This document shows positions 1 to 64,000 of a stretch of DNA of 64,000 bases, piece after piece. The position numbers and the translations under genes are program-made. Position 1 is the first letter of the stretch; each line of letters begins with the position of its first letter. The notes under the pieces are model-generated. The model had not been told where the DNA came from and searched no databases. It saw only the letters and a program-made list of their open reading frames with translations. This DNA is from Janthinobacterium sp. J1-1 (GTDB lineage: Bacteria; Pseudomonadota; Gammaproteobacteria; Burkholderiales; Burkholderiaceae_D), in the NCBI RefSeq assembly GCF_030944405.1, contig NZ_CP132339.1, forward strand, positions 310,001 to 374,000, written 5' to 3'.

Positions 1-1
1 T

Positions 2-331
2 CTGGCCATGCTGCGTCTGTATGCCCAGCCTGGCAACACGCTGTCGCAGCGCCAGATCAACGGCATTGTCGGCCTCAGTCATTGCGCCGCCAGTGCCTGG
101 CTGCATGACCAGCATGGCGCCGCCTATGTGAGGGGCGTAGAAATCAGCGTGACCCTCGATGAAAGTGCGTATGTCGGGGCCAGCATGCACGCCTTCATCG
201 TGTTGCTCGATCATTTTTTTGGCCAGTATGTCCACCTGAACAGTTACACCCAGGTGGTGGCCCTGTCCCATTCCTCCGGGAAGGAGTTGCTACGATGCCT
301 GCCTCGCAACGGCGCCCTGCCGCTGGTGTAA
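2..331 (+). CDS. tssF: T6SS baseplate subunit TssF, C-terminal end (partial)
   Basis: The reading frame is open at the left edge of the window, so only about the last 109 residues of TssF (ImpG/VasA family) are present. TssF works with TssE, TssG and TssK in the baseplate that assembles around VgrG and docks the contractile sheath on the membrane complex. The visible part carries C-terminal family features: YVRGVEISVTLDE, then a hydrophobic helix and the LLDHFFGQYVHLNSYTQ block. The stop lies 37 bases inside tssG, the usual overlap of these two genes and a sign of translational coupling. Family assignment is by recognition of these motifs; full-length integrity cannot be judged here. Confidence 0.78.
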   Translation: MAMLRLYAQPGNTLSQRQINGIVGLSHCAASAWLHDQHGAAYVRGVEISVTLDESAYVGASMHAFIVLLDHFFGQYVHLNSYTQVVALSHSSGKELLRCLPRNGALPLV

Positions 332-1314
332 TCGATCAATTGCTGGCCGAACCGCAGCGCTTCGAATTTTTTCAGGCGGTGCACTTGATCGAGCTGTGGC
401 TGCGCCAAAACGGTCTCGATCCGGATGGCGACTATCTGCGCTTTCGCAATCGCATGTCGCTGTCGTTTCCAGCGGCGCAGATCGACAGCCTGCAAACGCC
501 GGCCGGCATGGGCGAAGCCTGCACCTTGCTGGCCGCGCTGCGGTCGTCAGACTTGCATCAGATCGATCTGACTCCAGCCTTTATGGGTTTTCTTGGAGGC
601 AATGGCGTATTGCCCCTGCATTACACGCAGCGCCTGGCAGAGCATGAGGCGGACAGCAAGAGCGATGGCCCGCGTGCCTTTTTCGACCTGTTTTCACACC
701 GCGCGGTGGCCCTTTTTTACCAGGCTTGGCAGCACCATCGCCTCGACGCGCTACAGGACGTACGGGGCGAGGATACCTTGCTGCCGCTGCTGCAGGCGCT
801 GGCCGGCGCGCCGGCGGAAACGCCGGACGCCCGCATCGCCCGGTATGCGGTGCAATGGCGTGCCAGAAGCATGCCGGCCGACATCATGGCCAGCGTGCTG
901 GCCGACTATTTTGGCGTAACCGTCCACGTCCAGCCGCTGGTAGGTCATTGGCAAGACGTCCCGATGCACGACCAGGCGCAACTGGGCGTGGCACACGTAT
1001 CCCTTGGCGCGGGAGTGCTGCTCGGCAAGCGCCTGTACAGCCGCGACAGCCTGGTGCGCGTGCGCATCGGCCCGCTCGAACACTATATGTTCGAGCAACT
1101 CCTGCCCGGCGCCCCGGCGTCGCTGGCACTGAAGGACATGCTGGGCAAATTTTGCGGCGCGGGCCTGACGTTTGAAATCGAGTTGGTGCTGCGCCGGCAG
1201 GACGTGCAAGGCATCACCCTGGGCGGCGCTGCTCGCCTGGGCAATCACGCGTTTTTGTGCATTGTGCCGGAAACCCGGGACCGCGACGACCTGTGCTATC
1301 TGCTGCAACCGTAG
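295..1314 (+). CDS. tssG: T6SS baseplate subunit TssG
   Basis: A 339-residue protein of the TssG (ImpH/VasB) family, near the usual family length. TssG forms the trifurcation core of each baseplate wedge with two TssF copies. Recognisable motifs are FEFFQAVHLIELWLRQ near residues 22-37, and FMGFLGGNGVLPLHYT near residues 94-110; the latter is the most conserved part of the family. The ATG at 295 gives a 37-base overlap with tssF. It is followed not by further structural genes but by an immunity-effector-immunity-vgrG block, so this is the downstream end of the structural operon. Confidence 0.93.
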   Translation: MPASQRRPAAGVIDQLLAEPQRFEFFQAVHLIELWLRQNGLDPDGDYLRFRNRMSLSFPAAQIDSLQTPAGMGEACTLLAALRSSDLHQIDLTPAFMGFLGGNGVLPLHYTQRLAEHEADSKSDGPRAFFDLFSHRAVALFYQAWQHHRLDALQDVRGEDTLLPLLQALAGAPAETPDARIARYAVQWRARSMPADIMASVLADYFGVTVHVQPLVGHWQDVPMHDQAQLGVAHVSLGAGVLLGKRLYSRDSLVRVRIGPLEHYMFEQLLPGAPASLALKDMLGKFCGAGLTFEIELVLRRQDVQGITLGGAARLGNHAFLCIVPETRDRDDLCYLLQP

Positions 1315-1345
1315 CAATCCCTTGTTCGTGACCTAAGGAGCACAC

Positions 1346-1396
1346 ATGGCCAAGCCCCCCAGTACACGATCCCACTTGCCGCAGGAGCGCGCATGA
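1346..1396 (+). pseudogene. 16-codon ORF, possible remnant of a deleted T6SS effector
   Basis: An ATG at 1346 stands 5 bases after a strong AAGGAG ribosome site and opens a 16-codon frame that stops in an ATGA overlap with the first tli4-like gene. The complete lipase gene at 2748 also has an AAGGAG leader and also ends in an ATGA overlap with its immunity gene; its last codons (GCAGGACCTCGCATGA) resemble those here (GCAGGAGCGCGCATGA). The simple reading is that an effector gene once stood here and lost all but its start and end, leaving an orphan immunity gene. The alternative is a short leader ORF that couples translation. The sequence alone does not decide. Confidence 0.35.
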
Positions 1397-2077
1397 AACG
1401 CACTCTGCACAATATCACGCCGCGCCAGCAGGCCCTTATCGTCTGTGTGACCCTGAGCCTGCTCGTTGGCGCGTATTCCATCCGCAGTTTCCACGATCTG
1501 ATCAAGGTGCAAACGATGACGCAAACCATGAAAACCATGTGCGTGGGCCGCTTCCTGATCGACGTGCCGGTTGACGCGCCCGTCTCGTTCCGGCCCGCCT
1601 TTCTGTCGGGCTGGACCATTTCAACCAGGATCGACGAAACCGACCAGCAGTTTGCCGAGCGCCTGGCGGCCAAGGAAGCGGAGTTGAGAGCGGCCAGGAA
1701 TGAAAAAGGCTGGGAAAGCCTGGAAACAGTGCTGCCCGTCAGGCATGACATGGTGCAAGGCAAGGTATTTGTATTTGACCGCACCTGGTCGCATTTCTTT
1801 GAAGACGGAAAACGCATGGAAACGCAAGCCGCCGCCGTCCATGGCTATATCCGCACCGGCCAGACCAGCCTCGATTTTACTGCCAGATACCTCAACACCG
1901 AGGACGCCAGGGAACTCGCTCAACTGGTCACCCAGGTGCGCGCCCTGAAGGAGGGAGAAGTTCCCACTGCCCCCGGTTTTTGCTTCGGCCGCGCCATGCT
2001 GCTCGACCCGCTGCTGGCCAGCCAGAATGAGCGCGTCACGATGTTTGTCGGCATCAAGGATCATCCGGATATATCGA
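1393..2077 (+). repeat. direct repeat, 5' block of immunity gene copy 1
   Basis: This 685-base block recurs at 4397-5081 with only a handful of base changes (for example the codons at residues 64 Val/Ile, 78 Ile/Val, 87 Arg/His). A second near-identical block follows near the 3' ends of both genes (2371-2691 and 5372-5680). Between the blocks the two genes differ heavily. The two copies flank the lipase gene as direct repeats about 3.0 kb apart. Confidence 0.95.
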
Positions 2078-2712
2078 TTGCCGTCTATACCGCTGCTGGG
2101 CTAAAACCCGACCGCTCGCTGCTTGGCAGAGCCGCGAGGGGCGCAACTAGGCAAAAGTATGCATCGCGATTTCATACTTTTCGCAGTGGCAGCAAAAAGC
2201 TGGCCGGCTTGGCTGGTGAAGAATTACTGGAAAAGGTGAATGAAGAAAATGGCACCACCGGCCATAGTTTTCAATGGGAATCATTTGATAAAAGGGACGA
2301 TGTATTTACGCCCAAGCTGTCCCTGGAATTAGGCAGCGGCTATGGACGTCCAGGCAAACCGGTCGCTTCCAGCCTGTGGGACGACGCCATTCTCGCGCTG
2401 TGGGACAAGCTGGCCGACAGCCTGCGCGTACGCCCCACCATCTTTCCGGTGCCCAAAGTAGCGCCAGGGCCGGCGCTGGCCAGCACCGCGCGCTCGGGCG
2501 AACCTTGCCCGTCCACCGGCTGGTGGCGCTGTACTAATGGCGCCGGGTTGCTGATCGCGGGTGGCGAGCGGCAGTTCTTTACGGCCGGCACACGCCTGCC
2601 GCAAGCCCGGCTGGCGCCGCCATCAGCGCTATGGCAGCGCCTGCGCAAGAGAGCCGAGCCGATGCCCAGCCGCTGGGTCCTGGCCGACGCCGAGGCGCCG
2701 CCACCCAGGTAG
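1393..2712 (+). CDS. T6SS immunity protein, Tli4-like, copy 1
   Basis: A 439-residue protein resembling the Tli4 family, which neutralises Tle4-type lipase effectors in the periplasm. It starts with an N-terminal hydrophobic segment (about residues 13-32, LIVCVTLSLLVGAYS) that would act as a signal anchor or uncleaved signal, fitting periplasmic action. A conserved MCVGRFLIDVPVDAPV block follows, then PGFCFGRAMLLDP, then a C-terminal part with CPSTGWWRC and a Trp-rich tail. Residues 1-228 and about 327-434 are almost identical to copy 2 at 4397, while the roughly 100 residues between have diverged strongly. The C-terminus runs about 11 residues beyond copy 2 (VLADAEAPPPR). No intact effector precedes it, so it may be an orphan or decoy immunity gene. 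Confidence 0.72.
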   Translation: MKRTLHNITPRQQALIVCVTLSLLVGAYSIRSFHDLIKVQTMTQTMKTMCVGRFLIDVPVDAPVSFRPAFLSGWTISTRIDETDQQFAERLAAKEAELRAARNEKGWESLETVLPVRHDMVQGKVFVFDRTWSHFFEDGKRMETQAAAVHGYIRTGQTSLDFTARYLNTEDARELAQLVTQVRALKEGEVPTAPGFCFGRAMLLDPLLASQNERVTMFVGIKDHPDISIAVYTAAGLKPDRSLLGRAARGATRQKYASRFHTFRSGSKKLAGLAGEELLEKVNEENGTTGHSFQWESFDKRDDVFTPKLSLELGSGYGRPGKPVASSLWDDAILALWDKLADSLRVRPTIFPVPKVAPGPALASTARSGEPCPSTGWWRCTNGAGLLIAGGERQFFTAGTRLPQARLAPPSALWQRLRKRAEPMPSRWVLADAEAPPPR

Positions 2713-2747
2713 CGCTGATTCTTCTTACGCCAACCCAAGGAGCAAGC

Positions 2748-4400
2748 ATGGATGAACCGACCCGCACGATGCCGCACCCGCAATTGCAGCCCGACGGCAG
2801 CGTGCGCGGACGGCTGACCTTGACGCCGAAGGAACTCACCACCCGCGCCCTGTTCACCCTGCCGCCATCGCGCGTGATACCGGTGATCGTGCTACCCGGC
2901 ACCATGGGCAGCAATTTACGCGCCACCACCAATCCGGCGCAGCCGCAGAACCAGGCGCTGGCTCCCGGCGAAGAGGCCTGGCGGCCGCCGAATGGCAGTT
3001 ACGCTGGCATAAAGGAGGGAAAAAAATGGGACGATAGAGATGCCGCTCTTCGCCAACAAATTCTCGATCACGAAACACTGGAAGTCGATGACCAGGGCGA
3101 AATCGACCTGCCCATGCTTGCCGCCGCCGATGGCATCGGCGCGGAGCAGTCGCGCGAACGGGGCTGGGGCCAGGCCCACTGGGACAGCTATGGCGCCTTG
3201 CTCTACACACTGGAACGCAATCTCAATGCCACGTTCTACAACTTCAATGGCACACGCACGCTGGAAAGCCATTGGCAGGTCATCAACTCATTCGACCGGG
3301 AACGCTGGGGCTGGCCCGGTGCGGTCACCGGCGTGGTCAAACCGCTGCTCGACAGCGAATTTGAACAGTTCGCCAAACATCATTTCCCCGTGTATGCGCA
3401 TGGCTACAACTGGATGGCCTCCAATGAAGACAGCGCCAGGCTGCTGCAATCGCGCATAGAACGCATCATCGCTTTCTGGGCCGGGCGCAAGCAGGTCTGC
3501 ACGCAGGTGATCCTGGTGACCCATTCGATGGGCGGCCTGGTGGCCCGCGCCTGCGCCAAAAACATACCGAACAGCATCGCCGGCATTATCCATGGCGTAA
3601 TGCCGACCCTGGGCGCTCCGGTCTGCTTCAGCCGGATTGCCTGCGGCACCGAGACCACGCGTCCCGGCGCCGGCAAGATCGATACCATCGCGCTGGAGGT
3701 GGTGGCGAAAATTGTCGGACCGAGCGCGGCGGACACCACCGCCGTAATGGCCACCGCGCCCGGCGCGCTGGAACTGCTGCCCACCCATCTGTACCAGCGC
3801 AAATGGCTGCATATTGCCAGCATCCAGAGGGATGCGCCCGTCAACCAGCATTTCAGTCTGCCGGAAGGAAATCCCTACGATTTTTACCGCGATACCAAGC
3901 CCTGGTATCGCCTGATCGATCCGGCATTGGCCGATCCCGCAGACAAATACAAGGCAAACCTGGCACATACCCTGCGCAAAACTGTGGATCAAGCGGAAAG
4001 ATTTCACCGGCAAATCATTGACACCTACTATCACCCGAATACTTATGCCTTCTATGGCGATGACGCGCTGCCCACCTTTGGCGAGTTTCGCTGGACGGCA
4101 ATAGCATCGCTGGCGGGAAAATCGGTCACCGCCATCAAGGCGGGCCGTGGCATGGGCAACACCTTTGGTGGCGGACGCAGCGTCATGTTCCCGGACAGCG
4201 GCAGCATGTACTTTGAACGCCAGCCGCAGGACGCCAATGGCGACGGCACCGTGCCATCGCATTCGGGCGCCGGCCCGCTCGGCAAGATCAAGCACCTGTT
4301 CGCCACGCGCGGCTATGACCATCAGGGCTGCTACAACGACAAGGCCATGATCGCCCTGACGCAGCACCTGATCGTGCGCATCGTGCAGGACCTCGCATGA
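2748..4400 (+). CDS. T6SS lipase effector, alpha/beta hydrolase (Tle4-like candidate)
   Basis: A 550-residue alpha/beta hydrolase. The start at 2748 is chosen because AAGGAG lies 5 bases upstream; longer in-frame starts overlap the previous gene. Near the N-terminus VIPVIVLPGTMGSNL is typical of PGAP1/LCAT-type lipases. The nucleophile elbow is THSMGG with Ser260 (a variant of GxSxG with Thr first). The likely acid is Asp499 in NGDGTVPSHS and the likely base His525 in GYDHQGCY. There is no signal peptide, as expected for cargo delivered by the T6SS. It sits between two Tli4-like immunity genes, overlaps the second by 4 bases, and lies upstream of vgrG. From this context it is inferred to be a phospholipase toxin acting on target-cell membranes. 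The Tle subfamily is not certain. Confidence 0.75.
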   Translation: MDEPTRTMPHPQLQPDGSVRGRLTLTPKELTTRALFTLPPSRVIPVIVLPGTMGSNLRATTNPAQPQNQALAPGEEAWRPPNGSYAGIKEGKKWDDRDAALRQQILDHETLEVDDQGEIDLPMLAAADGIGAEQSRERGWGQAHWDSYGALLYTLERNLNATFYNFNGTRTLESHWQVINSFDRERWGWPGAVTGVVKPLLDSEFEQFAKHHFPVYAHGYNWMASNEDSARLLQSRIERIIAFWAGRKQVCTQVILVTHSMGGLVARACAKNIPNSIAGIIHGVMPTLGAPVCFSRIACGTETTRPGAGKIDTIALEVVAKIVGPSAADTTAVMATAPGALELLPTHLYQRKWLHIASIQRDAPVNQHFSLPEGNPYDFYRDTKPWYRLIDPALADPADKYKANLAHTLRKTVDQAERFHRQIIDTYYHPNTYAFYGDDALPTFGEFRWTAIASLAGKSVTAIKAGRGMGNTFGGGRSVMFPDSGSMYFERQPQDANGDGTVPSHSGAGPLGKIKHLFATRGYDHQGCYNDKAMIALTQHLIVRIVQDLA

Positions 4401-5081
4401 AACGCACTCTGCACAATATCACGCCGCGCCAGCAGGCCCTTATCGTCTGTGTGACCCTGAGCCTGCTCGTTGGCGCGTATTCCATCCGCAGTTTCCACGA
4501 TCTGATCAAGGTGCAAACGATGACGCAAACCATGAAAACCATGTGCGTGGGCCGCTTCCTGATCGACGTGCCGGTTGACGCGCCCATCTCGTTCCGGCCC
4601 GCCTTTCTGTCGGGCTGGACCATTTCCACCAGGGTCGACGAAACCGACCAGCAGTTTGCCGAGCACCTGGCGGCCAAGGAAGCGGAGTTGAGAGCGGCCA
4701 GGAATGAAAAAGGCTGGGAAAGCCTGGAAACAGTGCTGCCCGTCAGGCATGACATGGTGCAAGGCAAGGTATTTGTATTTGACCGCACCTGGTCGCATTT
4801 CTTTGAAGACGGAAAACGCATGGAAACGCAAGCCGCCGCCGTCCATGGCTATATCCGCACCGGCCAGACCAGCCTCGATTTTACTGCCAGATACCTCAAC
4901 ACCGAGGACGTCAGGGAACTCGCTCAACTGGTCACCCAGGTGCGCGCCCTGAAGGAGGGAGAAGTTCCCACTGCCCCCGGTTTTTGCTTCGGCCGCGCCA
5001 TGCTGCTCGACCCGCTGCTGGCCAGCCAGAATGAGCGCGTCACGATGTTTGTCGGCATCAAGGACCATCCGGATATATCGA
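4397..5081 (+). repeat. direct repeat, 5' block of immunity gene copy 2
   Basis: Second copy of the 685-base block at 1393-2077. The 3' repeat block offset is 3001 bases against 3004 for the 5' block, so the diverged cores differ by one codon net. Recombination between the copies would remove the lipase gene and leave one hybrid immunity gene. Confidence 0.95.
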
Positions 5082-5680
5082 TCGTCCTCGATACCGCTGC
5101 CGGGCTGAAGTCGGACCCGTCCTTACTAGCTCGGCACAATAATAGCTACCGGCAGGAGCATGCATCGCACTTTCACATATTACGAAGCGGGCCAAAAAGT
5201 CACGCCGGCATGCAAGGCGAAGAATTGCTGGAACGCGTGCGGGAAGACAATGGCAATCTGCGGCACAGTTTTGATTGGGAGGGCCATGACAATCCGAAAG
5301 ATTTGTTCAAGCCCCAACTTTCATTGAGCTTGGGCAGCGGCTACAGCCGACCGGGAAGACACGTAACGTCCAGCCTGTGGGACGACGCCATCCTGGCGCT
5401 GTGGGACAAGCTGGCCGACAGCCTGCGCGTACGCCCCACCATCTTGCCGCTGCCCGAAGTAGCGCCGGGGCCGGCGCCGGCCAGCACCGCGCGCTCGGGC
5501 GAGCCTTGCCCGTCTACCGGCTGGTGGCGCAGCACCAATGGCGCCGGGTTGCTGATCGCGGGTGGCGAGCGGCAGTTCTTTACGGCCGGCACACGCCTGC
5601 CGCAAGCCCGGCTGGCGCCACCGTCAACGCTATGGCAGCGCCTGCGCAAGAGAGCCGAGCCGATGCCCAGCCGCTGGTAG
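4397..5680 (+). CDS. T6SS immunity protein, Tli4-like, copy 2 (cognate candidate)
   Basis: A 427-residue paralogue of the protein at 1393, with the same N-terminal hydrophobic anchor and the same MCVGRFLIDVPVDAP, PGFCFGRAMLLDP and CPSTGWWRS landmarks. Its ATG overlaps the lipase stop (ATGA), the standard arrangement for an effector and its own immunity protein, so this copy is the best cognate candidate. Residues about 230-325 differ at roughly half of positions from copy 1, while the flanks are almost identical. That pattern suggests the central part carries binding specificity and that gene conversion keeps the flanks alike. It ends at PSRW, shorter than copy 1. The stop lies 82 bases before vgrG. 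Confidence 0.75.
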   Translation: MKRTLHNITPRQQALIVCVTLSLLVGAYSIRSFHDLIKVQTMTQTMKTMCVGRFLIDVPVDAPISFRPAFLSGWTISTRVDETDQQFAEHLAAKEAELRAARNEKGWESLETVLPVRHDMVQGKVFVFDRTWSHFFEDGKRMETQAAAVHGYIRTGQTSLDFTARYLNTEDVRELAQLVTQVRALKEGEVPTAPGFCFGRAMLLDPLLASQNERVTMFVGIKDHPDISIVLDTAAGLKSDPSLLARHNNSYRQEHASHFHILRSGPKSHAGMQGEELLERVREDNGNLRHSFDWEGHDNPKDLFKPQLSLSLGSGYSRPGRHVTSSLWDDAILALWDKLADSLRVRPTILPLPEVAPGPAPASTARSGEPCPSTGWWRSTNGAGLLIAGGERQFFTAGTRLPQARLAPPSTLWQRLRKRAEPMPSRW

Positions 5681-5762
5681 CTGCCACCGACACCCCGCCG
5701 GTCTTGCCGCCAACGTGAACGCGGCCTGGCACATCCGCCCCTTTCATCCGCAGGAGACTCTC

Positions 5763-8564
5763 ATGGCAAGCGACAACAATGAATTTTTACAATTCATGCA
5801 GCTGGAAAAACTGCTGCATACGGCGAACCGCCCCTTGCGCCTGCGCCTGTGCCATGCGGAGGGTGTCAGCGAAGACATGCTGTTGCCGCAACAGGTCTTC
5901 GGCACTACGGCAGTGTGCGGCGCGCTGGAGTACCGCGTGCTATGCCTGTCGACCAGCGCAGTTTTACCGTTGAAGCAACTGATCGCGCTGCCAGCGGCCA
6001 TCGACATCGTCACCGACCGGGGCGACTTGTGCAGCGTCTGCGGCATCGTTGCCGAAGCCAGCGCCGGCGACAGCGATGGCGGCGTCGCCACCTATCAGCT
6101 GGTGCTGCGCGACGCGCTGTCGATCATGGAAAAACGCATCAACACCAGGGTCTTTCGCCATCTGGCCGAGATCGATATCGTGAAGTTGATCATCGGCGAA
6201 TGGCGCCAGGCCAGCACCGTGCTGGCTGCCGCCTTCCACTGCGAAGTCGACCCCGTGCTGCAAGAGCGTGCCGGGCTGCCGCGCGAATTCACCATGCAAC
6301 ACAATGAATCGGATGCCGCCTTTATCCGGCGCCTGCTGAAGCGGCGCGGCATCGCCTGGTTCTTCCGCGCCGGCGCCAGTGCCGGAACGGGGCCTGCAGC
6401 GGTACCGGTGCACACGATGGTGATGTTCAACGACGCCGACAGCCTGCGCCAGAGCGCGGCAGGCAGCGTGCGCTACCATCGCGACGCGGCCACGGAAGAG
6501 CGTGACAGCCTGACCTCATGGAGCGCCGTGCGCACGCTCCAGCCCGCCAGCACCGGCCAGCATAGCTGGGATTACAGCTATCCGCTGAGCCCGCACTTCA
6601 TGACCAGTCACGCGCGCGGCGCCACCGACCAGGGCCATAGCGGCAACGACCTGGCGGCCCTGCTCGATGACTATCAATTGCTGGCCCCGCATGTGGGCAA
6701 CGATCATGAAGACTTGTGCTCGCTGGGGCGCTTGCGCATGCAACGCCATGACCTGGAGGCGAAATGCTTCCATGCGGAAGGCAGCGTGCGCGACCTGTGC
6801 GTCGGCGAATATTTCAACCTGTCGGGCCACCCTGAAGTCGATACGCATGCGTTGCAGGAGCGCGAGTTCGTTGTCACGGCGCTGCGTGTCAATGTCCGCA
6901 ATAATCTTCCTGCGGCGCTGCTGGCCAAGGCCGAACGCCTGTTTGCGCGCCACCGCTGGATGCAGGCAAGCGGCGCCGGCACGGAAGACTATTTCACCGT
7001 GCTGGAAGGCAGCGCGGTACGCATGCAGATGCAATTGACCGCCATACGGCGTGGCATTCCCATCGTACCGGCGTTTGATGCGGCAACGGATATGCCGCAT
7101 CCGCACCTGCAAAGCGCGCTGGTGGTCGGTCCGGCGGCAGAGGAAGTCCATTGCGACCAGTTGGGGCGGGTAAAAATCCGCTTTCCGGCCACCCGCGCGC
7201 AAGACCATGAGCATGCGCATGGCGCTGGCGCGGCCGACAACGAGGCCGATTCGGCCTGGGTGCGCGTGGCGTCGAACTGGGCCGGCAATGGGGCGGGTAG
7301 TCTGCACCAGTGCGGCACCTTGGGCCTGCCGCGTATCGGCGCGGAAGTCCTGGTGGCCTTCATGGGTGGCGATCCCGACAAGCCCATCATCGTCGGCCAG
7401 TTGTACAACCAGAACGGACAGCCGCCTGCGCTCAGCAGTGCAGGCGAGTTGCCCGGCAACCGCTATTTGTCCGGCATCAAAAGTCGCGAGATAAAAGGCC
7501 AGCGTGGCAACCAGTTGCGCTTCGACGATGGCACCGGGCAGATCAGTGTGCAACTGGCCAGCGATCATGGCGCATCGCAACTGAACCTGGGCTGGCTGAC
7601 CCGGCCCAAGACCGACGGCCATGGCGCGCCGCGCGGCGAGGGTGCGGAGTTGCGCAGCGATCAGGCGGTGGCGGTACGTGGCGGCAAGGGCGTGCTGATC
7701 AGCGCTCACGGCGCCGCCAATGGCGAAAATGTACAGCTGGAACGCGCCGCACTGATCGGCGTGGCCGACCTCTTGCAGGGCGTGGCGAACCAGCTGGGCA
7801 AGCTGGCGGGCATCCATGCGAAAGACCAGACCGATGACGCAGAGCTGAGCCGCCTGCTGGGCATCCTGAAACACTGGCATCAGGGCAGCAATGTGGCCAG
7901 GGGCGGCGGTACGCCGGACGCCATCGTGGCGGCCACCGCACCCGATGGCATGATACTGAGCAGCCAGGCCAGCATGCTGGTGGGAGCGGAAAACACCCTG
8001 CAGATGGTATCGGCCAGCCATGCGCATCTGGCCAGCGGACAAGGTTTGTTCCTGCGCGCGGCGCGCGGCATCAGTGTGTTCGCGCATCAACTGGGACTCA
8101 AATTGATTGCCGCCAGCGGCAATGTGCTGGTGCAGGCGCATCAAGGTGATATTGAGCTGAGCGCCACAGGCAAGATTCGATTGACGGCCGGCGAGGGCAT
8201 CGAGATCCAGGCGCCAGCCGTCAAGATCGTGGCGCAGGGCGCACAGGCCGACTATGGCGGCGGCGCGATCACACAGCAAAGCAGCGGTCCCCACGCAATC
8301 AAATCTTCGCTGTTTGCGCACAGCCAGCCCGGTGGCGGCAGTGTTCCTGAAGTCAGCTTTCCCACCACCAGCTTGAAAGCCGATGAACGCGTGGTCCTGC
8401 GCGACCGCCAGACCATGCTGCCGATCAAGAACCGCCGCTTCTGCGCCACCCTCGACGATGGCCGCAGCATCAGCGGCAGCACCGATGCCGATGGCTGCTC
8501 GGAACTACTCGAGAGCGCGGCGATGCAGAACGCCAGTATCGACTTCTTTCCGGAAGAATCGTAA
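5763..8564 (+). CDS. vgrG: T6SS spike protein VgrG (TssI)
   Basis: A 933-residue VgrG, the trimeric spike at the tip of the Hcp tube, which carries effectors into target cells. The start at 5763 follows CAGGAGACTCTC; the open frame runs further upstream but would overlap tli4. Order of parts: gp27-like phage GPD region (residues 1 to about 480), an OB-fold gp5-like part with SAWVRVASNWAG near residue 496 and GDPDKPIIVGQLYNQ near 538, the SGIKSREIKGQRGNQ landmark near 568, and a DUF2345 beta-helix with VAVRGGKGVLISAHG near 638. A further stretch of about 70 residues (865-933) follows and looks like a small beta domain. Because the lipase lies just upstream, this tail could be the cargo-binding adaptor; that is inference. 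Confidence 0.95.
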   Translation: MASDNNEFLQFMQLEKLLHTANRPLRLRLCHAEGVSEDMLLPQQVFGTTAVCGALEYRVLCLSTSAVLPLKQLIALPAAIDIVTDRGDLCSVCGIVAEASAGDSDGGVATYQLVLRDALSIMEKRINTRVFRHLAEIDIVKLIIGEWRQASTVLAAAFHCEVDPVLQERAGLPREFTMQHNESDAAFIRRLLKRRGIAWFFRAGASAGTGPAAVPVHTMVMFNDADSLRQSAAGSVRYHRDAATEERDSLTSWSAVRTLQPASTGQHSWDYSYPLSPHFMTSHARGATDQGHSGNDLAALLDDYQLLAPHVGNDHEDLCSLGRLRMQRHDLEAKCFHAEGSVRDLCVGEYFNLSGHPEVDTHALQEREFVVTALRVNVRNNLPAALLAKAERLFARHRWMQASGAGTEDYFTVLEGSAVRMQMQLTAIRRGIPIVPAFDAATDMPHPHLQSALVVGPAAEEVHCDQLGRVKIRFPATRAQDHEHAHGAGAADNEADSAWVRVASNWAGNGAGSLHQCGTLGLPRIGAEVLVAFMGGDPDKPIIVGQLYNQNGQPPALSSAGELPGNRYLSGIKSREIKGQRGNQLRFDDGTGQISVQLASDHGASQLNLGWLTRPKTDGHGAPRGEGAELRSDQAVAVRGGKGVLISAHGAANGENVQLERAALIGVADLLQGVANQLGKLAGIHAKDQTDDAELSRLLGILKHWHQGSNVARGGGTPDAIVAATAPDGMILSSQASMLVGAENTLQMVSASHAHLASGQGLFLRAARGISVFAHQLGLKLIAASGNVLVQAHQGDIELSATGKIRLTAGEGIEIQAPAVKIVAQGAQADYGGGAITQQSSGPHAIKSSLFAHSQPGGGSVPEVSFPTTSLKADERVVLRDRQTMLPIKNRRFCATLDDGRSISGSTDADGCSELLESAAMQNASIDFFPEES

Positions 8565-8737
8565 TAAAAGCCATGAATATGAGCTGCGCGCAATGACGCC
8601 GCAGCCGCATGTGGTGACAATGCGGTCTACGTCTATTGCACTATAGATATGTGATATGAAAAAGACTAGTATCGTGTGCCCAGGACAACGTGCTTCGCAG
8701 GCGCGGCCGGTCCTCCCACTTCCTTATCGAGCCCATC

Positions 8738-10429
8738 ATGAAGTTCATCTCCAACATCAACATCGGCAAACGCCTTGCGCTGGGCTTTGGCGCCATCAGC
8801 GCCATGCTGATCGTCATTTCCTTCCTGGGCCTGGCCATGCTGGGCAAAATCAACCAGGGCACCGACCATATCGTGAAGGACAGCATGCCGAAGATCGCGA
8901 TTGCCAATGCGCTGGCGGACCACGTCAACGATATCGCCATCGCCCTGCGCAACAATATGCTGACCACCGATCCGGCCGACCGGCAAAAACAAGTGGGCGC
9001 CGTGCTGGCCGCGCGCGAAGCGGCGGTGGCCGACATGGCCAGGCTCGAGCGCATCGCCAACCTGCCGCGCGAACGCGAGCTGCTGGCGCAGCTGCGCGCC
9101 GCCCACGTGCGCTATGCCGAAGGCCAGGACCATCTGCTCGACCTGGTGAAAACCAGCACCCTGGAAGAAGCGCGTACGTATATGTACGACCAGGTGCGCG
9201 CCATGCTCGACGCCTACAAGCGGCTGATCGCGCAAGAGATCGCCTTGCAAAGCGAGCAGGCCACGATGAACGCCGCCAGCGCGCACGACACCTATCTCAC
9301 CACGCGGCTGCTGCTGATCGCGCTGTCGGGCGTCGCCCTGCTGTGCGCCGCGCTGCTGTCGTACCTCATCACCCATTCCGTCACCAAGCCGGTGGCGCAG
9401 GCCTTGAAGGTGGCCCATACGGTGGCCGCTGGCGATCTCAGCAGCACCATCATCATCGAATCGCGCGATGAAATGGGCCAGCTGCTGCAAGCGCTCAAGA
9501 GCATGAACGACAGCCTGGCGCGCACGGTGGGCACGGTGCGCGCCGGCACCGACGCCATCGCGGCCGCCTCGGCCCAGGTGGCGGCCGGCAGCCAGGACCT
9601 GTCGTCGCGCACCGAGCATGAAGCCAGTTCGCTGGAAGAGACGGCCTCGTCGATGGAAGAGCTGACCGCGACCGTCAAGCAGAACGCCGACAACGCGCGC
9701 CAGGCCCATGTGCTGGCCGATACCGCCTCGGGCGCGGCCCAGCGCGGCGGCGCCATGATCACGCAGGTGGTCGCCACGATGGACCAGATCAGCCAGTCGT
9801 CGAGCAAGATCACCGACATCATCGGCGTGATCGACGGCATCGCGTTCCAGACCAATATCCTGGCCCTGAACGCGGCGGTGGAAGCGGCGCGCGCCGGCGA
9901 ACAGGGGCGCGGCTTCGCCGTGGTCGCCACCGAGGTGCGCAACCTGGCGCAACGGTCCAGCCAGGCGGCCAGGGAAATCAAGAATTTGATCGATGATTCG
10001 ACCAGTTCGGTGGCCAGCGGCAGCGCGCTGGTGCACCAGGCCGGCGCGTCCATGACCGACCTGGTCGACAGCGTGCGCCGCGTGACCGACATCATGGGCG
10101 AAATCACCTCGGCCAGCGCCGAACAGACGGCCGGCATCGAACTGATCAACCGCGCCATCAGCGACATGGACATCGACACCCAGGAAAACGCCGCCCTGGT
10201 CGAGGAATCGGCCGCCGCCGCCGCCGCCCTGCGCGAACAGGCCGCCACCCTGGCGCAGGTGGTCAGCGTATTCAAGCTGGGCGACCAGCCGGCCGTCGCC
10301 AAACCAGCAGACGCCGTAATCGTTACCGTGCCGCTGGCCAGGCCGGCGCCAGCGCCGGTGCCTGTAGCGGCTCCCGCCAAGAAGCAGCAGCAGGCGGAAC
10401 CGGCACTGTCGGAGTGGGAAGAGTTTTAA
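8738..10429 (+). CDS. methyl-accepting chemotaxis protein, Tsr/Tar topology
   Basis: A 563-residue chemoreceptor. The ATG at 8738 ([17 protein letters not shown]) is preferred over an upstream in-frame start because the first membrane helix begins right after it. TM1 lies at about residues 12-35, a periplasmic four-helix-bundle-type sensor fills about 36-187, TM2 is near 189-211, then a HAMP domain and the signalling hairpin with its tip near [20 protein letters not shown]. The protein ends in SEWEEF, a CheR/CheB-tethering pentapeptide of the NWETF kind after a flexible Pro/Ala linker, so it is probably a high-abundance, self-adapting receptor. The ligand cannot be read from the sequence. It is convergent with the AraC gene, with only 6 bases between them. 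Confidence 0.95.
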
Positions 10430-10435
10430 CGACGT

Positions 10436-11257
10436 CTAACCCTCGTCCGTTGGTGTCAATCCCACCGCAAAATACCGCCCCGGCGTAGTACCGAAGGTAC
10501 GCCGGAACAGGGCGATAAAGGCGCTGACATTGTCGTAGCCCAGATCAAACGCCACCGCCGTCACGGGCAAGCCGCCGGCCAGCAGTTCCAGCGATCGCAG
10601 CAGGCGCACGCGCTGGCGCCAGGCGGTCAGGCTCATGCCGGTTTCCACCGCAAAGCGGCGGCTCAGGGTGCGCGGCGCCAGGTTGGCCCAGACGGCCCAT
10701 TGCTCCAGCGTGCGCGGATCGGCCGGGTCGGCGATCAGGGCGTTGGCGATGCGCAGCAAACGCGCTTCGCGCGGCAGGCTCAGGCCCAGCGCGTCGACCG
10801 GCGCGGCGGCGATCTCATCCAATAACACTTGCGCCACTTGCGCGCGGGCGCGATCCAGTGGCGCCACCTCCCACTGCGCCGCGCGCAGCACCGCTTCGCG
10901 CAACAGCCCCGACACTTTGATCGCGCACGGCAGCTGCGGCAACTGCGCGCAACGCTCGGGCGCCACATACACGGCCCAGCCCGAAAACGGACCATGCGAC
11001 CGGGCCGCATGCGTGCACGAGGACGGTATCCAGACGGCATGCGTGGTGGGAATGGTCCAGGCGCCGGCGTCGGTACGCACCGTCAGCAAGCCCGAAAACA
11101 GGCCCAGCAGCTGCCCCGGCGGATGGCTGTGCGGCATCGACTCGCGCGGCGCGCTTTCCTTGCCCGTGACGGCGATCAGGGGCGGCTCGCCATCGGCCAT
11201 GGTCACGGCGTGATGCAGCTTGATTTCCAGCGGGGCGAGTGGGGTGGCAGTGGACAT
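10436..11257 (-). CDS. AraC-family transcriptional regulator with N-terminal cupin
   Basis: A 273-residue AraC/XylS-type regulator. The N-terminal half holds a cupin-like sensor part (MPHSHPPGQLLGLFSG, then TTHAVWIPSSCTH). The C-terminal ~100 residues hold the two helix-turn-helix motifs (LAPRTLSRRFAVETGMSL and VAFDLGYDNVSAFIALFRR), ending in the usual TPGRYF. The gene is divergent from the PPOX flavoprotein gene at 11350 with 92 bases between, so it may control that gene and itself; this is inferred from arrangement only. The inducer is unknown. Confidence 0.92.
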   Translation of the reverse strand: MSTATPLAPLEIKLHHAVTMADGEPPLIAVTGKESAPRESMPHSHPPGQLLGLFSGLLTVRTDAGAWTIPTTHAVWIPSSCTHAARSHGPFSGWAVYVAPERCAQLPQLPCAIKVSGLLREAVLRAAQWEVAPLDRARAQVAQVLLDEIAAAPVDALGLSLPREARLLRIANALIADPADPRTLEQWAVWANLAPRTLSRRFAVETGMSLTAWRQRVRLLRSLELLAGGLPVTAVAFDLGYDNVSAFIALFRRTFGTTPGRYFAVGLTPTDEG

Positions 11258-11349
11258 GGCGCGATCGGGCTATTGATTGGCATCCATAGCTTAGCAGCGC
11301 CATGGTTTGGGCGCTATGGTGGTGATCATCACCGCTTCCAGGATAAACC

Positions 11350-11961
11350 ATGACCAACGTGAATTTAAGTGAGCTGTACGCGCCGCCGTCCGACATGATC
11401 GTCAAGGCCGTGCTCGACCATCTGCTGCCGTTTCACCTGAGCTATCTGAAAGCGGCGACCTTCTTTTGCCTGGCCAGCGGCAGCGCCGACGGCCTCGACG
11501 CCTCGCCGCGCGGCGGCGCAGCGGGCTTCGTGCATGCGCTGGACAACAAGACGGTCGCCTTTGCGGACTGGCCCGGCAATAACCGCATCGCCTCGCTGAC
11601 CAACCTGCAGAGCGACGACCGCATCGGCATGCTGTTCCTGTTCCCCGGCCTGGAAATCTTCATGCGCATCAACGGCCATGCGGCGATGTCGATGCATCCC
11701 GAACTGCTGCGGGCGCTGGCCGAAGGCGCACGCCTGCCGAAGACCGCCATCGTGGTAAAGATCGATGAAGTACTGTTTCACTGTGGCAAAGCCATCAACC
11801 GGGCGAAACTATGGCACCCCGATTCGATGCTCGACCGCAAGAGCCTGCCGTCACCGGGCGAGATCGTGGCCGCCATCACGGGCGCGGACAGCGCCACGGC
11901 GCAGGCCATGAATGAGGGTTATTACACGGCAATCCGCGGCAAGCTGTACGAAGAACATTAA
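11350..11961 (+). CDS. FMN-dependent PPOX-type flavoprotein (MSMEG_1061-like)
   Basis: A 203-residue protein of the pyridoxamine-5'-phosphate-oxidase-like split-barrel family. Subfamily landmarks are LDASPRGGAAGFVHALD, DWPGNNRIASLTNL, VGLLFLFPG-like GMLFLFPGLE, and FHCGKAINRAKLW. Proteins of this group bind FMN or F420 and are thought to reduce or oxidise small molecules; no substrate can be named here. It has no signal peptide. It is divergent from an AraC regulator (10436-11257), which is the likely controller. Confidence 0.8.
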   Translation: MTNVNLSELYAPPSDMIVKAVLDHLLPFHLSYLKAATFFCLASGSADGLDASPRGGAAGFVHALDNKTVAFADWPGNNRIASLTNLQSDDRIGMLFLFPGLEIFMRINGHAAMSMHPELLRALAEGARLPKTAIVVKIDEVLFHCGKAINRAKLWHPDSMLDRKSLPSPGEIVAAITGADSATAQAMNEGYYTAIRGKLYEEH

Positions 11962-11987
11962 CAAGCGATTAATCAACGCGCGGTACC

Positions 11988-12686
11988 ATGGCAGCTTCCA
12001 GCCGATTTCGAAAGCCTGCCTTGCATATACTACTGGTTGAAGACGACAGCATGCTGGCCGACGCGGTCTGCGATGGCGCGCGGCAAAATGGCTGGACCAT
12101 CGACCATGCCTCCGACGCGGCAGCGGCACGGCTGCGCTTGCTGGACGGCGCGTATTCGGTGATGTTGCTCGACCTGGGCCTGCCGCGCGAATCAGGCCTG
12201 AGCCTGCTCAAGACCATGCGCGCCCGCTACGACGTGACGCCGGTGCTGATCCTGACGGCGCGCGGCCAGCTCAGCGAGCGTATCGCGGGGCTCGACGCCG
12301 GCGCCGACGACTACCTGGTCAAGCCCTTCCAGTTCGATGAACTGTGGGCCCGCGTGCGGGCGGTGATACGGCGCAGCCAGGGGCGGGTGATACCGCTGCT
12401 GACCTGCGGCGAGGTCCAGCTCGACCTCGGCAAGCGGGTCGTCACCCGTGCCGGCGTGCGGGTCGCGCTCAGTGCCCATGAGTACCGTACCCTGCTGGCG
12501 TTGCTGGAGCGGCCCGGCCATATCGTCACGCGCGATTACCTGCACGAAATGGTGTATGGCGGCGCCAGCGCGATCGAGAGCAATACCATCGCGGTGTTCA
12601 TCCACCAGCTGCGGCGCAAGCTGGGCGACAACATCATCACCACCGTCCACGGCCAGGGCTACATGATAGACGGCGGCGACGCATGA
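11988..12686 (+). CDS. OmpR-family response regulator (QseB/PmrA-like)
   Basis: A 232-residue two-component response regulator. The receiver domain has the acidic pair Asp19-Asp20, the phosphoacceptor Asp62 (LLDLGLP), a Thr in LTARG and the conserved Lys in YLVKPF. The C-terminal winged helix (LSAHEYRTLLALLERPG, SNTIAVFIHQLRRKLG, TVHGQGYMI) is of OmpR type. The ATG at 11988 adds a polar N-terminal tail; a later start closer to HILLVEDD is possible. The stop overlaps the start of the sensor kinase (ATGA), so the two are co-translated. Confidence 0.94.
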   Translation: MAASSRFRKPALHILLVEDDSMLADAVCDGARQNGWTIDHASDAAAARLRLLDGAYSVMLLDLGLPRESGLSLLKTMRARYDVTPVLILTARGQLSERIAGLDAGADDYLVKPFQFDELWARVRAVIRRSQGRVIPLLTCGEVQLDLGKRVVTRAGVRVALSAHEYRTLLALLERPGHIVTRDYLHEMVYGGASAIESNTIAVFIHQLRRKLGDNIITTVHGQGYMIDGGDA

Positions 12687-14044
12687 AGTCGCTGCGCGGA
12701 CGCATGCTGCTGGTGATCGGCAGTTGTATCGCCTTCTGTTGGGTGCTGGTGCTGGTGCTGGCTGTCAGCTATACCGCGCGCGGTGAAGGCTTTGCCTGGG
12801 ACAATGATCTGCGCAATATCGGCAACCGGATATTGAACTCCATGCCACCCGGCCTCAGCACGCTCGACGCCGCAAAGCCGGTCGTGTTCCCGCCCGACGA
12901 CAAGCCATCGTACGACAGCGATACCAGCTTCCAGGTGTGGAGCAACCGCACGCGCCAGGTGGTGCGCGCGCCGGACGCGCCGCTGACGCCATTGCGGCCG
13001 GACTTCATCGACGGCTTCAGCACCACGCTGATCGATGGCAAGCAGTGGCGCGTGTATTCGGTGGCCGACAGCAGCGGCACCATCCATGCGCAGGTGGGCA
13101 ATCTGCGAAGCAGCATCGACGCCGAAATCAGGCTCAAGGTGCTGACCGTGCTCGGCGTCAGCACCCTGTTATTGCTGATGGGCGGCGCGCTGATGGCCTG
13201 GGCCGTGCGGCGTGCGCTGAACCCGGTCATCGGCATCGGCGCGGCCTTGCGCAGCAGGGAAAAATTCGACCTCACGCCGCTGCCGCTGGCCCAACTGCCG
13301 ACGGAACTGCATCCGCTGGTGGTCTCGTTCAACCATCTGCTGGACCAGGTGGGGCAGGCGGTGCAAAGCGAGCGGCGCTTCATCGACGACGCCGCCCACG
13401 AATTGCGCACGCCGCTGTCGGCGCTGCAGGCCCAGGCGCAAGTCGCATTGAAAGCCGCCACGCTGGCCGAGAAAGACGCGGCGCTGGCCAAGCTGCTGGC
13501 GGTGGCCCAGCGCAGCACCCGGCTGTCCGAGCAGCTGCTCGACCTGGCGCGGCTCGACGCCGGTACCCACCTGGCGCACGCGGCGCTGGCCGACCTCAGT
13601 GAACTGGCGGTGCACGTGGTGCGCGAATTCGACGTGGTTGCCGAGCAGCGGCGGCGCACCCTGGTCATCGCCGCCACGCCATGCCAGATCGCCTGCGATA
13701 TCGACGAGATCGGCATCCTGCTGCGCAACCTGATCGACAATGCGCTGCGTTTCGCGCCGCCCGGCGGCCGCGTGCGCATCGCCTGCGGCCATGCCGAAAA
13801 CCAGGTCTACCTGGAAGTGGCCGACGACGGCCCCGGCGTGCCGGAAGCCGAACGCGAACGTATCTTCCAGCGCTTTCACCGCCTTGCCGAAGGCAACAAC
13901 GGGCGTGGCAGCGACATCGGCCTGTCGCTGGTGGCCGCCATCGCGCGGCTGCACCGGGCCGGCATCGTTACCGGTACCGGCCTCGATGGCCGCGGCTTTT
14001 GCGTGCGCATCCTGTTTCCGGCACCTTGGAGCCTATCCCGGTAG
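12683..14044 (+). CDS. two-component sensor histidine kinase (QseC-like)
   Basis: A 453-residue membrane kinase partnered with the response regulator it overlaps. TM1 is at about residues 8-30 and TM2 at about 152-175, with a ~120-residue periplasmic sensor between. The HisKA H-box FIDDAAHELRTPLSAL puts the phosphorylated His at residue 239. The ATPase part has the N-box (LIDNALRFAPPGG) and G1 box (VADDGPGVPE). The G2 box reads GSDIGLSLV, with Asp where GxGLGL kinases have Gly, so ATP handling may be altered. The final residues (PWSLSR) are encoded by one arm of an inverted repeat (14029-14113), which also supplies the stop codon. Confidence 0.92.
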   Translation: MKSLRGRMLLVIGSCIAFCWVLVLVLAVSYTARGEGFAWDNDLRNIGNRILNSMPPGLSTLDAAKPVVFPPDDKPSYDSDTSFQVWSNRTRQVVRAPDAPLTPLRPDFIDGFSTTLIDGKQWRVYSVADSSGTIHAQVGNLRSSIDAEIRLKVLTVLGVSTLLLLMGGALMAWAVRRALNPVIGIGAALRSREKFDLTPLPLAQLPTELHPLVVSFNHLLDQVGQAVQSERRFIDDAAHELRTPLSALQAQAQVALKAATLAEKDAALAKLLAVAQRSTRLSEQLLDLARLDAGTHLAHAALADLSELAVHVVREFDVVAEQRRRTLVIAATPCQIACDIDEIGILLRNLIDNALRFAPPGGRVRIACGHAENQVYLEVADDGPGVPEAERERIFQRFHRLAEGNNGRGSDIGLSLVAAIARLHRAGIVTGTGLDGRGFCVRILFPAPWSLSR

Positions 14045-14113
14045 ATGAATACGCCCCCTGCTGGCGCCCTTGATGAGCTGCAAGCAGCAGACGCTCACTA
14101 CTGGGATAGGCTC
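14029..14113. repeat. 85-bp element with 16-bp terminal inverted repeats
   Basis: GAGCCTATCCCGGTAG (14029-14044) is matched at 14098-14113 by its reverse complement with one mismatch (CTACTGGGATAGGCTC). The 53-base interior holds a smaller CTGCT/AGCAG self-complementary part. The left arm encodes the last codons and stop of the kinase gene. The right arm abuts the stop codon of the convergent mipA-like gene. It has no T-tract, so it is not a standard terminator. It looks like a small palindromic mobile element of the REP or MITE kind, or a bidirectional mRNA 3'-end hairpin. Its copy number in the genome is unknown. Confidence 0.55.
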
Positions 14114-14902
14114 TTAGAAGCTGTACAGGTAACCGGCCTTGACGCTGCCTTGGTTCGACCGGTCGACCAGCGGGCTGTCCTTGATGGCGCCGCCCAGCTT
14201 GGTGGCGCTGAGGTCGACAAACACATTGTGGCGCGGCGCCACGGCGTAGCCCATGCGCAAGCCCAGTTCGACATTGCTGGCGGCGTCGCCCGTGTAGGCG
14301 GCACGGCCGGCGCGTACTTCGGCGGCGCGCACGCCATAGTAGTAATCGACAAATTTCTTGTCCTGCCAGTTGGCCGCCACCCGCGGCGTGAGGGTCAGGG
14401 CGCCCACCTGAAAATCGCGGTTCAGTTCCAGCTTGACGCGCTTGCCTTCGGCGTCGCCGGTGGCGGCCAGCGCTTCGGCAGAGGCATTGACCACGCCGCC
14501 GCGCCACAGCACGGCGCCGCCCAGCCACACGCCGCCCTTGCGCTCGGCCATGCCTGCCAGGTAAGGCGAATCCTTGGCTTCATGGCCATCGTTGGCATAG
14601 CGCGCGCGCAGGCGGAACGACAGCGGCCCGCTTGACGGCAGCTTGGCGTCGAGGGTGGTACCGAAAAAGCTGATGTAGCGATTTTCGAACAGCAACAGCG
14701 GCAGGGCCTGGACGTCGTTGTCGTAGTCGCGGTAGGCCTTGCGGTCCAGTCCCACGGCCAGGCCCAGGCCCCATTGCGATGGCGCCGGCGAGGCTTCCTT
14801 GGCGGCCAGTTCCGGCGCCAGCACCTGCGCTTGCGCGGCCGGCAACGCCACCGCCAGGATGGCGGCGAACAACAGGGAAAATACGGTGTGTGGATGCGTC
14901 AT
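14114..14902 (-). CDS. MipA/OmpV family outer-membrane protein
   Basis: A 262-residue protein from the ATG at 14902, which begins a clear signal peptide (MTHPHTVFSLLFAAILAVA, cleavage after AQA). The mature part begins with QWGLGLAVGLDRKAYRDYD and LLLFENRYISFFG, typical of MipA/OmpV proteins, and alternates polar and aromatic residues in predicted beta strands up to a terminal Phe (GYLYSF), the usual outer-membrane barrel signature. MipA is a scaffold for murein enzymes in E. coli, but many members are only known as porin-like or metal/antibiotic-linked proteins. It is convergent with the two-component pair, which may regulate it; that link is inferred from position. Confidence 0.88.
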   Translation of the reverse strand: MTHPHTVFSLLFAAILAVALPAAQAQVLAPELAAKEASPAPSQWGLGLAVGLDRKAYRDYDNDVQALPLLLFENRYISFFGTTLDAKLPSSGPLSFRLRARYANDGHEAKDSPYLAGMAERKGGVWLGGAVLWRGGVVNASAEALAATGDAEGKRVKLELNRDFQVGALTLTPRVAANWQDKKFVDYYYGVRAAEVRAGRAAYTGDAASNVELGLRMGYAVAPRHNVFVDLSATKLGGAIKDSPLVDRSNQGSVKAGYLYSF

Positions 14903-15003
14903 GCGGTGGATCTCTTTCAGGCGGTTGAAACAGAGGCACAGCATGCCTGCGGGCGATTAATAATTTATTAGGGTCCGCCATGACCGCGACGGCGATGACG
15001 GCA

Positions 15004-15303
15004 TCACCCCAGCCAGTGGCGCAGCAGGCCCGTCGCCGCCACCCCGATCATCACGGTGGGCAGCAGCGAAAAACGCATGGCCGCCAGCACCGTGACGGCC
15101 AGCGCCAGCAGGTTGGCCGGCTGTTCCGACACAAACGCCGGCGCGATCACCGAGATCAGCACGCAGCCGGGCACATTGTCCATCACGGCCAGGGTGCGGG
15201 CACTGAGCTGGCGGTTGCGCAGCAGCAGATAGCCGAGGATGCGCGTCAGATAAGTGGTCGAGGCCATCAGCACGATCACCAGCAGGGTCGGCAGGTCAAT
15301 CAT
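15004..15303 (-). CDS. azlD: AzlD-family branched-chain amino acid export subunit
   Basis: A 99-residue protein with about three membrane helices, of the AzlD family. It pairs with AzlC in exporters of branched-chain amino acids and their analogues (as BrnFE in Corynebacterium). The start ATG at 15303 overlaps the azlC stop by 8 bases, so translation is coupled; the open frame extends further upstream but those residues are not of membrane character. YLTRILGYLLLR near the N-terminus and the final RHWLG fit the family. Confidence 0.9.
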   Translation of the reverse strand: MIDLPTLLVIVLMASTTYLTRILGYLLLRNRQLSARTLAVMDNVPGCVLISVIAPAFVSEQPANLLALAVTVLAAMRFSLLPTVMIGVAATGLLRHWLG

Positions 15304-16036
15304 GGCGGCCTGCCCAGTACACGGCGGCGACCAGGCCCGCCAGCGCGCCGATCGCCACATGCCAGGCGCCCGGCAGCAGCAGATAGGCCGACGCCACCAG
15401 GCTGACCAGCCACGGCCGGCTGGCGCGCACACCCTTCCACATGCCCTTCAGCAGCACCAGGAAGACGGCCGTAAACGCCATGTCGAAGCCGAACCGCTCC
15501 ATGTCGCCGATGGCCGGCCCCAGTGCCGCGCCGGTGGCCGTAAACACCACCCAGCTGGCATACAGGCCGGCCGCTACGCCCAGGTAGTAGGGCATGCTGA
15601 TGCGTCCGCGTGCGCGCGCGTCCGCCAGCGCCAGGGCCCAGGTTTCGTCGCACATCAGGAACAGGGCCGGCAAGGCTTGCCGGCGCCGCAGATGCCGCAG
15701 GTAGGGCACCAGCGCGGCGCCCATCAGGATGTGGCGGCAGTTGATCAACAACGACATGCCGACGATCAGCAGCAGATGCGGCGGCGAGGTCCACAGGCGC
15801 ACCGCCGCGAACTCCGAACCGCCGGCAAAGTTCAGCCCCGTCATCAGGGCCAGCTCCGCCACGCTCAAGCCTTTTTGCGCGGCCTGCGCCCCGAGCACCA
15901 GCGCAAACGGCACAAAGCCCAGCATCACGGGCAGCGAGGCGCGCAAGCCGCGCAGCGCTTCGCGCCATTTTCCGGACGGCAGGACGACCGGATGCGTAGA
16001 AGAAGAAGAAGAAGGGGTGGAGGGCAGGCTGTGCAT
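15296..16036 (-). CDS. azlC: AzlC-family branched-chain amino acid permease
   Basis: A 246-residue multi-pass membrane protein. The start at 16036 is chosen for the AAGGAA site just upstream; an alternative start 23 codons earlier lacks one. Family landmarks are MLGFVPFALVLG, the FAGGSEFAAVRLW segment and INCRHILMGAAL. An N-terminal Ser-rich tail (SSSSST) precedes the first helix. With AzlD it would export branched-chain amino acids. The divergent Lrp-type gene at 16159 is the expected regulator, as with azlB and lrp-brnFE in other bacteria. Confidence 0.92.
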   Translation of the reverse strand: MHSLPSTPSSSSSTHPVVLPSGKWREALRGLRASLPVMLGFVPFALVLGAQAAQKGLSVAELALMTGLNFAGGSEFAAVRLWTSPPHLLLIVGMSLLINCRHILMGAALVPYLRHLRRRQALPALFLMCDETWALALADARARGRISMPYYLGVAAGLYASWVVFTATGAALGPAIGDMERFGFDMAFTAVFLVLLKGMWKGVRASRPWLVSLVASAYLLLPGAWHVAIGALAGLVAAVYWAGRHD

Positions 16037-16158
16037 GGGTTTCCTTTCCCCATTATTTTCTGCCAAAGCGCGTGAAATCGGATTGCGTTGTTGCCATGCA
16101 TACATAAGAAATTGGCTTTAGAATCGACGTTTCGACCAATTGCTGGAATTGAACACCA

Positions 16159-16617
16159 ATGAAGCTGGACGCCATCGACCGCCGCATCCTGAACGCCCTG
16201 CAACGCGACGGCCGCATGCAGAATATCGACCTGGCGAAAGAAGTGGGGCTGTCGCCCTCGCCCTGCTTGCGCCGCGTGCGCCTGCTGGAAGAGGCCGGCG
16301 TCATCGAACGCTATGTGGCGGTGGTCAATCCGGCCAAGGTGGGCCGCGGCTTCACGGTCTTCGCCCGCATCTGGCTGACCGGCCAGGATACGGAAACCGT
16401 GCGCCATTTCAACGCCGCCATACGCCAGTTGCCGGAAGTGGTGGAATGCCACCTGATGGCCGGCGACTGCGATTTCCTGCTGCGCGTGGTGGCCGCCGAC
16501 CTGGACGGCTATTACCAGTTCCAGATCAAGCACCTGACCAGCATCAAGGGCGTGCAAAGCGTCAAGACGGAGATTCCGATGCAGAACATCAAGCTGACGT
16601 CGGAAATTCCCGTGTAG
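16159..16617 (+). CDS. Lrp/AsnC-family regulator, divergent from azlCD
   Basis: A 152-residue Lrp-type regulator with an N-terminal winged helix (LDAIDRRILNALQRDGR, VGLSPSPCLRRVRLLEEAG) and a C-terminal RAM ligand-binding domain (EVVECHLMAGDCDFLLRV). It is transcribed away from azlC over a 122-base region that contains the arms AATTGG and CCAATT 20 bases apart (16110-16141), a possible operator. By analogy with known Lrp-brnFE pairs it should activate export when branched-chain amino acids or Met accumulate. Its stop is only 3 bases from the convergent AraC gene. Confidence 0.93.
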   Translation: MKLDAIDRRILNALQRDGRMQNIDLAKEVGLSPSPCLRRVRLLEEAGVIERYVAVVNPAKVGRGFTVFARIWLTGQDTETVRHFNAAIRQLPEVVECHLMAGDCDFLLRVVAADLDGYYQFQIKHLTSIKGVQSVKTEIPMQNIKLTSEIPV

Positions 16618-16620
16618 ATG

Positions 16621-17469
16621 TCAGAGCCAGATGCGGTAGATCCAGTAGCTTTCATCGTCCGATGCCAGCAGCCGCAGGAATCTGCCGGGGCTGTGGCCGG
16701 TGATGGCGCGCACGTCGCGGCTCAGGTGGGCCTGGTCCGCATAGCCGCCCTGCGCGGCCACGTCCGCCAGGTTCGCCGGGCCGGCCCGGGCGTTGTCGCG
16801 CGCCTCGAAAAATGACTGCTCGGCACGCCGCAGCCGCAGCAGGCTGCGCAGCGATTGCCCCGCGCGCGCCTTGATGCGGCGTTCGAGATTGCGCACGCCG
16901 CGGCCGAATACCGTATCGGCCGCCTGCCACGCCAGGTGGCGCACCCAGTCGCCCGCCAGCGCGGACGGCCCCTTGGGCCGCGCCGCCTGCCATAACGGCG
17001 TCAGGAACTGTTCCAGCAACGCCAGCCGCGCGGCGTCGTCAGGCGCAGCCAGGATCGCCTCGGACAGGGCCTGCCATTCGGCGCCCAGCACCTCGTCCAG
17101 CGCCGCCCAGCGGTCCACGCAGGACGCCATGTCGATGCCGCTGATCGCCTGCAGCGCCTGCGGATAGAACATCACCATGAACAAGCGCACGGGACCGGGA
17201 TTCCAGCTGGTGGTGGGCCCCGTCTGCGGGCCGGCAAACACGGCGCGCACCGGCGTGGGAGGTGCCGGCAAACCGGCCGGCACCACCAGTTCCCCCTCGC
17301 CCTCGATGAACCAGGCGATGGTGCACAGCGGCGTGGCCGGCGAGTGGTTGAAACGATCGCGCGGATCCGTCAGTGGCGCCTCGACCGTGCTGCGCGTGAG
17401 CAGCGCCCGCACGCAGGAAGCCAGTGCCTGGGGCGGGGCGATCAGACGCGTGGCGGCGGGATTGGGCAT
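16621..17469 (-). CDS. AraC-family transcriptional regulator
   Basis: A 282-residue regulator whose C-terminal part has the AraC fold (LRSLLRLRRAEQSFF, then GGYADQAHLSRDVRAITGHSPGRF). The N-terminal half resembles the sensor region seen in regulators with a DUF6597-like domain (FNHSPATPLCTIAWFIEGE). It lies divergent to the cytochrome P450 gene at 17567 with 97 bases between, which suggests it controls that gene. The ligand is unknown. Confidence 0.88.
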   Translation of the reverse strand: MPNPAATRLIAPPQALASCVRALLTRSTVEAPLTDPRDRFNHSPATPLCTIAWFIEGEGELVVPAGLPAPPTPVRAVFAGPQTGPTTSWNPGPVRLFMVMFYPQALQAISGIDMASCVDRWAALDEVLGAEWQALSEAILAAPDDAARLALLEQFLTPLWQAARPKGPSALAGDWVRHLAWQAADTVFGRGVRNLERRIKARAGQSLRSLLRLRRAEQSFFEARDNARAGPANLADVAAQGGYADQAHLSRDVRAITGHSPGRFLRLLASDDESYWIYRIWL

Positions 17470-17566
17470 GGCGAAATTCTAACCCGGCGGCCGCTTGTCG
17501 CAAACGTTCAAGACGATGATGTCTCGCGGCGGCAGAGTAACGCCATGTCCATTACCGGAGCACACC

Positions 17567-18964
17567 ATGCATTCCCCCTTGCGCCACCTTTCCGATCTGC
17601 CCGGGCCACGCCCGTGGCCACTGCTGGGCAACCTGCCGCAACTGTCGCCCACGCGCATGCACCGCCAGGTGGAGGCGTGGGCCAGGCAATACGGCCCGCT
17701 GTTCACGATGCGTTTTGCCACCACGCCGGTGCTGGTGGTGGCCGACCCGATACTGGTCGGCGGCGTGCTGCGCGACCGGCCGGAGGGCTTTCGCCGCCCG
17801 TCCGCCACGGCGCAAGTGGCGATGGAAATGGATGGCCGCCCCGGCCTGATCGTGGCCGAAGGCGCCCCCTGGCGCGCGCAGCGCCGCATGGTCATGGCCG
17901 CGCTGGCGCCACACGCGGTCAAGGCCTATTTTCCGGCGCTGGCGGTGACCTGCCTGCGCCTGCGGGAACGCTGGCGCCAGGCCGCGCAGGCTGGCACCAG
18001 CATCGCACTGGCGGTCGACCTGAAGTGCTACAGCATCGACATCATCGCCGGCCTGGCCTTCGGCATCGAGGTCAACACCCTCGAGCACGGCGAGCATGTT
18101 CTGCAGCGCCACATGGAAATCATCCTCGCCGGCGTGGCGCGCCGCTCGATGGCGCCATTTCCGTACTGGCGCTATCTGAGACTGGCGCGCGAGCGTGAGC
18201 TGGACGCCAGCGTCGCCGCGCTGCGCACCGCCGTCGACCAGCTGATCGCCGGCGCGCGCACGCAACTGGAGGCCGAACCGGCACGCCGCCAGCAGCCGGC
18301 CAACCTGCTGCAGGCGATGCTGTGCGCGGCGCAGGAGGAGGGCAGCGGCATCGACGACAATATTGTTGCCGGCAACGTCGCCACCATGCTGCTGGCCGGA
18401 GAGGAAACCACCAGCAGCACGCTGGCCTGGCTGCTGTATCTGCTGCACAGCAATCCGGCCGCGCTGCGGCAGGCGCGCGAGGAGGTGCTGCGCATGGCAC
18501 CGGAGCCGGATAGTTTCACCATCGAACAGATGGACGCGCTGGTCTATCTCAACGCCTGCGCCCAGGAAGCGCTGCGCCTGAAACCGGCCACGCCCTTTAT
18601 CCCGCTCGAAGCCCTGCGCGACAGCGTGGTGGGCGACGTGGCGCTGCCGAAAGGCGGCCTGGTCTGGTGCGTGATGCGCCACGACAAGACCATGCCGCCT
18701 GGCAGCGACTTCGATCCCGGCCGCTGGCTGCGCCAGGACGGCGATGCCATCGGCAAGCAGGCCGCGATGCCCTTCGGCGCCGGCCCGCGCACTTGTCCGG
18801 GGCGCTATCTGGCGCTGCTGGAAATCAAGGTGGCCTGTGCCATGCTGCTGGCGACGTTTGACATCGCCGCCATCGCGACGACAGGCGGCAAGGAGCCCGA
18901 AGAGGTGATGGGTTTCACGATGTCGCCACAGGCTTTGCACATGCGGCTGCGCGCACGAACATAA
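17567..18964 (+). CDS. cytochrome P450
   Basis: A 465-residue soluble P450 monooxygenase. The start at 17567 follows CCGGAGCACACC and gives MHSPLRHLSDLPGPRPWPLL, the usual proline-rich beginning. The I-helix oxygen-activation motif is LLAGEETTSS, the K-helix ExxR is EALRLKP, and the heme loop is FGAGPRTCPGRYLA with the axial Cys. No reductase or ferredoxin gene lies next to it, so electrons must come from elsewhere. The sequence style (long, fatty-acid-hydroxylase-like spacing) is closer to CYP102/CYP4-type than to short bacterial class I enzymes, but the substrate is unknown. An AraC regulator sits divergently upstream. Confidence 0.95.
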   Translation: MHSPLRHLSDLPGPRPWPLLGNLPQLSPTRMHRQVEAWARQYGPLFTMRFATTPVLVVADPILVGGVLRDRPEGFRRPSATAQVAMEMDGRPGLIVAEGAPWRAQRRMVMAALAPHAVKAYFPALAVTCLRLRERWRQAAQAGTSIALAVDLKCYSIDIIAGLAFGIEVNTLEHGEHVLQRHMEIILAGVARRSMAPFPYWRYLRLARERELDASVAALRTAVDQLIAGARTQLEAEPARRQQPANLLQAMLCAAQEEGSGIDDNIVAGNVATMLLAGEETTSSTLAWLLYLLHSNPAALRQAREEVLRMAPEPDSFTIEQMDALVYLNACAQEALRLKPATPFIPLEALRDSVVGDVALPKGGLVWCVMRHDKTMPPGSDFDPGRWLRQDGDAIGKQAAMPFGAGPRTCPGRYLALLEIKVACAMLLATFDIAAIATTGGKEPEEVMGFTMSPQALHMRLRART

Positions 18965-19082
18965 GCCGACACGACGCCGCCACACGGCACGTTTGAGCCA
19001 CATCAACCATCACCTGCCGTCCAGTCCTAGACTGAATGTCAACTGTCACGCAGCCTGGGGTGACCATACCTGACAAGGAAAA

Positions 19083-20963
19083 ATGATGGTAGTCATGGAC
19101 GTCATCAAGACGCTGCTGCAAAGCGGTACCGAAGGTGAAATTTACCTTACCGAACTGCGCTCGAAAAGCCATGTCAGCAGAGGGCAACCGGGCTTGAGCT
19201 GGGCGCGTTGTCCGGCATGGCCGCCGGATGTGTTTGCGGTCGCCGCCACCCTGGTCGAAAAAGCCAGTTGCTGCATGCTGGCCGGCCCCGATGCGGCGGC
19301 GCTGGAACAACACCGCGACTATTTCAGGCGCATCTATGCCGCGGCCAGGGTCTGGACCACCGGCTATGCCGCGCCAGCCGACGTGCAACAGTTATGGACT
19401 ACCTTGCTCACGTTTGGCGATGTCAAGCTGGGTGACGTCAAATGCCGCAAGGAGGTGCGCGACGTGCTGTTCCTGCTGCTGGCGATTGCCGACGAATCGT
19501 GTAACGGCATGGGCTGGGCGCCGCTGGAGACCTCCAGCACGGACGCGCCCGGCACAGCCAATCTGCTGGTCAACATGGTCATGACCAGTTTGCTGGACCA
19601 GCACGAGTTGCTGAAGCAGGACGGGCCGGTGTATGTGCTGCCGTTCGCACCGACCTCCCTGTGTTCGCTGATCATGACCGATGCCGCCGTGGTGTTGCCG
19701 AAGTCGATGACCGCCAGCGTGGGCTGCACCATCCGCTCCATGAGCCATCATCTGGCGCTGTTGCCCAGCAGCCTGGAAGTCAAGCCAAGCTGGCAGCTGG
19801 TGGACAAATCGTTTGGCCTCGCGCGCGATAGAATCGATCACAATGACGCTGGCGGCAATGGCGCGGCCAGCCACAAGCCGGCCGAGCGCGATTCCAAGCT
19901 GCGCCTGCTGCTGGTACCGTATCCGTTTCATCTTCCCGAAACCAGTTTTCACTTGCGCGAAGACAGGGTGGTGCTGAACAGGCATACCTCGACCGGCGCA
20001 TTTTTCGAACTGCGCCAGCTATGGCTCAAGAAAGGCCAGCGTAAATTGACCGGCCCGAGCGTGGTGGCGGAGCTGTTCCAGCCCTTGCTGGAACAGGCGC
20101 GGACGGAATGTGGCAGCGACGAGATCCATGGCATCGTCATGCCCGAGTGCGCCTTGTCGCGCGAACTGGCCAATGCGGTGGCGGCACACTTGCGCGAAGA
20201 GAATATCGACTTTTTCATCAGCGGCGTGCTAGATCACGGCGCACCCAACGGCCATGGCGGCGCCCGCCTGCCGCACAACCAGGCCAGTACCTATCTGTTC
20301 CCAAAAGTGGCTAACGGCAACATGCTTGGCGACGGACCGCTGGTGATGAGCAGCCAGTCGAAACATCACCGCTGGTCGCTCGACCCGATGCAGGTACAAC
20401 GCTATGCGCTCAACTTTCCCGACCGCTCGTTAACCAGCAAAGCGCTGCCTGCGCAGCAATGGTGGGAAGGAATCGATATTGCGGACCGGGACTTGCCGTT
20501 TTATGCGATACGCCGCGGCGTCTCGCTGGCCGTGCTGATCTGTGAAGATCTTGCGCGCACCGATCCGGCCATGTCCGTCATCCGCGCCGTCGGCCCCAAC
20601 CTCGTCATCGCCCTGCTGATGGACGGTCCCCAGCTGGCCACGCGCTGGCCGGCACGCTATGCCACGGTACTGGCCGACGACCCGGGCTCATCCGTGCTGA
20701 CCCTGACCTGTGCGGCGCTGGTGGACCGGTCCAACTGGCTGGAAAGCCGTCCGGTACGCTCGATCGCGCTGTGGCGCGATGCCGGCGGACGCACGCAAGA
20801 ACTGAATTTGCCGGCCGGACACCACGGCATGTGCCTGACCCTGACCGCGAAAAACGAGTCCCAGTACACGATGGATAGCCGCTGTGACATTTCCAGCACC
20901 CAGAAACTGACGCTGACGTCGGCGATTCCGCTGGCAATTGCGTCGCCGCCCAATTGGTTATAA
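19083..20963 (+). CDS. large protein with C-terminal nitrilase-like (C-N hydrolase) domain
   Basis: A 626-residue protein not assigned to a named family. The C-terminal half (about residues 280-600) shows a nitrilase-type triad in order and with sensible strands around it: Glu355 in GIVMPECALS, Lys427 in SQSKHHRWSLD and Cys487 in VLICEDLAR, followed by PNLVIALLMDGPQL. The N-terminal ~270 residues are mostly helical, Cys-containing, and not recognised. There is no signal peptide or membrane helix. The ATG at 19083 follows AAGGAAAA; Met5 is an alternative. A 73-codon ORF follows after 53 bases. Nitrilase-like domains also occur in some bacterial defence proteins (for example fused to reverse transcriptase in DRT type 1), so a conflict role is possible but unproven; a metabolic amidase is the plain alternative. 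Confidence 0.6.
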   Translation: MMVVMDVIKTLLQSGTEGEIYLTELRSKSHVSRGQPGLSWARCPAWPPDVFAVAATLVEKASCCMLAGPDAAALEQHRDYFRRIYAAARVWTTGYAAPADVQQLWTTLLTFGDVKLGDVKCRKEVRDVLFLLLAIADESCNGMGWAPLETSSTDAPGTANLLVNMVMTSLLDQHELLKQDGPVYVLPFAPTSLCSLIMTDAAVVLPKSMTASVGCTIRSMSHHLALLPSSLEVKPSWQLVDKSFGLARDRIDHNDAGGNGAASHKPAERDSKLRLLLVPYPFHLPETSFHLREDRVVLNRHTSTGAFFELRQLWLKKGQRKLTGPSVVAELFQPLLEQARTECGSDEIHGIVMPECALSRELANAVAAHLREENIDFFISGVLDHGAPNGHGGARLPHNQASTYLFPKVANGNMLGDGPLVMSSQSKHHRWSLDPMQVQRYALNFPDRSLTSKALPAQQWWEGIDIADRDLPFYAIRRGVSLAVLICEDLARTDPAMSVIRAVGPNLVIALLMDGPQLATRWPARYATVLADDPGSSVLTLTCAALVDRSNWLESRPVRSIALWRDAGGRTQELNLPAGHHGMCLTLTAKNESQYTMDSRCDISSTQKLTLTSAIPLAIASPPNWL

Positions 20964-21016
20964 AGTACACGTCGCGGAGCATCGAAATGGTGCTTCCGTC
21001 AAGAAAGGATTTCACC

Positions 21017-21238
21017 ATGTCGAACAATGAAAACATGCCGCAATATCGCACCTCGCGGTTCTTGCGGCCCGGCGAAGACCGGATGGTGCAACTGGTGCAG
21101 GACACCTTGCGCAGCGGCGGGCTCCACCCCGTCGACTCGGCCGTCGCCGAGCAAATTTCCTCCGCCAATCGCGACAGCGGCGGCGCACGCCAGAGTGCCG
21201 CCCCCCACAGCACGCGCGAACCACGCCAGGAGCGCTGA
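21017..21238 (+). CDS. small protein of unknown function downstream of nitrilase-like gene
   Basis: A 73-residue polar protein with a good AAAGGA site before the ATG at 21017. It begins MSNNENMPQYRTSRFLRPGE, has one likely helix (DRMVQLVQDTLRSG), and ends in a disordered Arg/Ser-rich tail (STREPRQER). No domain is recognised. It lies 53 bases after the nitrilase-like gene on the same strand and probably shares its transcript. It could be a partner, or an independent small protein. Confidence 0.5.
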   Translation: MSNNENMPQYRTSRFLRPGEDRMVQLVQDTLRSGGLHPVDSAVAEQISSANRDSGGARQSAAPHSTREPRQER

Positions 21239-21305
21239 ACACCACATCGCGCGCCACATGGCCAGGGGCCGGACAGCGGCACGGTGCGACTGCACCATGC
21301 CACAA

Positions 21306-21322
21306 TGTTGACTCAGTCAACA
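21306..21322. promoter_or_regulatory. MarR-type operator, 17-bp perfect palindrome
   Basis: TGTTGACT-C-AGTCAACA lies 41 bases before the start of the MarR-GNAT gene. TTGAC...GTCAA palindromes are the usual operators of MarR dimers, and TTGACT within it could serve as the -35 element, so binding would block the promoter. Autoregulation is inferred. Confidence 0.65.
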
Positions 21323-21363
21323 AACTATCGCACAATTGCCTTCTTGCGATTGTGGAGATGGTC

Positions 21364-22302
21364 ATGCCTGTCCTGGTTTCCCATGAGCGTGTCGCCGCCG
21401 TGCGCGCGTTCAACCGTTTTTTTACACGCCACATCGGCGTCTTGCGCGAAGGCTTGCTGCACAGCCAATTCACGCTGACCGAGCTGCGCGTGCTGTACGA
21501 GCTGGCCCACCATGGCGACCGGCCATCGGCCGCGCTGTGCCGCGACCTGGGCCTGGACCGTGGCTACCTGAGCCGCATCGCCGCCAAGTTTGAAAACGAC
21601 GGACTGATCAGCAAAGTGGCGTCCGCCACCGATGGCCGCAGCAAACTGCTGCACCTGACACCGCACGGCCGCGCCGTCTACGAACCGCTGGACCAGTGTT
21701 CGCGCGACGAGGTCAGCGAGATGCTGTCGCGCTTCGACGATGCGCAGCAACTGCGCTTGCTGGGCGCCATGCACACCATCGCCGAATTGCTGGACGATCA
21801 GTCAGGCATGAAATACGCCCAGCCTTTCGTGCTGCGTGCGCACCGCCCCGGCGACATGGCCTGGATCACGCGCCGCCACGGCGAATTGTATGGCGCGCAG
21901 CATGGCTGGGATGCCAGCTTTGAACAGCTGGTCGGCCAGATCTGCACCGACTTCGAACGCCATTTCGATCCCGCCCTGGAACACTGCTGGATCGCCGAGA
22001 TGGCAGGCCAGCCGGTCGGCTCGGTTGCGGTCGCGCGCAGCGGTGAAGCGGGCGTGGCCAAGCTGCGCCTGCTGCTGGTGGAAGAAGCGGCGCGCGGCCA
22101 TGGCCTGGGCGCGCGCCTGGTCGACGAATGCCACCGCTTCGCGCGCGCCGCCGGCTACCGCAAGATGCGCTTGTGGACCACCGACCAGCAAAAGAGTGCG
22201 CGCCAGATTTACCAGGGCAAGGGCTATGTGCTGGTGGCACAAACGCCGGTGCTGGCGTTTGGCCAGCAGATGGTCGATGAGACGTGGGAGCTCGATCTCT
22301 GA
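21364..22302 (+). CDS. MarR-GNAT fusion: transcriptional regulator with acetyltransferase domain
   Basis: A 312-residue fusion. Residues 1-140 form a MarR winged helix (FTLTELRVLYELAHH, LDRGYLSRIAAKFENDGL, ATDGRSKLLHLTPHG). Residues 155-300 form a GNAT N-acetyltransferase with the acetyl-CoA loop in EEAARGHGLGARLVDEC and a C-terminal SARQIYQGKGYVL. The ATG at 21364 is chosen because GGAG stands 6 bases upstream; GTG at 21352 and ATG at 21358 also open the frame. Such fusions are common in Proteobacteria; the acetyl acceptor is generally unknown. The palindrome at 21306 is the likely binding site for its own MarR domain. Confidence 0.92.
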   Translation: MPVLVSHERVAAVRAFNRFFTRHIGVLREGLLHSQFTLTELRVLYELAHHGDRPSAALCRDLGLDRGYLSRIAAKFENDGLISKVASATDGRSKLLHLTPHGRAVYEPLDQCSRDEVSEMLSRFDDAQQLRLLGAMHTIAELLDDQSGMKYAQPFVLRAHRPGDMAWITRRHGELYGAQHGWDASFEQLVGQICTDFERHFDPALEHCWIAEMAGQPVGSVAVARSGEAGVAKLRLLLVEEAARGHGLGARLVDECHRFARAAGYRKMRLWTTDQQKSARQIYQGKGYVLVAQTPVLAFGQQMVDETWELDL

Positions 22303-22360
22303 GTGCATGTGCTGACGCCGGGGTAGGCGCGCCACGCAGGGAAGCCCTGCCGACAACCGT

Positions 22361-22870
22361 TCAGGCCAGGGCCTTGCTGATGATATCGCTCAGATACTTG
22401 CGGTCCCCTTGCGCCATCGATTTACCCGATGCGATGTTGAGTACCATCACAAGAAACAGCGCCACAGCACCCAGCGGAAAATACCACAGGTCATCCGGAT
22501 AATCGGCCAGCATGGAAAAACTACGGATGAAAAAATACGCCAGGAAGACAAAGATCATGGTCATGAAAAACTTGGTCTGCCAGGACAAGGTAAACCTGCC
22601 TTCGAGAACGACTTCTTCCCCTTCTATCCTGAAACGGCCGACAAAACACGGTTTGAAATCATTGCGTACAAACGGCGTCTCTTTCTTGAGCTCCACCATG
22701 TGCTTGTTGACCACACCGGTTGCCGCCGAACCGCCGCCCACACGAAAACCGGGGCGGCGTGTCGCCGCACTCAGCGATGCGATCGCCTGCTCGCTGGACA
22801 GCGCGCTGCGAAAGGCCACAGGCTCGCCACCGTACAGCAGTTTGAAAAATCGGCCAATCATGCTCGTCAT
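22361..22870 (-). CDS. membrane protein of unknown function
   Basis: A 169-residue protein with two hydrophobic segments near the C-terminal half (KFFMTMIFVFLAYFFI and WYFPLGAVALFLVMVLNIA), split by a short loop with DYPDDL. The N-terminal ~90 residues look soluble, with a Gly-rich GFRVGGGSAATG stretch. No family was recognised. The start is uncertain: ATG at 22870 or 22861, and the frame is open further upstream without a good ribosome site. It lies downstream of glmS on the same strand, separated by a hairpin, so it may be read through from glmS or have its own promoter. Confidence 0.6.
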   Translation of the reverse strand: MTSMIGRFFKLLYGGEPVAFRSALSSEQAIASLSAATRRPGFRVGGGSAATGVVNKHMVELKKETPFVRNDFKPCFVGRFRIEGEEVVLEGRFTLSWQTKFFMTMIFVFLAYFFIRSFSMLADYPDDLWYFPLGAVALFLVMVLNIASGKSMAQGDRKYLSDIISKALA

Positions 22871-22914
22871 TTCATCAGGAATCAGAGTGACGTGAAGTAC
22901 ATCGGGCGGCAAGC

Positions 22915-22947
22915 GGCCGGGACGCGCAGTCTTCTTGCGTCCCGGCC
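22915..22947 (-). terminator. hairpin downstream of glmS
   Basis: An 11-bp perfect stem (GGCCGGGACGC / GCGTCCCGGCC) with an 11-base loop begins 10 bases after the glmS stop. No T-run follows on the minus strand, so it may be a weak terminator or a 3'-end stabiliser rather than a full stop. Confidence 0.5.
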
Positions 22948-22956
22948 ACTGAAACC

Positions 22957-24786
22957 TTATTCCACCGTCACCGACTTCGCCAGATTGCGTGGCTTGTCCA
23001 CATCGGTGCCACGCGCCAGCGCCGTGTGGTAGGCCAGCAATTGCAGCGCCACCACGTGCAGGATTGGTGACAGCACGCCGTAGTGTTCCGGCAGGCGGAT
23101 CACGTGCAGGCCTTCGCCCGAGCTGATGTGCGAATCGACGTCGGCGAAGACGTACAGCTGGCCGCCGCGGGCGCGTACTTCCTGCATGTTCGACTTCAGC
23201 TTTTCGATCAGGGCATCGTTCGGGGCGATGGTGACGATCGGCATTTCATTGGTTACCAGGGCCAGCGGGCCGTGTTTCAGTTCGCCGGCCGGATACGCTT
23301 CGGCGTGGATATAGGAAATTTCCTTCAGCTTCAGCGCGCCTTCCAGGGCGATCGGGTAATGCATGCCACGACCGAGGAAGAGGGCGTTTTCCTTGCGGGC
23401 GAACTCTTCGGACCAGGCGATGATCTGCGGTTCGAGCGCCAGCACGGAAGCGATTGCCACCGGCAGGTGACGCATGGCTTTCAGGTGGGCCGCTTCTTCT
23501 TCCTCGGTCAGGTGGCCGTTCACTTGCGCCAGGCACAGGGTCAGCAGGAACAGGCCGGCCAGCTGGGTGGTGAAGGCCTTGGTCGAGGCGACGCCCACTT
23601 CGACGCCGGCGCGCGTGATGTAGGCCAGCGCGCATTCGCGCACCATGGCGCTGGTGGCCACGTTGCAAATCGTCAGCGTATGGTGCATGCCCAGGCTGCG
23701 CGCGTGTTTCAGGGCGGCCAGCGTGTCGGCCGTTTCGCCGCTTTGCGAAATGGTGACGATCAGGGTGTTCGGATGCGGCACGCTGTCGCGGTAGCGGTAT
23801 TCGCTGGCCACTTCCACGCTGACAGGCACCTTGGCGATCGATTCGATCCAGTACTTGGCGGTCATGCCGGCGTAGGAGCTGGTGCCGCAGGCCAGGATCA
23901 GCACGCGGTCGACCTGCTTGAAGATGTTATAGGCGTCGTCGCCGAACAGCTCCGGCATGATGCCCGTCACGCCTTCGAGCGTGTCGCCGATGGCGCGCGG
24001 CTGCTCGAAGATTTCTTTCTGCATATAGTGGCGGTACGGGCCCAGTTCGGCGGCACCGGTGTGCGCATGCACGGTTTTCACTTCACGCTCGACCGGCTTG
24101 CCGTCGACATCGACGATCCACACGCGCGACAGTTGCAGGTCGACCACGTCGCCTTCTTCCAGGTAGATAATCTGGTTGGTGGTGCCGGCCAGCGCCATGG
24201 CGTCGGAAGCGACAAAGTTTTCACCCTCGCCCAGGCCGACGATCAGCGGCGAACCCTGGCGGGCGGCGACCACGCGGTGCGGTTCGTCGCGGCAGAAAAC
24301 GGCGATCGCATAGGCGCCATCGAGGCGCTTGACGGCTTGTTGCACCGTCTCGAACAGGTCGCCGTTATACAGGTGCTCGACCAGGTGGGCGATGACTTCG
24401 GTATCGGTCTGGCTCTGGAACACATAACCGAGGGCGGTCAGTTCGGCGCGCAGTTCGTCGTGGTTTTCGATGATGCCGTTATGCACCAGTGCCACGCGCG
24501 GATTTTCCTCGTTCGGCGAAAAGTGCGGGTGGGCATTGAACGACACCGGGGCGCCATGCGTGGCCCAGCGCGTGTGGGCGATGCCCGTGAAGCCGCTCAC
24601 GCCTTCTTCGGCGATCTGCTTTTCCAGCTCGGCCACGCGCGCGGTCGAGCGCGAACGTTGCAAACGGCCATCGGTATGCAGCGCGATGCCGCAGGAATCG
24701 TAGCCGCGGTATTCCAGGCGCTTCAGGCCTTCGACCAGGATAGGGGTGATATTACGTTGCGCTACTGCGCCGACAATGCCGCACAT
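22957..24786 (-). CDS. glmS: glutamine--fructose-6-phosphate aminotransferase (isomerizing)
   Basis: A 609-residue GlmS, the same length as the E. coli enzyme. It makes glucosamine-6-phosphate from fructose-6-phosphate and glutamine, the first step to UDP-GlcNAc for peptidoglycan and LPS. The start at 24786 places the catalytic Cys directly after Met ([12 protein letters not shown]), as the N-terminal nucleophile amidotransferase needs. The glutaminase domain fills about residues 1-240 ([20 protein letters not shown]) and two SIS sugar-isomerase domains fill the rest ([23 protein letters not shown]). It ends LAKSVTVE. glmU lies close by on the same strand. The upstream region shared with the divergent Lrp gene is very AT-rich and has a strong palindrome. 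Confidence 0.98.
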
Positions 24787-24873
24787 GGAAACCTCGAATT
24801 GAAAATTAATTAATGCACGCATGCTAATGCAGAGAGCATGAAATATGCTTTCTAAATTCATGTATTTTTGATT

Positions 24874-24907
24874 GAATATTTCATGTATATTTTGCGATGA
24901 AATATTC
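24874..24907. promoter_or_regulatory. 11-bp perfect inverted repeat between glmS and lrp-type gene
   Basis: GAATATTTCAT (24874-24884) and ATGAAATATTC (24897-24907) are exact reverse complements 12 bases apart. They sit in an AT-rich region (24787-24946) between divergent genes. A related half-site GCATGAAATATGC lies at 24837-24849. Arms rich in A/T with this spacing suit an Lrp/AsnC dimer or octamer, so the likely binder is the adjacent regulator, acting on its own gene and perhaps on glmS. Confidence 0.55.
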
Positions 24908-24946
24908 TTTCATTTAATTTAAATTTTTTTGTTAATTCATTAAATC

Positions 24947-25420
24947 ATGAACGAAACCACTATTCTTCTTGACGACATCGACCGGCGGATTCTGAATGCC
25001 TTGCAAGTTGATGCATCACAAACCAACAGCGAACTGGCGCGGCTGGTCCATGTCTCGGCACCCACTTGCCTGCGCAGGGTCAAGCACCTGACCGAGAGCG
25101 GGGTGATCGAGCGGCAGGTGGCGATCGTCGCGCCGCAACTGGTAGGGCCCAGCCTGACGGCGGTGGTCGAGATCACGCTCGATGTACAGGCGGCCGAACG
25201 CATGACCGAGTTCGAACAACTGGTGGCCGGCGAGGCGGCAGTGCTGCAATGCTACCGCGTCTCGCCCGGCCCCGATTTCGTGCTGATCGTGCAGGTGGCC
25301 GACATGCCGGCCTACCATGCGCTGGCGCACAGCTTGTTTACGGCGCACGCCAACGTGCGCAATGTGAAAAGCTATTTTTCCACCTTCCGCAGCAAGTTCG
25401 AGACACGCATCGCCGTCTGA
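24947..25420 (+). CDS. Lrp/AsnC-family transcriptional regulator
   Basis: A 157-residue Lrp-type regulator: winged helix in the first ~60 residues (LDDIDRRILNALQVDASQ, HVSAPTCLRRVKHLTESG) and a RAM domain after it (AVLQCYRVSPGPDFVLIVQ). It is divergent from glmS across 160 AT-rich bases with a perfect palindrome. Whether it controls glmS is not known. The array of DnaA-box-like repeats starts 14 bases after its stop. Confidence 0.93.
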   Translation: MNETTILLDDIDRRILNALQVDASQTNSELARLVHVSAPTCLRRVKHLTESGVIERQVAIVAPQLVGPSLTAVVEITLDVQAAERMTEFEQLVAGEAAVLQCYRVSPGPDFVLIVQVADMPAYHALAHSLFTAHANVRNVKSYFSTFRSKFETRIAV

Positions 25421-25433
25421 AGGACGCTGGCGA

Positions 25434-25960
25434 GTTATCCCGACTTGTTATGCCCCTTGTGCACATTGTTATCCACAGCACGGCAAGCGCCTTGCGGGCC
25501 GCCTGATGCATTTACCCTCATCATGCTGCGCGACAGTTTCCGTGAAAAACAAGTTATCCCGACTTGTCCGCTGCTTGCCCACCAGTTGACAACAGGCTTG
25601 TGCACAGATTTACCCACAGGCGGCAATCTGATTCAAGCATAAAATCCTGATTGAATTCAATAGCTTGAAAGTTATTCCGAGCTTATCCAGCATTTGCGCA
25701 CAGCATTATCCACAGCCGGGAAATTCGAAACCAGCATGTTGAAATATCATGGCTGCTTACCGGACAACGATGCATGAAACAAGACAAGACGCCAAACTTA
25801 TCCCGTCTTTTTCACCGCTTTTACATGGCTTATACCAGGCTTATCCCTGCATGATTCCCATGCTTGTACACATGTTTATCCACACTGCAAAAATGGCACT
25901 TTCAATAGCCGGTGACTTATCCCCTTTCTGCCCACCGCCTGTCCACAAGCTTGTCCACAA
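25434..25960 (+). repeat. array of about six diverged 45-base units ending in DnaA boxes
   Basis: The 617-base gap between the Lrp gene and glmU holds no gene but repeats one pattern: TTATCC(CGACTTG), a TTGTGCACA-like part, then a TTATCCACA-like box 32-35 bases after the first TTATCC. Units begin near 25435, 25554, 25672, 25798, 25841 and 25917; four of the intervals are 119, 118, 126 and, from 25798 to 25917, 119 bases. Perfect TTATCCACA (the DnaA-box consensus) occurs at 25469, 25706 and 25876; near matches are TTACCCACA at 25610 and TTGTCCACA at 25951. GTTATCCCGACTTGT is repeated exactly at 25434 and 25553. All boxes point the same way. The array could bind DnaA as a titration or regulatory locus; another factor is possible. 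Confidence 0.75.
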
Positions 25961-25972
25961 CACCGATGCTGA

Positions 25973-26008
25973 TAAAAAATGCCGCCAGCCTGTGAAGGCT
26001 GGCGGCAT
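25973..26008 (-). terminator. Rho-independent terminator of glmU
   Basis: A 12-bp perfect stem (ATGCCGCCAGCC / GGCTGGCGGCAT) with a 6-base loop lies 30 bases after the glmU stop and, read on the minus strand, is followed by a run of six T. Confidence 0.9.
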
Positions 26009-26037
26009 CATCTGCCGTCAAGCGTAGAGGACGAAAC

Positions 26038-27414
26038 TTATTTCGGCTTCTTGATCGGGCGGTGCCAGCCTTCGACGGTGGTCTGCTTGGCGCGCGAGAT
26101 GGTCAGCTTGCCGGCCGGCGCATCTTTCGACAGGGTGGTGCCGGCGCCCAGGGTGGCGCCCTTGCCGACCGTCACCGGTGCGATCAGATGGCTGTCGCTG
26201 CCGATAAAGGCGTCGTCTTCGATCACCGTGCGCGATTTGTTGACGCCGTCGTAGTTGCAAGTGATGGTGCCGGCGCCGATGTTGACGCGCGAGCCGATGG
26301 TGGCGTCGCCGATATACGCCAGGTGATTGGCCTTGCTGTTGGCGGCCACCTGGCTGTTTTTGACTTCGACGAAGTTACCGATATGCACTTCTTCCGCCAG
26401 CATGGTGCCGGGGCGCAGGCGCGCGTACGGGCCGATCAGCGAACCGGCGCCAACGATGGCTTCTTCGATATGGCAGAACGGCTTGATGTGCGCGCCAGCC
26501 GCGATCCTGGCATTGACCAGCACGTTATTGGCGCCCACGCGCACGCCGTCGCCCAGTTCCACCCTGCCTTCGAACACGCAGCCGACGTCGATGGTGACGT
26601 CGCGTCCGCAGATCAGTTCGCCACGCACATCGATGCGGGCCGGGTCCATCAGGGTGACGCCGCGCTCGAGCAGGGCCAGCGCGATATTGTTCTGGTGAAT
26701 CCGTTCCAGCTGGGCCAGTTGCACCTTGCTGTTGACGCCAGCGACTTCCCACACGGCGCCGGGCTGGGCCGAGGTGACAGGCACGCCATCGGCAACGGCC
26801 TGGGCAACGATGTCGGTCAGATAGTATTCACCTTGCGCATTGTTGTTCGACAGCGCAGACAGCCATTTCTTCAGTTGCACGGTCGGCGCGACCATGATGC
26901 CGCTGTTGATTTCCTTGATGGCGCGCTCGTCCGCGGTAGCGTCCTTTTCCTCGACGATGCGCACGATGGCGCCATTTTCGCGCACGATGCGGCCCAGGCC
27001 GAACGGATCGTCCTGCACCACCGTCAGGATCGCCAGCTGGCCGTTGCCGGCCGCCTGCACCAGCTTTTGCAGCGAGCCGCCGCTGGTCAGCGGCACGTCG
27101 CCGTACAGGATCAGGGTAGGAACGTTATCGTCCAGCAAAGGCAGCGCTTGCTGCACGGCGTGGCCGGTGCCCAGCTGCTGCGCCTGCTCGGCGGCGGCGA
27201 TGTCCACCGACTGCCCGGACTTGTACTGGTCGAGCAGTTTCAGCACCGCTGCGCCCCCATGTCCGTAAATCACGCATAATTTGGACGGCGCCAAGGTGCG
27301 CGCCGTATCGATCACATGCGACAGCAGCGGCTTGCCAGCCAGTGGGTGCAGTACTTTTGGCAGTGCCGACTGCATGCGTTTCCCCATACCGGCGGCGAGA
27401 ATGACAACGTTCAT
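26038..27414 (-). CDS. glmU: bifunctional UDP-N-acetylglucosamine pyrophosphorylase / glucosamine-1-phosphate N-acetyltransferase
   Basis: A 458-residue GlmU, of normal length. It acetylates glucosamine-1-phosphate and then couples the product to UTP to give UDP-GlcNAc. The N-terminal nucleotidyltransferase has [19 protein letters not shown] and LYGDVPLT. The C-terminal left-handed beta-helix shows hexapeptide repeats and [26 protein letters not shown] and [12 protein letters not shown]. It begins 29 bases from the divergent DUF6279 gene, so the two promoters overlap, and it ends in a clear terminator. It is in the same pathway as glmS 1.2 kb away. Confidence 0.98.
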
Positions 27415-27443
27415 AGTCCGTATTTATTTTATAAGTTAAGAAT

Positions 27444-28340
27444 ATGAAAAAGTTTAACACGCGGGCCCCTCTCCACCAGCGCTTTACTTGTGCATTGCTG
27501 GTCCTGATGCTGGTCGTCGTGGCCGGCTGCAGCAGCTTGCGCCTGGCCTACAACAATGGCGACACCGTGCTGTACTGGTGGCTCAACGCCTATGTCGACC
27601 TGGACCGCGACCAGAAAGGCTGGGTACGCGAAGATATCGACAAGCTGTTCGACTGGCACCGCAAGACCCAGCTCAAGGACTATGTGGAAATCCTGCGCAA
27701 GGGCCAGAAGCAGGTGCAGGGCAACCCCACCCAGGCGGACTTGCTGGCCGATTACAGCGAAATCAAGAGCCGCACCCAGTCGCTGCTGCTGAAAGCGGCC
27801 CCCGACCTGGCCGACCTGGCCCGCTCGCTGAAGCCGGAACAGATCGCGCAGATGGAAAAGAAGTTCAAGTCGAACAATGACGACTATCGCAAGAAGTTTC
27901 TCACGGGCGACCAGGAGAAACGCCAGCAGCTGCGCTACAAGAAATCGATGGAACAGTTCGAACTGTGGTTCGGCAGTTTCAGCGGCGAACAGGAAACCCT
28001 GATCCGCAAGGCGTCCGACGCGCGGCCGCTGGACAATGAAATCTGGCTCGACGAGCGCATGCGCCGCCAGCGCAATGTACTGACCCTGGTACAAAAGGTA
28101 CAGAACGAAAAGCTGGGCAAGGAAGCCACCGTGGCCCTGATCAATACCCTGATCAAGGACAGCTTCGAGCGCCTGGAACACTCTGATCGCAAGGCCTTTT
28201 TTGATGCATTTGAAAACAGCACGGCGCAAATGATACTGACCGTGATCAAGATCGCCACGCCGGCGCAAAAAGCCCATGCCGTCAAGCGCATGCAGGGCTG
28301 GATCGACGACTTCAATTCGCTGGCGGCGCAGCCGAAATAA
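27444..28340 (+). CDS. DUF6279-family lipoprotein
   Basis: A 298-residue exported lipoprotein. A basic N-terminus and hydrophobic core (FTCALLVLMLVVV) end in the lipobox VAGC-S, so the mature protein begins at Cys29 and is anchored to a membrane. The rest is helical and highly charged, with the family landmark SLRLAYNNGDTVLYWWLNAY just after the Cys. The function of the family is unknown. It is next to glmU (divergent) and upstream of rsmD. Confidence 0.85.
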   Translation: MKKFNTRAPLHQRFTCALLVLMLVVVAGCSSLRLAYNNGDTVLYWWLNAYVDLDRDQKGWVREDIDKLFDWHRKTQLKDYVEILRKGQKQVQGNPTQADLLADYSEIKSRTQSLLLKAAPDLADLARSLKPEQIAQMEKKFKSNNDDYRKKFLTGDQEKRQQLRYKKSMEQFELWFGSFSGEQETLIRKASDARPLDNEIWLDERMRRQRNVLTLVQKVQNEKLGKEATVALINTLIKDSFERLEHSDRKAFFDAFENSTAQMILTVIKIATPAQKAHAVKRMQGWIDDFNSLAAQPK

Positions 28341-28408
28341 GCCGCGCCAGCACAGGGGCGGCGGGGGCCATATGCTATAGTGGCCGCCACCGAATTGAAG
28401 ACATCCCC

Positions 28409-29068
28409 ATGCAAAAGAAAGTTAAAAAACCCACCAAAGTCCCGGTCCACCATGCACCGCCACCGAACCAGGTGCGCATTATCGGCGGACAATGGAAGCG
28501 CTCCGTATTGCCCGTGCTGCAGGCGCTGGGCTTGCGCCCGACACCTGACCGCGTGCGCGAAACCGTATTCAACTGGATCAATCACCTGCGCGACGGCGAC
28601 TGGGCCAATGCCCACGTACTCGACCTGTTCGCCGGCAGCGGCGCGCTCGGCTTCGAAGCGGCCAGCCGCGGCGCGGCGTCCGTCACCATGGTCGACACGC
28701 ATACGCCCGTGATCCGCCAGCTGGAAGACAACAAGACCAAGCTGCGCGCTGACAACGTGCAGCTGCTGCGCGGCGACGCCTTGCTGACGGCGCAAGGACT
28801 GGCGGCGCGCGGCCAGCGTTTCGACCTGATCTTCCTCGATCCGCCTTACCAGCAAGATTTCCTGGCCAAGGTATTGCCGTTGTGCGCCCATCTGTTGAAA
28901 GAGGGCGGCATCGTCTACGCGGAATCGGGGCTGTCGATGGTGTTCGATGAAAACAGCGAACTGGACAAGCCGGACTGGATGGCGCCGTGGGAAGTCATCC
29001 GCGCCGATAAAGCAGGGACGGTTTATTATCATTTGCTAACTTACAACAAAGTGGCGGCAACGGCGTGA
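28409..29068 (+). CDS. rsmD: 16S rRNA (guanine(966)-N(2))-methyltransferase
   Basis: A 219-residue RsmD. It methylates G966 of 16S rRNA in the 30S subunit using S-adenosylmethionine. Motifs: RIIGGQWKR at the start of the domain, the PTPDRVRETVFNWI block, SAM loop LDLFAGSGALGFEAASRGA, and catalytic DPPY in LIFLDPPYQ. A Lys/Pro-rich tail of about 20 residues precedes the domain. The order rsmD-coaD-ferredoxin is standard in Betaproteobacteria. Confidence 0.96.
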   Translation: MQKKVKKPTKVPVHHAPPPNQVRIIGGQWKRSVLPVLQALGLRPTPDRVRETVFNWINHLRDGDWANAHVLDLFAGSGALGFEAASRGAASVTMVDTHTPVIRQLEDNKTKLRADNVQLLRGDALLTAQGLAARGQRFDLIFLDPPYQQDFLAKVLPLCAHLLKEGGIVYAESGLSMVFDENSELDKPDWMAPWEVIRADKAGTVYYHLLTYNKVAATA

Positions 29069-29132
29069 ATCTGCTTATAAATTGAGCAGAAATAGCCCCC
29101 GGCCCAAGGCAAATCACCAAATTCAGGCATAA

Positions 29133-29945
<813 letters not shown>

Positions 29946-30027
29946 ACATTCCGGCCGCCAAGCTGCGCGGCCCTCTTCCGGCAACTGCTCTACACTGTCC
30001 CTTCGCTTATTCCACGGAAGGCAGCAG

Positions 30028-30621
30028 ATGCTCAGCATATCCCGACTCGGCCGCTCGCTGGCCACCGCCTGTCTCTGCGCCACCTTGGCGCAGCCGGCGC
30101 TGGCCGTCGATGTCGGCGGTATCAAGCTCGACGACACGGTGCAACTGGCGAACCAGGCCTTGAAACTGAATGGCGCCGGCGTGCGCTACAAGCTGATCTT
30201 CAAGGTCTACACCATCGCGCTGTATTTACCGGAAAAGAAGAGCCAGCTGGCCGACATCATGGCGCTGCCGGGGCCGCGCCGGCTGGAAATCGTCATGCTG
30301 CGCGATATCAGCTCCGACGACCTGGGCAAGTCCTTCATGGAAGGCCTGAACCGCAGTTCCGACCAGGCCGACCGCACGCGCCTGCTGAGCCAGACGATGC
30401 AGCTGGGCGCCATGTTCGAAATGGTGCCGGGCCTGAAAAAAGGCGACATGCTGACGGTCGACTGGCTGCCCGAGGAGGGGACTTTGTGCCGGCTGAACGG
30501 CAAGCAACTGGGCGAGAAGGTGCCCGACCTGGCTTTCTATAATGCGCTGCTGAAGATCTGGATCGGCGCCCATCCGGCCGATCTGCAATTGCGTGCGCAT
30601 TTGCTGGGCGAGGTGGGCTGA
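30028..30621 (+). CDS. chalcone isomerase-like periplasmic protein
   Basis: A 197-residue protein with a signal peptide (ATACLCATLAQPALA, cleavage before VDVGG). The mature part has the chalcone-isomerase-like fold signature GVRYKLIFKVYTIALYLPEK and IVMLRDISSDDLGKSFMEGL. Bacterial members of this group lack the plant flavonoid activity; their role is not known. It is convergent with a small membrane protein gene. Confidence 0.85.
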   Translation: MLSISRLGRSLATACLCATLAQPALAVDVGGIKLDDTVQLANQALKLNGAGVRYKLIFKVYTIALYLPEKKSQLADIMALPGPRRLEIVMLRDISSDDLGKSFMEGLNRSSDQADRTRLLSQTMQLGAMFEMVPGLKKGDMLTVDWLPEEGTLCRLNGKQLGEKVPDLAFYNALLKIWIGAHPADLQLRAHLLGEVG

Positions 30622-30632
30622 ACCACGGACGT

Positions 30633-30656
30633 AAAAAAAGCCGGTGTAACCGGCTT
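30633..30656 (-). terminator. Rho-independent terminator for the small membrane protein gene
   Basis: An 8-bp stem (AAGCCGGT / ACCGGCTT, loop GTA on the plus strand) lies just after the minus-strand stop at 30677 and is followed on that strand by a run of seven T. On the plus strand no T-run follows, so it serves the minus gene. Confidence 0.8.
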
Positions 30657-30676
30657 GTTGCATCTGCGGGAACAAC

Positions 30677-30898
30677 TTACGCGCGTGAGGCCAACTCGCG
30701 CGCCAGGCGCTGCTCGCGGCTCAGCTTGGGACGCACCACCAGTACCAAGGCGCGGGCGATACCGACCAGCAAGGGCTTGAACACCAGCGCAAACACGCCG
30801 ATGGCCAGCAGCGCCAGCGCTACTTGCAGGACAGTGCTGAAGGGGAGGTCCAGTACGGGTGCGGATACTGCGTACAGGGCGGTAGCGAAGGTAGACAT
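30677..30898 (-). CDS. small membrane protein of unknown function
   Basis: A 73-residue protein with one or two hydrophobic segments (TVLQVALALLAIGVFALVF and LLVGIARALVLVV) and a basic C-terminus (RPKLSREQRLARELASRA) that would face the cytoplasm. The start at 30898 is preferred because the frame upstream is AT-rich and not coding-like. Own terminator and a following TATAGT-like -10 upstream suggest a single-gene unit. No family recognised. Confidence 0.65.
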   Translation of the reverse strand: MSTFATALYAVSAPVLDLPFSTVLQVALALLAIGVFALVFKPLLVGIARALVLVVRPKLSREQRLARELASRA

Positions 30899-31094
30899 GA
30901 TTTCCAGTGCATTATAGAATTTGGCAGTACTATAGTGCAGTGCAACATATAAATCTAATTCCATTTCCTGATACCAATTATATGAATCATGAATGGAAAA
31001 TTGTAATATTTTTTTACGAGTGAAATCAATCCGCCCCGGCGCGGTTTACACTGGTAAATAATTTATCTGAATTCAACTTTACCTTGGACTTTCC

Positions 31095-32075
31095 ATGAGT
31101 TTTCTGACGCTGGATCTAAACTTGCTGCGTGTTTTCGACGCCGTCATGACGGAACAAAACCTGACGCGCGCGGCCGGCCATCTGGCAATGACACAGCCGG
31201 CGGTATCGAACGCCATCAAGCGCCTGCGCGAAAGCCTGGGCGATGAGTTGCTGATCCGCACGGCGTATGGCGTGAAACCGACGCCGCGCGCCGAAGCGCT
31301 GTGGCCGTCCGTGCGCTCGGCGCTGGCCAGCCTGGAAGCGGCGGTGACGCCGGAAACCTTCGATGTCTCGAAAACCCATGCCACCTTCCGCATGGCGATG
31401 GCCGACGCCACGGCCGCCTTCTGGCTGCCGTCCCTGATGCGCTCGATCGAGCGCGAGGCGCCGGGCGTGAATGTGCGCATGATGCCGCTCACCACGCGCG
31501 AACCGCGGCCGATGTTGCTGCGTGGCGACATCGACCTGGCGGTCGGCTTCTTTCCCGGCGTGGCGGCGCAACTGTCCAGCGAAACGGGTTCGCCGATCCG
31601 CCACGAGCGCCTGTATTCCGGCAAATATGTGTGCGTGATGCGGCGCGGCCATCCGCTGGCCAACCAGGAACTGACCCTGGACAACTATTGCGCGGCGAAC
31701 CATTTGCTGGTGAGTTTTTCCGGCCGCGCTCACGGCCTGATCGACGAAGCGCTGTCGCAGATCCACCGTGAACGGCGCATTTTATTGACCGTGAACCAGT
31801 TCTTCACGGCCGGCCGCGTGGTGGCCAACTCCGACCTGATCACGGTCCTGCCGCGCCACCTGATCGCCTCGACCGGCATGACGGAATCCCTGCTGTACAA
31901 GGATTTGCCGCTGACCTTGCCTGCGGTCCACCTGGACATGCTGTGGCACGAACGCGACGCGCGCAGCCCGGCCCACAAATGGCTGCGCAATCACCTGGAG
32001 GGCATGAATACGCCGGTGTTGCGCTCGGCCACGGCCGCCGGCGGTGGCGTCGCACCCAAGCCTCACGTCGACTAA
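31095..32075 (+). CDS. LysR-family transcriptional regulator
   Basis: A 326-residue LysR regulator. The N-terminal winged helix reads LDLNLLRVFDAVMTEQNL and MTQPAVSNAIKRLRESLGD. The effector-binding domain fills about residues 95-300. The start motif (DLNLLRVFDAVM) and overall style match the NodD/SyrM-LeuO branch of the family. It is convergent with the chemoreceptor at 32076; the stops are adjacent. No obvious target lies next to it. Confidence 0.93.
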   Translation: MSFLTLDLNLLRVFDAVMTEQNLTRAAGHLAMTQPAVSNAIKRLRESLGDELLIRTAYGVKPTPRAEALWPSVRSALASLEAAVTPETFDVSKTHATFRMAMADATAAFWLPSLMRSIEREAPGVNVRMMPLTTREPRPMLLRGDIDLAVGFFPGVAAQLSSETGSPIRHERLYSGKYVCVMRRGHPLANQELTLDNYCAANHLLVSFSGRAHGLIDEALSQIHRERRILLTVNQFFTAGRVVANSDLITVLPRHLIASTGMTESLLYKDLPLTLPAVHLDMLWHERDARSPAHKWLRNHLEGMNTPVLRSATAAGGGVAPKPHVD

Positions 32076-33635
32076 TTACTCACGAGCACTGGAACGGTAG
32101 CCCACGCGGAAACCGCCCCAGTGCTTGCCGTCCACATAGATGGGCGCCGACAGGTCATGCATGACCTCGCCCGTATCCCTTTTATACGTTTGCAACAAAA
32201 ACGGCCGCGTATTGCTGCCGCAGCGCGCGCCCGTGCGGTCGCTGAAGATGCGCTTGGTACGGTTGTGCACGATGTCGTGCTCGTAGTCGCCCGTCAGTGG
32301 TTGTGAAAATTTCTTGTTGTGGGTCGGAAAGTAGCCATTCGTATCGACCGCGCCTGCGTACGCCAGCTGGGGCAGGGCGGCCAATAACGCTTCCTGCAGG
32401 TCCGGCAGGACCTTGTCGGTAAACGCGTCGAACTGGGTCGTGTGCTTGGGCGGATTGGTATGCGGTATCGGCCGGTAATGGCGGTCGAACAGCGCGTCGC
32501 GGGTGATGCGCCCGGCGGCAATCGCCTGCTCGAACAGTTTGCCCACATCGCGCGCGGCCTGCTGGGCGGCGACGCGGATCTCGTCGTGCGGCGTGGACAC
32601 GGTGGATTCGCCCAGCGCGCTGGCGATCACTTCGGCCCGTTCGGCCAGAGCCATCGCCGATTGCGTGGCGCGCGGCAATTCGGTATTGGTCGAGAGCATG
32701 CTGTCGCGGATCTGCACGATGGCGTCGGCAATCACTTGCGTGGTGTCCACATGTTCGCGCGAGGCACGGGCGATCTGGCCGATCTCGTCTTCCGACACGC
32801 CCGACGATTCCTCGATATGGCTCAGTGAGCCATGCACGCTTTCCACATTGCGCGCCGCTTCCGTCACGCCGGCCGCCAAGGATTGCATGCCGCGCGCGGC
32901 GCGTTCGGCCTGTTCATTGATTTCGCGCACCATCACGCTGATCTCGTCGCTCGCCTCCTTGGTGCGCTGCGCCAATTGCCGCACTTCGCCGGCCACCACC
33001 GCAAAGCCGCGCCCATGTTCGCCGGCCCGCGCCGCCTCGATGGCGGCGTTCAGCGCCAGCAGGTTGGTGCGCGCGGAAATATCGGAAATCGCTTCCGTAA
33101 AGCCGGTGATGCGTTTCGATTTGTCCTGCAGGCTCAGCATGGCGGTGGATGCCGCTTGCGCATCTTCGCGGGCGCGGTTGACGCGCTGCAAGCCCTGGTC
33201 CAGTTCGGCGCGCGCCGCCACGCTTTCCCCCCGTACGCCGGCGGCCACTTTGGCGGCCCGCTCGGCATTGGCGGCGATTTTTTCGGTGGTGCGCGCATTC
33301 TGTTCGGAACTGTCGGCGATATCGCTGGCCGTCTGCACGTCCAGGTCGACCTTCTTTTTCACCGAATCGACGAAATACGAGGTTTCCGCCGCGCCGATCA
33401 TGATGGCGTCGATCGCGCGCCCGACCGTGTCGGCAAACAGGTGCAGCCCCTGGTCGCCCTGGCTGCGGCCGGCCAGCGCCAGCAGCGCGGCGCCGACCAC
33501 GGCGGCCAGCACGGCGCTCAGGTAAGGCGAGGTGGCGCCCGCCAGCTGCAGCAGGAACACCAGGCAACAGGCCAGCACGATGGCCAGGACAGTCAATAGA
33601 AAGAAACGTACCAGCTGGTGCGGCAACTGCTTCAT
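32076..33635 (-). CDS. methyl-accepting chemotaxis protein with C-terminal sensor domain
   Basis: A 519-residue chemoreceptor with unusual order. From the ATG at 33635 (after GGGGGACC) two closely spaced membrane helices occupy about residues 8-55 with almost no periplasmic loop. The signalling hairpin follows, with its tip [22 protein letters not shown]-terminal domain of about 130 residues comes last ([48 protein letters not shown]) and resembles a Cache-like sensor kept in the cytoplasm. So it probably senses an internal signal. There is no CheR-tethering pentapeptide. It is convergent with the LysR gene. Confidence 0.92.
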
Positions 33636-33838
33636 TGGTCCCCCGCTGCGAGAATCCGTGCCGGCCCCAGGCGGGGCAGGCTGTAGCCGGATACGGGCGT
33701 GCACGATTGCACGCACCGCACCTTGATCCCGACGTCTGCGCGTCGTGTCAGGCGGCTACCGGATGGCAGAATAGTAGTTCCACCCTACAACATTTATCCG
33801 CTTAGCTCAATCGGAAAAATGGCAAGGGGCTACCGAGG

Positions 33839-34294
33839 TCATTTGATCGGCAATTTGGTGGTATTTTTGACTTCTTCCATCACCGCATAGGTGTGGGTTT
33901 CACGCACGCCTTTTTGCAGCAGGGTCTTGCCGAGGAATTCGCGGTAGGCCGCCATGTCCTTCACGCGCGCCTTGACCAGGTAATCGAAACCGCCGGCCAC
34001 CATATGACATTCCAGTACCTCCGGGATGATTTGTACGCTATGCTTGAAGGCGTCGAACACTTCCGGCGTGGTGCGGTCGAGCACGACTTCGATAAACACC
34101 AGCAGCGACACGTCGAGCAGTTGCGGATTCAACTGGGCCGTATAGCCCATGATGTAGCCCGATTCATGCAGCTTGCGCACGCGCTCGAGACAGGCGGCCG
34201 GCGACAGGTTCACGCGCGCGGCCAGCTCCACATTGCTGATGCGTCCATCGCTCTGCAATTCCATCAAGATTTTCTTGCTTATCTTGTCCAGCAT
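33839..34294 (-). CDS. Lrp/AsnC-family regulator, probable proline-catabolism regulator (PutR-like)
   Basis: A 151-residue Lrp-type regulator starting at the ATG at 34294, which follows GGGGAG; an upstream in-frame start lies in AT-rich spacer. Winged helix: LDKISKKILMELQSDGRI and VNLSPAACLERVRKLHESG. RAM domain: EVLECHMVAGGFDYLVKAR. It is divergent from putA over 208 AT-rich bases. In Agrobacterium and other Proteobacteria whose PutA lacks a DNA-binding domain, an Lrp-type PutR activates putA in response to proline; the same role is inferred here. Confidence 0.92.
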   Translation of the reverse strand: MLDKISKKILMELQSDGRISNVELAARVNLSPAACLERVRKLHESGYIMGYTAQLNPQLLDVSLLVFIEVVLDRTTPEVFDAFKHSVQIIPEVLECHMVAGGFDYLVKARVKDMAAYREFLGKTLLQKGVRETHTYAVMEEVKNTTKLPIK

Positions 34295-34502
34295 CCGAAG
34301 CACTCCCCAAATAAATATTATTTGGTTAAATTGTCGCATCAAAAACTATCTATTGCTAGCCCTCTGTATTACCAGAATTAATCCATAAGAATCCCCTTTA
34401 CAATCGAATCATCTTAACATCCGACTTTCTGTATTCTTTTGCACTAAAAAAGGGCAAAAAATACCGCCGGTTCCGTCATCTTTTTCCTTGTAAAGAGTCC
34501 CT

Positions 34503-37500
34503 ATGCACCCTGCTGGCCACCCGGCTTTTACCCCGCATCCATTCGCCGCGCTCCAGGCGGAAATCCTGCCCGAAGCGACGGCGCCACGCGCCGCCATCAC
34601 TGCCGCCTACAGGCGCGACGAGGTTTCCGCAGTGCAGTGGCTGTTGCAGCAGGTACGCCCTTCCAGCACCGAAACCACCGCCGAAGGCCAGGCGCTGGCG
34701 CACCGTCTTGTGTCAAACGTGCGCCAAAAACGCACACGCGCGTCCGGCGTCGATGCACTGATGCATGAGTTCTCTTTATCGTCGGAAGAGGGTGTGGCCC
34801 TGATGTGCCTGGCGGAAGCGCTGTTGCGTATACCTGACACTCAGACGGCCGACCGCTTGATTGCCGACAAAATCAGCAAGGGGGACTGGAAAAAGCATCT
34901 GGGCGAATCGCCGTCGATGTTCGTCAATGCGGCCACCTGGGGCCTGCTGATTACCGGCAAGCTGGTCGGCACCAGCAGCGAATCGGGCCTCGGTTCGGCC
35001 ATGACCCGCCTGATCGCCAGGGGCGGCGAACCGCTGATCCGCAAAGGCGTGGACCTGGCCATGCGCATGCTGGGCAACCAGTTCGTCACGGGCCAGACCA
35101 TCGAAGAAGCACTGAAAAACAGCCACGACAATGAAACCCGCGGCTACCGCTACTCCTACGACATGCTGGGCGAGGCCGCCCTGACCGAACAGGATGCGGC
35201 CAACTACTACGCCTCGTATGAAACGGCGATCCACGCCATCGGCAAGGCGTCCAATGGCCGCGGCATCAGGAACGGCCCCGGCATTTCCGTCAAATTGTCG
35301 GCCTTGCATGCGCGCTACAGCCGCGCCCAGCGCGCCCGCGTGCTGGCCGAGTTGCTGCCGCGCGTGAAAGCGCTGCTGCTGCTGGCCAAGCAGTACAACA
35401 TCGGCTTCAATATCGATGCGGAAGAGACCGACCGCCTGGAATTGTCGCTCGACCTGATGGAAGCACTGGCGTTTGACGCCGATCTGGCCGGTTTCGACGG
35501 CATCGGCTATGTGGTGCAGGCGTATCAGAAACGCTGCCCGTTTGCCATCGATTACCTGATCGACCTGGCCAGGCGCAGCGGCCGCAAATTCATGGTGCGC
35601 CTGGTCAAGGGCGCGTATTGGGATGCGGAAATCAAGCGCGCCCAGGTCGATGGCCAGGACGGCTATCCGGTCTACACGCGCAAGGTCTACACGGATGTCT
35701 CGTACCTGGTGTGTGCGCAAAAACTGCTGGCCGCCAGCAGCCTGATCTACCCGCAGTTCGCCACGCATAACGCGCAGACGCTGGCAACGATCTACACCTG
35801 GGCCAGGCGCGACGGCATTACCGATTATGAATTCCAGTGCCTGCACGGCATGGGCGAAACCCTGTACGACCAGGTGGTGGGACCGGCCAACCTCGACAAG
35901 CCATGCCGCATCTATGCGCCGGTCGGTTCGCACGAAACCCTGCTGGCCTACCTGGTGCGCCGCCTGCTGGAAAACGGCGCCAACTCGTCTTTCGTCAACC
36001 AGATCGTCGACGAAAACGTGGCCATCGACAGCCTGATCCGCGATCCTCTGGAGCAAGCGCGGCTGCAGGGCGGCTTGCCGCATCCGGCGATCCCTTTGCC
36101 GCTGGCCATGTTCGGTGGCGAGCGCAAGAATTCCGCCGGCATCGACCTGTCGAACGACGAGACCTTGCGCGCGCTGGCCGATGGCCTGGCGCAGCCGCAT
36201 GCCTGGCAGGCCTCGCCGCTGATCGACGGCGCCGTCAGCCTGAATGCGCCAACCTTGAATATCTGCAATCCGGCGCGCCACGACGACCAGGTCGGCAAGG
36301 TCGCTGAAGCGTGCCCGGCCGACGTGGAAACGGCCTTGGCGGCCGCCAGCGCCTTCGCTCCCGCATGGCAGGGTACGGAAGCCTCCTTGCGCGCCCATGC
36401 GCTGCGCCGCGCGGCCGACCTGTTCGAAGAGCATCACGTCGAGCTGATGGCGCTGGCCGTGCGCGAAGCGGGCAAGTCGCTGCCGAACGCGATCGCGGAA
36501 ATTCGCGAAGCGGTCGATTTCTTGCGCTATTACGCGGCCGAGGTCGACCATGCGCCGGCCACCGTGGCGCTGGGTCCGGTCACCTGCATCAGCCCGTGGA
36601 ATTTCCCGTTGGCCATTTTCACGGGCCAGGTCGCCGCCGCGCTGGCGGCCGGCAACGTGGTGCTGGCCAAGCCGGCCGAGCAGACGCCGCTGATCGCCTG
36701 GCGCGCCGTGCAGCTGCTGCACGAAGCGGGCGTGCCGCGCGGCGCGCTGCAGTTCCTGCCCGGCAGCGGCGAAGTGGTGGGCGCCGCCCTGTGCCAGGAC
36801 GCGCGTGTCAAGGGCGTGATCTTTACCGGCTCGACCCAGGTGGCGCAGCTGATCAACCGCACCCTGGCCGCGCGCGGCGTGGCGGAAAACCTCGATATTC
36901 CGCTGATCGCCGAGACCGGCGGCCAGAATGCGCTGATCGTCGACTCCTCGGCCTTGCCGGAACAGGTGGTGCAAGATGTGATGTCGTCGGCGTTCGATAG
37001 CGCCGGCCAGCGCTGCTCGGCCCTGCGCGTGTTATTCCTGCAGGAAGAAATCGCGGATAAAACCATCAGGATGCTCAAGGGCGCGATGCAGGAACTGCGC
37101 GTCGGCAATCCTGATCGCCTGGCCACCGATATTGGCCCCGTCATCGATGCCGAAGCGCAAGGCAATCTGCTGGCCCATATCAACCGCATGAAAACCGTGG
37201 CGATCGACCATTTCTCGCTCGACCTGCCGCCCGTGGAAGGCACGTTTGTCGCGCCGACCGTGCTGGAAATCAAGTCGCTGGACCAGCTGACGCAGGAAGT
37301 GTTCGGCCCCGTGCTGCACGTGATCCGCTACCAGCGCGCCCATTTGCCGCAGCTGGTGCAGTCGATCAACGACAGCGGCTATGGCCTGACCCTGGGCATC
37401 CATACCCGCATCGATGAAACCATCGACTTCATCACCCAGCGTGCGCATGTGGGCAATATCTATGTGAACCGCAATATCGTCGGCGCCGTGGTCGGCGTGC

Positions 37501-38156
37501 AGCCGTTCGGCGGCGAAGGCAAGTCGGGCACCGGCCCGAAGGCGGGCGGTCCGCTGTATTTGAAACGCCTGCAGCGCAATGCGCCGGCGGGGGCGCAGCA
37601 TCAGCGCCAGGCGGCGCCGGCGCTCGACGCGCTGATCGTCTGGGCCAAGATGCACGGCCACGACCAGGTGATGCAGCTGGCCCAGGAATACACGCGCACC
37701 ACCTTGCTGGGCAGCACCATCGTCTTGCCGGGCCCGACGGGCGAACGCAATACCTTGAGCTTTGCCGCGCGCGGCACGATCCTGTGCGCGGCCGCCACCT
37801 CCGGTGTGCTGATCAACCAACTGGCGGCGGTCCTGGCGACCGGTAACCAGGCGCTGGTGCTGGCGCAATCCGTCAGCCTGATCCCGGCCGACTTGCCGGC
37901 GGCCCTGAAAGACCGCATCCAGGTCATTACGGATATTTCGTCGGGCGAACACGATTTCCAGATCGCCATGATCGAAGCGGCACTGGCCGGCGAGCTCAAA
38001 CCGCTGCTGGCGGCCCGTGAAGGGGCCGTGGTGGGCACCATAGCGACGACGGCTGACTCCGCCATCCCGCTGTGGCGCCTGGTCGCCGAGCGGGCGCTGT
38101 GCGTGAATACGACGGCGGCCGGCGGCAATGCCAGCCTGATGATGCTGAGCGTGTAA
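34503..38156 (+). CDS. putA: bifunctional proline dehydrogenase / L-glutamate-gamma-semialdehyde dehydrogenase
   Basis: A 1217-residue PutA that oxidises proline to glutamate in two steps at the inner membrane face, with FAD and then NAD. It has no N-terminal ribbon-helix-helix domain, so it is bifunctional and not its own repressor, in line with the divergent Lrp-type gene. The proline dehydrogenase barrel lies at about residues 180-480 (YSYDMLGEAALT, GFNIDAEETDRLELSL, FMVRLVKGAYWDAEIK). The aldehyde dehydrogenase part lies at about 590-1050, with Glu804 in LIAETGGQNA and the nucleophile Cys838 in SAGQRCSALR. A C-terminal ~180-residue domain (to LMMLSV) matches the long type B/C PutA proteins. 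It ends in a strong terminator. Confidence 0.98.
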   Translation: MHPAGHPAFTPHPFAALQAEILPEATAPRAAITAAYRRDEVSAVQWLLQQVRPSSTETTAEGQALAHRLVSNVRQKRTRASGVDALMHEFSLSSEEGVALMCLAEALLRIPDTQTADRLIADKISKGDWKKHLGESPSMFVNAATWGLLITGKLVGTSSESGLGSAMTRLIARGGEPLIRKGVDLAMRMLGNQFVTGQTIEEALKNSHDNETRGYRYSYDMLGEAALTEQDAANYYASYETAIHAIGKASNGRGIRNGPGISVKLSALHARYSRAQRARVLAELLPRVKALLLLAKQYNIGFNIDAEETDRLELSLDLMEALAFDADLAGFDGIGYVVQAYQKRCPFAIDYLIDLARRSGRKFMVRLVKGAYWDAEIKRAQVDGQDGYPVYTRKVYTDVSYLVCAQKLLAASSLIYPQFATHNAQTLATIYTWARRDGITDYEFQCLHGMGETLYDQVVGPANLDKPCRIYAPVGSHETLLAYLVRRLLENGANSSFVNQIVDENVAIDSLIRDPLEQARLQGGLPHPAIPLPLAMFGGERKNSAGIDLSNDETLRALADGLAQPHAWQASPLIDGAVSLNAPTLNICNPARHDDQVGKVAEACPADVETALAAASAFAPAWQGTEASLRAHALRRAADLFEEHHVELMALAVREAGKSLPNAIAEIREAVDFLRYYAAEVDHAPATVALGPVTCISPWNFPLAIFTGQVAAALAAGNVVLAKPAEQTPLIAWRAVQLLHEAGVPRGALQFLPGSGEVVGAALCQDARVKGVIFTGSTQVAQLINRTLAARGVAENLDIPLIAETGGQNALIVDSSALPEQVVQDVMSSAFDSAGQRCSALRVLFLQEEIADKTIRMLKGAMQELRVGNPDRLATDIGPVIDAEAQGNLLAHINRMKTVAIDHFSLDLPPVEGTFVAPTVLEIKSLDQLTQEVFGPVLHVIRYQRAHLPQLVQSINDSGYGLTLGIHTRIDETIDFITQRAHVGNIYVNRNIVGAVVGVQPFGGEGKSGTGPKAGGPLYLKRLQRNAPAGAQHQRQAAPALDALIVWAKMHGHDQVMQLAQEYTRTTLLGSTIVLPGPTGERNTLSFAARGTILCAAATSGVLINQLAAVLATGNQALVLAQSVSLIPADLPAALKDRIQVITDISSGEHDFQIAMIEAALAGELKPLLAAREGAVVGTIATTADSAIPLWRLVAERALCVNTTAAGGNASLMMLSV

Positions 38157-38182
38157 GCTCAGTGTTCAATTGATGGCGCTTT

Positions 38183-38217
38183 AAAAAGGCAGAACCTGCG
38201 GGTTCTGCCTTTTTTTT
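38183..38217. terminator. Rho-independent terminator, bidirectional
   Basis: A 10-bp stem (AGGCAGAACC / GGTTCTGCCT, 4-base loop) followed by eight T on the plus strand and preceded by five A, so it can also end minus-strand transcription of mtnN, whose stop is at 38225. It terminates putA. Confidence 0.92.
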
Positions 38218-38224
38218 GAGCCAA

Positions 38225-39001
38225 TCATTCTGCCAGGCGCTGGCACAGCCGTTTGATCGTGCCAAACGCATAACGCGAGGCCACGCTGTGCACGAAGCGC
38301 ATGAAGTCGACGGCCGCCTCTTCATTGGCGTTGTCCGACACCGTGCGCATGATGGTAAACGGCACGCCCAGTTCGAAACACACTTGCGCCACGGCCGCGC
38401 CTTCCATTTCGACGGCCAGCAGGTCAGGCAGATCCGCTTTCAACTGGTTCACATGGGCGGCGCTGCCGATGAACTGGTCGCCGCTGGCGATCAGGCCACG
38501 GTGCACCTGCGGTTGCTGCAAATTGAATTGTGCAATTTCCAGCGGATCGAGCACTGCTTGCGCATCCTCGCGCAAAAAATCCTGGGCGGCGCCGGCCAGT
38601 TGTTCGCTCAACGCCAGGTCGGTGGCAAAGCGCTGCAAGCCTGTCAGCGGCACTTCGAAGCGGGGAAACAGGGGGCGCGCATCCATATCGTGCTGCAGCA
38701 GGGCTTCGGCGACCACGATATCGCCTACTTTCACCAATTTATCCCCACTGCCGGCCACGCCGGTGAAGACGATGTGGGTAACTCCGAACTTTTCCACAAG
38801 CAAAGAAGCCGTCATGGCGGCGGCAACCTTGCCCAGACGCGACAGGACGCACACAGCGTCGATATTCCACAGCTGTCCAAGGGTGTAGACCCGCATGCCG
38901 TGCGAACGCGTGACGGCCCCTTGCATGGCTTCTACCAGCCCCTGCTGTTCTTCATGCAAGGCGCTGATGATCCCCAAACGCATTTTTTTGTCTGTATTCA
39001 T
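38225..39001 (-). CDS. mtnN: 5'-methylthioadenosine / S-adenosylhomocysteine nucleosidase
   Basis: A 258-residue nucleosidase (Pfs/MtnN). It cleaves adenine from methylthioadenosine and S-adenosylhomocysteine, in methionine recycling and in the route to autoinducer precursors. Motifs: MRLGIISALHEE at the start, VFTGVAGSGDKLVKVGDIVV, and the base/ribose-binding LLAVEMEGAAVAQVC with TVSDNANEEAA carrying the catalytic Asp. It is slightly longer than the E. coli enzyme. Its upstream region is the 1.3-kb repeat array at 39.1-40.2 kb. Confidence 0.95.
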   Translation of the reverse strand: MNTDKKMRLGIISALHEEQQGLVEAMQGAVTRSHGMRVYTLGQLWNIDAVCVLSRLGKVAAAMTASLLVEKFGVTHIVFTGVAGSGDKLVKVGDIVVAEALLQHDMDARPLFPRFEVPLTGLQRFATDLALSEQLAGAAQDFLREDAQAVLDPLEIAQFNLQQPQVHRGLIASGDQFIGSAAHVNQLKADLPDLLAVEMEGAAVAQVCFELGVPFTIMRTVSDNANEEAAVDFMRFVHSVASRYAFGTIKRLCQRLAE

Positions 39002-39112
39002 GTGTTTTTCACTGGTTTTGCGGGATTGAAAACGTTAACCGAAGCCGTTGACGGCGCTTTTCCACCGTTCGCGTTTGTTTCTGTGTTTTAAATAAAGAGG
39101 TATACATAAAAA

Positions 39113-39307
39113 TAGTAGTGATAGTAAACGCGTGTTTTTCTGTGGATAAGTCGGTATACCGTCGCGTTAACAAGCACTTAGGCCCTAAAAAAGGCGCTGC
39201 ATAAGCATTGTATCGAGGCCGGACTTGTTTGGGATAAAAGTTCGCCTGTGGACAAAGAACGACTTTTCCCACATCTCATCCTGTGGATATACAGGCAGTT
39301 ATCCACA
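39113..39307 (-). other. origin-type unwinding module A: DnaA-trios plus DnaA boxes
   Basis: Triplets TAG-TAG-TGA-TAG-TAA (39113-39127), a 13-base spacer, then the perfect DnaA box TGTGGATAA (39141-39149). Read on the minus strand this is TTATCCACA, spacer, then a run of 3'-GAT/AAT-5' trios on the complementary strand, the order described for the basal unwinding system of bacterial origins. AT-rich DNA (TATACATAAAA) follows the trios. Further boxes: TGTGGACAA at 39247, TGTGGATAT at 39282 and TTATCCACA at 39299. One trio is imperfect. Confidence 0.65.
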
Positions 39308-39533
39308 CCAGGCAGCAAAAACCACGGTTTTCACGGTTGCCGCCGTGCTGTTGGCGCACCTGGATGGCTGGCCAGCATGTTGGCCAAGGTCGACTACGGA
39401 TTCCTGCAGACGGTTTGGCAGTGACTGTCAGCGTCGCCGTTAACGTTTTTTTTTTGCGCTATTTGCCGGTTTTTGGAAAAAACGGCGAGGTTTGCGTTTT
39501 TTTGTCGGTTTACAATAGATTCATATATAAAAA

Positions 39534-39727
39534 TAGTAGTAATAGTAAACGTCGATCTTTCTGTGGATAAGTCGTTTTTTTTCAACAGGATCAATCGTTT
39601 ACGCGAAAAAAAAAGCCTGCATAAAGCCTGTATCGCCGAAGGAGCAAAATTGTATAAAATATCGGCGCTGCGCTAACTTCATGTTTACGCACAAGTCATC
39701 CTGTGGATATCGACTGACTTATCCACA
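39534..39727 (-). other. origin-type unwinding module B: DnaA-trios plus DnaA boxes
   Basis: The cleanest module. Five perfect trios TAG-TAG-TAA-TAG-TAA (39534-39548), a 13-base spacer, and TGTGGATAA (39562-39570), flanked on the trio side by TCATATATAAAAA. Downstream at fixed distance lie TGTGGATAT (39702) and TTATCCACA (39719), which face each other across 8 bases. On the minus strand the trio run reads TTACTATTACTACTA, very close to the trio tract I recall from the B. subtilis origin. Confidence 0.7.
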
Positions 39728-39977
39728 ACCGTTCTGAAACTTCCCTTTTTTGCACTGTGCAGACCTTGCCTGATCCGTCGGCAGGTGTTCGTTCGCGCGT
39801 CGTTTCCCGCAAGACGGTTTGGCAGTCTCGACGTTGTCGTGCTGGCTTGCCGTTTTTTGCTGGCTCAGTGTTGGCGCGATTTTTTTTTAGCTGGGCCAGA
39901 GCTGCATCAAACGGATTAGCCATGGCGAGGCCAACTGCGCGTGACCAGGTTTACCCTAACAAGATCGTATACAAGAA

Positions 39978-40173
39978 TAGTAATAGTAGTTAACGCAGGA
40001 CTTTCCTGTGGATAAGTACAGATTTATCCTTGTAAACAAAAACTTGGCGCGCGTATAAACGCTGGGCAAGGGTTGTATGACAGCTGAACAGTTTTGGGAC
40101 AAAAAAATCGTCCCTGAAAAATTTTTCGTTTACGCACATAGTGTACCTGTGGATATCCATACACTTATCCACA
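39978..40173 (-). other. origin-type unwinding module C: DnaA-trios plus DnaA boxes
   Basis: Trios TAG-TAA-TAG-TAG followed by TTA (39978-39992), a 14-base spacer and TGTGGATAA (40007-40015). TGTGGATAT (40148) and TTATCCACA (40165) repeat the inverted pair 141 bases from the first box. TTTACGCACA before the pair is shared with module B. The last trio is imperfect and the spacer is one base longer. Confidence 0.62.
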
Positions 40174-40345
40174 GCTGGAAAGGGTGTTTTTGAGCACGGA
40201 TTGCGCAGGCTGAGCAATTAATGTCGCCGAGCAAGGACACTGGTGGTAATCTGCTTTGCGACTCATGCACGAACAGACTCTGGTAATGGCAAGCGGCGAG
40301 GAGACACGCCGCCCACCCTCGAAAGTATTACCGAAAGGAGCTTCA

Positions 40346-41983
40346 TTGGAATCGGCAGGCGAATTCGACTACATCATCATCGGTGGCGGTACGGCAGGGT
40401 GCGTGCTGGCCAACCGGCTCACGCGCGACCAGAACGCCAACGTCTTGCTGGTGGAAGCGGGCGGCAAGGACGACTATGTGTGGATACACATTCCTGTCGG
40501 CTACCTGCATTGCATCGGCAATCCGCGCACCGACTGGCTGTATTCCACCCAGGCCGATGCGGGCCTGGGCGGGCGCAGCCTGATTTATCCACGTGGAAAA
40601 GTGCTGGGCGGCAGCTCGTCCATCAACGGCATGATTTATATGCGCGGCCAGGCACAGGACTATGACCGCTGGGCCGAGCTCGCCGGCGACGCGTCCTGGG
40701 GCTGGGACCAGGTGCTGCCGCTGTTCCGGCAAAGCGAGGATTATCATGGCGGCGCATCGAGCCACCACGGCGCCGGCGGCGAATGGCGGGTGGAAAAACA
40801 GCGCTTGTCATGGGATATCCTGAACGCTTTCCGTGATGCGGCGGAACAGGTCGGCATCCCGAAAACGCCGGATTTTAATCGCGGCGACAACAGCGGCAGC
40901 AGCTATTTCGACGTCAACCAGCGCCGCGGCATCCGCTGGAATACCTCGAAAGCGTTCTTGAAGCCGGCCTCGCGCCGGCCCAATCTGACCATCATGACGG
41001 GCTGCCACGTGGAACGGCTGCAGATCAGCGCCTCGGATAACGGTCCGCGCTGCACCGGCATCACGTTTACGGGCGGCGGCACGCAGTGGCAGGCGACGGC
41101 GCGGCGCGAAACGCTGCTGACGGCTGGCGCCATCGGTTCACCGCATCTGCTGCAATTGTCCGGCATCGGTCCGGCCGCCTTGCTGCGGCAACATGGCATC
41201 GCGCCCATGGTCGACGCCCCTGGCGTGGGCGGCAATCTGCAGGATCATTTGCAGCTGCGCATGGTGTTCAAGGTGCAGGGTGTGAAAACCTTGAACATGA
41301 TGGCTGGCAATTTGCTGGGCAGGATGCAGATCGGCTTGCAATATGCGCTGTTCCAGAGCGGGCCGATGTCGATGGCGCCGTCGCAGCTGGGCGCGTTTGC
41401 CCGCTCCGACCCGGGCCAGGCCACGCCGAATCTGCAATATCACGTACAGCCCTTGTCGCTCGACAAATTCGGCACGCCCTTGCATGCGTTTCCCGCATTT
41501 ACGGCCAGCGTCTGCAATCTGCGCCCGACCTCGCGCGGACAAGTACAACTGGCGTCGAACGACAGTTATGCGCCACCAAGCATTGCCCTCAATTACCTGA
41601 GTACGCCGGAAGACCGCCAGGTGGCGGCGGACGCCTTGCGCCTGACGCGCAGCATCGTCGCCGCGCCGGCCTTGCAGCGGTTTGCGCCGCAGGAATACAA
41701 GCCGGGTCCGCAATACCAGACGCAAGCCGAGCTGGTGCAGGCGGCCAGCGAGATCGGCACGACGATTTTCCATCCTGTCGGTACTTGCCGCATGGGCTTG
41801 GCCAGCGATCCTTTATCGGTGGTCGACAGCCAGTTGCGGGTGATCGGCGTGGCGGGCTTGCGCGTGGTCGATGCCTCCATCATGCCGTATATCACTTCGG
41901 GCAATACCAACTCGCCGACCGTGATGATCGCGGAAAAGGCGGCGCACATGATACAAAAATGCTGGAAACCCGAGACGGTTTGA
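40346..41983 (+). CDS. GMC-family oxidoreductase (choline dehydrogenase-like)
   Basis: A flavoprotein of the glucose-methanol-choline family, which oxidises alcohols with FAD. I place the start at TTG 40346 because a strong AAAGGAG site lies 5 bases before it and it leads directly into EFDYIIIGGGTAGCVLANRL; ATG 40256 would add 30 residues with no ribosome site. That gives 545 residues. Motifs: FAD-binding GGGTAGC, GKVLGGSSSINGMIYMRGQ (GMC signature 1), GAIGSPHLLQLSGIGP (signature 2), and the active-site His in FHPVGTCRMG. C-terminal TSGNTNSPTVMIAEKAA is typical. It has no transporter or betaine genes beside it, so the substrate is open. Confidence 0.9.
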   Translation: MESAGEFDYIIIGGGTAGCVLANRLTRDQNANVLLVEAGGKDDYVWIHIPVGYLHCIGNPRTDWLYSTQADAGLGGRSLIYPRGKVLGGSSSINGMIYMRGQAQDYDRWAELAGDASWGWDQVLPLFRQSEDYHGGASSHHGAGGEWRVEKQRLSWDILNAFRDAAEQVGIPKTPDFNRGDNSGSSYFDVNQRRGIRWNTSKAFLKPASRRPNLTIMTGCHVERLQISASDNGPRCTGITFTGGGTQWQATARRETLLTAGAIGSPHLLQLSGIGPAALLRQHGIAPMVDAPGVGGNLQDHLQLRMVFKVQGVKTLNMMAGNLLGRMQIGLQYALFQSGPMSMAPSQLGAFARSDPGQATPNLQYHVQPLSLDKFGTPLHAFPAFTASVCNLRPTSRGQVQLASNDSYAPPSIALNYLSTPEDRQVAADALRLTRSIVAAPALQRFAPQEYKPGPQYQTQAELVQAASEIGTTIFHPVGTCRMGLASDPLSVVDSQLRVIGVAGLRVVDASIMPYITSGNTNSPTVMIAEKAAHMIQKCWKPETV

Positions 41984-42104
41984 ACTTGCTTGCAGCAGGA
42001 TAGCGAGGCGAAAATCCCCGTAGTTATACTGTATTGTGCGGCAAATTCAAGTTGTGTATTATAAAAAAGACTAAGTAGTACAAAAAGTACAACTAGGAGA
42101 CACG

Positions 42105-42875
42105 ATGTCAAACATCATCTTGGAAACAAGAAATTTGACCAAGGAATTCAAGGGCTTCACCGCTGTGAGCGATGTGAACCTGCAAGTGGAACGCGGCCAT
42201 ATCCACGCCTTGATCGGCCCTAACGGCGCCGGCAAGACCACGTGTTTTAACCTGCTCACGAAATTCCTGGTTCCCACTTCCGGACAGATCCTGTTCAATG
42301 GAAAAGATATCACGGCCGCGAAACCGGCCCAGATCGCCCGCATGGGGGTGATCCGTTCTTTCCAGATTTCCGCCGTTTTCCCGCATCTGTCGGTGCTGCA
42401 GAATGTGCGCATCGGCTTGCAGCGCCAGCTCGGTACCTCGTTTTATTTCTGGCAAAGCGAACGCGCCTTGAACCAGCTCAACGACCGCGCCATGGCTTTG
42501 CTCGCTGAAGTGGACCTTACCGAGTTTGCCGATACCATCACGGTCGACATGCCATACGGCCGCAAGCGCGCGCTCGAGATCGCCACCACCCTGGCGATGG
42601 AGCCGGAAATGATGCTGCTCGATGAACCGACGCAGGGCATGGGCCACGAAGACGTGCACCGCGTCACCGAGCTGATCAAGAAGGTCTCGGCCGGCCGCAC
42701 CATCCTGATGGTGGAACACAATATGAGCGTGGTCTCCGGTATCTGCGACAAGATTTCCGTGCTGCAGCGCGGCGCCATGCTGGCCGAGGGCAGTTATGCG
42801 GAAGTGTCGCGCAATCCGCAGGTGATGGAAGCGTATATGGGCACCACCCACGCCGAACTGGAAGGAGCGCATTGA
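42105..42875 (+). CDS. livG: branched-chain amino acid-type ABC transporter ATP-binding protein LivG
   Basis: A 256-residue ABC ATPase of the LivG type, first gene of a livGFKHM cluster. Walker A is GPNGAGKT (residues 38-45), the signature region is MPYGRKRALEIATTLAMEP as in other LivG proteins, and Walker B is MMLLDEPTQGM, followed by the H-loop MVEHNM. It pairs with LivF to drive uptake through LivHM. The stop overlaps livF (ATGA). Confidence 0.95.
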   Translation: MSNIILETRNLTKEFKGFTAVSDVNLQVERGHIHALIGPNGAGKTTCFNLLTKFLVPTSGQILFNGKDITAAKPAQIARMGVIRSFQISAVFPHLSVLQNVRIGLQRQLGTSFYFWQSERALNQLNDRAMALLAEVDLTEFADTITVDMPYGRKRALEIATTLAMEPEMMLLDEPTQGMGHEDVHRVTELIKKVSAGRTILMVEHNMSVVSGICDKISVLQRGAMLAEGSYAEVSRNPQVMEAYMGTTHAELEGAH

Positions 42876-43597
42876 TGACGTCTGCAAACAAAGCGCCGGC
42901 GCTGGAAATTTCGCAGCTGCAAACCTGGTATGGCGAGTCGCACATCTTGCATGATGTGAACCTGAAAGTGCAGCAGGGCGAGGTGGTCACTTTGCTGGGC
43001 CGCAATGGCGCCGGCCGCACCACCACCTTGCGCGCCATCATGGGCCTGACGGGCGCGCGCACCGGCTCGATCAAGGTCAACGGCGTCGAAGCGATCGGTT
43101 TGGCCACGCACAAGATCGCCCACCTGGGCATCGGCTATTGTCCCGAGGAGCGCGGCATTTTTTCTTCGCTGTCGACGGAAGAAAACCTGATGCTGCCGCC
43201 CAACCTGGCCAGCGGCGAGAAGGGCATGTCGGTGGCGGAAATCTACGCCATGTTCCCCAACCTGCAGGAGCGCCGCCACAGCCAGGGCACGCGCCTGTCC
43301 GGCGGCGAACAGCAGATGCTGGCCGTGGCGCGCATCTTGCGCACGGGCGCGCGCCTGCTGCTGCTCGATGAAATTTCGGAAGGCCTGGCGCCCGTCATCG
43401 TGCAGGGCCTGGCGCGCATGATCACCACCCTGAAAGCGAAGGGATACACCATCGTTATGGTGGAGCAGAATTTCCGGTTTGCCGCACCGCTGGCGGACCG
43501 GTTTTATGTGATGGAGCATGGTCAGATCGTCGAGACTTTTGCTGCATCCGAACTGGAGGCCAAGATGCCGGTACTGACCGAGCTGCTTGGCGTGTAG
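42872..43597 (+). CDS. livF: branched-chain amino acid-type ABC transporter ATP-binding protein LivF (Walker A Lys to Arg)
   Basis: A 241-residue LivF-type ATPase; the ATG at 42872 overlaps livG by 4 bases and the second ATG at 42875 is an alternative. Walker A reads GRNGAGRTT: residue 49 is Arg where Lys binds the ATP phosphates. The rest is intact: signature LSGGEQQMLAVARIL, Walker B LLLLDEISEGLAP, H-loop MVEQNF (Gln-Asn rather than His-Asn, usual in LivF). So this site may hydrolyse ATP weakly, leaving LivG as the main motor, or Arg may substitute in this lineage. Confidence 0.94.
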   Translation: MMTSANKAPALEISQLQTWYGESHILHDVNLKVQQGEVVTLLGRNGAGRTTTLRAIMGLTGARTGSIKVNGVEAIGLATHKIAHLGIGYCPEERGIFSSLSTEENLMLPPNLASGEKGMSVAEIYAMFPNLQERRHSQGTRLSGGEQQMLAVARILRTGARLLLLDEISEGLAPVIVQGLARMITTLKAKGYTIVMVEQNFRFAAPLADRFYVMEHGQIVETFAASELEAKMPVLTELLGV

Positions 43598-43646
43598 TGC
43601 GAGCGATCGAATTCAATAGCAAACAATAATTTCCAACGGAGACACC

Positions 43647-44855
43647 ATGAAACGTAACGCTATCGCCATTGCCACCGCTGCCATTTGCGCAGTGGGCTTT
43701 TCCTCCTTCGCTCACGCCCAGGTCTCGGGCGACACCATCAAGATCGGTTTTATTTCGGACATGTCGGGCGTCTATTCCGACGTCGATGGCTTGGGTGGCG
43801 CCGAAGCCATCAAGATGGCGATCGCCGACGCCGGCGTGGTCCTGGCTGGCAAGAAAGTGGAATTCATTTCCGCCGACCACCAGAACAAGGCCGATATCGC
43901 CGCCTCCAAGGCACGCGAGTGGTTCGACCAGCAGGGCGTGGACATGCTGATCGGCGGCACCAATTCCGGCGCCAGCCTGGCGATGGCCAAGGTCGCGGCC
44001 GAAAAGAAAAAAATCTTCGTTGCCATCGGCGCCGGCTCCTCGCGCCTGACCAATGAAGAATGCTCGCCGTACACCGTGCACTACGCCTACGACACCGTGG
44101 CGCTGGCGCGCGGCACCGGCGGCACCATCGTCAAGCAGGGCGGCAAGAACTGGTATTTCATGACGGCCGACTATGCGTTTGGCCACTCGCTGGAAAAAGA
44201 CACGGCCGAGGTCGTCAAGGCGGCCGGCGGCAAGGTGCTGGGCAGCGTCAAGCATCCGCTGGGCGCCTCCGACTTCTCGTCCTTTCTGCTGCAGGCGCAA
44301 GCGGCCAAGCCACAGATCCTGGGCCTGGCCAATGCCGGTGGCGACGCCATCAACAGCATCAAGGCCGCCAATGAATTCGGCGTGTCGAAAAATGTCAGGC
44401 TGGCGGGCTTGCTGATCTTTATCAACGACATCCATTCGCTGGGCCTGAACCTGACGCAGGGCATGTACCTGACCGATGGCTGGTACTGGGATTTGAATCC
44501 GGAAACGCGGGCCTGGTCGAAACGCTATTTCGACAAGATGAAGAAAGAGCCGTCGATGCTGCAGGCCGCCGACTACTCGGCAGCAAGCAACTACCTGAAA
44601 GCCGTCAAGGCGCTCGGTACCGACGATTCCGACAAGGTCATGGCCTACCTGAAAAAGACCAAGATCAACGACATGTTCACCAAGAACGGCGAAGTGCGTC
44701 CCGACGGCCGCATGGTGCACGACATGTATCTGATGGAAGTGAAAAAGCCGGCCGAGTCGAAATACCCATGGGATTACTACAAGGTGGTGGCCACCGTGCC
44801 GGGCGCGCAGGCGTACCTGACCAAGGCCGAATCGAAGTGTTCGCTCTGGAAATAA
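43647..44855 (+). CDS. livK: ABC transporter periplasmic substrate-binding protein (LivK-type)
   Basis: A 402-residue exported binding protein. The signal peptide ends at AHA-Q (residue 24/25). The mature protein has the periplasmic-binding-protein type 1 fold: IKIGFISDMSGVYSDVDG at the start, INSGASLAMAKVAAE-like loops, and a long C-terminal part with KTKINDMFTKNGEVRPDGR. Members of this subfamily (with ISADHQNKADIAASKAREWF) often bind aromatic acids, amides or urea-like ligands rather than leucine, so the symbol states type, not ligand. It sits between the ATPases and the permeases. Confidence 0.9.
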   Translation: MKRNAIAIATAAICAVGFSSFAHAQVSGDTIKIGFISDMSGVYSDVDGLGGAEAIKMAIADAGVVLAGKKVEFISADHQNKADIAASKAREWFDQQGVDMLIGGTNSGASLAMAKVAAEKKKIFVAIGAGSSRLTNEECSPYTVHYAYDTVALARGTGGTIVKQGGKNWYFMTADYAFGHSLEKDTAEVVKAAGGKVLGSVKHPLGASDFSSFLLQAQAAKPQILGLANAGGDAINSIKAANEFGVSKNVRLAGLLIFINDIHSLGLNLTQGMYLTDGWYWDLNPETRAWSKRYFDKMKKEPSMLQAADYSAASNYLKAVKALGTDDSDKVMAYLKKTKINDMFTKNGEVRPDGRMVHDMYLMEVKKPAESKYPWDYYKVVATVPGAQAYLTKAESKCSLWK

Positions 44856-44862
44856 ACTAACG

Positions 44863-44899
44863 GCACTGCCCGCCTGGCGCCATGCCACGCGGGCAGTGC
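44863..44899 (+). other. intercistronic hairpin between livK and livH
   Basis: An 11-bp perfect stem (GCACTGCCCGC / GCGGGCAGTGC) with a 15-base loop starts 8 bases after the livK stop. No T-run follows. Such structures after a binding-protein gene usually protect its mRNA or reduce read-through to the permease genes, giving excess binding protein. Effect inferred. Confidence 0.6.
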
Positions 44900-45015
44900 T
44901 GTCGTGGCCGTTCGCACTGGCCATGTTTCACCTTGCGCCGCCGCGCCCAGGCGTGGCCGTGCGTCTCCCTTGACACCACACCGTCGTCCGGCGGTGCTTT
45001 TTATACTGTGATGCC

Positions 45016-45900
45016 ATGGAAATTTTCGGCGTTCCATTACAAGCGATGATGAGCCAGCTGCTGCTGGGTCTCGTCAACGGCTCGTTCTATGCCATGTTGT
45101 CCCTCGGTCTGGCCGTCATCTTTGGCCTGCTCAACGTCATTAATTTTTCGCACGGCGCCATGTACATGATGGGCGCTTTCCTGGCCTGGATGGGCCTGAG
45201 CTATTTCGATATCAGCTACTGGGCCATGCTGGTGATCGCCCCGGTCATCGTCGGCGCCTTCGGCATCCTGATCGAAAAAACCATGCTGCGCTGGCTCTAT
45301 AAGCTCGACCATTTGTATGGCTTGCTGCTGACCTTCGGCATCACGCTGATCGTCGAAGGCGTGTTCCGTTCCTTCTATGGCGTGTCGGGCCAGCCCTACG
45401 CCGTGCCGGAATTGCTGGCCGGCGCCACCGATCTGGGCTTCATGATCCTGCCGAACTACCGCGCCTGGGTGGTCGTCGCTTCGCTGGTCGTGTGTCTGGC
45501 GACCTGGTTCGTGATCGAAAAAACCAAACTGGGCGCCTACCTGCGGGCCGGCACGGAAAACCCGAAACTGGTGGAAGCGTTCGGCATCAACGTGCCGCTG
45601 ATGGTGACTCTGACCTTCGGCTTCGGCGTGGCGCTGGCCGGCTTTGCCGGCGTGCTGGCGGCGCCCATCATCCAGGTCTCGCCGCTGATGGGCTCGAACC
45701 TGATCATCGTCGTGTTCGCCGTGGTGGTGATCGGCGGCATGGGTTCCATCATGGGTTCGATCCTGACGGGCCTGGGCTTGGGCGTGATCGAGGGCCTGAC
45801 CCGCGTGTTCTACCCGGAAGGTTCGGCCACCGTGGTGTTCGTGGTGATGGTCATCGTGCTGCTGCTGCGTCCGGCCGGCCTGTTCGGCAAAGAAAAGTAA
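45016..45900 (+). CDS. livH: branched-chain amino acid-type ABC permease LivH
   Basis: A 294-residue inner-membrane permease with about eight hydrophobic segments. LivH landmarks: QLLLGLVNGSFYAMLSLGLA, GLLNVINFSHGAMYMMGAF, and the ATPase-contact loop around TENPKLVEAFGINV. It ends RPAGLFGKEK as most LivH proteins do. It forms the pore with LivM. Confidence 0.95.
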   Translation: MEIFGVPLQAMMSQLLLGLVNGSFYAMLSLGLAVIFGLLNVINFSHGAMYMMGAFLAWMGLSYFDISYWAMLVIAPVIVGAFGILIEKTMLRWLYKLDHLYGLLLTFGITLIVEGVFRSFYGVSGQPYAVPELLAGATDLGFMILPNYRAWVVVASLVVCLATWFVIEKTKLGAYLRAGTENPKLVEAFGINVPLMVTLTFGFGVALAGFAGVLAAPIIQVSPLMGSNLIIVVFAVVVIGGMGSIMGSILTGLGLGVIEGLTRVFYPEGSATVVFVVMVIVLLLRPAGLFGKEK

Positions 45901-45931
45901 TCCTCATCAGTCATGTATTGGAGCAATCACG

Positions 45932-46912
45932 ATGAATAAGAATGTAGGCTACGCAGTCGCTTTGGCGCTGGCGCTGGCCGCACCGTTTTACGGCTACCCG
46001 GTCTTCCTGATGAAGTTGCTGTGCTTTGCCCTGTTTGCCTGCGCCTTCAACTTGCTGATCGGCTATACCGGTTTGCTGTCGTTCGGCCATGCGGCGTTTT
46101 TCGGCGGCGCCGGCTATGTCACCGGCTACGCCTTGCGCACCTGGGGCTGGCCGACGGAACTCGGTTTGCTGGCCGGTGTCGCCACCGGCGCCTTTTTGGG
46201 GCTGGTGATGGGTGGCCTGGCGATCCGCCGCCAGGGCATCTACTTCACCATGATCACGCTCGCCCTGGCGCAGATGGTGTACTTCCTGGCGCTGCGCCTG
46301 CCGTTCACGGGTGGCGAAGATGGTCTGCAAGGTGTTCCACGTGGAACACTGCTCGGCACCATCGACCTCGGCAATGACACCGTGCTGTACTACGTGGTGC
46401 TGGCCATCTTTATCGCCGGCTTCGCCCTGATCGTACGCACCATCCATTCGCCGTTCGGGCAAGTGCTCAAGGCGATCAAGGAAAACGAGCCGCGTGCAAT
46501 CTCCCTGGGCTACGACGTCAACAAGTACAAGCTGACGGCCATCGTCTTGTCCGCTTCGCTGGCGGCCCTGGCCGGCGCCACCAAGACCCTGGTGCTGGGC
46601 TTTGAAACCCTGACCGATGTCTACTGGGGCATGTCGGGCCTGGTCGTGCTGATGACCTTGGTCGGCGGCATGGGCACCCTGGCCGGCCCGATCATCGGCG
46701 CGGTGCTGATCATTGCCCTGGAAAACAAGCTGGGCGACCTCGGCACCTACCTGGCCACGCACACGGGCGTGGAATGGTTCGGTACCCTGGGTGAGTCGGT
46801 GGGCATCGTGACCGGCATCATCTTCGTGATCTGCGTGCTGATGTTCCGGCGCGGTATCGTGGGCGAGGCGATCGCCCGTTTCGGCGGCAGGGCAGCCAAG
46901 CCAGCAGCCTGA
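45932..46912 (+). CDS. livM: branched-chain amino acid-type ABC permease LivM
   Basis: A 326-residue permease, last gene of the cluster, with many membrane helices and landmarks IGYTGLLSFGHAAFFG, GLAIRRQGIYFTMITLALAQ and IKENEPRAISLGYDVNKYK. A perfect 16-bp parS-like palindrome is embedded in its coding sequence at 46333-46348, where it encodes GVPRGTL-type residues of the periplasmic loop. The gene is followed by a strong terminator. Confidence 0.95.
   Translation: MNKNVGYAVALALALAAPFYGYPVFLMKLLCFALFACAFNLLIGYTGLLSFGHAAFFGGAGYVTGYALRTWGWPTELGLLAGVATGAFLGLVMGGLAIRRQGIYFTMITLALAQMVYFLALRLPFTGGEDGLQGVPRGTLLGTIDLGNDTVLYYVVLAIFIAGFALIVRTIHSPFGQVLKAIKENEPRAISLGYDVNKYKLTAIVLSASLAALAGATKTLVLGFETLTDVYWGMSGLVVLMTLVGGMGTLAGPIIGAVLIIALENKLGDLGTYLATHTGVEWFGTLGESVGIVTGIIFVICVLMFRRGIVGEAIARFGGRAAKPAA
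46333..46348. promoter_or_regulatory. parS site (ParB-binding), perfect palindrome inside livM
   Basis: TGTTCCACGTGGAACA, a perfect 16-bp palindrome with the CACGTG core and the layout of bacterial chromosomal parS (consensus TGTTTCACGTGAAACA; two symmetric changes). parA and parB lie 8 kb downstream. Confidence 0.8.
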
Positions 46913-46929
46913 GTTGCAAGCAGCAAGCA

Positions 46930-46956
46930 AGGCCGGACGCAAGTCCGGCTTTTTTT
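46930..46956 (+). terminator. Rho-independent terminator of the liv operon
   Basis: Stem GCCGGAC / GTCCGGC with a GCAA tetraloop, followed by seven T, 20 bases after the livM stop. Confidence 0.92.
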
Positions 46957-47005
46957 ATCTGGAGACCGTTTTTAGCGTTACCTCATCAATGAATGGAGAA
47001 CAGCT

Positions 47006-49066
47006 ATGACCACCACCATCCTGCGCACCGGCGGCAGCTTGTGCACACTATTGATCCTGACGGCCTGCGGCAGCAGCCACACGGCCGAAGACCTGAACCA
47101 GTTGCCGGCCTACCTGGGCACCATCACCCGACTGGATGTCGACGGCAGGACCAATGATTTGTTGACGGCCGGCCTGGGCAAGACGGGACTGGCCGCGGCG
47201 GCCCCCGCGTATGCCGATCCCGAGCATCCGACCGCGCTGGAATTGCGCCGCAACGCCATCCACGCCAATTACCGCGCCGTGCTCGATATTGGCGCCAGCA
47301 GCGGCTACGGCAGCCTGTACGGCCCGAATGTCGATGCCAATGGCGTGGTGGGCGGCGGCGAAGGCCTGATCGCCGGCAGCGAATACGTAGCGTATGCCGA
47401 CGATGGCAGCGGCAAGAAAAACGTCACGCTGATGGTGCAGGTACCGGCCAGTTTCGATCCCGAGCGCGCCTGCATCGTCACGGGTACGTCGAGCGGCTCG
47501 CGCGGCATCTATGGCGCCATCGGCAGCTCCGGCGAATGGGGGCTGAAAAAAGGCTGCGCCGTGGCCTATGCCGACAAGGGTTCCGGCACCGGCCTGTATG
47601 TGTTCGACGACGACAGCGTCAACCTGCAGAACGGTGTGCGCGCCACGCGCACGAGCGCCGGCAAGAACGCCATCTTCGCACCCGACCTGGCCGACGCTGA
47701 TCGCACCGCCTTTGCCAGCGCAAATCCGAACCGCATCGCCTTCAAGCATGCACACTCGCAACAGAACCCGGAGAAAGACTGGGGCAGGGCCACCTTGCAG
47801 GCGGTGGAGTTTGCCTACTATGTGCTCAACGAGCGCCATGGCGCCACCGCGCGCGACGGGGTTGCCCATCTGGCGCGCCTGAAGCCCGCCAACACCATCA
47901 CCATCGCGTCGAGCATTTCCAATGGCGCCGGCGCCGCGCTGCTGGCCGCCGAGCAGGATACGAAGGGGCTGATCAGCGGCGTGGCCGCCAGCGAGCCGCA
48001 GATCCAGCCGCAGCCATCGACCGCGTACAGCGTGCGCCAGGGGGCGGTGACGGTGGCCGGCCCCGGCCGCGCGCTGTTCGATTATTCCACTTATGCGGCG
48101 CTGTACCAGCCCTGCATCGCCTCGGTGGCCGGCAATGCCGGACGCTGCACCGCGCTGGTGGCCAAAGGGTTATTGACTGGCGGCGACCTGGCCTCGCAGC
48201 AGCAGGACGCGAAACGGCGCTTGCAGGCCTACGGCTGGCTGGCGGACTCCGACCCCCTGCATGCCTCGCATGCGGGCACGAATATCCTGGTGGCCGTGAC
48301 GTATGCCTATGCCTACGGAAAATTTTCGGTGACGGATAAAGTGTGCGGCTTCAGCTTTGCGCAGACCGATGCGCTGGGCAATCCCGCCGCTTACACCAAT
48401 GCGCAGAAGGCGGCCAGCTTCGCCACGCAAAACGGCATCCTCGGCAATGTCATCTATGAAAATGCAGTGGGCGGCGCCAGGGTCTACACGGCGGCCGTCT
48501 CGCCGTCGAGCAATCTGGCCGACCAGGCGCTCGATGGTTTTCTTTGCCTGCGCAGCCTGGCGACGGGAAATGACGCCGTCAGCGGTACAGCCCTGACCGG
48601 GACACTGGCCGCGCACAGCACGCGCGTGCGCGTCGGCGTGGCGGAGGTGCGGGCCACAGGCAAGCTCAACGGCAAACCGGCGATCATCGTCCAGGGCCGC
48701 AGCGATACCCTGATTCCCGTCAACCACGCCTCGCGTGCCTACCTCGGTTTGAACGCGGCGGTGGAGGGCGCCAACAGCAAGCTGCGCTATATCGAGGTCA
48801 CCAACGCCAACCACTTCGATTCCTTCAGCAGCGCCTTGCCGACGCTGGTGGTGCCGCTGCATGTGTACCTGAATCGCGCGCTCGACGCCATGTATGCGCA
48901 CCTGCGGTCGAACCAGGCCCTGCCGCCGTCGCAAGTGGTGCGCACGGTGACGCGGCCAGACGCCGGCACGCCGATCACCAACCTGAATGTACCGTCAATT
49001 GCCGCCGCGCCCACGGCAGCCAACAGCATCACTTTGACGGGTGCGGTGGTGAACATTCCTGATTAA
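47006..49066 (+). CDS. D-(-)-3-hydroxybutyrate oligomer hydrolase
   Basis: A 686-residue enzyme of the 3-hydroxybutyrate oligomer hydrolase family (EC 3.1.1.22), which splits short oligomers released from polyhydroxybutyrate to monomers. The N-terminus has a hydrophobic stretch ending in LTAC-G, a lipobox, so it is probably membrane-anchored outside the cytoplasm. The likely nucleophile is Ser305 in ASSISNGAGAALLAAE; the C-terminal part has PAIIVQGRSDTLIPVNHASR (acid) and VTNANHFDSF (base). Length and motif spacing match the family. It stands alone with its own terminator. Confidence 0.92.
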   Translation: MTTTILRTGGSLCTLLILTACGSSHTAEDLNQLPAYLGTITRLDVDGRTNDLLTAGLGKTGLAAAAPAYADPEHPTALELRRNAIHANYRAVLDIGASSGYGSLYGPNVDANGVVGGGEGLIAGSEYVAYADDGSGKKNVTLMVQVPASFDPERACIVTGTSSGSRGIYGAIGSSGEWGLKKGCAVAYADKGSGTGLYVFDDDSVNLQNGVRATRTSAGKNAIFAPDLADADRTAFASANPNRIAFKHAHSQQNPEKDWGRATLQAVEFAYYVLNERHGATARDGVAHLARLKPANTITIASSISNGAGAALLAAEQDTKGLISGVAASEPQIQPQPSTAYSVRQGAVTVAGPGRALFDYSTYAALYQPCIASVAGNAGRCTALVAKGLLTGGDLASQQQDAKRRLQAYGWLADSDPLHASHAGTNILVAVTYAYAYGKFSVTDKVCGFSFAQTDALGNPAAYTNAQKAASFATQNGILGNVIYENAVGGARVYTAAVSPSSNLADQALDGFLCLRSLATGNDAVSGTALTGTLAAHSTRVRVGVAEVRATGKLNGKPAIIVQGRSDTLIPVNHASRAYLGLNAAVEGANSKLRYIEVTNANHFDSFSSALPTLVVPLHVYLNRALDAMYAHLRSNQALPPSQVVRTVTRPDAGTPITNLNVPSIAAAPTAANSITLTGAVVNIPD

Positions 49067-49084
49067 GGCGGCAGGTCCACAAGG

Positions 49085-49112
49085 AAAGGGCCACGTTTCA
49101 CGTGGCCCTTTT
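49085..49112. terminator. bidirectional Rho-independent terminator
   Basis: A 10-bp stem (AAGGGCCACG / CGTGGCCCTT) with a 5-base loop TTTCA and T/A runs on both sides separates the hydrolase gene from the convergent EAL gene. The loop and stem together contain GTTTCACGTGG, half a parS site, probably by chance. Confidence 0.88.
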
Positions 49113-49903
49113 CAATTCCAGGCGCTGTCGGATATCTGCGCCAGTCCCTGGAACACGGGTTTTGAAAACCAGTAACCCTGCATCAGCGCAATGCCGCAGC
49201 TGGCCAGGAAGTCGCGTTCGGCACGCGTCTCGATGCCTTCGGCCAGCACCTTGATGCCCAGCTCGCGGCACAGGCTGGCGATCGAGCGCACGATGGCCTG
49301 GCGCGGCGCATGACGATCGATGTCGCGCACCAGGTCCATGTCGATCTTGATGATATCGGGCTGGTATTCGGCCAGCAGGTTCAGGCCGGCATAACCGGCG
49401 CCGAAATCGTCGATGGCGGTCTGGAAACCGAAGCGCCGGTATTCTTGGAAAATATTGACCAGGTGAGGGCGGTCCTGCACCCGTTCGCCTTCCGTCACTT
49501 CAAAGATGATCTTGTCGGTGGGAAAGTCATGCGCGCGCGCCGCTTCCAGTGTGCTGCGGATGCAGACCTCGGGACGGTACACGGCATTCGGCAGGAAATT
49601 GATCGACAGGAACTCCTGCATGCCCAGGCGCGCGGCGCCCGCCACGGCTTTCACGCGGCAAGCCTGGTCGAAGCGGTAGCGGTTTTCGTCCGTCACCTGT
49701 GCCAGCACGCTGGCGGCGCTTTCGCCATTCGGGCCGCGCACCAGCGCCTCGTAGGCATAGATGCTGCGCGTGGCCACGTCGACGATGGGCTGATAGGCGT
49801 ACTCGAACGCGAACGACAGCGGCGCGCTGTCATGGCAACCGGCGCAGCCCGCGTAGGGAAACACGGTGGCGTCGGGATGGATGGGGATATCTGCAGGCTT
49901 CAT
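49112..49903 (-). CDS. EAL-domain protein, probable cyclic-di-GMP phosphodiesterase
   Basis: A 263-residue stand-alone EAL protein from the ATG at 49903. Catalytic landmarks are present: YEALVRGPNG (EAL motif), FLSINFLPNA (Asn), IIFEVTEGE (Glu), AIDDFGAGYAGLNLL (DDFG), IKIDMDLVRDID (Lys) and KVLAEGIETRAE (Glu). So hydrolysis of c-di-GMP to pGpG is likely. A short N-terminal part has CAGCHDS, a CxxCH sequence that resembles a heme or metal motif, but there is no signal peptide. No sensor domain is fused. Convergent with the hydrolase gene. Confidence 0.93.
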   Translation of the reverse strand: MKPADIPIHPDATVFPYAGCAGCHDSAPLSFAFEYAYQPIVDVATRSIYAYEALVRGPNGESAASVLAQVTDENRYRFDQACRVKAVAGAARLGMQEFLSINFLPNAVYRPEVCIRSTLEAARAHDFPTDKIIFEVTEGERVQDRPHLVNIFQEYRRFGFQTAIDDFGAGYAGLNLLAEYQPDIIKIDMDLVRDIDRHAPRQAIVRSIASLCRELGIKVLAEGIETRAERDFLASCGIALMQGYWFSKPVFQGLAQISDSAWN

Positions 49904-49946
49904 GGCGTCAGTGTACCAGCGTGATGTGGTATGTCGGTATGCTGGC

Positions 49947-51104
49947 TCACCATGCGGCCGCATAGATGGCCCGTGCGTCGGCCAAGGTGACGGTGCGCGG
50001 ATTATTGCCCAGCAAGCGCGTCTGCTGCATGGCGGCCTCGGCCAACCCATCGAGGTCCGCTTTGGCAATCCCCACGTCGCGCAAGGTACGCACGATGCCG
50101 GTCTCCACCGCCAGCGCCTGCAGTGCGGCGATCAGCGCTTGCGCGCGCGCCTCTTCGCTGCCCGTTGCCTGTGGCGCCACGATGGCCGCCAGTTCCGCAT
50201 ACAACGGTATGGCGTGGCCAAGATTGAAGCGCAGCACGTGTGGCAGCACCAGCGCGTTCGACAAGCCATGTGGCACGTGAAACATGCCGCCGATCGGATA
50301 GGCGAGGGCGTGCACGGCCGCCACCGGCGCATTCGAAAACGCCTGGCCGGCCAGCATGGCGCCCAGCAGCATGGCTTGCCGCGCCGCCAAGTCCTGGCCG
50401 TGGCGGCACACGCGCACCAGGTTACTTGATAACAGCGACAGGGCTTGCCGCGCCAGCATGTCGGACAGCGGGTTTTTTAGATGCGCCGTGGTGTAGGCCT
50501 CGATCGCATGCACCATCGCATCGAGGCCGGTGGCGGCCGTCACGGCTGGCGGCAGGCCCAGGGTCAGGCGGGCGTCGAGGATGGCCAGGTCCGCATACAG
50601 CTGTGGCGCCACCACGCCCATCTTGCTGGTGGCGCCCGTGGTGACGATGGAAATATTCGTCACTTCCGATCCTGTGCCGGCGGTGGTGGGTACTTGCACC
50701 AATGGCAGACGCGAGCCTTGTACCTTGCCGATGCCATACAGCTCGCTCAGTGCCTGCCCACCAGGCGCCAACACGGCGATCAGCTTGGCCACGTCCATCG
50801 AACTGCCGCCACCGAGGCCGATCACCAGTTCCACGTGAAACAATCGTGCCTGCTCCACGGCCGCCAGCACCACGGCTTCCGGCGGATCGGCTTGCACATC
50901 GGAAAAGACATGCACCTCGATGCCCGCTTCCTGCAAGCTGCGCAGTGGCGTATCGACCAGCCCCGTGGACAGGAAGCCGGGATCGGTCACCAGCAGTACC
51001 CGCCGCACGGTGGGAAAGTGCAGGCCTATATGTGTGCCAAGCTGGCTGCTGGCGCCTGGTTCGCTGATCAAATGGGGGATGGTGCGAAACTGAAAGGCGG
51101 CCAT
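49947..51104 (-). CDS. iron-containing (group III) alcohol dehydrogenase
   Basis: A 385-residue iron-dependent alcohol dehydrogenase. The start at 51104 follows GGGAG by 7 bases. NAD-binding GGGSSMDVAKLIAVL, the family signature VPTTAGTGSEVTN, and the metal ligands in DAMVHAIEAY and GGMFHVPHGLSNAL are all present. Substrates of the family range from 1,3-propanediol to ethanol and hydroxyacids; none is indicated. Two parS-like sites lie inside the gene (50269, 50827) and two more just upstream of it. Confidence 0.95.
   Translation of the reverse strand: MAAFQFRTIPHLISEPGASSQLGTHIGLHFPTVRRVLLVTDPGFLSTGLVDTPLRSLQEAGIEVHVFSDVQADPPEAVVLAAVEQARLFHVELVIGLGGGSSMDVAKLIAVLAPGGQALSELYGIGKVQGSRLPLVQVPTTAGTGSEVTNISIVTTGATSKMGVVAPQLYADLAILDARLTLGLPPAVTAATGLDAMVHAIEAYTTAHLKNPLSDMLARQALSLLSSNLVRVCRHGQDLAARQAMLLGAMLAGQAFSNAPVAAVHALAYPIGGMFHVPHGLSNALVLPHVLRFNLGHAIPLYAELAAIVAPQATGSEEARAQALIAALQALAVETGIVRTLRDVGIAKADLDGLAEAAMQQTRLLGNNPRTVTLADARAIYAAAW
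50269..50284. promoter_or_regulatory. parS-like site, 2 mismatches
   Basis: TGTGGCACGTGAAACA matches the consensus TGTTTCACGTGAAACA at 14 of 16 positions, with a perfect right half. Inside the alcohol dehydrogenase gene. Confidence 0.5.
50827..50842. promoter_or_regulatory. parS-like site, 2 mismatches
   Basis: AGTTCCACGTGAAACA matches the consensus at 14 of 16 positions with an intact core and right half. Inside the alcohol dehydrogenase gene. Confidence 0.55.
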
Positions 51105-51160
51105 GCGAACTCCCAGGAGAGAAGGTTCAACGAGCTTACTCCGCTTTTTGCGCCTGCGCA

Positions 51161-51176
51161 TGTTCCACGTGAAACC
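51161..51176. promoter_or_regulatory. parS site upstream of mnmG
   Basis: TGTTCCACGTGAAACC matches the consensus at 14 of 16 positions and lies in the non-coding region between the alcohol dehydrogenase gene and mnmG, 37 bases from a perfect site. Confidence 0.65.
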
Positions 51177-51197
51177 ATCGTTGATGATTATCAGCAT

Positions 51198-51213
51198 TGT
51201 TCCACGTGGAACA
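51198..51213. promoter_or_regulatory. parS site upstream of mnmG, perfect palindrome
   Basis: TGTTCCACGTGGAACA, identical to the site at 46333, in the intergenic region. The pair with 51161 suggests a loading site for ParB, whose gene is 3.8 kb downstream. Confidence 0.8.
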
Positions 51214-51331
51214 GAAAACCGCGCATCGCTTGCTTGCTGAGTAAAAAATAGGCAAAAAATAGCCCGTAAAAAGTTATGGCCGCGAAAAGACTCTATAATC
51301 GGAGCTCACTCCTCGCATTTATCTATTACTC

Positions 51332-53277
<1,946 letters not shown>

Positions 53278-53281
<4 letters not shown>

Positions 53282-53922
53282 AGCAGTTTGACCGGGCCGT
53301 ACTGGCCCAGACTTTGAATGAAGGCATCGCCGCGCTGAAGCTCGACCTGAGCGCGGCGCAAGCGGAACAACTGCTCGATTACCTGGCCCTGTTGGCCAAG
53401 TGGAACAGCGTCTACAACCTGACCTCGGTGCGCGATCCGTTGCAGATGCTGACCCTGCACGTGCTCGATTCCCTGGCCGCCGTGCCTGCTTTCGCGCAGG
53501 CGAAAAACGTGCTCGACGTGGGCGCCGGCGGCGGCCTGCCGGGCATGGTGCTGGCCATCGCACGGCCCGATATCAAGGTGTCGATGATCGATACGGTGCA
53601 CAAGAAGACCGCGTTTTTGACGCAGGTGAAAGCCGAACTGGGCCTGGCCAACGTTACGGTGTACACCAAGCGCGTGGAGCAGCTGGAAGTACCGCAGAAA
53701 TTCGACGTGATCACCTCGCGCGCCTTTGCCGACCTGTCCGACTTCGTCAACTGGTCGCACCACGTATTGGAGGAGGGTGGTCAATTCATCGCCTTGAAGG
53801 GGGTGGCTCCGCCAGACGAGCGCGAGCGACTGCCGGCAGACTGGAAAGTGACGAAATTGACCCCTATTCAGGTGCCAGGGCTAAATGCAGAGCGTCATCT
53901 GGTGTTTATAACAAGATTTTAA
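53278..53922 (+). CDS. rsmG: 16S rRNA (guanine(527)-N(7))-methyltransferase
   Basis: A 214-residue RsmG (GidB), which methylates N7 of G527 in 16S rRNA; loss gives low-level streptomycin resistance in other bacteria. Motifs: [30 protein letters not shown] loop [17 protein letters not shown] and the [15 protein letters not shown] region. It is translationally coupled to mnmG. The 9-bp repeat array starts 10 bases after its stop. Confidence 0.97.
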
Positions 53923-53931
53923 AGGCCGGAA

Positions 53932-54093
53932 AATAAACGATATAAATCATTTATACGGTATAAATTATATAAAACGTATAAATCATATAAATCATATAAA
54001 TCATATAAATCATATAAATCATTTAAATCGTATAAATTATATATACGATTTATATCGTATAAACGGTATAAATCAAATAAACAGTATAAATCG
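53932..54093 (+). repeat. 18 tandem copies of a 9-bp AT-rich repeat between rsmG and parA
   Basis: 162 bases divide exactly into 18 units of 9 with consensus TATAAATCA/G. Units at 53977-54021 are five perfect copies in a row; the others vary by one to four bases (TATAAATTA, TATAAACGG, TTTAAATCG, AATAAACAG). The block is about 85 percent A+T in a GC-rich chromosome. It ends 60 bases before the parA start. No spacers are present, so it is not a CRISPR array. It could act as an iteron set, an easily melted region, or a length-variable part of the parAB promoter. Confidence 0.95.
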
Positions 54094-54153
54094 TTTCGGT
54101 CATGCGCCGGGGCGCGACAATGAAGTTTGCATCCATTTACAACTAGAAGATAC

Positions 54154-54924
54154 ATGGCCAAAATTTTTTGCGTAGCAAATCAAAAGGGTGGTGTTGGTAA
54201 AACCACCACGAGTGTCAACCTGTCCGCCGGCCTGGCCAAGCTGGACCAGCGCGTGCTGCTGGTCGACCTCGATCCGCAAGGCAATGCCACCATGGGCGCC
54301 GGCATCAACAAGGCCGGCTTGAAAGCGTCGACCTATGAAGTGATGCTGGGCGAGTCCGATGTCAGGACGGCACGCCAGCGTTCGGAAGCGGGGCGTTTCG
54401 ACGTGCTGCCGTCGAACCGCGAGCTGGCCGGCGCCGAAGTCGAGATGGTGGAACTGGACCGCCGCGAAAGCCGCCTGAAGGATGCGCTGGCCGAAGTCGA
54501 CGGCGAGTATGACTTCATCCTGGTCGATTGCCCGCCGGCCCTGTCGATGCTGACCCTGAACGGCCTGTGCGCCGCGCATGGCGTGATCATCCCGATGCAG
54601 TGCGAGTACTACGCGCTGGAAGGCTTGTCCGACCTGGTCAACACCATCAAGAAGGTGCATGCCAACCTGAACCCGGAGCTGAAGATCATCGGCCTGTTGC
54701 GCGTGATGTTCGATCCGCGCATGACATTATCGCAACAAGTCTCGGCCCAGCTGGAACAGCACTTTGGCGACAAGGTCTTCAAGACCATTATCCCGCGCAA
54801 CGTGCGCCTGGCCGAAGCGCCCTCGTATGGATTGCCTGGCGTCAACTTCGACCCCAGCTCGAAAGGCGCGCAAGCGTATATCGCCTTCGGCGCCGAGATG
54901 GTCGAGCGCATCAAGCATATGTAA
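54154..54924 (+). CDS. parA: chromosome partitioning ATPase ParA (Soj)
   Basis: A 256-residue ParA. It forms ATP-dependent dimers on the nucleoid and moves ParB-parS complexes to segregate new origins. The start at 54154 follows AGAAGATAC. Deviant Walker A KGGVGKTTT (residues 11-19), DLDPQGNATMGAGI, and FILVDCPPALSMLTLNGL are all typical. Being short and without an N-terminal HTH, it is the chromosomal type (ParA Ib/Soj-like), not the plasmid P1 type. parB follows after 59 bases. Confidence 0.97.
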   Translation: MAKIFCVANQKGGVGKTTTSVNLSAGLAKLDQRVLLVDLDPQGNATMGAGINKAGLKASTYEVMLGESDVRTARQRSEAGRFDVLPSNRELAGAEVEMVELDRRESRLKDALAEVDGEYDFILVDCPPALSMLTLNGLCAAHGVIIPMQCEYYALEGLSDLVNTIKKVHANLNPELKIIGLLRVMFDPRMTLSQQVSAQLEQHFGDKVFKTIIPRNVRLAEAPSYGLPGVNFDPSSKGAQAYIAFGAEMVERIKHM

Positions 54925-54983
54925 GAAGCAAGCGATCACGGTCATAATGTGAGCGCTTACTTAAAAAAATTCATTAGGACAGC

Positions 54984-55865
54984 ATGGCTACCAAAAAATT
55001 AAAAGGACTGGGGCGCGGCCTCGACGCCCTGTTAGGCGGCGGCGACTTCGCCAGTCCGGAACAGGCGGCACCGACCACACTGGCGGTGACACAAATGCAA
55101 GCCGGCAAATATCAACCGCGCACCCGCATGGACGAGGGCGCCCTGAATGAACTGGCCGCCTCGATCAAGGCGCAGGGCTTGATGCAGCCGATCCTGGTGC
55201 GCCCGATCGGCCAGGACACCCTGAGTGGACTTATCAAATATGAAATCATCGCCGGCGAACGGCGTTTTCGCGCCTCGCAGCTGGCCGGGCTGACGGAAGT
55301 GCCGGTGCTGGTGCGCGACGTCGACGACCTGGCGGCTGCGGCCATGGCGTTGATCGAGAACATCCAGCGCGAAGACCTCAATCCATTGGAAGAGGCGCAG
55401 GGCATCCACCGCCTGATCACCGACTTCAGTTTTACCCATGAGCAAGCGGCCACTGCGGTCGGACGCTCGCGCAGCGCGGTGTCGAACCTGTTGCGGCTGA
55501 TGAACCTGGCCGCCCCGGTGCAGACCATGCTGATGGCCGGCGATATCGACATGGGCCATGCGCGCGCGCTGTTGGCGGTCGACGCGGCCAGCCAGATCAC
55601 CCTCGCGAACCAGGTGGTGGCAAAACGGCTGTCGGTGCGCGAAACGGAAAAACTGGTCACGCGCACGGTCGAGGAAGCGGCCAACCCCGTGGAACCGCGT
55701 GTCAAGGAGAAGTCGGGCGATATCGCGCGCCTGGAAGAGGAGCTGTCCGATGCCCTCGCCACGCCGGTGGTGTTCAAGATGGGCAACAAGGGCCGTGGCC
55801 AGTTGGTGATTGATTTTGCCGATCTTGACGTACTGGATGGTTTGCTGAGCCGTTTGCGTGGTTAA
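54984..55865 (+). CDS. parB: chromosome partitioning protein ParB (Spo0J)
   Basis: A 293-residue ParB. It binds parS and spreads as a CTP-dependent sliding clamp. KKLKGLGRGLDALLGG at the N-terminus is the ParA-contact sequence. The CTP-binding part has GERRFRAS and LIENIQREDLNPLEEAQG; the HTH has FTHEQAATAVGRSRSAVSNLLRL; the C-terminal dimer domain ends in a LDGLLSRLRG helix. The parS-like sites at 46.3 and 50.3-51.2 kb are its likely targets. Confidence 0.97.
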   Translation: MATKKLKGLGRGLDALLGGGDFASPEQAAPTTLAVTQMQAGKYQPRTRMDEGALNELAASIKAQGLMQPILVRPIGQDTLSGLIKYEIIAGERRFRASQLAGLTEVPVLVRDVDDLAAAAMALIENIQREDLNPLEEAQGIHRLITDFSFTHEQAATAVGRSRSAVSNLLRLMNLAAPVQTMLMAGDIDMGHARALLAVDAASQITLANQVVAKRLSVRETEKLVTRTVEEAANPVEPRVKEKSGDIARLEEELSDALATPVVFKMGNKGRGQLVIDFADLDVLDGLLSRLRG

Positions 55866-55995
55866 ATGACGGGCTGCTAACACAAGCGCAAGCGGCGCGG
55901 CAAGCCGCTTTGCCATATGTTGGTGCAAATCGCCGCGAAGTGTCGGTAAAGCGTCTGTTTCATGCTGCAATTGCCCTGCAGCGGTGCGCCAACGT

Positions 55996-56025
55996 TTGAC
56001 TCTGTAGAACAAAGCCAACTATAAT
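55996..56025 (+). promoter_or_regulatory. sigma-70 promoter of the atp operon
   Basis: TTGACT (55996-56001) and a consensus TATAAT (56020-56025) are 18 bases apart, 55 bases before the atpI start. Confidence 0.65.
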
Positions 56026-56079
56026 CCCGTGTCTTTGCGTGTGTAGATTTTTCCGGGAACTTGGTAATTGAGTGATTCG

Positions 56080-56436
56080 ATGCAAAACATTGCCAAGCCG
56101 GTCTACAAAGTAGTTGCCTTGCAGCTAGCAATCGTGATCAGCTTCGCTACTGTGACCCTGTTTTTTGGTGGCAGTAACAGGGGCTGGTCCGCCGCAGTTG
56201 GCGGTGCAATCGCCGTCATTGGCAGCATGGCGTATGCCATGCTGGTCGTTCGCGGCTCCAGCGACGCCAAAAAGGCTTTTCGTGCGCACGTGCGCGCGGA
56301 AGCGGTGAAAATATTTATCACAGCGGTGCTGTTTATATTGGCACTGGTGTTGTTTCAGTCGGCCGCCTGGTTATGGCTGATCTTGGGTTTCGCGGTGGCA
56401 ACCTTAGCATACTGGTTTTCATTGCTCGCTGTTTAA
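56080..56436 (+). CDS. atpI: ATP synthase subunit I (AtpI)
   Basis: A 118-residue protein with four predicted membrane helices, first gene of the atp operon. AtpI helps assemble the c-ring and may aid Mg uptake. The ATG at 56080 (MQNIAKPVYKVVALQLAIV) is preferred over a TTG four codons upstream. It is poorly conserved in general; position and hydropathy support the call. Confidence 0.85.
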   Translation: MQNIAKPVYKVVALQLAIVISFATVTLFFGGSNRGWSAAVGGAIAVIGSMAYAMLVVRGSSDAKKAFRAHVRAEAVKIFITAVLFILALVLFQSAAWLWLILGFAVATLAYWFSLLAV

Positions 56437-56466
56437 TCATTGGTTTTAGGGCCTGTTGTGCTCTGA

Positions 56467-57638
<1,172 letters not shown>

Positions 57639-57681
57639 TTCGCTCCAACCCTAGGAGAAACTTTTAGTTAGGAGCAAAGGT

Positions 57682-58152
57682 ATGGACATCAATATGTCGC
57701 TCATCGGCCAGATGATCACCTTCGCGGTGTTGGTCTGGTTCTCGATGAAGTTCGTATTTCCAGCGCTGAACACAGCGCTGGATGAGCGTGCCAAACGAAT
57801 CGCGGATGGATTGGCTGCGGCCGATCAAGGTCAGGCTTCGATGGCTGTCGCTGAAAAGCGTGCGCAAGAAGCATTGAATGGTGCACGTGAAGAAGCGTCG
57901 CAACGCGTTGCGGACGCTGAAAAGCGTGCCCAGCTGGTTGCTGAAGAGATCAAGCAAAATGCCCAGGCTGAAGCGGCGCGTATCATCGCGCAAGCCCAGT
58001 CCGACGCCGAGCAGCAACTGTCGAAAGCACGCGAACAATTGCGCGCTCAGGTGGCTGACCTGGCGATCAAAGGTGCCGAGCAGATCCTGAAGCGTGAAGT
58101 CAACGCTACGGCTCACGCCGAAATGTTGCAGCGTCTTGCTGTCGAGCTGTAA
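57682..58152 (+). CDS. atpF: F1Fo ATP synthase subunit b
   Basis: A 156-residue stator subunit: one N-terminal membrane helix ([20 protein letters not shown]) then a long charged coiled coil rich in Ala, Glu, Lys and Gln, ending in [12 protein letters not shown]. It connects subunit a to delta/alpha. The gene ends 2 bases before atpH. Confidence 0.97.
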
Positions 58153-58154
58153 TC

Positions 58155-58700
58155 ATGGCAGAACTCGCAACCGTCGCCCGTCCCTACGCGGAAGCTTTGT
58201 TCCGCGTAGCCCAAGCAGGTAAGGAGTCAAGCAACCTCGCGGCGTGGTCCGAACTGGTGTCCGAATTGGCCCAGGTCGGTAGCCACCCCGAGGTACAGGC
58301 GTACGCGCGCAATCCGAAAGTTTCGGAGAGCGACGTCGCCGCCACCATCCTGTCGTTGTTGAAATCGCCGCTCAACGAAGAAGTCAAAAACTTCGTTACC
58401 CTGTTGATCGAAAATGGCCGCATCAGCCTGCTGCCGGAAATCGGCGCGCAATTCCATGCCTTGAAAAATGGCCTGGAAGGTGCGGCTGACGCCGAGATCA
58501 CGAGCGCTTTCGATCTGAGCGAAGGCCAAACGGCCGAGCTGGTCGCAACGCTGGAAAAGAAATTCAGTCGTAAGCTCAACCCTGCCGTCACAGTGGATCC
58601 ATCGCTGCTCGGCGGCGTGCGCGTGGTTGTTGGCGACCAGGTGCTCGACACCTCGGTGCGCGCCAAACTGCAGCAATTGCACGCCGCACTGGTGTCGTAA
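58155..58700 (+). CDS. atpH: F1Fo ATP synthase subunit delta
   Basis: A 181-residue subunit delta that joins the peripheral stalk to the top of F1. Family features: N-terminal [14 protein letters not shown] and C-terminal [26 protein letters not shown]. Length is normal. Confidence 0.97.
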
Positions 58701-58778
58701 GACACGCGCTTCGGCAGGCCAGCTTAGACAGACCCTTACCCCTCGCGCAAGCTGAGAGAAACACTTTTAGGAGTTAGT

Positions 58779-60320
58779 ATGCAACTCAACCCATCTGAAA
58801 TCAGCGAGTTGATCAAGAGCCGGATCCAAGGTCTTGATGGCGGCGCTGAAGTGCGTAACCAAGGCACGGTTATTTCCGTTGCCGACGGTATCTGCCGCAT
58901 CCACGGCCTGTCGGACGTGATGCAAGGCGAGATGCTGGAATTCCCGGGCAACACCTTCGGCCTGGCGATGAACCTGGAGCGCGACTCCGTCGGTTCCGTG
59001 ATTCTGGGTGCTTACGAGCACATCTCCGAAGGCGACACGGTGAAATGCACCGGCCGCATTCTGGAAGTGCCGGTCGGTCCTGAACTGCTGGGCCGCGTGG
59101 TCAACGCGCTGGGCCAGCCGATCGACGGCAAAGGCGCCATCGAGACCAAGCTGACGGCCGCGATTGAAAAAATCGCCCCGGGCGTGATCGCCCGTGAATC
59201 CGTTTCGCAACCGATGCAAACCGGCCTGAAGTCGATCGATGCGATGGTTCCAGTTGGCCGCGGCCAGCGCGAACTGATCATCGGCGACCGTCAGACCGGT
59301 AAGTCCGCCGTGGCGATTGATGCGATCATCAATCAAAAAGGCCAGGGCATGAAATGTATCTACGTCGCGATTGGCCAGAAGGCCTCGTCGATCAAGAACA
59401 TCGTGCGCTCGCTGGAACAGCACGGCGCGATGGAATACACCATCGTGGTCGCCGCTTCCGCTTCGGAATCGGCCGCCATGCAATACATCTCGCCGTACTC
59501 CGGTTGCGCCATGGGCGAATACTTCCGTGACCGCGGTGAAGATGCACTGATCGTCTACGATGATCTGTCGAAACAAGCTGTTGCTTACCGTCAGATCTCG
59601 CTGCTGCTGCGCCGTCCACCAGGTCGCGAAGCGTACCCAGGCGACGTGTTCTACCTGCACAGCCGCCTGCTGGAACGCGCAGCCCGCGTGAACGCCGACT
59701 ACGTCGAGAAGTTCACCGACGGTGCCGTCAAAGGCAAGACCGGTTCGCTGACGGCACTGCCGATCATCGAAACCCAGGCGGGTGACGTGTCGGCCTTCGT
59801 GCCAACCAACGTGATTTCGATTACCGACGGCCAGATCTTCCTGGAAACGTCGTTGTTCAACGCAGGTATCCGTCCTGCGATTAACGCCGGTATTTCCGTA
59901 TCGCGCGTCGGTGGCGCCGCCCAGACCAAGGTCATCAAAAACCTGTCCGGCGGTATCCGTACCGACCTGGCGCAGTACCGTGAGCTGGCCGCGTTTGCGC
60001 AGTTCGCCTCGGACCTGGACGAATCGACCCGCAAGCAGCTGGACCGTGGTGCGCGCGTGACGGAATTGCTCAAGCAAGCCCAGTACTCGCCACTGTCGAT
60101 CTCGCTGATGGCCGTCTCGCTGTTCTCGGTGAACAAGGGCTTCATGGACGACGTGCCAGTCAAGCAAGTGCTGTCGTTCGAAGCAGGCGTCCACGCTTAC
60201 ATGAAAACCAAGCAAGCTGCTCTGCTGGCCAAGATCGAAGAAACCAAGCAACTCGACAAAGACAGCGAAGCAACTCTGTCGGCGGCCATTGCTGATTTCA
60301 AGAAATCCGGCGCATATTAA
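58779..60320 (+). CDS. atpA: F1Fo ATP synthase subunit alpha
   Basis: A 513-residue subunit alpha. Walker A is GDRQTGKS (residues 169-176), with [15 protein letters not shown] before it, [20 protein letters not shown] in the middle, and the conserved Arg finger in [13 protein letters not shown]. It forms the non-catalytic sites of F1 with beta. Confidence 0.99.
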
Positions 60321-60327
60321 GCGGCCA

Positions 60328-60357
60328 GGCGGCGCCCACCTCGAGTGAGGCGCCGCC
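60328..60357 (+). other. intercistronic hairpin between atpA and atpG
   Basis: A 9-bp GC-only stem (GGCGGCGCC / GGCGCCGCC) with a 12-base loop. No T-run. It may set relative expression or mRNA stability of the alpha and gamma genes. Confidence 0.6.
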
Positions 60358-60382
60358 CTACGCGCAGAAGGAGTAAGGACTC

Positions 60383-61258
60383 ATGGCATCAAGCAAAGAG
60401 ATACGTGGCAAGATCAAAAGCGTAGAGAATACGAAGAAGATCACCAAGGCGATGGAAATGGTCGCCGCGTCCAAAATGCGCAAGGCGCAAGACCGGATGC
60501 GGGCCGCTCGTCCCTACAGTGACAAGATTCGTAATATCGCCGCCAATCTGGCGAATGCCAATCCGGAATACACGCACCCGTTCCTGGCGGCAGCGCAAGG
60601 CACGGAAGCCAAGGCAGTGGGTTTCATCGTCGTCACGACCGACAAGGGTCTGTGCGGCGGCATGAACACCAATATCTTGCGCCAGGTGACGAGCAAGTCG
60701 CGCGAGCTGGAAACAGCCGGCAACAAGATTGAAGCAGTCGCTATCGGTAACAAGGGGTTGGGTTTTTTGAATCGCATCGGCGTCAAGATCGTCGCCTCTG
60801 CCATTCAGACTGGTGATACGCCACATCTGGATAAATTGATCGGACCTGTCAAGGTCATGCTCGAAGAGTTCCAGGCTGGCAAGCTCGACGCAGTGTACCT
60901 GTGCTACACCAAATTCATCAACACGATGAAGCAGGAACCAGTGGTCGAACAGCTGCTGCCATTGACGGCCGACAAAATGGTCGCCGACAAGAGCGCACAC
61001 TCGTGGGATTACATCTACGAGCCGGATGCACAAAGCATCATCGACGAATTGCTGGAGCGCTATGTAGAAGCGCTGGTGTACCAGGCAGTCGCGGAGAATC
61101 TGGCGTCCGAGCAATCGGCACGGATGGTCGCGATGAAAGCTGCAAGCGACAACGCAGGTAGTGTGATCGGCGAACTGAAGCTCGTCTACAACAAGACCCG
61201 CCAAGCTGCGATTACCAAAGAACTCTCCGAAATCGTCGCCGGTGCGGCAGCGGTTTAA
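60383..61258 (+). CDS. atpG: F1Fo ATP synthase subunit gamma
   Basis: A 291-residue central-stalk subunit. The N-terminal helix ([26 protein letters not shown]) and C-terminal helix ([19 protein letters not shown] and [15 protein letters not shown]) form the rotating coiled coil; [14 protein letters not shown] is the usual central motif. Confidence 0.98.
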
Positions 61259-62689
<1,431 letters not shown>

Positions 62690-62704
62690 GTTAAGTCTGG
62701 GCCT

Positions 62705-62730
62705 AACCCCGCCCCTCACGAGGCGGGGTT
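62705..62730 (+). other. hairpin between atpD and atpC
   Basis: A 9-bp stem (AACCCCGCC / GGCGGGGTT) with an 8-base loop, followed only by CTTC. It resembles a weak terminator or attenuator that would lower epsilon synthesis against beta, as 1:3 stoichiometry needs. Confidence 0.6.
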
Positions 62731-62751
62731 CTTCAACCCGATAGGACACAC

Positions 62752-63171
62752 ATGGCACACACAATTCACGTTGACGTGGTTTCCGCTGAAGAATTGATTT
62801 TTTCAGGTGAAGCAGAATTCGTCGCGTTGCCGGGTGAACAAGGCGAGCTGGGCATCTACCCACGCCACACGCCCTTGATTACCCGCATCCGTCCGGGCGC
62901 GGTCCGCATCAAGGTAGTCGGCCAGGCTGAAGAAGAGTTCGTCTTCGTCGCCGGCGGCTTGCTGGAAGTGCAGCCTGACACCGTGACCGTCCTGGCCGAT
63001 ACCGCGATCCGCGGTCACGACCTCGACGAAGCGAAAGCGCTGGAAGCGAAGAAGCTGGCGGAAGAAAACATCCACAACAAGGATTCGGGCATCGACTACG
63101 CGCAAGCGCAAGCCGAGCTGGCCAGCGCGATTGCGCAACTGGCCGCGATCCAGAAGCTGCGCAAGCATTAA
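62752..63171 (+). CDS. atpC: F1Fo ATP synthase subunit epsilon
   Basis: A 139-residue epsilon subunit: N-terminal beta sandwich ([36 protein letters not shown]) and a C-terminal helical hairpin that can inhibit ATP hydrolysis. It ends the operon and is followed by a strong terminator. Confidence 0.97.
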
Positions 63172-63184
63172 TTGCCGCGCATGC

Positions 63185-63216
63185 AAAAAAAGCAGCCTTC
63201 GGGCTGCTTTTTTTTT
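63185..63216 (+). terminator. Rho-independent terminator of the atp operon
   Basis: Stem AGCAGCC / GGCTGCT with a TTCG tetraloop and about nine T after it; a run of A before it lengthens the stem. Confidence 0.95.
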
Positions 63217-63233
63217 GCTGGCGGAGGTGGTGG

Positions 63234-63323
63234 TGTCGGGTTACGCGCTGCGCGCTAACCCGACCTACGATATCCGCCGGCACGCCGGGTAGGCCGGATT
63301 AGGCCGAAGGCCGTAATCCGACA
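63234..63323. repeat. REP-like palindrome pair (BIME-type)
   Basis: Two related units in opposite orientation. The plus-strand unit (63234-63269) reads TGTCGGGTTACG, palindromic centre, TAACCCGACCTACG. The minus-strand unit (63289-63323) reads, on that strand, TGTCGGATTACG, centre, TAATCCGGCCTAC. The spacer is 19 bases. Head-to-head pairs of this kind are typical bacterial interspersed mosaic elements. It lies between the atp terminator and the convergent lipoprotein gene. Confidence 0.7.
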
Positions 63324-63346
63324 ACATGGTTGACGCGGCTGGTAAC

Positions 63347-63901
63347 TTAACTGCACATGCCATACGCCTTGCGCTCATCAAAATAGCGATAGGTAAACGT
63401 GCGCACCGGATAGCGCTTGCCGGCCACCAGCATGTCCGGCATGTTCAAGTCAAACCGCTGCGGCAGCTGGCGCGGCAGCTGCAGGCGCAAGCGCCATTGG
63501 GTGGCCTTGCTGTTGCCCACCGCCGAGAACATGATGGGCAGCTGCTCGATCACGTCGACGATTTCCGCCTTCTGGTCCAGGCCGCGCTGGTAGATGGTGG
63601 TCACCCTGGCATTTGCAAACGGCGGCTTTTTCGGTTCTTCCAGCAAGAACGACAGCCGCGTAAAACTGGCCTGCGTGCCGACCGGCAAAGTAAAAATCAG
63701 CGCCAGTTCCGTGCCGCCATCCTTGAGCGTGGTGGGGGGCGTGGCATACACGGTGATACCGCGCGGCAGCTCGAAGCGCGAGCCTTCGGTCCACGTCTTG
63801 CAATCGGGCGTGGTGGCCTGGTACAGGCTGGGCGCCGTATAGTCGTCGCACGCGGACAGCAGCAGCAGGAGTGGCAGGGCAAGCAGGGCGGAACGGCGCA
63901 T
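63347..63901 (-). CDS. lipoprotein of unknown function
   Basis: A 184-residue exported lipoprotein. The N-terminus (MRRSALLALPLLLLLSAC) ends in a lipobox, so the mature protein starts at Cys18. The rest is predicted mostly beta with few Cys, ending KAYGMCS. No family was recognised. It is convergent with the atp operon and separated from it by the REP-like pair. Upstream of its start only the last bases of the window are left. Confidence 0.75.
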   Translation of the reverse strand: MRRSALLALPLLLLLSACDDYTAPSLYQATTPDCKTWTEGSRFELPRGITVYATPPTTLKDGGTELALIFTLPVGTQASFTRLSFLLEEPKKPPFANARVTTIYQRGLDQKAEIVDVIEQLPIMFSAVGNSKATQWRLRLQLPRQLPQRFDLNMPDMLVAGKRYPVRTFTYRYFDERKAYGMCS

Positions 63902-64000
63902 GGGCGTGATCGGTAAGAAGTGAGCCGACAGTGTAAGCGATCGCCAGGCAATCAGCCAGCGATGGCCTGGCCGGGCGGGGCGCGGCGCGCCGTGTGCAGC

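Follow-up and report, generated by a model that had tools for sequence, protein, structure and literature searches.

Three Tandem Escherichia coli-Type Modules Distant from dnaA as the Probable Chromosomal Replication Origin of Janthinobacterium sp. J1-1

RESULTS

A module present three times between mtnN and a GMC oxidoreductase gene

The window analyzed here is a stretch of 64,000 nucleotides from Janthinobacterium sp. J1-1 (C1:310001-374000; chromosome, 6,715,144 bp; genome, 6.95 Mb), and positions are those of the window unless marked otherwise. Within it, a gap is bordered on the left by mtnN (38225-39001, minus strand; Pfam PNP_UDP_1) and on the right by a plus-strand gene that Pfam assigns to the GMC oxidoreductases and that ends at 41983. 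This gap holds one module of ~220 bp in three copies, A, B, and C, all in the same orientation (array at chromosomal positions 349,101-350,178). Each copy runs, in this order, from unstable AT-rich DNA with trio-like triplets at its end through a spacer, a TGTGGATAA box, and an IHF-like site to an inverted pair of boxes. The whole modules span 39088..39309 (A; profile match, E 2e-50), 39512..39731 (B; E 8e-51), and 39957..40177 (C; E 1e-47) on the plus strand. DnaA box 1, which reads TTATCCACA on the minus strand, lies at 39141..39149 in A, 39562..39570 in B, and 40007..40015 in C. The inverted pair, TGTGGATAT and TTATCCACA with 8 bp between them, occupies 39282..39307, 39702..39727, and 40148..40173 and starts 141, 140, and 141 bp past the start of box 1, respectively. 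This is the triplicate layout that the first-pass annotation had described, and it was confirmed. The modules start 421 and 445 bp apart; thus, the linkers vary in length.

High-affinity DnaA boxes are clustered in the array, as would be expected of an oriC. With up to one mismatch, TTATCCACA was found 24 times in the window, compared to 5.9 expected (standard deviation, 2.6), and none of 100 shuffles contained 24 or more. The perfect sequence occurs 31 times in the genome (15 for the reversed control), six of them in the array, within 1.03 kb. Genome wide, the box-gap-pair pattern had three occurrences, all in the array (reversed control, 0), and a module model search of the whole genome returned three matches, namely, modules A, B, and C.

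All three modules also contain a feature that had been overlooked at first, an IHF-like site on the plus strand at +18 bp after box 1 (39168..39180 in A, 39589..39601 in B, and 40034..40046 in C), each matching 8/9 of WATCAANNNNTTR, which we take to be the IHF consensus. A set of 188 modules was collected by the exact pattern, and three without TAG/AGT upstream were dropped; in the remaining 185, this selection itself fixes box 1 and the pair but not the trios, the IHF-like site, or the interior. The best IHF-like match lay at +18 in 179 of these 185 unique modules and scored at least 8/9 in 157/185, compared to 3/185 for shuffled segments. Thus, a predicted IHF-like site in a fixed register, as in E. 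coli-type origins, is present at +18. An alignment of 40 modules further showed a conserved order of GTnAAC past the trios, box 1, the IHF-like element, TGTAT, a TGGATAAA-like element, TTnnnCACA, and the pair.

Further sites and genes of interest lie to the right. Five parS-like sites (46333, 50269, 50827, 51161, and 51198; span, 46333..51213) are 6-11 kb from the array; a consensus search with up to two mismatches allowed gave 10 matches at five palindromic places, with 0.09 expected from shuffles. mnmG and rsmG (gidA/gidB), customary neighbors of origins, are ORFs named by eye at 51332..53922 (plus strand), with mnmG ~11 kb from the array, and parA and parB are found at 54127..55865 (plus strand; Pfam AAA_31 and ParB_N/HTH_ParB/ParB_C). 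The parS-like sites, mnmG-rsmG, and parAB are all 6-16 kb off the array. Matches to mnmG were found as well within the 8-kb loci of two relatives' arrays (L137 and L151).

Trio-like runs and computed stability of the DNA

Module B carries a DnaA-trio run of five TAG/TAA triplets at 39534..39548 (plus strand), 13 bp from the box and inside the gap's least stable 50-mer (39500-39549), and the five perfect trios noted there earlier were thereby verified. In module A, the plus-strand run at 39113..39127 (TAG TAG TGA TAG TAA), inside an unstable 50-mer at 39079-39128, is broken by TGA, so that the uninterrupted TAG/TAA series proximal to the box is two triplets long. In module C, the plus-strand run at 39978..39992 (TAG TAA TAG TAG TTA), inside an unstable 50-mer at 39945-39994, includes a pure TAG/TAA run of four whose end is 17 bp from the box. 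The earlier claim of TAG/TAA runs 13 to 14 bases from the box therefore holds for B but not for A, with its TGA break, or for C, with its pure run 17 bp off.

A published rule for DnaA-trios calls for at least three consecutive NAN trios with a spacer of ≤16 bp from the box (PMC8287927). Module B passes, with seven NAN triplets at 13 bp, five of them TAG/TAA, whereas module A fails, with two NAN triplets at 13 bp and then TGA, and module C fails, since its six NAN triplets lie at 17 bp and so exceed the limit by a single base, with two NAN triplets within 16 bp. Thus, of the three full DnaA-trio systems proposed at the outset, the one in B stands by the strict rule and those in A and C do not. 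Across the 185 modules, 45 passed at ≤16 bp, 72 at ≤18 bp, and 147 at ≤25 bp; random places in the window passed at rates of 14%, 16%, and 20%, respectively. At 45/185 passing, compared to 14% of random places, the rule does not by itself define the modules. Along the trio-like stretch, every third base is an invariant T in the alignment of 40 modules. The stretch spans 20 columns, and across 21 Janthinobacterium arrays, the invariant share of these columns is 90% in A, 90% in B, and 70% in C. We take the trio-like stretch to be a constrained opening element, as far as its sequence tells, which the rule appears to capture only partly.

By nearest-neighbor computation, the gap's three least stable 50-mers are the three trio segments, which stand at 0.2, 0.3, and 0.7% in the stability ranking of the window. 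Judged by computed stability, an unstable unwinding element adjoins a DnaA box here, as in an oriC.

Position of the array relative to GC skew, KOPS, and dnaA

A one-change fit of GC skew (1-kb bins, −20 to 635 kb; near-contiguous sequence with some gaps) placed the change-point at 349,000; cumulative skew was lowest at 348,000. The array, at 349.1-350.2 kb, is therefore located where an oriC is expected, at the switch between leading and lagging skew (349 kb), with a bootstrap middle half of 319-351 kb and a 95% range of 77-392 kb. The skew and array positions agree well, and the signal is weak. On the sampled whole-chromosome curve, skew drops to the array region and reaches its maximum near 4.5 Mb. 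The replichores look unequal, at ~4.2 and 2.6 Mb (origin at 0.35 Mb, skew maximum at ~4.5 of 6.7 Mb), possibly reflecting a past rearrangement, and skew polarity is weak from 0.35 to 1.4 Mb. KOPS, which we take to be GGGNAGGG, are clearly oriented on the far arms, mixed at 0-250 kb, and plus-biased from ~250 kb; since this bias begins 100 kb left of the array, KOPS do not mark the array. In two relatives, sampled skew was compared with module positions as well: the lowest sample of G141 is at 3.81 Mb and its modules are at 3.636 Mb (~0.2 Mb apart on a sampled curve), and in G107 the curve is flat from 4.35 to 5.01 Mb and lowest near 4.89 Mb, with modules at 4.445 Mb. We draw no support from either curve.

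dnaA is located at C1:13-1386, 348 kb from the array, which thus does not adjoin it. The 600 bp upstream of dnaA contain one perfect DnaA box, and no module was detected by the profile in the 15 kb after or the 20 kb before dnaA. The comparison of skew with the position of dnaA that the first-pass annotation had proposed therefore places the change-point at the array and not at dnaA, albeit with the wide 95% range given above.

Several other places in the genome carry DnaA boxes. Within 617 bp, a cluster at 25435-25959 (C1:335.4-336.0 kb), between genes named by eye as an AsnC/Lrp-type regulator and glmU, carries 11 TTRTCC motifs on one strand and a single one on the other, compared to 0.64 expected; TTRTCCACA accounts for four of the motifs, and some are spaced 10-13 bp apart. 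Among 14 sampled relatives, BLAST matched it in 6, each a member of the same genus; the five that were read have 11-13 such motifs on one strand, and in G001 the cluster is likewise ~13 kb from the origin array. This cluster may be a regulatory array near oriC that binds DnaA. At L061:6592-7570 (C1:6182592-6183570), flanked by xseA and an exbB-like gene (both named by eye), seven tandem units lie 136-170 bp apart, six of them with TGTGGAYAAGATTGTGNRCAA. This motif was present in 15/15 genus genomes searched, including this one, and occurred six times in 11 of them (control, 0); the locus resembles DnaA-regulatory loci of the datA/DARS type and is putatively of that kind. A third place, L210:1400-1830 (C1:96.4-96.8 kb), has two DnaA box groups with one perfect box each and an IHF-like AAATCAATGMCTTG downstream. 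Loci of this type lie apart from the skew switch and consist of DnaA boxes with no unwinding element. The array itself was considered as such a regulatory locus and rejected, having unstable segments and a position at the skew switch.

The distance of dnaA, the further DnaA-box loci, and the wide bootstrap range of the skew switch would all suit a chromosome on which replication starts at dnaA, the array being a second origin or an origin-derived locus that binds DnaA for titration or reactivation. We regard this as improbable: the change-point falls at the array rather than at dnaA, no module is near dnaA, the genome-wide model search found only the three modules, and neither the glmU cluster nor the L061 locus matched the profile.

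Similarity of the module to known origins

Searched against E. coli K-12, the module profile matched oriC at L339:993-1166, inside the annotated oriC at 945-1176 (18.8 bits, E 1.8e-6 in a 2-kb search). The trio part is outside the match, which begins at model position 47, just before box R1. Two weaker matches (E about 0.001) overlap the oriC end and lie in adjacent DNA. The box sequence of E. coli oriC is identical to that of the modules, and an IHF-like match of 7/9 lies at +18 after box R1, compared to 8/9 at +18 in the window modules. mnmG adjoins oriC in E. coli and is 11 kb from the array here. E. coli has one unit, compared to three here. The profile and IHF register matches indicate that the unit is E. 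coli-like and that what changed in the family is its multiplication and its separation from dnaA.

Compared to the basal unwinding system of Bacillus subtilis and most bacterial origins, module B is alike in its box, its 13-bp spacer, its more than three trios, and TAG as the commonest trio, while modules A and C are off the strict rule and three units are found in one origin (PMC8287927). In that survey, spacers peak at 10-13 and TAG (3'-GAT-5') is the commonest trio (PMC8287927). The survey program gave one candidate per genome in over 99% of cases, so multi-unit arrays would not be visible there (PMC8287927).

Among relatives, the predicted origin of Cupriavidus metallidurans CH34 chromosome 1 lies at a skew switch ~90 kb from dnaA, beside 213 nt that contain three perfect DnaA boxes (PMC2864759); thus, an origin apart from dnaA is not new among these relatives. 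The portion of the account used here describes no module, trio, or copy number, and this origin is set beside the array by description only (PMC2864759). Similarly, oriC1 of Burkholderia cenocepacia has DnaA boxes, an IHF site, an AT-rich block, and more than one box cluster, with no module described in the sections of the paper considered here (PMC4948915). Its authors call the exact place of the main origin not clear and mention a second box cluster (PMC4948915). A literature search, conducted mostly at the abstract level and covering few subscription journals, yielded no description of a repeated or tandem multi-module origin.

Conservation and copy number in the genus and family

The exact pattern was found in 39 of 40 Janthinobacterium genomes (37/37 good ones; control, 0), three times in 33 of them; the sole genome without it is 82% complete. 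In 21 genus arrays with three modules each, 55, 54, and 47% of the columns of A, B, and C are invariant, compared to 7 and 2% for the linkers and 14 and 0% for the flanks, and linker length ranges from about 200 to 879 bp.

The gene order PutA, mtnN, modules, GMC, and Liv transport genes recurs at Massilia, Duganella, and Pseudoduganella loci. At many Duganella-type loci (L087, L132, L145, L153, and others), a minus-strand gene of ~900-1000 codons lies between modules ~3 kb apart. At first look, the tandem repeats resemble iteron arrays, as if a plasmid or phage origin had integrated beside mtnN. Against this stand the same gene neighbors in several genera, the kinship with E. coli oriC, and the lack of any Rep-type gene recognized by eye next to the array, and we give such an integration next to no credence.

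In the wider family, the exact pattern was present in 92/294 genomes and 9/44 genera, and the module model matched 99/106 genomes and 37/40 genera. By number of model matches, the 106 family genomes comprised 27 with one, 50 with two, 21 with three, 1 with four, and 7 with none; these are counts of model matches, so strict filters may miss weak copies, and since a weak opposite-strand match may overlap a module (L231, L240), the four and some of the threes are perhaps one too high. At least two matches were found in 72/106 genomes and two or more separate module places in at least 61/106. Hence, a triplicated module, which had seemed unusual at first, belongs to a family in which more than one module is common. 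Module pairs on opposite strands were observed at L242 (G041) and in G053, G055, G114, and G149; at L242, mtnN lies between the two modules, whose trio sides are face to face.

The position away from dnaA proved no more unusual: in 13 family genomes, including this one, with dnaA and modules on one contig, the distance from dnaA to a module ranged from 19 kb (G071) to 363 kb (G141), and modules were beside dnaA in 0/13. This sample left out G040, G064, G066, G135, and G151, with modules towards the other contig end, and G144. Among 139 genomes of the class that were sampled outside the family, 48 had matches, mostly weak and mostly single. dnaA was within about 3 kb in 10 of the 14 other-family loci fetched, as expected of dnaA-adjacent origins. 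Among the matches listed in a broad pattern scan, some from distant records, Rubrobacter included, represent densely clustered boxes and not the module.

History of the module copies

A tree was built from 121 modules of 46 loci, picked by eye for seemingly whole arrays. A split with support of 100/98 separated 46 last-position and three middle modules from 46 first-position and 26 middle modules, and position labels required 8 changes on the tree, compared to 55.8 for shuffled labels. Janthinobacterium module B grouped with the first module of most Duganella. We read the tree as showing that the A/B and C lineages are older than the split of Janthinobacterium, Rugamonas, and Duganella; the separation of A from B is probably older than that split as well, and Duganella, in our reading, would have lost one module. 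That the lineages have been kept apart for so long speaks against the copies being spare. A second tree, built with outgroup genera to date the first duplication, had weak deep branches and gave no date for it, and several outgroup pairs clustered by genus; contrary to the first tree, the last module of two Massilia fell with the A/B group.

DISCUSSION

The array between mtnN and the GMC oxidoreductase gene is, in our judgment, the chromosomal oriC of this Janthinobacterium, consisting of three tandem E. coli-type units (probability, roughly 0.9). The first-pass annotation had left three options, the true oriC, a second origin, or an origin-derived locus; the first is favored by the skew change-point at the array, the lack of a module near dnaA, the conservation in the genus, and the profile match to E. 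coli oriC, though by the strict rule a full trio system is present in B only.

A way in which such a unit could operate is modeled on E. coli and on the basal unwinding system (PMC8287927). DnaA would bind box 1 and the inverted pair of each module, and IHF or a similar bender at +18 would fold the DNA. Folding would let DnaA extend leftwards from box 1 onto the trio-like strand, the AT-rich segment beside the trios would then open, and the helicase would be loaded. The unstable side of all three units faces mtnN, so that as many as three sites in a span of 0.9 kb could open.

How many of the units would open is a separate matter. The same oriC may have a single opening module, with B the best candidate, and the other two modules may be platforms for DnaA loading or timing that help or restrain it; we put this slightly short of even odds. 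The strict trio rule, passed by B only, speaks for it, as does the somewhat lower conservation of module C (47% versus 54-55% invariant), and to our knowledge model bacteria have one unwinding region per origin as a rule. However, box 1, the IHF-like site, the pair, and the lowest stabilities of the gap are kept in all three modules, conservation extends to the trio-like stretch in both A and C (90 and 70% of 20 columns, compared to 90% for B), and C misses the limit by a single base, with its six NAN triplets at 17 bp. Alternatively, origins of the family may be multi-opening, with two to three independently competent E. coli-type units that have been distinct lineages since before several genera split. 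The outcome of the strict trio rule (45/185) moved weight from this proposal to a single opening module, and we hold it tentatively, with more doubt than conviction. We know of no such multi-opening organization in model bacteria.

If the origins of the family are indeed multi-opening, initiation may start at any unit, and the dose response to DnaA and the control of re-initiation would be set by how many units there are and of which kind. Multiplied origin units, distant from dnaA and kept in separate lineages, amount to a natural experiment on the minimal origin unit, on whether one cell can use several units, and on how re-initiation is avoided. Furthermore, the module profile provides a direct test for origins that lack an exact position, chromosome 1 of Burkholderia cenocepacia being an example (PMC4948915).
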